Source: Emcibacter sp. (GTDB lineage Bacteria > Pseudomonadota > Alphaproteobacteria > Sphingomonadales > Emcibacteraceae). Taken from it: a stretch of 35,879 nucleotides of DNA. The notes below the pieces were generated by a model that ran no database searches, was not told where the DNA came from, and saw nothing but the letters and a program-made list of their open reading frames with translations. Positions within the stretch are counted from its first letter, which is position 1; each line of letters opens with the position of its first letter. The position numbers were made by a program, and so were the translations under genes. Shown here piece after piece: positions 1 to 35,879 of the stretch. The stretch covers positions 1 through 35,879 of the forward strand of contig JAESRB010000112.1 of the NCBI GenBank assembly GCA_016764855.1. Direction: 5' to 3'.

Positions 1-1222
1 CGCCATAAGGGAATGTCAGGCGGGCGGTGCAGCCATCAAACGGGGCAAGTGGGTTGCCATCGGCATCAACATAGGAATAACGTCCGACAGCAGCCCCGCC
101 GTAAATTGTATTTGGTCCGGTATCCAAATCACGTACCCCGGAAGGTCTCGTCGTTGTACCACCTTCAACCGTAACCAGATATTCCGGGACCCAGTCTCCA
201 CGGCCTTTTTGACTATGGAAATAAGGTGTGATTTCGGCAGAGAAATTATCCCCCTCATAGGCGGCACGTAGATATAAGAAATAGTTGGTACGTAGCGTGG
301 ACCATGACGGACGATAGGCCTGATCAACAAAAGGAATGCCAGTGATCACATCGGTCAGACGGTCCCAGTTGGGATTTTCCTTGAATTGGTCAAGGCTGAT
401 GCGTTGAAAGTTGTCTTCTTGCGTATCATCCCAGGAAATGCGGCCTGTCAGGGTCCAGTCTTCTAATTCTGTGACGAATTTTGCGGCGATATGGTCGCGT
501 TCACTATTTCCGGCATTGCCAATCCATGCATCGTTATAGGTGTGAGAATAGCTGATATAAGCACGGGTGTTTGACATTACTTCCCCCGTATCATAGCGGA
601 AGAAATAACGTTGGGCATTATTGTCGCCGATACTGATTCCCGCTTGCAAACCGGATTCTTCCGCAGGATTATTGGTGATGAAGTTAATTGTTCCGCCCAA
701 TGCCTCATGGGATGGCGATGAAATATCACTTGTTCCTTGAGCGACTTCTACCCGCTCCAGATTTTCAGAATCAATATAACGGTTGGCCTTTGATCCACCG
801 CCGTAATTGGAATTACCATTGGGCAGGCCATCTATGGTCATGCCGATTTGCTGTTCGCTTAGCCCCACGTTAAAACCACGGATGCTGATGGTTGTAGACC
901 AGTCATCTGAGCCGAATGTACCGCCTTCGGAAATGAAGATCCCCGGCAGATTCTCAATGGCGGACAGAACGCTGGCAGAGGGAGCCTTTTGATCCAGCAT
1001 GACATTGTCGGTCGCATTATTGGCATATGTAACGGCCTTCCCGGTTACGACAACTTCTTCCATGGACATAATATCATCGGCATAGGCGGCTTCGGCCTCT
1101 TCTGCATGGGCTGTAATGTTGAGCGTTACTATGGTGCCCATAAGCGCAGTGGAACATAATAATTTCTTCCAGAAGGCATGATTGCCAGCATGGATAACTT
1201 TGTTAAGCGGTGTAGTCAACAT
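1..1222 (-). CDS. TonB-dependent receptor, N-terminal part (runs off the left edge of the window)
   Basis: Minus-strand open frame from ATG at 1222, absent from the ORF track because it has no stop inside the window. Reads MLTTPLNKVIHAGNHAFWKKLLCSTALMGT...MEEVVVTGKAVTYANNATDNVMLDQKAPSASVLSAIENLPGIFISEGGTFGSDDWSTTISIRGFNVGLSEQQIGMTIDGLPNG, a TonB-box/plug-type sequence. Confidence 0.85.
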   Translation of the reverse strand, partial: MLTTPLNKVIHAGNHAFWKKLLCSTALMGTIVTLNITAHAEEAEAAYADDIMSMEEVVVTGKAVTYANNATDNVMLDQKAPSASVLSAIENLPGIFISEGGTFGSDDWSTTISIRGFNVGLSEQQIGMTIDGLPNGNSNYGGGSKANRYIDSENLERVEVAQGTSDISSPSHEALGGTINFITNNPAEESGLQAGISIGDNNAQRYFFRYDTGEVMSNTRAYISYSHTYNDAWIGNAGNSERDHIAAKFVTELEDWTLTGRISWDDTQEDNFQRISLDQFKENPNWDRLTDVITGIPFVDQAYRPSWSTLRTNYFLYLRAAYEGDNFSAEITPYFHSQKGRGDWVPEYLVTVEGGTTTRPSGVRDLDTGPNTIYGGAAVGRYSYVDADGNPLAPFDGCTARLTFPYG

Positions 1223-1394
1223 TGGTAAAATCCTTATCAAATCTGAATAATTGAAATAATATTCATTAATTCCCACCTTGGGTTAAGGCGAATATCAAAG
1301 ATTCAAATGACAGTTTCGTGAAGGATTTTTTATGTTTAGGATGCAGTTTTATGTCGTTATGTTTGAATCGAGGGTGATCGGCAGAAATAAAAAA

Positions 1395-1423
1395 AACCAA
1401 CCCATATTAATAATGGGTTGGTT
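1395..1423 (-). terminator. Rho-independent terminator downstream of the porin gene
   Basis: Inverted repeat aaccaacccat (1395-1405) / atgggttggtt (1413-1423); on the minus strand it is followed by a long T tract (A run at 1388-1396 on +). Confidence 0.75.
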
Positions 1424-1469
1424 AAAGTGTTGCCGAAATATGGAGCATTACATTTCGGTCTTGTGGTAT

Positions 1470-2789
1470 TTAGAAAGCGTATTTCGCGGAAAATTGTAGA
1501 CGGTGCATATTACCATTCAAACTGCTCTCGATGGTACGTTTAGCATACATATATTCCCCACCGAAAGTGATTTTAGGTATGGGAGAATAGAGCAGGTTGG
1601 CATGCATGCTATAGACGTCTTTGGTCACGCCGGTGCCAGTCAGGGCCACATTGTTATCCGCTTTGAAGGCCGATAATGTCAGGTTGGATCTGAATTTATC
1701 ATTCCAGAAATGACGGTAGGAAACAAATCCAGCATAAGAGCCAATGGCCTCGAGTTCTCCGGCGGCATTGATAACAGCACCATTCGCCGTGTTCAGGCCA
1801 AGATAACGGCCAAGGCCTTTGCCCCCTGTTGCCATAAAGCGGAAGTCATCTTTGGCCCCGACTTTTAACTTCCCGGACAGACTGATGCCCCAACCGGTGG
1901 TGCTATCGTCAATCACGCCGTTGTTGAGTTTCAGATTACGCAGGATACCGGCAATGCCAATATGCCCCCATGAATCCTTTTTATTATACCGGATCACAAA
2001 GTCCGGGATGGCCCCATCATCAGACACAATACGGCCACCGCCACCGAAAGGAGTTATGGTCGTTTCCGGGTTTTCTACAGAAATCTGGAATCCGCCAGAG
2101 GTATATCTGAACTGGGTTTGACGGATGAAGACCGTTCCTTCCGCCGGGCCGACGAAATCAAGGTTTTCGGCAAGAGCAGATACATCCTGAAATGTGGACC
2201 ATGTTTGACCGGCCAGAAAATTGTCGTATTTAACAAAGGCATGGCGCATTCTCGGGTTGTAACTATTGGTCAATCGTTCATTACCGCCCGGGCCGGTTAA
2301 AAAGTCCATTTCGATAAAAGTTGTTAAGTCATGACCATTCACATTAGTGGTGGTTTTGATGTTGAAGCGGGTTTCTTTTGCGCCGAGGTCACTGTCAAAG
2401 CCACTCTCGCTTGGCCCGCTACCCACAGGAATGAGTCCTGCAATATAAAAATCCCGGCCCAGGTTTTGGGGGCCTAATTCCCCGCGGCTATAGCTGGAGG
2501 CTATAAAGTCGGCCTTGATATAGCCGCCCAGAGAAACTTTTGTGTTTCCCACGCGCATTTCAAGGCTGTTCTTTTCGGCCTTTTGGGCAATCTCTTTTGT
2601 TGCGGCAACTTCTACATGTTGCTTCTGCAGATCGTCTTTCAATTCCATCAACATGGATTCTAATCTATTGATCTTCGCTTCCAGTTCCTGATTGGTTGCT
2701 GCAAACGCGTTACATGGTAGTAAAAAGGTTAAAGCGATGCCGCTTAACAGGCCACGTTTCAGAGAAATACGTGTTTCAGTTCTTTCCAT
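1470..2789 (-). CDS. DcaP-like / porin-family outer membrane protein
   Basis: 439 aa: signal peptide, N-terminal coiled coil (NQELEAKINRLESMLMELKDDLQKQ), then VSLGGYIKADFIASSYSRG and a beta-rich C-terminus ending LQFSAKYAF. Confidence 0.75.
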   Translation of the reverse strand: MERTETRISLKRGLLSGIALTFLLPCNAFAATNQELEAKINRLESMLMELKDDLQKQHVEVAATKEIAQKAEKNSLEMRVGNTKVSLGGYIKADFIASSYSRGELGPQNLGRDFYIAGLIPVGSGPSESGFDSDLGAKETRFNIKTTTNVNGHDLTTFIEMDFLTGPGGNERLTNSYNPRMRHAFVKYDNFLAGQTWSTFQDVSALAENLDFVGPAEGTVFIRQTQFRYTSGGFQISVENPETTITPFGGGGRIVSDDGAIPDFVIRYNKKDSWGHIGIAGILRNLKLNNGVIDDSTTGWGISLSGKLKVGAKDDFRFMATGGKGLGRYLGLNTANGAVINAAGELEAIGSYAGFVSYRHFWNDKFRSNLTLSAFKADNNVALTGTGVTKDVYSMHANLLYSPIPKITFGGEYMYAKRTIESSLNGNMHRLQFSAKYAF

Positions 2790-3061
2790 ATTTTTTAACT
2801 CCCTAGATATTTATTGATAAGACGAATTATTAGACATCTTTAAAGTTGGCGATATACGCCTTTCGTCGTATAAAAATGTCTTAAATCTAGTAAACTATTG
2901 TTTTTTATGAGTTTATTATTTTGATATACGACTAATGTCTAATATAAATCTGTCATAAAATTGTGAATATATGCCTACAGAATATGGAGGAGCTAGTAAC
3001 AGTTGATAATGAACCCTATATTCAATACATATATAATCTTGGGATATAGAGAGGTAATATC

Positions 3062-3205
3062 ATGACAGATTCAACAATTTATAATGTATCGGAAGAATTT
3101 GCGAAAAATAGCCATATGGATAATGAACGTTATCTTGAGCTGTATGAGCAATCTGTGAAAGACCCTGAGGGGTTTTGGGGAGAAATGGGCAAGCGTATTG
3201 ACTGA
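3062..3205 (+). CDS. acs: N-terminal segment of acetyl-CoA synthetase (ACAS_N-like), ended by an in-frame TGA
   Basis: MTDSTIYNVSEEFAKNSHMDNERYLELYEQSVKDPEGFWGEMGKRID* in the same frame as, and directly abutting, the 601-aa acs ORF. Matches the Acs N-terminus up to the usual ...LDWIKPY motif. Not in the supplied ORF track. Confidence 0.85.
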   Translation: MTDSTIYNVSEEFAKNSHMDNERYLELYEQSVKDPEGFWGEMGKRID

Positions 3206-5011
3206 ATGAAGCCCTATACGCAGGTTAAAGACGTGTCCTTTGCCAAGGAAGATTTGCATATCAACTGGTATGCGGACGGGACATTAAACGCCAGCGTCAA
3301 CTGTATTGACCGTCATTTGCCGGAACGTGCGAATCAAACGGCGATTATTTTTGAGGGGGATGATCCGTCGTCTTCTTTGAAAATCACTTATCAAACGCTT
3401 TATGAGAAAACATGTCGTTTCGCCAATGTATTGAAATCCCGTGGTGTTAAAAAAGGCGACCGGGTAACAATATACATGCCGATGATTCAGCAAGCGGTCT
3501 ATGCCATGCTGGCCTGCGCCCGTATTGGAGCGGTACATTCCGTTGTTTTCGGTGGTTTTTCGCCAGAGGCTCTGGCCGGTCGGATTAAAGACTGCGGCAG
3601 CCATGTGGTGATCACGGCGGATGAGGGTATTCGCGGTGGCCGGGCTGTTCCTCTTAAAACCAATGTAGATATGGCTCTTGCAGAACATAATGGTGATATG
3701 GAAGTGCATACCGTTGTTGTGGTACGCCATTCCGGAGCCAAGGTTCCTATGGAGGAAGGCCGTGATATCTGGTATCAGGATGAAGCAGAAAAACAGCCTG
3801 CGGAATGTACGCCAGAGGAAATGAATGCGGAAGATCCGTTGTTCATTCTTTATACGTCTGGTTCTACCGGACAGCCCAAGGGCGTTCTGCATACCACAGG
3901 CGGATATATGGTTTATGCCAGTCTGACTCATGAGCTGGTATTTGATTATAAAGACGGCGAGGTCTATTGGTGTACGGCCGATGTGGGCTGGGTTGCGGGG
4001 CATAGCTATATCGTATACGGGCCGTTGGCCAATGGGGCGACAACGCTGGTCTTCGAAGGCATTCCCACCTATCCCGATGCGTCACGTTTCTGGCAGATAT
4101 GTGATAAGCATCAGGTTAATATTTTTTATACGGCGCCAACGGCTTTGCGGGCTTTGATGCGGTCCGGGGATGATTATGTCAATTCCTGTGACCTGTCGTC
4201 TCTGCGGTTGTTAGGCTCAGTGGGGGAACCCATTAATCCAGAAGCCTGGAATTGGTATCATACGGTGATTGGTAAAGGTAAATGCCCGATAGTGGACACT
4301 TGGTGGCAAACGGAAACCGGAGGTATTATGATCACACCTCTGCCGGGCGCGACAGCATTGAAACCGGGGTCAGCCACGCGGCCTTTCTTTGGGGTTCAGT
4401 TGGAATTGGTTGATGGCGATGGTAAAGTTCTTGAAGGCGTAGCAGAAGGTAATCTGGTGATTACGGACAGTTGGCCGGGACAAATGCGGTCCGTTTACGG
4501 TGACCATGAACGTTTTATTCTGACGTATTTTTCCACCTATGAAGGTAAATATTTTACTGGAGATGGGTGTCGTCGGGATGAAGATGGTTATTACTGGATC
4601 ACAGGCCGGGTGGATGATGTGATCAATGTGTCGGGTCACCGTATGGGCACAGCCGAAGTGGAAAGCGCGTTGGTTTCCCATGATCTTGTCGCGGAAGCCG
4701 CCGTTGTGGGCTATCCGCATGATATTAAAGGGCAGGGCATATATGCCTATGTGACTTTGATGGCGGAAATTGAGGGCTCAGATGATTTGCGTCAGGACTT
4801 AAAGAAATGGGTGCGCCGGGAAATTGGTCCTATTGCCACACCGGATAAAATTCAATTTGCGCCGGGCCTGCCGAAAACCCGATCTGGTAAGATCATGCGT
4901 CGTATCCTGCGTAAAGTTGCGGCGAATGAACATGAAAACCTTGGCGATATATCAACTCTTGCTGATCCGTCTGTTGTTGAGGATATCATCCAAAACCGCA
5001 AAAATAAGTAA
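3206..5011 (+). CDS. acs: Acetate--CoA ligase (acetyl-CoA synthetase), main portion
   Basis: 601 aa with Acs motifs: [74 protein letters not shown]. Confidence 0.95.
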
Positions 5012-5033
5012 TCGGGAAAGATGACTTCCACGC

Positions 5034-5057
5034 CGTTAAAACGACGTCGGTTTAACG
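5034..5057. repeat. Near-perfect 24-bp palindrome just after acs
   Basis: cgttaaaacgacgtcggtttaacg is self-complementary except for one mismatched pair; no adjacent T tract. Confidence 0.7.
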
Positions 5058-5078
5058 CAAATAATAGAATATGTAATG

Positions 5079-5101
5079 AAAGGCCCTTTATGGGGCCTTT
5101 T
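5079..5101 (+). terminator. Rho-independent terminator after acs
   Basis: aaaggccc (5079-5086) / gggccttt (5093-5100) followed by T. Confidence 0.7.
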
Positions 5102-5196
5102 ATCTTTCTGGCAAATAATCAAAAAAAGTCGTATAATGACTATGGGACAATAATAAATATTTGAGGCGATAAGAAACAAACATATAAGAGGGGACT

Positions 5197-5859
5197 ATGC
5201 TGGGGCGGAAAGTATTAATCACTGATGATCATCCATTATTCAGATCGGCGTTGCGACAAGCTGTAAAAAGAGTGGCCCCGGATGCGGACATTCTGGAGGT
5301 TAGTAGCCTTGCCGAGGCACAGAATAGTCTGTCTTTGGAACCGGATATTAAATTGGTGCTCTTGGATATTCATATGTCCGATAGCCATGGTTTTTCCGGG
5401 TTGATAATAATCCGCAAGGAATTTCCTCTATTGCCGGTTATTGTTGTTTCAGCCAGTGAAGAAATCTCAATCATTCAAAAGTCCATGAAATATGGGGCCT
5501 CCGGCTTTATTCCAAAGTCATCCGATTTGTCGGTTATTGGAGAGGCAATTGAAAGTGTTTTTAAGGGTGATCTGTGGTTGCCCGAGGGCGCGGCAGAGAA
5601 ATTTACCGATAGTAATGACCCGGACAAGGAAAAGTCGCAGCGACTTGCCAGTCTGACACCAGCTCAGTTCAAGGTATTAATGGGGCTGACCGATGGGTTG
5701 TTAAATAAACAAATCGCTTATAATATGGATATTTCCGAAGCGACGGTAAAGGCACATGTCACGGCAATTTTTAGAAAATTGAATGTGAATACACGCACTC
5801 AGGCGGTTATTTTTGCTCGCTCTCTTAAGCTAGAGACAGATAGAATAGAAGAAGAATAA
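5197..5859 (+). CDS. LuxR/NarL-family response regulator, CrbR-like
   Basis: N-terminal REC (VLITDDHPLFRSALRQAV, LVLLDIHMSD) and C-terminal HTH (LTPAQFKVLMGLTDGLLNKQIAYNMDISEATVKAHVTAIFRKLNVNTRTQAV). Located beside acs and a CrbS-like kinase. Confidence 0.9.
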   Translation: MLGRKVLITDDHPLFRSALRQAVKRVAPDADILEVSSLAEAQNSLSLEPDIKLVLLDIHMSDSHGFSGLIIIRKEFPLLPVIVVSASEEISIIQKSMKYGASGFIPKSSDLSVIGEAIESVFKGDLWLPEGAAEKFTDSNDPDKEKSQRLASLTPAQFKVLMGLTDGLLNKQIAYNMDISEATVKAHVTAIFRKLNVNTRTQAVIFARSLKLETDRIEEE

Positions 5860-5893
5860 AACGAAACCTTAAAGAACCATATCTTTTCGGAGG

Positions 5894-8800
5894 TCAGGTT
5901 TTTTCCATGTTTAATAAGGCTGCCCGCAGGGTGGCAGGCTCCACGGGTTTCTGAATATGCCGAAAACCGGCATGTAGTATTTTATCTTTCACATCTGACG
6001 ACCTATCTGCAGTAATGATGTAGCCGATAAAACTATCCCCTAATTTTTCACGCATTTTTATGAGCAAGTCTAATCCGGTTTCGGGCGTGTCCAATTGGTA
6101 ATCGGCGAATATAATATCCGGGCTGCGTTCTGTTTCGGCAAGCCTTTGCAAGGCTTCGGGGTAATCCGTAGCCGTCATGACATGGCAATTCCATCTGGTG
6201 AGAAGCTTTTTCATACCGTCCAATATGGTGCGTTCATTATCAACACAAAGAACAGAAAGGTCTTTATTGGGTTTTATTATGGATATGGAGGGGGATACAC
6301 TTTGTTTTTTTGGTTCTTTTTTACTTAATGGAACTGTCACGCGGAAGACGGACCCTTTGCCCATTATGGAGTTCACAGATATCGTATGGTCCAGAATTTT
6401 GATAATGCGTTCTGTAATGGCAAGGCCGAGCCCCAATCCTTTGTCATTGCCGGTATAGCCGTTGTTCAGACGTTTGAATTCCTGAAATATTTCTTCGTAT
6501 TTGTCCTCTTCAATACCGCTGCCTGTATCCCATACCTCAATGACGAGATGTTTTCCCTGTAAACGTGTCCCCATTAATACTCGGCCTTTTTCCGTATATC
6601 GGAGAGCATTGGAGACTAGGTTTTGCAAAACGCTGTGTAATAGTCCCTTGTCGCTGGAAATAACAGCGGAGCATGGAACTTGCCGAAATTCTAGCCCGGA
6701 TTCCTTTGCGATGGCTGAAAACTCCACATTCAGCGCATTGAATAAACTTTGTATCGGGAAATCTACGATTTCTGAAATTGTCCCGCCCGCATCCAGTTTA
6801 GAGATATCAAGCAGGGCATTTAACAGCCTTTCCGATGATTTCAGGGACTGGGAAATATTCCTTACGACATCATAGGTTTCTTGATCCTGATCGGCCAAAT
6901 CCTCCTCCAGAACAGCGGCAAATAATCGGGCAGCATTCAAGGGCTGTAAAAGATCATGACTGGCGGCAGCAAGGAAGCGGGTTTTGCTTTGTGTTGCATC
7001 CTCAGCCAGTTGTTTTGCTTCTCGCAATTCTTCTTCGATTTGGGCGCGGGCTTTGATTTCCGCATGAAGGTTGGCATTTAATTGAGAAAGTTCTTCTGTA
7101 CGGTTTTTGACCCGGCCTTCCAAATTCTCATTGGTGTCTTTCAGAGCAAGTTCGGCCTTTCGGCGGTCGGTAATATCCTGATACAGGGCAAAGAAACCCT
7201 GTGTGATATTATGCTCATCCTTTTGCGGGATATAGGAAACCTGAGTATATCTTATGCCCAGTCCTTTTTGGTATATTTCCAGATCAAAAAGTTGTTTCTT
7301 TCCGGCGAGAACACCCTTTATATAAGGTTCTCTTAGGGTATAATCTTCGTGTCCCAATACATCATGAATATGTTTGCCAATAATATTATTATTGTCAGGG
7401 TTATAAAGGGCGTGATATGCTTTATTGGCAAACCTCAGGCGGTAATCCTTATCCGTATAGGCAATCACTTCAGGAACATTGTCGGTATAAAAACGCATAT
7501 TTTCTTCATTTTGACGAAGCGCATTTTCAATACGTTTTAATTCGGTAATATCAGTAAAGCTGATCACAGTTCCGCCGCCGGGCATGGGGTTTGAGATAAC
7601 CTGTACCACCTGATCATTGGGGCGGAAACGAATGGAACTGCGGGGGCGGCGTTTGCGCCAATCTACTTTGCGGCGGGCGAGGACCGCATCCACATCTGCG
7701 CTGCCATATTCGCCTTGTTTGGCATTAAACCGGACCAAGTCCTCGACTGGGCGGCCCACATAAAGAAAGTCTTCCGGGTATCCAAACATCTCGATATATT
7801 TTTTGTTCCAGGCAATGATATTAATATTGGCATCAAATACAAAGATAGCCTGACCGACATTCCCCAAAGTCGATTGTAATATTTCCCTATTAAAATCAAG
7901 CTCTTCCGAGGCATCGTTGAGGAGTTTTATCACATCCTCAATCTGAAAATTTGTACCTTTCAGGGTCGAGGCCATTAAACGGTGAGATGCAGAGGAGCCA
8001 ATGGCGCGGGCAATCAACCCCTCTACATGATGAACAAATTGTGCGTTAATTTTATCAGATACTTTTAGGTCGTTCCCTGTGGTCAGGTTAAAATTCTTGA
8101 TCAGGTTCTTCCCGGCATAGGCACCCAGAACTTTTATGACCAGATGCCTTAATATACGGGCCGTTACAATGTTATCGGATTTAACCATGTCACTATGCTG
8201 GATCGGTTTGGTATTCTCATCGACAAAAGCTCTGGCCTGAATTTTGTCCAATATGGTTGGCGTTTCTTTCAGGGAGAAGTAAATATAACAGCTTACATTA
8301 GCCAAAAGGCTATAGACGACGCCGTGGGTTAAAGGGTCCATTGCCGTAATGCCGAACAAGGCCTCTGGTTTTAGCCATAAAATACCGAAAGGGCCATTTT
8401 CGATGAACAGTTCGTTTATCCAACCAATGCCCTTCATACTGGGTAGTAGGAGCGTATAAAACCATATGGCGTAGCCACTGCTGATGCCATATATAACGCC
8501 TTTTTTGTGGCCTTTGCGCCAGAGAACGGCACCAATGACCGCTGGTATAAACTGGCTGGCGGCGACAAAAGATATGAGCCCAATATTGGCTAGAGCATCA
8601 TCCGATGATGTGCGGAAGTAGGCATAGGCAAGTAACATCAACAAAATAATAGCCACGCGCCGGACAAATAAAAGGGCCTTGCTGAAATTTTGTTCTTCCA
8701 GATTTATCAGGTTGTATTTAAATAGTAATGGCATGACGATGTCGTTGCAAATCATCGTACTCAGAGAGATGCAGGCCACAATCACCATGCCGGTAGCTGC

Positions 8801-9829
8801 CGAAAAACCGCCTAAATAGATGAAGACAGCCAGAGCTTTATTGTCAAATATGATGGGTAGACCTAAAACATAATAATCAGGATTTTGGATTGTTCCGGAT
8901 AGTAATTCAATCCCACCAACCACTGTGGGAATAAAAACCAGACTGATCAAAATCAAATAGAGTGAAAATATCCATCGGGCCATTTTTACATCATTTGGGT
9001 CATTATTTTCCACAACGGTTACATGGAACTGTCGCGGTAAACATATGATCGCGGCCATGCTAAGGAATAAGATGGTGAAGAAGCGGGTGTTTAATTGATC
9101 AGAGGTAAAGAGGTTCTGGGATTGGTTCAATTGGTCAAGGCGGCTCAACAGATCCCCGATCCCATCCATCAGGTAAAAGGTGACAAAAATACCAACAGCC
9201 ATTAGGGCGACAAGTTTAATGATAGCTTCAAAAGCTATGGCCTGAATTAAGCCGCGATGATGTTCTGTGGCATCAATATGCCGGGTGCCAAACATGATTG
9301 AAAAGAAGGCCAGCATAATGGCAATGAGGAAAGTCTGGTTGTTTGATGATGTTGTGAGCGTAGAGAAAAGTTCGATCTCGGTTGAATCAGCCATGATTTG
9401 AAAAGTGGTGGCAATGGATTTTAACTGTAACGCGATATAGGGTAAAGAGCCTATCACGGCCAGACAGGCGACCATCATCGCCAAATTTTGGCTTTTGCCA
9501 TATCGGGAAGAAATAAAGTCAGCGATAGAGGAGGAATGTTGATTTTGTCCGGCCACCACCAGCCGTCTGATCAATTTATGACCAAAAAGAAAGACAAGAA
9601 TGGGGCCAAGATAAATGGCAAGGAAGCTGAGACCTTGTGATATTGCGGTTCCGGTCGCTCCGTAATATGTCCAGGAAGAGCAATATACGGCCAGTGATAA
9701 ACTATAAACCAAAGCCCGGATAAAGGGAGCTTGAGCCTTATTTCTGTTCCGGTCACCCCACCATGCCACAAGGAATAAGGCGCCCATATACCCCAGAGAG
9801 ATAAGAATGATCAACCAGCCGTGTAACAT
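5894..9829 (-). CDS. Hybrid sensor histidine kinase with sodium:solute-symporter N-terminus, PAS domains, HisKA/HATPase and REC (CrbS-like)
   Basis: 1311 aa: multi-TM SSS-like N-terminus, PAS segments (GQAIFVFDANINIIAWNKKYIEMFGY; PEVIAYTDKDYRLRFANKAYHALYN), H-box AAASHDLLQPLNAARLF, GLGLGLAITERI, and terminal REC VLCVDNERTILDGMKKLL...FADYQLD...KPV. Confidence 0.92.
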   Translation of the reverse strand: MLHGWLIILISLGYMGALFLVAWWGDRNRNKAQAPFIRALVYSLSLAVYCSSWTYYGATGTAISQGLSFLAIYLGPILVFLFGHKLIRRLVVAGQNQHSSSIADFISSRYGKSQNLAMMVACLAVIGSLPYIALQLKSIATTFQIMADSTEIELFSTLTTSSNNQTFLIAIMLAFFSIMFGTRHIDATEHHRGLIQAIAFEAIIKLVALMAVGIFVTFYLMDGIGDLLSRLDQLNQSQNLFTSDQLNTRFFTILFLSMAAIICLPRQFHVTVVENNDPNDVKMARWIFSLYLILISLVFIPTVVGGIELLSGTIQNPDYYVLGLPIIFDNKALAVFIYLGGFSAATGMVIVACISLSTMICNDIVMPLLFKYNLINLEEQNFSKALLFVRRVAIILLMLLAYAYFRTSSDDALANIGLISFVAASQFIPAVIGAVLWRKGHKKGVIYGISSGYAIWFYTLLLPSMKGIGWINELFIENGPFGILWLKPEALFGITAMDPLTHGVVYSLLANVSCYIYFSLKETPTILDKIQARAFVDENTKPIQHSDMVKSDNIVTARILRHLVIKVLGAYAGKNLIKNFNLTTGNDLKVSDKINAQFVHHVEGLIARAIGSSASHRLMASTLKGTNFQIEDVIKLLNDASEELDFNREILQSTLGNVGQAIFVFDANINIIAWNKKYIEMFGYPEDFLYVGRPVEDLVRFNAKQGEYGSADVDAVLARRKVDWRKRRPRSSIRFRPNDQVVQVISNPMPGGGTVISFTDITELKRIENALRQNEENMRFYTDNVPEVIAYTDKDYRLRFANKAYHALYNPDNNNIIGKHIHDVLGHEDYTLREPYIKGVLAGKKQLFDLEIYQKGLGIRYTQVSYIPQKDEHNITQGFFALYQDITDRRKAELALKDTNENLEGRVKNRTEELSQLNANLHAEIKARAQIEEELREAKQLAEDATQSKTRFLAAASHDLLQPLNAARLFAAVLEEDLADQDQETYDVVRNISQSLKSSERLLNALLDISKLDAGGTISEIVDFPIQSLFNALNVEFSAIAKESGLEFRQVPCSAVISSDKGLLHSVLQNLVSNALRYTEKGRVLMGTRLQGKHLVIEVWDTGSGIEEDKYEEIFQEFKRLNNGYTGNDKGLGLGLAITERIIKILDHTISVNSIMGKGSVFRVTVPLSKKEPKKQSVSPSISIIKPNKDLSVLCVDNERTILDGMKKLLTRWNCHVMTATDYPEALQRLAETERSPDIIFADYQLDTPETGLDLLIKMREKLGDSFIGYIITADRSSDVKDKILHAGFRHIQKPVEPATLRAALLNMEKT

Positions 9830-9890
9830 TTACCTTTCCTTGTCTTAATGATGTGGGGTTCTATTCTTGTTTGCACAGTTGTTTCTATTT

Positions 9891-10115
9891 TTAAAGCATC
9901 AGGTTATTCATGAAACGGACAATAATACCCAATATCAGAATATAAAGTCCGATGCGGTTGAAGAGGTATTCCTGCTTTGTCAGGTCTAGCTTACTGAACC
10001 ATATTTTTTTGAAAAGCTTGCTATCTTTTGTCCTCTGATAATATTTCACCATGGAGATTACCATTAAGGTGAGGCCGCCAAAAACCAGAATATTTTCAAT
10101 AAATGTATATGTCAT
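9891..10115 (-). CDS. Small two-TM membrane protein of unknown function (74 aa)
   Basis: MTYTFIENILVFGGLTLMVISMVKYYQRTKDSKLFKKIWFSKLDLTKQEYLFNRIGLYILILGIIVRFMNNLML; two hydrophobic segments; SD-like AGGGA upstream; co-directional with and between the symporter and kinase genes. Confidence 0.65.
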   Translation of the reverse strand: MTYTFIENILVFGGLTLMVISMVKYYQRTKDSKLFKKIWFSKLDLTKQEYLFNRIGLYILILGIIVRFMNNLML

Positions 10116-10155
10116 ATTTTCTTGTCCCTGTGGTTATTGTAGGCATGAAAACAGC

Positions 10156-10188
10156 ATAAAGGCAAGCCAATGAATGGCTTGCCTTTAT
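10156..10188 (-). terminator. Strong hairpin between the symporter gene and the small ORF (possible terminator or processing element)
   Basis: Perfect 14-bp inverted repeat ataaaggcaagcca / tggcttgcctttat with a 5-nt loop; only a weak T tract follows. Confidence 0.6.
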
Positions 10189-10204
10189 AATTTGAGTTTT
10201 TAGT

Positions 10205-11989
10205 TTAATGGGAAAGGTGATGATGATAGGAGGCACCGGCACCTTTTGGAATACGGATACTTTCTACCATATCCTGAACGTCTTGTGGTGGAGGGGCAGT
10301 CACTCGACTGACACCATACGCCACGACAAAGTTCATGAGCATGCCCAAGGTTCCAATGCCTTCGGGGGAGATGCCAAGCAGCCAATGAGCCGCATTGTTA
10401 TCACCGGGGTTAATGAACTTGAAGTAAATGATATAAGTCGAAGTGAACAGTATCCCCGTAATCATACCTGCAATAGCACCCTCTTTATTCATCCGTTTGG
10501 AGAAAATTCCCATAATGATGATCGGGAAGAAAGAAGAGGCGGCAAGGCCAAAGGCAAAGGCCACAACCTGGGCAACAAATCCGGGTGGATTTATGCCGAA
10601 ATATCCGGCAATGCAGATGGCAATTGCCGCTGCCATACGGGCAAACATCAATTCCTGTTTATCCGAAATGTTGGGGAGCAATATCTTCTTGAATAAATCA
10701 TGAGATATTGAGGTGGAGATCACCAATAACAGGCCGGCGGCCGTGGATAGCGCTGCGGCCAAACCACCTGCTGCCACCAAAGCAATTACCCAATTGGGCA
10801 ATCCTGCAATTTCGGGGTTGGCCAGCACGATGATGTCTCTGTCAATATACAATTCATTGACGCCGTCAGTTATCTTGTTGTGTAATAAACGTTCGCCATG
10901 GGCACCCCGGTTTTCAGAGAAAAGGGGTTTGCCTTCAAAGACTTTTCCTTTGACATATTGGATCTTGCCATCGTTATTCTTATCAACCCAAGCGATCAGA
11001 TTGCTGTCTTCCCAGTTTTTGAACCATTCCGGGGTTGCGGTATATTCTGCATTGCTCACGGTGTTGATCAAATTCACTCTGGCAAAAGACGCAATGGCCG
11101 GTGCCGTTGTATAAAGAATTGCAATGAGAACAAGAGCATAACCCGCAGAAATACGTGCATCCCGTACTTTTGGTACAGTAAAGAAGCGAATGATCACATG
11201 GGGTAGTCCAGCGGTTCCAACCATAAGGGCGGCAGTGATAAAGAAGATATCAATTGTTGATTTCGTCCCGTCCGTATAGGTGCCAAAGCCTAATTCCTGG
11301 CTTAATCCATCTAGCCTATCAAGGAGATAAACGCCGGAACCATCATTTAATACACTGCCAAAGCCTAATTGTGGAATGGGATTGTCAGTCATTAAAATTG
11401 AGATGAATATTGCCGGAACCATAAAGGCAAAGATCAGCACGCAATATTGCGCAACCTGTGTATAGGTAATGCCTTTCATTCCACCTAGAACAGCATAGAA
11501 GAAGACAACTGTCATACCGATCATAACGCCTATTTCAATCTCTACTTCCAGAAAGCGTGAGAAAACAATGCCTACGCCGCGCATTTGTCCCGCCACATAG
11601 GTAAAGGATATAAAGATAGCGCAGACCACCGCAACCAAACGTGCCGTATCGGAATAATAGCGGTCACCGACAAAATCAGGTACGGTAAATTTCCCGAATT
11701 TTCTGAGGTAAGGTGCCAGTAAAAGGGCAAGCAATACGTAACCACCTGTCCAGCCCATCAAATACATGCCGCCGTCACGGCCCATAAAGGAAATTAAGCC
11801 AGCCATGGAAATAAATGATGCGGCGGACATCCAGTCGGCCGCTGTGGCCATGCCGTTGGCAAGAGGATGAACATCCCCACCCGCAACATAGAATTCAGCA
11901 GTTGATCCCGCTCTCGCCCAAATAGCAATCCCGATATAAAGCGTGAATGTTAGGCCAACGATGATATAGGTTAATGTTTGTACGTCCAT
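10205..11989 (-). CDS. Sodium:solute (cation/acetate) symporter, ActP-like
   Basis: 594 aa SSS-family: WARAGSTAEFYVAGGDVHPLANGMATAADWMSAASFISMAGLISFMGRDGG; adjacent DUF4212 gene. Confidence 0.9.
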   Translation of the reverse strand: MDVQTLTYIIVGLTFTLYIGIAIWARAGSTAEFYVAGGDVHPLANGMATAADWMSAASFISMAGLISFMGRDGGMYLMGWTGGYVLLALLLAPYLRKFGKFTVPDFVGDRYYSDTARLVAVVCAIFISFTYVAGQMRGVGIVFSRFLEVEIEIGVMIGMTVVFFYAVLGGMKGITYTQVAQYCVLIFAFMVPAIFISILMTDNPIPQLGFGSVLNDGSGVYLLDRLDGLSQELGFGTYTDGTKSTIDIFFITAALMVGTAGLPHVIIRFFTVPKVRDARISAGYALVLIAILYTTAPAIASFARVNLINTVSNAEYTATPEWFKNWEDSNLIAWVDKNNDGKIQYVKGKVFEGKPLFSENRGAHGERLLHNKITDGVNELYIDRDIIVLANPEIAGLPNWVIALVAAGGLAAALSTAAGLLLVISTSISHDLFKKILLPNISDKQELMFARMAAAIAICIAGYFGINPPGFVAQVVAFAFGLAASSFFPIIIMGIFSKRMNKEGAIAGMITGILFTSTYIIYFKFINPGDNNAAHWLLGISPEGIGTLGMLMNFVVAYGVSRVTAPPPQDVQDMVESIRIPKGAGASYHHHLSH

Positions 11990-11991
11990 AG

Positions 11992-12348
11992 TTACTCTCC
12001 CTTCTTATCGTCATGTTCGGATATGGAATCGATAAAACTTTCCTCATGATGATAATAATCTTCGTCTTCTACATAATCGTCGTCGTCTTCATCTACGCCG
12101 TATTTACGGTCCAGTTTGTTCATTTGATTGACGTAAATAAAAATGAGAATAACGAAAACATAAATAGCACCTTGCTGGGCCATCCAAAAACCAAGTTTAA
12201 ATCCGAAGAACCGGATATTATTTAACTCATCTGAGAAGAGTATCCCCATTCCAAATGAGACAATGAACCAAACGACCAGAAGGGTGAGCATCAACTTGAT
12301 GTTTTCCTTCCAATAGGCTTGGGCATTTTCTTTTTCTGAAGTGTTCAT
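11992..12348 (-). CDS. DUF4212 sodium/substrate symporter small subunit (ORF open from 12390; internal Met at 12348 preferred)
   Basis: MNTSEKENAQAYWKENIKLMLTLLVVWFIVSFGMGILFSDELNNIRFFGFKLGFWMAQQGAIYVFVILIFIYVNQMNKLDRKYGVDEDDDD, a typical DUF4212 layout with acidic C-terminus, directly upstream of the symporter. Confidence 0.88.
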   Translation of the reverse strand: MNTSEKENAQAYWKENIKLMLTLLVVWFIVSFGMGILFSDELNNIRFFGFKLGFWMAQQGAIYVFVILIFIYVNQMNKLDRKYGVDEDDDDYVEDEDYYHHEESFIDSISEHDDKKGE

Positions 12349-12699
12349 TTTAAGCCACCCTAGTGTTGTTATAAAGAAAAGGTCTGCCATTAAACACTAG
12401 CAAAGAGGTAGAGTAATTTACAGCTAACTTTAGTCTAATGTCGTCATAACCATATGTATTTAAATGATTAAATTATATAAATTAGTGACTTGTTAAATAA
12501 AGAAGGAAAATTTATACCCTTTAGGTTCAGTATGTTTATTTCCCACGCATATAGGGCTGAAACGGTATAGGACGTCTTATGTTCTGTAACATTTTACGGT
12601 GTGGAGTATGGGGGAGGTTGGCTAATTTTGGAAAATACATTCCTTAACCTCATGCTTTTTTAATATCTTGCATTGCACAATTTTTTCATTATATAGTGT

Positions 12700-12868
12700 T
12701 TTCATAAATGGTGCCCATTAAGGGGTAAAAGGGAACACGGTGTTAAAATCCGTGACTGTGCCCGCAACTGTGTTTGGTAAGTTTGGTTTTCAGATACCAC
12801 TGGAATTTCCGGGAAGGTGAAATCCGAACGTTGAGCCATAAGTCAGGAAACCTGCCATTTAGTCGCCC
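12700..12868 (+). promoter_or_regulatory. Cobalamin (AdoCbl) riboswitch
   Basis: Conserved elements in order: gggaacacggtg, aaatccgtgactgtgcccgcaactgt, taccactgg, gggaaggtg, gagccataagtcaggaaacctgcc (B12-box-like); located upstream of a BtuB-like receptor. Confidence 0.93.
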
Positions 12869-12997
12869 TTTCTGTCTGTCGGGACAATGGATCAGAGCGG
12901 AATATCCGTACAGGTGGCATTCGTTGCTTTGTGCGGAGTTTCGTCAAAAAAACTCTTCACAATTTATAGTATGTTGTATAAATGGAGGAGTAATCCT

Positions 12998-14815
12998 ATG
13001 AAATATCAAGTATCTGTTCTCGCCCTTATCCCTTTTGCGTTGCCGACCGTGTCTTTGGCGGAAAATATGGATGAAATGGTGGTCACTGCATCACGTTACG
13101 AACAACCGTTGTCCAATATTGGCAGCAGTATTTCTGTGATAACGGCCGATGACCTGCAACAATCCCAGAATGTTTTTATTCAGGATATGTTGCAAAATAT
13201 ACCCGGCGTTTCTTTGAACCAGACGGGCAGTTTTGGCGGCGTTTCTTCTGTCAGGATCAGGGGCGCGGACACAAGCCAGACAGTGGTTTTGATCGATGGC
13301 GTACAGGTTAATGACGTGAGCGGTACCGGCGGTGGGTTTAATTTTGCCAATCTTGATCCAAACGGTATTGAGCGCATTGAAATTCTGCGGGGGCCGCAAT
13401 CCATTCTTTATGGTTCCGATGCTATCGGCGGTGTGATTAATATAATCACTAAATCAGGCGGTAAAGGTCTTGGCGGCAGTGCATTCGTCGAAGGCGGCTC
13501 CTTTGAGACTTTTCGCGGTGGTGTTAACCTTCACGGGGGGACGGATAAGCTCAAATTCAATTTCTCCATGAGTGGCATTACCACAGACGGTATATCCAAG
13601 GCTGATGAAAATGATGGCAACACAGAAGAAGATGGCTATAATAATATTACGGTGCAGGGCAAAGTAACGGCCCGTGTGTCAGAGATTATCACCACAGAAG
13701 TCATTGCCCGTTATTCTGATAGTGAAAATGAGTTTGATGATTTTGGCGCGGATGGGGATAGAGTGGGAACTACCGAGGAATTTATGATCGCAGGCCGCGT
13801 TCATGCAATCCTGTTGGATGGTCGTTTTAAGAACAGCTTTTCTCTTGAATATTCCTCAACGGATCGTCGCAATGAAACCAACGGCGTAGAAAGTTATCTC
13901 GCAGAAGGAACGCGCTTGAACCTTGATTATTTTGGGCGCTATACGGTCAGCGACGATATCGGCATTTCCTTTGGCGCACAGCATGAGGAAACCAAAGTTT
14001 CGACGCTCTCGGACCAAAAGTTCGATATTGACAGTTTGTTTTCCGAAGTAAGCTTTCAGGGAATTTCAGATCTTACCCTGACGGCAGGGCTACGTTATGA
14101 TAATCATAATAAATATGGTGATACGGTAACGCCGCGACTGACCGCTTCATACCAAATTCCAGATTCTGGAACACGTGTGTTTGCAACTTGGGGTGAAGGA
14201 TTTAAGGCACCGTCCGTTTTTCAACTTTCTGCTAGCTATGGTAATATTAATCTGAAGCCGGAAGAAACAACAGGTTGGGACGTTGGTATAGAGCAGACAT
14301 TATTTGATGGTGGCGTGATCTTGACCACGACATATTTCAAGCAAAATATTAAGAATAATATTGATTATGTCTGCGTTTGGCCTGCCAATACAAATTGTTA
14401 TAAAAATATTAACGCTGTACGGTCCAAGGGTGTGGAAGTTTCTATTGCGGCACAGGTCCATGAACAGGTCAACATCAGCGCAAACTATACTTATACCGAT
14501 AGCATTGACCGGGATACGGGTGAGAAGTTGGAGCGCATTCCCGCCCATGCTGCCTATGGCCAAATTGCATGGCAGGCAATGGAGGGACTTAACCTGACAG
14601 CAAGCTTAACTTATAATGGTAAGGAACTGCCGCGCAATTTTTCCGCCGGAGTTGATGGTTGGGTCCGGGCTGACCTTCGGGCTTCCTATGATATTACGGA
14701 ACAGGTTTCGGTCTATGGCCGGATCGACAATCTGTTTGATAAGGAATATCAGCAGGTATCTGGCTATGGCACGCCTGACCGGTCTGCCTTTGTCGGCATA
14801 AGAGGGAAATTCTAG
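12998..14815 (+). CDS. btuB: BtuB-like TonB-dependent vitamin B12 receptor (tracked ORF starts at 12887; in-frame Met at 12998 after ggaggag preferred)
   Basis: MKYQVSVLALIPFALPTVSLAENMDEMVVTASRYEQPLSNIGSSISVITADDLQQSQ...IERIEILRGPQSILYGSDAIGGVINIITK; downstream of cobalamin riboswitch. Confidence 0.88.
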   Translation: MKYQVSVLALIPFALPTVSLAENMDEMVVTASRYEQPLSNIGSSISVITADDLQQSQNVFIQDMLQNIPGVSLNQTGSFGGVSSVRIRGADTSQTVVLIDGVQVNDVSGTGGGFNFANLDPNGIERIEILRGPQSILYGSDAIGGVINIITKSGGKGLGGSAFVEGGSFETFRGGVNLHGGTDKLKFNFSMSGITTDGISKADENDGNTEEDGYNNITVQGKVTARVSEIITTEVIARYSDSENEFDDFGADGDRVGTTEEFMIAGRVHAILLDGRFKNSFSLEYSSTDRRNETNGVESYLAEGTRLNLDYFGRYTVSDDIGISFGAQHEETKVSTLSDQKFDIDSLFSEVSFQGISDLTLTAGLRYDNHNKYGDTVTPRLTASYQIPDSGTRVFATWGEGFKAPSVFQLSASYGNINLKPEETTGWDVGIEQTLFDGGVILTTTYFKQNIKNNIDYVCVWPANTNCYKNINAVRSKGVEVSIAAQVHEQVNISANYTYTDSIDRDTGEKLERIPAHAAYGQIAWQAMEGLNLTASLTYNGKELPRNFSAGVDGWVRADLRASYDITEQVSVYGRIDNLFDKEYQQVSGYGTPDRSAFVGIRGKF

Positions 14816-14858
14816 GCCACTGTACCTGCGTAGAATAAGGACAGCCACTTTTAGTAAA

Positions 14859-15674
14859 ATGATTGCAATATATTGTTTTCTGATAGTGGCTGTCTGCCAT
14901 TTATCCGCTGCGTATGCGGTGGAGAAAGTGGTCTCTCTTGATTATTGTGCCGATCAATATATTTTGAGCCTTGCGGACCGGAGCCAGATTATGGCTTTGT
15001 CTCGGGATGCGACGAAAAGCCATTCTTTTTACGCGGAACAGGCGCAGGGTATTCCCAAGTTCGGCTCCAGCGCGGAAGAAGTCCTTCACATGAATCCCGA
15101 TCTGGTGGTCCGTTATTGGGGCGGTCGGAAGTTTCTGGATGTTTTGAAAAAGGCGCATATTCCAGTGGCGAGTCCTCTCTATGGCAACGGGTCAGCGACG
15201 CTGTATAAAAATTTACGTCTTGTTGGAAAAGCTCTCGGTCAGGAACAGAGGGCAGAGACAATGATAGTGGAGCATCAGCAGCGTTATGAAGCTTTGCGGG
15301 GGAAGCCTAAAATGGCTCTGCGGGCGGCTTATATAACACCGGGCGGGACAACGGCTGGTGTGGGAACCTTTGTTGATGATACATTGCGGCTTGCGGGACT
15401 GCAAAGCGTTGCAGCAGAATTCGGCCTCAGGGGGTGGCAGGATTTTCCTTTGGAAGCTTTGGTGCAAAACCCGCCCGATATTATCATTGGCAGCTTCTTC
15501 GACCTTGAAAATCCGAGGGTTGCCAATTGGAGCATTGCGCGTCACAAACGGATACAGAAAATGATGGTGGAAATTCCCACCATATTGGTGCCGGGACGGT
15601 ATCTGTCTTGTAACGGTATTTTTACATTAGAGGCCGCGGAATATATCCGGAAAATGGTTGGTAAATTATGGTGA
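14859..15674 (+). CDS. Periplasmic cobalamin ABC transporter substrate-binding protein, BtuF-like
   Basis: Signal peptide MIAIYCFLIVAVCHLSAAYA, then VEKVVSLDYCADQYILSLADRSQIMALS...MNPDLVVRYW; between btuB and cbiB genes. Confidence 0.82.
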   Translation: MIAIYCFLIVAVCHLSAAYAVEKVVSLDYCADQYILSLADRSQIMALSRDATKSHSFYAEQAQGIPKFGSSAEEVLHMNPDLVVRYWGGRKFLDVLKKAHIPVASPLYGNGSATLYKNLRLVGKALGQEQRAETMIVEHQQRYEALRGKPKMALRAAYITPGGTTAGVGTFVDDTLRLAGLQSVAAEFGLRGWQDFPLEALVQNPPDIIIGSFFDLENPRVANWSIARHKRIQKMMVEIPTILVPGRYLSCNGIFTLEAAEYIRKMVGKLW

Positions 15675-16597
15675 TGCCAGAAATTCTTTTGGGGGCATTG
15701 GTCATTGACGCTTTTTTTGGCGAACCGAAGATTATCTACAAATATATTTCCCATCCGGTAACAGGCATGGCACGGATACTTTCGTGGTTGGAGCGGCTTG
15801 GTAATAGAGAACATTTTTCGGCAGCAAAACGTCAAATATTGGGGGTTGTCTGTCTGGGCCTATATTTAACCATTGTTACGGTCCCGGCTTTGTGGTTGGA
15901 GACGGTGGTGTCGCCTTTTCTGCTGGTTATTCTGGCGAGTATTTTCCTGTCGTTTCGCAGTCTTGTGGATCATGTATTGGCTGTTACTGGGGATGATCCT
16001 CGCGGGGCCGTGGCAAAAATCGTGGGTCGCCGGGTTGAGGATTTGAGTCTTTACGGGGTCAATCGGGCCGCGATTGAAAGCCTTGCGGAGAATTTTTCTG
16101 ACGGTGTGATTGCACCCTGTTTCTGGTTTCTCATGGGCGGATTTCCGGGCATTGTTTGTTATAAGGCGATCAATACGGCGGATAGTATGATCGGTTATAA
16201 AACCGCCCGTTACCTGAAATTTGGATGGGCGGCGGCTAGGCTTGATGATGTGGCGAATTATATTCCCGCGCGGCTGACCGCACTGTTGATCGCCTTTGGG
16301 GCTTTGTTATACGGAAAAGCTCATTGTTGGGATGGTTTCCTCATGGCTTTGAAATATGCGGACCGCCATAAATCTCCCAATGCGGGTTGGCCGGAATCTG
16401 CCATGGCTGGTGCGCTTGATCTACGTCTTGGCGGTCCCCGTCAATACGGCGAAATATCCGTAGAGGGCGCATGGTTAGGAGAAGGCCGGGAGCAGGCGGA
16501 AAAAAGTGACATCATACAGGCTGTGCAAATCATATGGATTTGTTGGGGAATTATTTTAATTATGTTAGGAGCGATATCCTATGAAACATGGTGGTGA
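15668..16597 (+). CDS. cbiB: Adenosylcobinamide-phosphate synthase CbiB/CobD
   Basis: IDAFFGEPKIIYKYISHPVTGMARILSWLE, NRAAIESLAENFSDGVIAPCFWFL, YKAINTADSMIGYKTARYLKFGWAAARLDDVANYIPARLTA. Confidence 0.92.
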   Translation: MVMPEILLGALVIDAFFGEPKIIYKYISHPVTGMARILSWLERLGNREHFSAAKRQILGVVCLGLYLTIVTVPALWLETVVSPFLLVILASIFLSFRSLVDHVLAVTGDDPRGAVAKIVGRRVEDLSLYGVNRAAIESLAENFSDGVIAPCFWFLMGGFPGIVCYKAINTADSMIGYKTARYLKFGWAAARLDDVANYIPARLTALLIAFGALLYGKAHCWDGFLMALKYADRHKSPNAGWPESAMAGALDLRLGGPRQYGEISVEGAWLGEGREQAEKSDIIQAVQIIWICWGIILIMLGAISYETWW

Positions 16598-17564
16598 TCC
16601 CGCAGAGGTCTATCCCGATGTGCCGGGACCGTGGCTTGATTTGTCTACGGGGATTAATCCGTGGGCATATCCGTGGATGGACAAGGTGGATAGAACTGAA
16701 ATTATCAGGGCGAGTGAAAGACTGCCAACGGCGGCGGACTATAAGAAATGCCAAGATTCCTACGCGCGTTATCTTGGCGGCGACGCGGCATATGTCACGC
16801 TGGCCTCCGGGTCTCAGGCCCTGATTGAGCGCTTGCCCCTTCTGTTTGAGAAAACGACGGTTTATATCGCGGGGCCAACTTATTCGGAACATGAAATCTG
16901 CTGGAAACGGGCGGGTCATCATGTGAAAATATTTGAAAATATGGCTGAGCTTCGGGGAATTGGCAGAGACAATATCGTTATCTTCTGTACGCCCAATAAT
17001 CCCGATGGTAGATATCATGAGATGACCAATTTTATGCATGGTCATACAGCAGGCGGGGGATATGTGATCATTGACGAAGCCTTTACGGACCTTGCGCCAC
17101 ACCGCAGTATGGTTGCGCCGCACTTCATGGGGCGGGCCTTGCCCAAAAACGTGATCATTTTACGGTCTTTCGGGAAATTTTTTGGACTTGCTGGAGTGCG
17201 TATTGGGGTGGCCTATACAAAGGGTCCGGTCAAAATTCCAACGGGCCTGTGGGATATATCGAGCCTTAGTCTTTTGATCGCGGCGCACGCGGTTTCCGAT
17301 GCCGACTGGATAAGGAGTACCCGCCGTAAACTGGCGAGAGAAATGACAGCGCTTACTGCGTTATTTCGGGAAAAAGGTCATGAGGTCATTGGACAAACAG
17401 ATCTTTTCTGTTTGGTTCGGGGGCCGGACAAGGACAAGCTTTTACAGGCTGGAATTTTTGCGCGGGCCTATGAGGACATATTATTTGAGAATAGGCCGGG
17501 ACTTTTGCGTTTCGGTCTACCGCCGAGCCGTCAGGACTTTCACAAACTTGAGGAACAATTATGA
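16581..17564 (+). CDS. cobD: Threonine-phosphate decarboxylase, PLP-dependent aminotransferase fold (CobD/CobC)
   Basis: MKHGGDPAEVYPDVPGPWLDLSTGINPWAYP, CTPNNPDGR, VIIDEAFTDL, LRSFGKFFGLAGVRIG; in cobalamin cluster. Confidence 0.88.
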   Translation: MKHGGDPAEVYPDVPGPWLDLSTGINPWAYPWMDKVDRTEIIRASERLPTAADYKKCQDSYARYLGGDAAYVTLASGSQALIERLPLLFEKTTVYIAGPTYSEHEICWKRAGHHVKIFENMAELRGIGRDNIVIFCTPNNPDGRYHEMTNFMHGHTAGGGYVIIDEAFTDLAPHRSMVAPHFMGRALPKNVIILRSFGKFFGLAGVRIGVAYTKGPVKIPTGLWDISSLSLLIAAHAVSDADWIRSTRRKLAREMTALTALFREKGHEVIGQTDLFCLVRGPDKDKLLQAGIFARAYEDILFENRPGLLRFGLPPSRQDFHKLEEQL

Positions 17565-18166
17565 CAGACCAAAATGAAGAACATCGCGTTGCTATGGCAA
17601 AACAGCAACAGAAACAGCGTGAGATTATCAAAAGCAAAAAGAAAAGTAATAAAGGCCTTCTGTTGGTCAATACCGGGGATGGAAAAGGAAAATCTACCGC
17701 TGGTTTTGGTACGGTTCTGAGGGCATTAGGCTGTGAATGGAAAGTGGGTATTGTCTTGTATGTCAAAGGAAAATGGAAGACGGGCGAAAGGGAATTTTTT
17801 AACCGTTTTTCCGATCTGGTTGACCTGAGGGTGATGGGCGAGGGGTTCACTTGGGATACACAGGATCGGGAGCAGGATATACGCGCGGCTCGCAAGGCTT
17901 GGGCTGTTAGCTGTGACATGATGCAAAGCGGAAAATACCAACTTGTCTTGTTGGATGAATTGAATATCGTGCTGCGAAGTGGCTATTTGCCACTGGAGGA
18001 AGTTCTGGAAGGCCTTGCCGCCCGGCATGTTGATACGCATGTTATCGTCACCGGACGTAATGCCCCGGACGGTCTTATGGAAGCAGCGGATATGGTGACA
18101 GAAATGAAGAAAATCAAACATCCTTTCGATGCCGGAATCAAGGCGATACAAGGTATTGATTTTTAA
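17561..18166 (+). CDS. cobO: Cob(I)yrinic acid a,c-diamide adenosyltransferase CobO
   Basis: GLLLVNTGDGKGKSTAGFGTVLRALGCEWKVGIVLYVKGKWKTGE, LDELNIVLRSGYLPLEEVLEGL, VIVTGRNAPDGLMEAADMVTEMK; overlaps previous gene by ATGA. Confidence 0.93.
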   Translation: MTDQNEEHRVAMAKQQQKQREIIKSKKKSNKGLLLVNTGDGKGKSTAGFGTVLRALGCEWKVGIVLYVKGKWKTGEREFFNRFSDLVDLRVMGEGFTWDTQDREQDIRAARKAWAVSCDMMQSGKYQLVLLDELNIVLRSGYLPLEEVLEGLAARHVDTHVIVTGRNAPDGLMEAADMVTEMKKIKHPFDAGIKAIQGIDF

Positions 18167-18214
18167 CTTGAGGCAATAGGGCTCACGCAGGATTTTTTAG
18201 CAGGATATATATAA

Positions 18215-19711
18215 ATGGCATCTTATCTGAATACGCCTCGTTTGATGATACAGGGCACAGGGTCGGACGTGGGGAAGTCGATTCTGGTGGCGGGGCTTTG
18301 TCGGGCTTTTTTACGCCGTGGATTTCGGGTCAAACCGTTTAAGCCACAAAATATGTCCAATAACGCTGCTGTGACAGCAGATGGCGGAGAGATTGGCCGA
18401 GCTCAATGGCTTCAGGCAATGGCCTGCGGTGTGGCGCCGGATGTTCATATGAATCCTGTTTTGATCAAACCACAATCCGACAGCGGCGCACAGATCATTG
18501 TGCAGGGGAAAATGCGCGGAAATTGGCATGCTCGTCGGTTTCTGGAGAAAAAAGAAAACCTTCTTCGGACGGTGATTGAAAGTTTTGATCGGACTTCTAC
18601 GGATGCGGACCTTGTGATCGTAGAGGGCGCGGGTAGTCCGGCGGAGGTAAATTTGCGGGCCGGAGATATTGCTAATATGGGTTTTGCCGTGCCGACAAAA
18701 ACACCGGTTGTTCTGGCAGGAGATATTAATCGGGGCGGGGTGATTGCGGCTCTTGTCGGGACATATGAGGTTTTACCTGCTGTTGAACGGGATTTGATCC
18801 GGGGAACTATTATCAATAAATTCCGGGGAGATATTTCGTTATTTGACGGGGGACGACAGATTATTTGTGACCATACGGGATGGCAGGATTTCGGCGTGGT
18901 GCCGTTTTTATCCTGTGTTGCGGATCTTCCAGCAGAAGACGCCGTAGTTCTGGAGGAAAAGTCACAAGGCTCAGCCAAAAAAATTAAAATTATCGTGCCT
19001 ATGTTGTCGCGGATTGCCAATTTTGATGACCTTGACCCTTTGAGGGCGCAGCATGATGTGGAGGTTATTTTTCACCCACCGGGCACGCCTTTGCCAGCGA
19101 CAGCGGACGCGGTTATTCTGCCGGGGACCAAGGCGACCTTGGCCGACCTGCGTTTCTTGAAAAATCAGGGATGGGATATTGATATCAAAGCCCTTGCACG
19201 ACGTGGGACTTTGATACTTGGGCTGTGTGGCGGCTATCAAATGCTGGGCAATAGTGTGTCGGATCCAGATGCGATTGAGGGCGTGGCCGGAGAAGAGGCT
19301 GGACTTGGTTTGTTAGATATGGAAACGATCCTGACACCGGAAAAGGAAGTTCGCAATATTACGATAAATCTTGTGGGGGAGGGAATTGTAAGTGAGAAGT
19401 TGTCGGTTACGGGTTATGAAATACATGCGGGCCGGACGAGTCTTTTGGCCGGAACGAATGCCTTTATGACAGTGGACGATCAGGTCATTGGTGCGAAAAA
19501 AGGCCGGGTTATGGGCAGCTATCTTCATGGTTTGTTTGAGGATGGTGTTTTTCTGAAATATTTCCTGAATCAGCTTTCTGATCAGCAGCGGACGATCATT
19601 CCGCATCAGGAAAAGGTGAATGCCGCGCTTGATCAATTGGCGGAAGCGCTTGAAGAATGTCTGGATATGGATGGGTTGCTTGCGGTCAGCCAGTCAGCCG
19701 TTGGAAAATAG
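18215..19711 (+). CDS. cobQ: Cobyric acid synthase
   Basis: LMIQGTGSDVGKSILVAGLCRAFLRRGFRVKPFKPQNMSNNAAVTADGGEIGRAQWLQA, LILGLCGGYQMLG, GYEIHAGRTS, MGSYLHGLFE. Confidence 0.95.
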   Translation: MASYLNTPRLMIQGTGSDVGKSILVAGLCRAFLRRGFRVKPFKPQNMSNNAAVTADGGEIGRAQWLQAMACGVAPDVHMNPVLIKPQSDSGAQIIVQGKMRGNWHARRFLEKKENLLRTVIESFDRTSTDADLVIVEGAGSPAEVNLRAGDIANMGFAVPTKTPVVLAGDINRGGVIAALVGTYEVLPAVERDLIRGTIINKFRGDISLFDGGRQIICDHTGWQDFGVVPFLSCVADLPAEDAVVLEEKSQGSAKKIKIIVPMLSRIANFDDLDPLRAQHDVEVIFHPPGTPLPATADAVILPGTKATLADLRFLKNQGWDIDIKALARRGTLILGLCGGYQMLGNSVSDPDAIEGVAGEEAGLGLLDMETILTPEKEVRNITINLVGEGIVSEKLSVTGYEIHAGRTSLLAGTNAFMTVDDQVIGAKKGRVMGSYLHGLFEDGVFLKYFLNQLSDQQRTIIPHQEKVNAALDQLAEALEECLDMDGLLAVSQSAVGK

Positions 19712-19754
19712 AGCGTGGGATTTGAAAGGATCAAAAGGCCCGAAATTCTGTTGC

Positions 19755-20405
19755 TTATCGTTGTAACAGGAAGCGATCCATAGGCAGCCGTTTTTGCCAG
19801 TTTTTCTTGACCAAATCCGGGATGTCGGTTTGTTCAACGGGATAACCGATGCACAGATGGCCGACAAATACCCAGTTTTCATCCACATCCATCAGTCCGG
19901 CCATCTTGTCCGGTGGCAAGATGCTGACCCAGCCCAAGCCAATGTTATGACTTCTTAGGGATAGCCAAAGAATTTGTATGGCGGAAATAACCGAATAAAC
20001 TTTAGTCTCCGTCATGGTTCGGGAGCCAAGACCTTTACCCGCTGTGGTATTGGTATCGGCAAATACGCTTATCTGTACCGGGGCTTCCCGTAGGCCGGAT
20101 AATTTAAGGCGGGCATATTTGGCCGCATCCTCGCCATCATAATCGGACAGGGCTTTTTGATTTTCATCTTTGAAATAATGGGCGAGCTTATTCAGCCTGT
20201 CTTGGTCCCGAATATGCACAAACCGCCAAGGTTGAGAATTTCCAACGGACGGGCCCTGACAGGCAAGCTGCAGACAGCCGTCAAGAATATCATCCTTCAC
20301 CGGGTCCGGGCGGAATTCCCGGACGTCTCGCCGCCAGACTAAAAGGTCGTGGAAATGTTCCCTGAAATTTTCGTCAAATGTTGGGGGTGTGCTTCTGTTG
20401 GTCAT
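19755..20405 (-). CDS. bluB: 5,6-dimethylbenzimidazole synthase BluB (start at Met 20405 preferred over 20447)
   Basis: MTNRSTPPTFDENFREHFHDLLVWRRDVREFRPDPVKDDILDGCLQLACQGPSVGNSQPWRFVHIRD...LGLGWVSILPP; start overlaps the stop of the next gene (ATGA). Confidence 0.9.
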   Translation of the reverse strand: MTNRSTPPTFDENFREHFHDLLVWRRDVREFRPDPVKDDILDGCLQLACQGPSVGNSQPWRFVHIRDQDRLNKLAHYFKDENQKALSDYDGEDAAKYARLKLSGLREAPVQISVFADTNTTAGKGLGSRTMTETKVYSVISAIQILWLSLRSHNIGLGWVSILPPDKMAGLMDVDENWVFVGHLCIGYPVEQTDIPDLVKKNWQKRLPMDRFLLQR

Positions 20406-21031
20406 TGGCCATATCCATAACAATGGTTGAGCCGAACAAGCCGCCAATGTCCGCCGCGAAAGTCTTTTGGGCTATATTGGACATGGGTTATTGATAACGG
20501 TTCCAGCGCGAAATTTAATGCCTGATCCGGGGATAAATTAAGACAAAGACCAAGGATTGCCCGAATGACCCCGGCATGGGTCACGGTGATATGGGGGGCT
20601 TCGTTCTTGGAACGCAGGTGAGATTCCATAAAGCTCCCGGCACGGTCATAGACATCACGAAAGGCCTCGCCGTTGGGGGGGCAGGTATCCGCCGCCAGAA
20701 TGGACCAATTGTGGGCGGGGAGGCCTTCTATTTTATTCCAGAGTTTATCAAAGCTCAAACCGTACCAGTCTCCAAAATTCTGTTCTGTCAGGCGATCATC
20801 ATTAACGATATCAATCGTGTCATCTTTCCGCTGTACTAAATCCTCTGCGGTTTGGCGGGTGCGTTTCAAGGGACTGCAATGCCACTGGGCTGCTGTGGGC
20901 AATTGTCGCGCCAGCCATATCAAGGCGTTATGATTGCTGAGGTCTGCCGGTTCATCAAAAGATTTATACATATTTTCTTTTGCCCCCAATACTGGTGCAT
21001 GACGGATAAAATACCAATCGGTTATGCTCAT
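20402..21031 (-). CDS. Histidine phosphatase family protein, probable alpha-ribazole phosphatase (CobC-like)
   Basis: MSITDWYFIRHAPVLGAKENMYKSFDEPADLSNHNAL...HCSPLKRTRQTAEDL...ITVTHAGVIRAILG; between bluB and cobS. Confidence 0.82.
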   Translation of the reverse strand: MSITDWYFIRHAPVLGAKENMYKSFDEPADLSNHNALIWLARQLPTAAQWHCSPLKRTRQTAEDLVQRKDDTIDIVNDDRLTEQNFGDWYGLSFDKLWNKIEGLPAHNWSILAADTCPPNGEAFRDVYDRAGSFMESHLRSKNEAPHITVTHAGVIRAILGLCLNLSPDQALNFALEPLSITHVQYSPKDFRGGHWRLVRLNHCYGYGQ

Positions 21032-21816
21032 GACAGCATCCTTCCGCATGATAATATGCCGAGAAAAATGAAAATTTCGCTAATTTGCTGTATTGCGCCG
21101 AGCACATCGCCGGTGATGCCGCCGATTTGTTTCAGGCTCAAACGGCCTACAGCCCATGTGGCGACCAATGCTAATGAGATGATGATCAGGCCCACTGCCC
21201 AAGGGAGCAGAATAAAAACAAGCCCAAAAGGCAGGATCACCGCCATCAGAAGGCGACTATTGGCGGGTTTTCCCGTTTCCGCGGCCAGTCCATCTTGACG
21301 GGCAGAGGGCAGAAACTTAAGGGATAAAACGATCATGAGCCGACTCAAACTGCCGCTGATGAGCAGGGCCGTGACCACCTCATTGGTCGTCATGGTCGCA
21401 AGGGGGGAGATGCGTAGACCCAAGGACAACAGCAGTGCCAGACTACCGTAAGTCCCAATGCGGCTGTCCCGCATGATAGTTAGTTTATGTTCCCGGTCCC
21501 GGCCACCGCCAAATCCATCGGCCATATCGGCCAGACCATCTTCATGCAGGGCGCCTGTGATCATAATCATAATGGTTATGGCTAACAGCGCGGCCACTGA
21601 TGAGGGCAAAAACAGCAAGTCTGCGCCAGTATAAACTGCAGCCCCCACGGCGGAAACCAGAAAACCGACCATGGGATAGGCCCACAGGCTTTTCGTGATA
21701 TTGGGGGGCGCGTCCGAGAGCATATGCCAAGGAACAGGAAAGCGGGTCAGAAGGATCAGAGCCGTGGCGATATCCCGGAGCAACGCAGGACTTTTATGCT
21801 TGGTAGTAGCTGTCAT
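21028..21816 (-). CDS. cobS: Adenosylcobinamide-GDP ribazoletransferase
   Basis: ALILLTRFPVPW, ALHEDGLADMADGFGGGRDREHKLTIMRDSRIGTYGSLAL, multiple TM segments. Confidence 0.93.
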   Translation of the reverse strand: MTATTKHKSPALLRDIATALILLTRFPVPWHMLSDAPPNITKSLWAYPMVGFLVSAVGAAVYTGADLLFLPSSVAALLAITIMIMITGALHEDGLADMADGFGGGRDREHKLTIMRDSRIGTYGSLALLLSLGLRISPLATMTTNEVVTALLISGSLSRLMIVLSLKFLPSARQDGLAAETGKPANSRLLMAVILPFGLVFILLPWAVGLIIISLALVATWAVGRLSLKQIGGITGDVLGAIQQISEIFIFLGILSCGRMLS

Positions 21817-22859
21817 GAGGATGTCTCAGCACGTGAGACTTGGGCTTCTTCAAAGGAGGCCATGCCGTTATAAGTGGCAAGGCTAGCCCTTAAAATCAGG
21901 AGGGCGACCGCCGCGCCGCTGGCTTCGCCCAGCCGCATATTCAAGTGTAAAATGGGTTCTTTATCCAATGCTTTTGCCAGATGAAGGTGGCCCGGTTCAA
22001 CGGACAGGTGAGATAGCTGGCAATGGTCCAAAGCATCCGGGGCTGTTTTGACGAGGGTCGCCGCCGCTGCCGTTGAAATGAAGCCATCCAAAAGAACAGG
22101 AATATGATAATGACGGGCCGCAAGGACAGCTCCGGCAATGGCGGCAAGCTCCCGCCCACCAAGGCATCTGAGGAGATCGAATGAGTCCTGTATATTTTGC
22201 TGATGACGCTGAACCGCTTGTGCCACGACTTGCGTTTTATGGGCCAGTTTTTCGGTATCAAGGCCCGTACCTTGCCCGACCCATTGATCCGCGTCGCCGC
22301 CAAATAAAGCATAAGAAAGGGCCGCTGCGGAACTGCTGTTACCAATACCCATCTCGCCCAAAAGCACACAGTCCATATGAGGAAAAATCGCATCCGCCCC
22401 GGTTTGTAGGGCGAGGCAGAGGTCGGTTTCCGTCATGGCGGCTTCTTGAGAGAAATCCCCGGTGGGTTTATTCAGGTCAAGGGCAATCACCTTTAGCTCG
22501 GCCTGTGCCAAATTGCAAAGTTGATTGATGGTGGCACCGCCTTGCTCGAAATTCTGGACCATTTGTTGGGTCACTTCGGAAGGATAGGCGGAGACGCCCT
22601 GAGCTGTGATGCCGTGGTTTCCGGCGAAAACGATACAGGATACCTTGTCCAGAGAGGGCGGTTGCTGGCTTTGCCATCCGGCCATGAAAATGGAGAGTTC
22701 TTCCAATTTTCCAAGCGAACCTTGAGGTTTGGTCAGATTATTCTGGCGGTCTCGTGCGGCGTTAATGCGGCCTTGATCCGGGATGGGAAGATTGGTCAGT
22801 GCTTGAAAAAAATTATCACGGCTGGATAAAGATAAAGGGGGGAGGTCGGTATGGGTCAC
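21813..22859 (-). CDS. cobT: Nicotinate-nucleotide--dimethylbenzimidazole phosphoribosyltransferase
   Basis: LTKPQGSLGKLEELSIFMAGWQ, VFAGNHGITAQGVSAYPSEVTQQMVQNFEQGGATINQL, LLGEMGIGNSSSAAALSYAL, LDGFISTAAA, LGEASGAAVAL. Confidence 0.95.
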   Translation of the reverse strand: MTHTDLPPLSLSSRDNFFQALTNLPIPDQGRINAARDRQNNLTKPQGSLGKLEELSIFMAGWQSQQPPSLDKVSCIVFAGNHGITAQGVSAYPSEVTQQMVQNFEQGGATINQLCNLAQAELKVIALDLNKPTGDFSQEAAMTETDLCLALQTGADAIFPHMDCVLLGEMGIGNSSSAAALSYALFGGDADQWVGQGTGLDTEKLAHKTQVVAQAVQRHQQNIQDSFDLLRCLGGRELAAIAGAVLAARHYHIPVLLDGFISTAAAATLVKTAPDALDHCQLSHLSVEPGHLHLAKALDKEPILHLNMRLGEASGAAVALLILRASLATYNGMASFEEAQVSRAETSS

Positions 22860-23416
22860 ATATATTCTCCGAAAGTGGCAATAGAATTTTTCTTTGCGAT
22901 CATGGGCAGGCCTGCGACCATATGAATAACATTGTCGGCGATTTGGGCGATGGCTTGATTGAGCCGTCCGGCATGATCGCGAAATTGCCGGGCCAAAGCA
23001 TTATTGGGAACAATACCCTGTCCGACTTCGTTGGAAATCAGAATGATATTGCCGGGATATTTTTCAAGGATTTGGCACAGGGACGTTATTTCTTTGTCAA
23101 TATCCATATTTCGCCCCATCAGATTGCTGAGCCATAGGGTCAGGCAGTCAAGAAGAATGGTATGGTCCGGCAAGGCATGGTCGGCGATAACGGCGGCGAT
23201 GTCTATGGGTTCTTCACAGATTGTCCAAGCTTGATCTCGGCTTTCTTTATGTAAATCAATCCTCTGCTGCATCTCTGTGTCGTGAATTTCCGCAGTTGCA
23301 ATATACAGCGGAGTCTTATGGAGCGTTAGCGCGAGACTTTCGCCGTAGCGGCTCTTTCCAGAGCGGGCGCCGCCAATGATCAGGCTTACGCCCTTGAGTT
23401 GTGATTTTTTGTTCAT
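22856..23416 (-). CDS. cobU: Bifunctional adenosylcobinamide kinase/guanylyltransferase
   Basis: LIIGGARSGKSRYGESLAL, LLDCLTLWLSNLM, LISNEVGQGIVPNNALARQFRDHAGRLNQAIAQIADNVIHMVAGLPM. Confidence 0.95.
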   Translation of the reverse strand: MNKKSQLKGVSLIIGGARSGKSRYGESLALTLHKTPLYIATAEIHDTEMQQRIDLHKESRDQAWTICEEPIDIAAVIADHALPDHTILLDCLTLWLSNLMGRNMDIDKEITSLCQILEKYPGNIILISNEVGQGIVPNNALARQFRDHAGRLNQAIAQIADNVIHMVAGLPMIAKKNSIATFGEYM

Positions 23417-23510
23417 TATTTTTTGCCCTATTGAACTGTATGGAATTGGTTTTAGAACAGAAATTGAATATATCGTTTGTCCCGCGAGGGGGGAAGTGTT
23501 TTCAATCCGA

Positions 23511-23551
23511 TATTTTAACTTACCCGTTTATATTTTTAACTTACCCGTTCA
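23511..23551. repeat. Two tandem copies of a ~20-21 bp element upstream of cobU
   Basis: tattttaacttacccgttta / tatttttaacttacccgttca, almost identical and back to back. Confidence 0.75.
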
Positions 23552-23653
23552 TATGATGACTTTTTCAAAGATTTCGTTGATGAAATTTGTACCAGTTTGA
23601 TCAGGGGGCGTTACCTGTGAAAAAAAACGGGATGTATGCAGCCTATTGTTGAG

Positions 23654-23687
23654 ATCGGGATGGCCGAAATTAGGGCCGATTTTTTTT
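23654..23687 (+). terminator. Candidate Rho-independent terminator on + strand in the cobU/kinase intergenic region
   Basis: atcgg...ccgat with inner ggcc...ggcc, immediately followed by T8 (gattttttttatt). Confidence 0.6.
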
Positions 23688-23708
23688 ATTGCTTTTCCTA
23701 TAATTCGA

Positions 23709-23762
23709 ATGTATTATCCAATCGACTTAATTGATATGTATTATCCAGACGAATTAAATGGG
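23709..23762. repeat. Imperfect 27-bp direct repeat directly upstream of the kinase gene
   Basis: atgtattatcca at 23709-23720 and again at 23736-23747, followed by similar sequence (atcgacttaattgat / gacgaattaaatggg). Confidence 0.7.
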
Positions 23763-24816
23763 AGTAATTTACCAAAGCATGGAAAGTGTAAAATCGTCCG
23801 TTGATATTGATCGGCTGTCCACATGGATGGATAGCATGGAATTGGGCACTGGCCCGTTATCTAATATTGTTTATTTGGCAGGAGGAACGCAGAATATCCT
23901 TGTGCGTTTCACACGCTCTAATCGTGAGTATATCCTGCGGCGTCCGCCGGTGCATTTGCGTAAAAGTTCCAATGAAACTATGCGCCGAGAGGCCCGAGTT
24001 TTAAAGGCAATTTCTACCACAGATGTGCCGCATGCCCGCTTGATTGCATCCTGCCCAGAGGAAGATGTGCTAGGGGCGGCATTTTATTTAATGGAACCCG
24101 TAGACGGTTTTAATCCGACAACGGGTCTTTTGCCCCATCATGCGAATTCTGAAGAAGTGCGCCGTCGCATGGGGTTTGCTCTTGTGGAAGGGATCGCCAG
24201 TTTAGGGCAGTTGGATTATCTGGAAGTCGGGCTGGAAGGCTTTGGCCGGCCAGAGAATTTTCTTGAACGGCAGGTGCCTCGGTGGAAGAGCCAGTTGGAG
24301 AGCTATGCCGATTATGATGGCTGGACGGGTATAAAGGCACTGCCGGGTGTGGCGGATGTGGAAAAATGGCTCGAGGCCAATCGTCCAGTTCATTTTGTAC
24401 CGGGCATCATTCACGGCGATTATCATTTGGCAAATGTCATGTATTGCCCTGACAGCGCTGAGTTAGCAGCCATTGTGGATTGGGAGCTTTCGACGATTGG
24501 TGATCCGCTACTTGACCTTGGCTGGCTGATGGCGACCTGGCCGGATGAGGATAGTATGTCTTCGGGTATTACGACGGTGAAGCCTTGGAAAGGTTTCCCG
24601 ACAGCTGATGAACTAGTTGAACATTATAAGGCGCGGTCCGAGCGGGATCTGTCTCATATTGAATGGTATGGCGTGTTGGCCTGTTACAAGCTTGGTGTCC
24701 TTTTGGAGGGAACATATGCCAGAGCCTGTGCGGGCAAGGTCCCAAAGGAAATGGGGGATTTGCTTCATGGGAAGACTATTCGCCTGTTTGAACGGGCCTT
24801 GCGCTGGATAAAATGA
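23758..24816 (+). CDS. Phosphotransferase (APH) family protein, ACAD10/11 kinase-domain-like (start could also be 23779)
   Basis: LAGGTQNILVRFTRSNREYILRRPP, IIHGDYHLANVMYCPD, AAIVDWELSTIGDPLLDLGWLMATW (APH Brenner and DWE motifs). Confidence 0.88.
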   Translation: MGVIYQSMESVKSSVDIDRLSTWMDSMELGTGPLSNIVYLAGGTQNILVRFTRSNREYILRRPPVHLRKSSNETMRREARVLKAISTTDVPHARLIASCPEEDVLGAAFYLMEPVDGFNPTTGLLPHHANSEEVRRRMGFALVEGIASLGQLDYLEVGLEGFGRPENFLERQVPRWKSQLESYADYDGWTGIKALPGVADVEKWLEANRPVHFVPGIIHGDYHLANVMYCPDSAELAAIVDWELSTIGDPLLDLGWLMATWPDEDSMSSGITTVKPWKGFPTADELVEHYKARSERDLSHIEWYGVLACYKLGVLLEGTYARACAGKVPKEMGDLLHGKTIRLFERALRWIK

Positions 24817-24840
24817 TGATATTGAAAGGGTATGAAGTAA

Positions 24841-25584
24841 ATGGATAATGGAGATACCGATTTTACCGGGAAATGTGTTCTTGTGGTGGGCGGATCGAGC
24901 GGTATTGGCAATGGTATTGCGCACGCTTTTAAGCAGCGCGGCGCGGACGTTCATGTTTGGGGCACGCGTGCGTCGGCGTCTGATTATGATGGCGTCGAAG
25001 GCTCCGATGTGACGGATCTTGGATATAGTTGTGTTAATGTAGGTGATCCTAATGTTATAGAGGCAGCAGCGGCACCATTTGGGGGGCGGCTTGATGTTCT
25101 GGTTTTATGTCAGGGCACTGTTGAATATGGCCGCAAAGAGTTTGAACGAGAAGGTTGGGACAAGGTTGTTGCGGTTAATTTGAATAGTTTGATCCATTGT
25201 ACACGAAAATTTAAACCACAATTGCAGGACGCACAAGGTTCGGTAACAATTGTGAGTTCTTTGTCCGGATATCGGGCGAATATTGGTAATCCAGCCTATG
25301 CAGCGTCAAAGGCCGGGGCGATCAATTTGACGAAATCTCTGGGTCAGGCCTGGGCCAAATCCGGGATACGGGTTAATGGGCTTGCTCCCGGTTTGGTGGC
25401 AACGAAATTAACCAAGGTTACGACCGAAAATCCTAAGCGCCGCGATGCCGCTATAGCAAAAATTCCCACAGGACGATTGGGTACGCCAGAAGACATGGCC
25501 GGTGTGGCTTTGTTCTTGGCTTCCCCATTAGCAAAATATGTTTGCGGCCAGACCATATTGGTCGATGGCGGCCTCGCCTTATAA
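24841..25584 (+). CDS. SDR family NAD(P)-dependent oxidoreductase
   Basis: VLVVGGSSGIGNGIAHAF, YAASKAGAINLTKSLGQAWAKSGIRVNGLAPGLV, GQTILVDGGLAL. Confidence 0.93.
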   Translation: MDNGDTDFTGKCVLVVGGSSGIGNGIAHAFKQRGADVHVWGTRASASDYDGVEGSDVTDLGYSCVNVGDPNVIEAAAAPFGGRLDVLVLCQGTVEYGRKEFEREGWDKVVAVNLNSLIHCTRKFKPQLQDAQGSVTIVSSLSGYRANIGNPAYAASKAGAINLTKSLGQAWAKSGIRVNGLAPGLVATKLTKVTTENPKRRDAAIAKIPTGRLGTPEDMAGVALFLASPLAKYVCGQTILVDGGLAL

Positions 25585-25604
25585 AAAAGATCTAGGAGAA
25601 AAAG

Positions 25605-26819
25605 ATGAATTTTGAGTATTCTGATAAAATGAAGGATCTGATTGCGCGGCTTGAAGCCTTCATGGATGAACATGTCTATCCTATCGAAAAAGAGCGTAAT
25701 GAATGGGTTCATGCGGAAGCGAACCTATGGAAAGCATGGCCGAAGATGGAGGCCTTGAAAGAGAAAGCGCGGGCTGCGGGTTTGTGGAATCTTTTTATGC
25801 CGGCGGAATATGAAAAATTCAGCCCCGGCCTGACTAACCTTGAATATGCGCCATTGGCGGAAATCATGGGCCGTATTCCTTCTTGCTCAGAAATATTCAA
25901 CTGTTCTGCGCCGGATACCGGAAATATGGAAGTTCTGGCTAGATATGGTACGCCTGAGCAACAGGAGCAATGGTTAAAGCCTTTGCTGGATGGCAGTATG
26001 CGTTCCGCTTATGTTATGACCGAGCCACAAGTGGCGTCTTCTGATGCGACGAACCTTGAGATGACAATTTTTCCTGATGGGGATGATTATGTAATCAATG
26101 GCCGCAAATGGTGGATTTCCAATATTAAGCATCCCAATTGTGAGCTGATGCTGGTGATGGGCAAAACGCTGTTGGATAATCCTCGGCATACGCAACATTC
26201 AACAATCATTGTCCCGCGCAACACGCCGGGTGTTGAAATTGTAAGACCTTTGAGTGTCTTTGGTGCCGTTCATTCGCCGGGCGGGCATGCTGAGATGCTC
26301 TTTACCAATGTGCGGGTTCCAAAATCAAACATTATCCTTGGCGAAGGCCGTGGATTTGAAATTGCACAGGGGCGTCTTGGCCCTGGTCGGATACATCATT
26401 GTATGCGCTCCATTGGTCAAGCGCAGCGCGCATTGGAATTGATGGCCCAGCGGGTTGACAGTCGGACAGCATTTGGCCGGAAATTGTCACAACAGGGTAG
26501 TATCCGTCAGGATGTGGCCAAGTCTTTTTGTGAGATTGAGCAGGCCCGTTTATTGACGTTGAAAGCGGCGGATTCCATGGATCGTTATGGAAATAAGGTC
26601 GCTAAAGACCTGATTGCAGCCATTAAGATTGTGGCACCAAAAATGGCGCAAACAGTTGCGGATCGTGCGATCCAATCCTTTGGTGGTATGGGTGTTTCCG
26701 GTGATACACCGATCGCCAATATATTCACTGTGAACCGTTTTTTACGCCTTGCTGATGGACCGGATGAAGTTCATATGGCACAGCTCGGAAAATTGAAAAT
26801 TGCAGAATATAACAAATAA
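25605..26819 (+). CDS. Acyl-CoA dehydrogenase family protein, ACAD10/11-like
   Basis: [114 protein letters not shown]. Confidence 0.93.
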
Positions 26820-26845
26820 ATTATAGGGCATATGGGAGAATTTGG

Positions 26846-28237
26846 ATGTCAGATATGGCAGTAGAAGATAACGCAGGGTCAAGTGTAAAGGTCGGCTTTA
26901 AAAGCTGGTGGATGGTTGCTGTGTTATTTTCACTTTATGTATTCTCCTGGGTGGACCGGCTGATTTTGAGTATGATCATTGGGCCAATCAAGGCGGACTT
27001 GATGTTGAGTGATTTTGAAATCAGCCTGATCCTTGGCCCTGCATTTGCCATATTCTATGCCATCTTTGGCTTGCCCCTAGGTTGGGCCGTGGACCGTTAT
27101 CCCCGGCGCTGGGTTATTTTCTTCGGGGTTACCCTATGGGGCCTTGCCACGATGTCTTGTGGGTTTGCCCGGTCCTTTGTCATGTTAATGCTCGGGCGGA
27201 TTGGTGTAGGTGTGGGGGAGGCGTCCCTGATGCCGGCTGCCTATTCTTTGTTGGCGGATGAATTTCCTCGTGAAAAATTGACCTTAGCCACTTCCGTTTA
27301 TCAGATGGCGGGCAAGGTTGGCTCGGCGTTGGCCTTTGGATTGGGCGGCGTGGCTATTGCTTTTGCGGAGACTTTGCGTGATGTGGATTGGCCCTTGATC
27401 GGTCATGTGGAGCCATGGCAATTGGTGTTGATGATGGTTGGCGCGCCTGGGCTGTTGTTGGCATTCTTGGTTTTCACTTTTAGCGAGCCGCCTCGGAAGG
27501 GTGTTTCGACGAAAGTGGTGACGAATGATCAGGGGGAAATAGAAGGGCCTCTTAAAATATTCTTTCGCGAAAACTGGAAATTGATCATCTTGATGATGAT
27601 TGGTTTTTCATCTGTTGCGGTCTGTGGCTTCACCTTGACATCATGGGTGCCGGAATATCTATCGCGGCAATTCAACTGGAAACCAATTGAATATGGTCCC
27701 GCCTTAAGTGTTATGAATCTTTTTGCCGCTGCTACATTGCTGGTGAATGGTAAGATCGTTGACACGCTTTATGTGCGGGGTATGAAAGATGTGCATTTGC
27801 GGTTCTACCTTTGGCTGATGCTTGCGATTTCACCAGCGGCGATATTTATTTTTATTGTTTCAAACCCTTATGTTTTTCTGGGCCTATATGGTGTGATTCA
27901 GATCATAACGGTTCCTTTTATGATTTATGTTTCCACGGTTATCGCCATGTTGGCTCCCAATGAAATCCGAGGGCGGTTGATCGCGATTTTCCTATTTTCC
28001 ATTACCATTTTTGGCATGGGGGTCGGTCCAACGTTAGTCGGCGCTTTGACAGACTTCGTATTTCAGGATGAGGCGAAAATTGGGTCTTCTATCGGTATCG
28101 TCGTGGGCGGTGCTTATTTTGTGGCGATCATAAGTGTGTTTATGGCCTTACGTTACTTGCGCCCGGCTATTGAAGCCGCCGAAAATAAGCGTTCAGAGAC
28201 CTTAGGTTCAGAAGCCGCGCCACAAGCCGCAGGCTGA
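26846..28237 (+). CDS. MFS transporter (spinster-like)
   Basis: FSLYVFSWVDRLILSMIIGPIKADLMLSDFEISLILGPAFAIFYAIFGLPLGWAVDRYPRRWVIFFGVTLWGLATMSCGFARSF; 12-TM-like hydropathy. Confidence 0.9.
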   Translation: MSDMAVEDNAGSSVKVGFKSWWMVAVLFSLYVFSWVDRLILSMIIGPIKADLMLSDFEISLILGPAFAIFYAIFGLPLGWAVDRYPRRWVIFFGVTLWGLATMSCGFARSFVMLMLGRIGVGVGEASLMPAAYSLLADEFPREKLTLATSVYQMAGKVGSALAFGLGGVAIAFAETLRDVDWPLIGHVEPWQLVLMMVGAPGLLLAFLVFTFSEPPRKGVSTKVVTNDQGEIEGPLKIFFRENWKLIILMMIGFSSVAVCGFTLTSWVPEYLSRQFNWKPIEYGPALSVMNLFAAATLLVNGKIVDTLYVRGMKDVHLRFYLWLMLAISPAAIFIFIVSNPYVFLGLYGVIQIITVPFMIYVSTVIAMLAPNEIRGRLIAIFLFSITIFGMGVGPTLVGALTDFVFQDEAKIGSSIGIVVGGAYFVAIISVFMALRYLRPAIEAAENKRSETLGSEAAPQAAG

Positions 28238-28244
28238 TAGCCGG

Positions 28245-28281
28245 AATAAAATACCAAAATAAAATACCGGAACAGAATACA
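28245..28281. repeat. Short ~13-bp tandem repeat between MFS and ligase genes
   Basis: aataaaatacc (28245) / aataaaatacc (28258) / degenerate aacagaataca (28271). Confidence 0.65.
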
Positions 28282-28293
28282 GGAAAACTTATT

Positions 28294-29838
28294 ATGTCGC
28301 TTAATATTACTCGCCTTACAGCCACACAACGTGACACGCTGGCATTGCGAGATGAAAGAGTTCGTTATAGTTGGAATGAGTTAAACCCTGTTATGAATAG
28401 GGCTATCAATGCCTTGTTAGCTCTTGATTATGATGACCGTCGTATTGCGGTCTATGCCAATAACAGTGCGGAGACCGTGATCGCCTATATTGCGGCCTTC
28501 CATGCTGGTGTCTCCAGCGTTCCGGCAAGCTATCACCTTACAGCCGTGGAGATTGCATATATCCTTGAAAATTCGGGGGCAAAAGCTCTTTTCGTTAGCC
28601 CGGAAACAGCAGAGGCCGGCGTAGAGGCCGCACGATTGGCCGGAATAGATACGGTGATTGGCTGGCGTTGTGCACCGGACGACAGAATTATTCCATGGGA
28701 AGACTGGATTGCAGCGGCATCTGAGGAAGAGCCGCCGACAGACATGCCTTCACAGCCTCAATTACATTATACATCCGGTACGACCGGAACACCAAAGGGG
28801 ACAGAAACGCCCCCGACTATGTTCCCGGCAGCATCAACGATTGAAGATATGATCGATCAGATGAGGGCGCGGGTTGAATTAATACCAGCTGGTCTGGGGT
28901 TAGTGGTGGGTCCGTTGTATCATACGGGACCGCTGACGACGGTACGGAGCCTTCTAGGGGGGGCAGGGGTTGTTGTAATGTCTTCTTTCGATGGAGAAAA
29001 AGTTCTTGCGGCAATTGAGAAATATCAAATAGCCAATTGTGTCATGGTGCCGACGCATTTTCAACGACTGTTGGCGCTTCCGAAAGATGTTCAGAATAAA
29101 TATGATGTGTCGAGCATGAAGCGTCTGGCTCATACCGGGGCCTCCTGTCCTCGGGAAGTAAAAAAAGCCATGATTGACTGGTTTGGTCCTGTGTTGATCG
29201 AAGGATACGGCGGGACGGAATCAGGTTCTGTCGTGATGATTAATTCAGAGGATTGGCTGAAAAAACCGGGTTCTGTAGGTAAGGCAATTCCACCTTTTGA
29301 AGTGATTGTCGTGGCAGAAGACGGTAAATACCTTGGGGCAAATGATATCGGTCAATTGTATTTTCGGGACGCGACAGGCCGGGGAATTATCTATCATAAT
29401 GACCCGGAAAAAACGGCTGCTTCTCATATTGAACCGGGCGTATTTACGCTGGGAGAAATGGGCTATCTGGACGACGATGGATTTGTTTTTATCACGGACC
29501 GGGTGTCAGATATGATCGTCAGCGGTGGGGTGAATATTTACCCTGCGGAGTCCGAACATGTGCTGTTAACCCACCCGGATGTTAGCGATGTTGCTGTTAT
29601 TGGGGTTCCCAATACGGACATGGGGGAGGAAGTCAAAGCTCTTGTTATTCCAACAGATCCTGAAAATTTACCTGATATTGAAGACCTGAATAATCATTGC
29701 CGGAAATCTTTGGCAGGATACAAATGCCCACGGTCCTATGATTTTGTCGAGGACATAGGACGCAACACTATGGGTAAGGTCAATAAACGTGCTTTACGGC
29801 AAAAATTTTGGTCCGGGGAACGTACGATAGGTGGGTAA
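28294..29838 (+). CDS. AMP-binding acyl-CoA synthetase/ligase
   Basis: LHYTSGTTGTPKGTETPP, IEGYGGTESG, GYLDDDGFVFITDRVSDMIVSGGVNIYPAESEHVLLTHPDVSDVAVIGVP, NTMGKVNKRALR. Confidence 0.92.
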   Translation: MSLNITRLTATQRDTLALRDERVRYSWNELNPVMNRAINALLALDYDDRRIAVYANNSAETVIAYIAAFHAGVSSVPASYHLTAVEIAYILENSGAKALFVSPETAEAGVEAARLAGIDTVIGWRCAPDDRIIPWEDWIAAASEEEPPTDMPSQPQLHYTSGTTGTPKGTETPPTMFPAASTIEDMIDQMRARVELIPAGLGLVVGPLYHTGPLTTVRSLLGGAGVVVMSSFDGEKVLAAIEKYQIANCVMVPTHFQRLLALPKDVQNKYDVSSMKRLAHTGASCPREVKKAMIDWFGPVLIEGYGGTESGSVVMINSEDWLKKPGSVGKAIPPFEVIVVAEDGKYLGANDIGQLYFRDATGRGIIYHNDPEKTAASHIEPGVFTLGEMGYLDDDGFVFITDRVSDMIVSGGVNIYPAESEHVLLTHPDVSDVAVIGVPNTDMGEEVKALVIPTDPENLPDIEDLNNHCRKSLAGYKCPRSYDFVEDIGRNTMGKVNKRALRQKFWSGERTIGG

Positions 29839-29917
29839 AAATATCACACAATATTAAAAACTGCCCTAATGTGTAAGTTTCATCTTTATATGACGCAAAT
29901 TTGCTTGACATTGCCCA

Positions 29918-29972
29918 AAATTGCACCAATATGCAGATATAATAAAATTGCATTAAGATGCAAAAATATAAT
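29918..29972. repeat. Direct repeat with TGCA-N6-TGCA cores upstream of the TonB receptor
   Basis: aaattgcaccaatatgcagatataat and aaattgcattaagatgcaaaaatataat; TGCA at 29922, 29932, 29949, 29959. Confidence 0.7.
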
Positions 29973-30085
29973 GCTTTGGCATTCCATGAATACGGAGCTG
30001 TCAAATCATAAATAAGCGATAACGATGATGGGCATAAGCCAAAAAAATATCGTTATTAATTTTTAAATGTAAGGGAGAATTATGA

Positions 30086-32509
30086 ATGAATAACCATTTA
30101 ATTTCTAAACATACTCGTAAAGGCTTGCTGGCAATGACAGCTCTCTGTGCGGGGGGCATGATGGCCCATTCAAATGTTGCGATGGCAGCTGACGATGCAG
30201 GGGCTACGGTCCTTGATGAGATCGTTGTAATGGCACAGCGTAAGTCTGAATCACTGCAGAAAGTACCAGTTTCTATTGTTGCTATTGGCGGTGCCGATCT
30301 TAAAGCAGCTGGCGGTCTTTCTCTGGAAGGCCTTAATAACATGATCCCTAACGTTGTTATCGAGCATGTTAGCCTGTTCCCGCGGGCGGCGGCTCTTTCC
30401 ATGCGTGGTGTGGGTTATGCTGGTGTTGAAAGTTATGCTGATCCAGAAGTCGCTGTTTATATCAATGGTGTTTATCAGGCCCGTAACAGTATGGCTTTGG
30501 GGAGTGCGCTTGATGTTGCTGCCGTAGAAGTACTACGTGGTCCACAGGGTACATTGTATGGTCGGAATGCTTTCGCTGGTGCGATTTCTCTTCGTACAAA
30601 TCGTCCAGAAATGGATAATTTTACGGCTTCAGCAAGTGCGACGATTGGTAATTATGGACGTCAGGATTTTGATCTCATTACCAATATTCCGCTTTTAGAA
30701 GGTAAAGTAGCTGGTCGCGTTGCGATGCGGGTACATAACTTTGATGGCTATTATAAAAATAATGGTATCGTTGATGAATTGGGTACGATTGACCAAACAT
30801 TATTGGGTGATTCATACGGTGGCGAAAGCAATCTTTATGTGCGTCCAAGTTTGCGTTTTACGCCAAATGACGCATGGGATATCACGTTCTTTGGTGAAAT
30901 CTATCGTGATCGCAGCGAAGCAACGCCTACTGTGTTGGGGCCTCTTGATGGTAACCTTCTGGCGGCAATTGGTGTAGCTGGATCAAATCCGTTTGGTGAC
31001 CCTCGGTTTGGTGATGCGGGTGACGGAAGTGATCCCCATGTAGGTGGTTTTAGCATTGGCGAACGTCCTGCTAATGTTGATACATATACCCTGACGAATG
31101 AGACTACATATACGACAGATTCAGGTACATTTGTGGGTATTTTCAATTATCAGCATACTAAAGAAGAAAACTGGACCGATACAGACGGTGCAAATATCAA
31201 TGCTTTTGTTTCTGCACGTTGGCAAACATATGAAGCTTATTCAGCTGAATTGCAATATATTACAACGATCTCCGATAATCTGGACGTGACGGCAGGCCTG
31301 TTCTATTTGCAGGATGAGTATCATACAAGCCAGTTGAGCTTTACTGATTTTTCTGCACCTTTTGTCGCGGATTTCACGCCTTTCTCTGTGGACCCTTCCT
31401 ATACCAATAATACGGGTAAGCGGAAATCCTGGGCGGTTTATGCGCAAATGGAATATCATCTGACAGATCAATTGAGCTTGGTTGCTGGTGGACGTTATTC
31501 TTATGAAAAGAAATATAATGTCATGGGCGAAGCTGGTAAATTGAGTGCGGCTGGAATTTCGCCGACAGTCGATTTTAGTCAGCATATCTTTAGTTCAGTA
31601 CCGGGTGTTGTTTTTGGAGCAGTTGAAAATGATTGGGATAATTTCTCCCCTCGTGTTGGCGTAAATTACGAAGCTAATGACGATGTTTTCTTGTTCGCAT
31701 TTTGGCAGCGGGCTTATAAATCCGGTGGATTTAATGCAAGATCACCTGACCAGGTAGCTTTTGAAACACCTTTTGGTGAAGAAAAAGTTGATAACTTTGA
31801 AATCGGAATGAAAAGTGAGTGGATGGACGGTAAACTCCGTGTGAACGTCAATGCTTTCTATAGTCAGTTTGATGGGCTGCAACGTAGTTTGGTTATCCCT
31901 TCGAGCAGTTCAGGTTCTGGTGTAACGACAAATACAACAAATGTTGCTGATTTGACCAGTTATGGACTTGAGGCGGAAATTACAGCTTTGGTTGGAGATG
32001 ATTTATCCGTTTTTGCCAATATTGGTTGGAATAAAGCCTATTACACATCTTACTGTGCGGATCTTGATGGTGCCGGTGCAACTTCTGCTCCAGCAACCGG
32101 AGAGACTGTTTGTGGTACTATCACGCAGGTTGGTGCAAGTTTCATCGTACCAACGGATCATTCTGACCTTGTGCCATTGCGCGCACCACGTTGGGATATC
32201 ACAACTGGTTTCAATCAAGACTTCGATGTTGAAGGTGGTTTGATTACGTGGACGGGGCGTGCAACGTACCGCAGTAGCTCATTTGTTAGCCTGCTGAACG
32301 GAAAATACTCTTTCCGTAAATCAATGCTGACCCTTGATACTAATGTGACATGGACACCGGATAACGGAAATTATTATGTTACACTGTGGGGCAATAATCT
32401 GACCAATGAAATACGGTCATTAAATTATCTGCCTATATCAACATTGTTCAGTGCGCAAAACCCAAGTGAGCCACGTACATATGGCATCACAGTTGGTGTG
32501 AATTTCTAA
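30086..32509 (+). CDS. TonB-dependent receptor
   Basis: 807 aa: LDEIVVMAQRKSESLQKVPVSIVAIGGADLKAAGG, VEVLRGPQGTLYGRNAFAGAISLRTNRP, C-terminus EPRTYGITVGVNF. Confidence 0.95.
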   Translation: MNNHLISKHTRKGLLAMTALCAGGMMAHSNVAMAADDAGATVLDEIVVMAQRKSESLQKVPVSIVAIGGADLKAAGGLSLEGLNNMIPNVVIEHVSLFPRAAALSMRGVGYAGVESYADPEVAVYINGVYQARNSMALGSALDVAAVEVLRGPQGTLYGRNAFAGAISLRTNRPEMDNFTASASATIGNYGRQDFDLITNIPLLEGKVAGRVAMRVHNFDGYYKNNGIVDELGTIDQTLLGDSYGGESNLYVRPSLRFTPNDAWDITFFGEIYRDRSEATPTVLGPLDGNLLAAIGVAGSNPFGDPRFGDAGDGSDPHVGGFSIGERPANVDTYTLTNETTYTTDSGTFVGIFNYQHTKEENWTDTDGANINAFVSARWQTYEAYSAELQYITTISDNLDVTAGLFYLQDEYHTSQLSFTDFSAPFVADFTPFSVDPSYTNNTGKRKSWAVYAQMEYHLTDQLSLVAGGRYSYEKKYNVMGEAGKLSAAGISPTVDFSQHIFSSVPGVVFGAVENDWDNFSPRVGVNYEANDDVFLFAFWQRAYKSGGFNARSPDQVAFETPFGEEKVDNFEIGMKSEWMDGKLRVNVNAFYSQFDGLQRSLVIPSSSSGSGVTTNTTNVADLTSYGLEAEITALVGDDLSVFANIGWNKAYYTSYCADLDGAGATSAPATGETVCGTITQVGASFIVPTDHSDLVPLRAPRWDITTGFNQDFDVEGGLITWTGRATYRSSSFVSLLNGKYSFRKSMLTLDTNVTWTPDNGNYYVTLWGNNLTNEIRSLNYLPISTLFSAQNPSEPRTYGITVGVNF

Positions 32510-32533
32510 ATAACATTAGAGATAAGATTGTTA

Positions 32534-32575
32534 TGTACCAGGGGGCATTTTTGTCGCCTGGTACATCGCTTTTTC
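32534..32575 (+). terminator. Rho-independent terminator after the TonB receptor
   Basis: tgtaccagg (32534-32542) / cctggtaca (32557-32565) followed by tcgcttttt. Confidence 0.7.
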
Positions 32576-32614
32576 CCAAGGACAAATTTTTTGACATTTG
32601 AAAAATACATAGTG

Positions 32615-32627
32615 GTCAAAATTTGAC
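32615..32627. promoter_or_regulatory. Operator-like palindrome upstream of the PQQ dehydrogenase gene
   Basis: gtcaaa-a-tttgac, perfect inverted repeat about 50 bp upstream of the ATG at 32680. Confidence 0.4.
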
Positions 32628-32679
32628 AATTACAGCCTCACAACAGTGTATCTCAGGAATATGAAGGATATATAGACAG

Positions 32680-34770
32680 ATGATAAAAAAATACAGCGTT
32701 GGATTTTTAACAACTATTCTCGCCCTTTTCGTTGGATTTTTTAGCATATCCGGATGCTCTGAATCCAAAGAAGCCGTTAAGGTCGCCGAAGTTGTCGAGG
32801 ATGACGGAGCCGACTGGCCCAGTTTTGGCAGAACCTATAAAGAAGATCATTATAGCCCGCTGACAGAGATTAATGATCAAAACCTTGATCGTCTCGGATT
32901 GGCATGGTCATTTGATCTGCCGGTTTCTCAGAGCGGCATTAGCGCACCATTGGCGATTGATGGTGTGCTTTATTTTGCGGTTGGTCATAGCGTGATCCAT
33001 GCCATGGAAGCCACCACAGGAAAGCTGTTGTGGGAATATGACCCCAAGGTTTTTGATGTGGCAGGTAAGAAAATGCGGGCCGGCTGGGGCGTGCGCGGGA
33101 TTGCCTATTCAAAAGGTAAGATCTTTACCGCGACCCTTGATGGTCGTCTGATCGCACTTGAGGCCGCGACGGGTAAATTAATATGGTCTGCAATGACAGT
33201 TGATCCTGAGGATGGGCGCTATATTACGGGCGCACCATGGATCATGAAAGATAAAGTCATCATTGGTCATGGCGGTGCAGATTATGCGCCTATTCGAGGC
33301 TACGTCACGGCATATGATGAAAATACGGGTGAGCAGGCATGGCGTTTTTATACGGTGCCGGGTAATCCCGCGGATGGTTTCGAGAATGATGCTATGGAAA
33401 TGGCGGCGAAGACCTGGAACGGTGAATGGTGGAAATTTGGCGGTGGTGGTACTGTCTGGAATGCCATGACTTATGATGCGGAATATAACCGTATTTATAT
33501 TGGTACAGGTAACGGTGCGCCGTGGAACCAGAAAATCCGTAGCCCAGAAGGCGGCGATAATTTGTTCTTATGTTCGGTGGTAGCACTTGATGCGGATACC
33601 GGGGAATATGTCTGGCATTATCAAATTAATCCGGGCGAAACATGGGATTTCAATGCTGCTATGGATATGCAGTTGACGGACCTGACCATTGATGGCCAAC
33701 GCCGATCCGTTCTTATGACAGCCCCGAAAAACGGTTTTTTCTATGTGATTGACCGTAAAGACGGCAAACTTATTTCAGCAGAGAAATTCGCCAAGGCCAA
33801 TTGGGCAGAGCGTATTGATCTGGAAACAGGTCGTCCTGTTGAAAATCCGGCAGCACGTTATCCGGTAGGAACGGCCTATCTGATGTTCCCTTCCGCTTGG
33901 GGTGCTCATGGTGTTGAGCCCATGTCCTATAATCCCAATACAGGTTTGGTTTATCTTCCAGCGCGGGATTTGGGTAATCTCTATGCCAATGCTTCTGATC
34001 TGAAGAATTGGGATTTCAAGCCAGATATGGTTTTAAATGTGGGACTTGGTGCTGCGCCTAAGGGGCAGGGTCAAAAGGTTCCTCCTGGAAAGGGGTGGCT
34101 TGCCGCATGGAATCCTGTTGAGCAAAAAGAAGTATGGCGTGTTGATATGGGACTTAAGACCCATAATGGCGGCACCATGACCACAGCGGGTAACCTGGTG
34201 GTTCAAGGACAGGCTACGGGTGAGCTGAGTATTTATACTGCTGATACCGGTAAGAAAATCTGGTCCTTTGATGCTCAAAACGGAATTATGGCCCAGCCGA
34301 TTACCTATCTGGCCGATGGAAAACAATATATCAGCCTTCTGGTTGGTTCCCGTGCGTCATCTCATAAGGGTAATGGCAAGCCGTGGAATTATTATACCCA
34401 AAAACGTCGGCTTTTGACGTTTGCTCTGGATGCCAAAGCTGAATTGCCCCCGGTTGAGGAAATTGACCTGCCTATTCTGGACGATGCAGAATTCGTGGTT
34501 GATGATGAGAAAGCCTTGCTGGGCGTAAAGGTATTCCACAGGAATTGCTTTGTCTGTCACGGCGCACGTTTGAACTCCGGCGGGGCGGCACCTGATTTGA
34601 TCCGTTCGCTGATCCCCACAGATATCGACCTTTTGGTCGAGGTATTGAACGAGGGATCACAGAGGGAAAATGGCATGCCGCAATTCGAGGAAATGCCCAT
34701 GTCCGAGATCGAAGGCCTGCAACATTATATTCGTAAGACCGCACGTCAACGCCTGAAAAGTAAAAACTGA
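32680..34770 (+). CDS. PQQ-dependent quinohemoprotein alcohol dehydrogenase (methanol/ethanol family) with C-terminal cytochrome c domain; putative lipoprotein
   Basis: DWPSFGRTYKEDHYSPLTEINDQNLDRLGLAWSFDLP, beta-propeller repeats, WDFNAAMDMQLTDLTIDGQRRSVLMTAPKNGFFYVIDRKDGKL, heme motif CFVCH with later NGMPQF; N-terminus FFSISGCSES fits a lipobox. Confidence 0.92.
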   Translation: MIKKYSVGFLTTILALFVGFFSISGCSESKEAVKVAEVVEDDGADWPSFGRTYKEDHYSPLTEINDQNLDRLGLAWSFDLPVSQSGISAPLAIDGVLYFAVGHSVIHAMEATTGKLLWEYDPKVFDVAGKKMRAGWGVRGIAYSKGKIFTATLDGRLIALEAATGKLIWSAMTVDPEDGRYITGAPWIMKDKVIIGHGGADYAPIRGYVTAYDENTGEQAWRFYTVPGNPADGFENDAMEMAAKTWNGEWWKFGGGGTVWNAMTYDAEYNRIYIGTGNGAPWNQKIRSPEGGDNLFLCSVVALDADTGEYVWHYQINPGETWDFNAAMDMQLTDLTIDGQRRSVLMTAPKNGFFYVIDRKDGKLISAEKFAKANWAERIDLETGRPVENPAARYPVGTAYLMFPSAWGAHGVEPMSYNPNTGLVYLPARDLGNLYANASDLKNWDFKPDMVLNVGLGAAPKGQGQKVPPGKGWLAAWNPVEQKEVWRVDMGLKTHNGGTMTTAGNLVVQGQATGELSIYTADTGKKIWSFDAQNGIMAQPITYLADGKQYISLLVGSRASSHKGNGKPWNYYTQKRRLLTFALDAKAELPPVEEIDLPILDDAEFVVDDEKALLGVKVFHRNCFVCHGARLNSGGAAPDLIRSLIPTDIDLLVEVLNEGSQRENGMPQFEEMPMSEIEGLQHYIRKTARQRLKSKN

Positions 34771-34792
34771 AACTGAAAAGTAGAATGTCAAA

Positions 34793-34817
34793 GCCCCGGT
34801 TTTAATAAAGCCGGGGC
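34793..34817 (+). terminator. Hairpin after the PQQ dehydrogenase gene (weak terminator candidate)
   Basis: gccccgg (34793-34799) / ccggggc (34811-34817); no T tract. Confidence 0.4.
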
Positions 34818-34924
34818 CTGCGACGTATTTATCTAAAGCAAGACTCTCCATGTCTGGCTGCCGGTACATCTGTGCCTGCGGGGCTGAAGTCATGGATTGC
34901 TCACAAAGATTCAAGAGAAGAGAT

Positions 34925-35879
34925 ATGAAGATCAACGATGTTACCGATTATGGGATTGATGGCAGTATTGCTGTTGTTACACTGAATTCACCACCGGTAA
35001 ATGCGCTGTCTGCATTGGTGCGGTCAGGTATTTATACTTCCTTTGAAAAGGCGATTGCCGATGAGGACGTGAAGGCAATTGTTCTGATTTGTGAGGGGAG
35101 AACATTTTTCGCCGGGGCCGATATCAAGGAATTTGGTAAGGGTCCGGTCAAGCCTATCCTGCAAGAAGTTCAGGCCATTGTTGAAAGTTCTCCGAAACCT
35201 GTAATCGCGGCCATGCATGGCACGGCCCTTGGCGGCGGTTTGGAACTGGCTCTTGTCGCCCATTACCGTGTGGCCGTGGCATCCGCAAAATGTGGCTTGC
35301 CAGAGGTAAAGCTGGGGCTTTTGCCAGGAGCAGGCGGGACGCAGAGACTTCCCCGTATTGTTGGTGTTCAAAAAGCATTGGAAATGGTCACAAGTGGCGA
35401 ACATGTCTCTGGACCAGATGCGCTGGAAGCAGGTCTGTTTGATGAATTGATAGAGGAAGGTAACTTACGCCAAGGGGCTATCGACTTTGCCAATCGGGTT
35501 TTATCAGAAAACCGTCCGCTCAGAAAAATACGGGACCAGAATGAAAAGATGGAAGCCGCGCGGGATAATCCAGAAATTTTCGCAGCATTCCGTAAAGCCA
35601 AAGCCCGTAAATTCAGAGGGTTTCTGGCGCCGGAATATAATATCCGATGTATCGAAGCCGCTGTAAGTATGCCTTTTGACGAAGGTGTGGTTTATGAGCG
35701 CAGCTTGTTTGTGGAATTGATGGAAGATTCTCAATCTACGGCGCAGCGTCATGTATTCTTTGCTGAACGTCAGGTGGCAAAAATTGATGATATTCCCAAA
35801 GATACGCCCAAATTAGACATTGCCCGAGTTGGTGTCATTGGTGCGGGAACCATGGGCGGTGGTATCGCCATGAATTTCC
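34925..35879 (+). CDS. Enoyl-CoA hydratase/3-hydroxyacyl-CoA dehydrogenase (FadB/FadJ-like), truncated by window end
   Basis: Open frame with no stop in the window (missing from ORF track): [75 protein letters not shown], then [20 protein letters not shown] (NAD-binding). Confidence 0.92.

Follow-up and report, generated by a model that had tools for sequence, protein, structure and literature searches.

The acs gene in the stretch of DNA analysed here (the window, 35,879 nt) is interrupted by a single in-frame TGA at an invariant tryptophan codon, directly followed by an in-frame ATG. This arrangement is found in one assembly only. Rather than a novel decoding mechanism, it probably reflects an error in the sequence or a nonsense mutation that is private and very recent. 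The window forms contig C45 of G000, a draft genome assembled from environmental DNA (metagenome-type; 3.1 Mb, 289 contigs, 78% complete). The case calls for caution: a stop codon that replaces a conserved Trp and adjoins an ATG has the look of recoding or reinitiation, but one altered base in a draft genome suffices to produce both features.

The interrupted acs frame and its relatives

On the forward strand, the acs frame opens with the ATG at 3062, runs for 47 codons (3062..3202; MTDSTIYNVS...GEMGKRID), meets the TGA at 3203-3205 at codon 48 and proceeds, with no frameshift, from the ATG at 3206 through 601 codons to a TAA at 5009-5011. The 5' part corresponds to part of a normal Acs N-terminus and is continuous in frame with the Acs of relatives. 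The body (3206..5011) contains the Pfam domains AMP-binding and AMP-binding_C together with part of ACAS_N, and matches TIGR02188. Reading the TGA as Trp gives a 649-aa product that matches acetate--CoA ligase models over its full length, namely NF001208 over residues 2-648 (1089 bits) and TIGR02188 over residues 20-644 (1031 bits; cut-off 725); the 601-aa form alone scores 997 bits against the latter, also above the cut-off. Identity of the 649-aa product to the three closest same-genus Acs proteins is 86-89%. The initial annotation had described acs as split by an in-frame TGA at a conserved Trp with an adjoining ATG and had noted that 47 + 1 + 601 codons add up to the normal full Acs length. 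The frame and the alignment confirm the split, and the end-to-end model matches agree with the count. A search for a second acs, which had been proposed as a check, found no close one in this assembly (78% complete), the next best match being 33% identical.

The Acs N-terminus was aligned across genomes of the same genus, family and order as well as named alphaproteobacterial and gammaproteobacterial genomes. At the stop column, all 102 of the other comparable sequences read TGG and the window alone reads TGA, and one further row has a gap; the alignment with close relatives that had been suggested earlier thus makes the TGA private to the window. Trp48 is likewise invariant in a 21-sequence Acs alignment, for which the TGA of the window sequence was translated as Trp. 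The Salmonella Acs structure 2p2f also carries a Trp at the matching position. The codon that follows is variable (ATC 55, TTC 17, ATA 12, ATG 8 including the window, ATT 7, others 4), so that the Ile or Met expected there by the initial annotation is indeed seen, along with Phe. One member of the genus, G011, has TGG-ATG (“WM”) at the site; the TGA-ATG of the window therefore needs a single G-to-A transition and no second event. The presence of the ATG at 3206 is therefore no indication of a selected restart.

It had also been considered that homologs might ordinarily begin at MKPYTQ; this proved false, as homologs continue upstream. A chance coincidence of two ORFs was ruled out, since the 47 codons ahead of the stop are themselves conserved as coding sequence. 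Because synonymous sites are saturated, dN/dS before and after the stop gave way to ratios of amino-acid divergence. Divergence from relatives in residues 1-47 relative to the body amounts to 2.50, and the other sequences range from 1.94 to 2.98. The frame is thus under selection on both sides of the stop: by this measure, codons 1-47 show no relaxed constraint and would have been normally constrained up to the very recent past, if not to the present. At the other acs positions where G000 alone departs from an invariant residue, most replacements are conservative.

TGA usage and the neighbouring genes

The continuous frame of acs is the sole support for an altered code in which TGA specifies Trp throughout the genome. 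For comparison, proteins of the same-genus genome G004 were aligned to 0.51 Mb of G000. Of the 299 codons that face a Trp of G004, 291 are TGG and only the acs codon is TGA. Among 83 conserved genes sampled throughout G000, 21 have TGA as their stop, as have 11 of the 23 genes in the window. Genes for both RF1 and RF2 are present, the latter cut by a contig end. At the start of prfB (contig C102, L158), the sequence AGGAGG-CAT-CTT-TGA-C constitutes the classic in-frame-TGA +1 frameshift site. The TGA of prfB is a stop recognised by RF2 itself, and the programmed frameshift relies on TGA being read as a stop. A search for tRNA-Sec returned nothing above cut-off, and the tRNA-Trp anticodon was not seen within the sampled contigs. 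The Trp-aligned codons, the genes ending in TGA and RF2 with its prfB site exclude a TGA-as-Trp code to near certainty; the doubt about global recoding expressed in the initial annotation, which had seen TGA as a normal stop elsewhere in the window, was well placed.

The genes next to acs are open. An intact LuxR-type response regulator resembling ErdR/CrbR lies at 5197..5859 on the forward strand (NF041830, 246 bits, below the cut-off of 390). It is followed on the reverse strand by a hybrid sensor histidine kinase (5894..9829), possibly a CrbS/MxtR partner, with PAS, HisKA, HATPase and receiver domains and a match above cut-off to NF041832 (NahK/ErcS C-terminal); no SSF domain was detected in this kinase. 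The large subunit of a VC_2705 family sodium/solute symporter (10205..11989; TIGR03648, 875 bits) and a sodium/substrate symporter small subunit (11992..12390; TIGR03647, 126 bits) complete the group, both on the reverse strand. These open neighbours speak mildly against an abandoned acetate pathway. Further along the forward strand, the window contains a cobalamin riboswitch (12692-12873, 111 bits) that precedes genes for a TonB-dependent receptor and for cobalamin synthesis, and a PQQ-dependent dehydrogenase whose C-terminus carries a cytochrome domain (32680-34770).

Lesions in related drafts and the origin of the stop

Disrupted genes were surveyed by comparing 0.51 Mb of G000 with 1.5 Mb of G004, with about 96 genes reliably comparable. 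In G000, three of these conserved genes are each clearly shifted in frame at one point by the loss of one or two bases, and a candidate fourth is less clear. In ruvB (contig C70, L141, ~4818-4911, reverse strand) one G is lost from GG, a MatE transporter has lost one base, and a Fer4/dehalogenase-like protein has lost two bases, AAAAA having become AAA as reconstructed; two of the three deletions thus shorten a run of one base, with the A-run as reconstructed. The split ruvB occurs in G000 alone among 16 genus genomes and is probably a sequence error. In the reverse test of G000 ORFs against G004, zero frameshifts were found, and the two stops encountered both fall in ORFs with no Pfam match. 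Most in-frame “stops” of the first survey turned out to be antisense ORFs or wrongly extended starts and were discarded, and an apparent disruption of RNase III was rejected as the gene is intact on checking. An AMP-binding gene on contig C211 (L183, ~5300-5600, reverse strand) contains a TAA close to a change of frame, two lesions near each other that would fit either gene decay or a poor consensus.

Broken acs genes were also encountered in other drafts. In G029 (L025), another genome of the family, acs is intact except for a lone TAA, which takes the place of Tyr282, a residue invariant across the 21 aligned sequences, and is followed by a Met codon; in G012, the acs match is split between two frames. 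Such isolated lesions, where the gene is otherwise well conserved, are characteristic of consensus errors or of mutations that arose very recently.

The favoured explanation is that acs would be an ordinary conserved gene for AMP-forming acetyl-CoA synthetase in which, in this assembly alone, one G-to-A change made a TGA of the TGG for Trp48. The change would have arisen because the consensus of a metagenome-type draft took up an error or a minority base, and the cell would make a normal 649-aa Acs with Trp48. Several observations favour this explanation: the TGA is unique to this genome; one transition accounts for both the TGA and the adjoining ATG, given the TGG-ATG of G011; G000 has other private frameshifts (ruvB included), whereas the reverse test on G004 had none; acs is broken in G029 and G012 as well; and constraint is not relaxed before the stop while the neighbouring genes are open. 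However, the remaining G000 lesions are indels and not substitutions, most private acs changes are conservative and do not point to numerous substitution errors, three frameshifts against zero is a small sample, and the AMP-binding gene on C211 could be a case of genuine decay. On balance, this explanation, with its consensus error or minority base, is given an even chance; the other G000 lesions, like the acs stop, may be sequence errors and not real.

A real and recent nonsense allele, whether rescued by reinitiation or causing loss of function, is a serious possibility at somewhat below even odds. In its rescued form, which taken singly is unlikely, a strain-private nonsense mutation would be followed by reinitiation at the ATG, with some 601-aa Acs predicted to be made beside a 47-aa peptide. 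TGA and ATG adjoin at distance 0, within coupling range; in E. coli gene pairs, a 2-nt gap lowered reinitiation by 5-70% and one of ~38 nt by 80-100% (PMC10666635). A Shine-Dalgarno-like GAGGT lies upstream of 3062, and the 601-aa form retains both catalytic Pfam domains and passes TIGR02188. Moreover, members of NF003313, a shorter acetate--CoA ligase family (574 positions), align only from about residue 54 on, so that some activity of the 601-aa form is possible. Against this, the ATG at 3206 is preceded by no Shine-Dalgarno sequence but only by a three-base AAG match, and removal of the Shine-Dalgarno reduced reinitiation in four of five E. coli pairs (PMC6728339). Neither the ATG nor the stop is conserved: ATG occupies this position in 8 of 103 rows and a stop is present in 0 of 102 relatives. 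The features of reinitiating pairs are hence divided, with a close stop and start present and a Shine-Dalgarno (frequent in such pairs, though not required) and conservation in relatives absent. In addition, the lost segment includes W39, R45, D47 and W48, all invariant in the 21-sequence alignment, and its removal cuts into Pfam ACAS_N. The canonical N-terminal domain of Cryptococcus Acs1 begins at residue 42 (PMC8383264), which corresponds to query residue 22 in an alignment to 5ifi if a 21-residue tag is assumed; under that assumption, the 601-aa form would be without about 27 residues of the domain. Fungal truncations that remained active removed only the poorly conserved extension ahead of the N-terminal domain and spared the domain itself (PMC8383264), which likewise argues against a functional 601-aa form. 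A 601-aa protein made by reinitiation is thus possible but unsupported. That the stop is real and fixed in the species, with Acs made by reinitiation after the TGA as a 601-aa protein or a 47-aa and 601-aa pair, appears improbable. With a real, fixed stop, one could test directly if the first 48 residues of Acs are required, and with reinitiation the conserved N-terminus would be dispensable or able to act in trans.

The remaining accounts of a real stop do without a restart. An early loss-of-function allele, inactivating acs in this strain, is doubtful on present evidence. The lesion is private and free of secondary decay, and other genes in the assembly are disrupted. Nevertheless, an apparently intact two-component system and symporter, which likely serve acetate use, adjoin the gene, and the assembly (78% complete) offers no second close acs; loss of acs would therefore be costly. 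Readthrough of a real TGA by a near-cognate tRNA-Trp, at a level useful for making full-length Acs, is even more remote. The missing residue is exactly Trp, the frame is intact, and in E. coli tRNA-Trp is known to read through UGA at a low level. Yet predicted RNA folding around the stop is no stronger than in shuffled sequences (z = 0.40), no other in-frame TGA at a Trp was seen among the 299 aligned positions, and the stop occurs in no relative. The initial annotation had left open a nonsense mutation, a two-piece enzyme made by reinitiation, readthrough as Trp and a sequence error. The other lesions in G000 and the acs of G029 favour the error or a recent nonsense mutation, and readthrough and the two-piece enzyme gained no positive support.

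Comparison with known systems

Once the TGA is passed, the Acs encoded in the window has the full length, domains and invariant residues of an AMP-forming acetyl-CoA synthetase (TIGR02188/NF001208; Salmonella Acs 2p2f). It differs from these enzymes by one in-frame TGA at Trp48, and the uninterrupted frame expected of AcsA is broken at 3203-3205 in this assembly only. With prfB, the gene for RF2, acs shares an in-frame TGA inside a conserved gene; however, prfB has a conserved frameshift site, which is found in this genome, whereas acs has neither a frameshift nor such a signal. Systems of termination-reinitiation coupling (PMC6728339, PMC10666635) likewise place a start directly after a stop, where reinitiation is possible. 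In contrast to coupled pairs, the stop in acs divides one protein and does not separate two genes, is accompanied by no Shine-Dalgarno and is not conserved.

The acs neighbourhood, with its regulator, hybrid kinase and two-gene VC_2705-type symporter, is like that of the CrbS/R (MxtR/ErdR) system for acetate control known from Vibrio and Pseudomonas (PMC5436829, PMC5715377). As the ErdR match is below cut-off and the kinase has no SSF domain, this is a resemblance and not membership. The stop itself is comparable to the artefacts or private lesions of draft assemblies, such as the TAA at Tyr282 in the acs of G029, in that one isolated lesion affects a conserved gene in one assembly; it stands apart from such lesions in that it happens to fall at a Trp codon and before an ATG.
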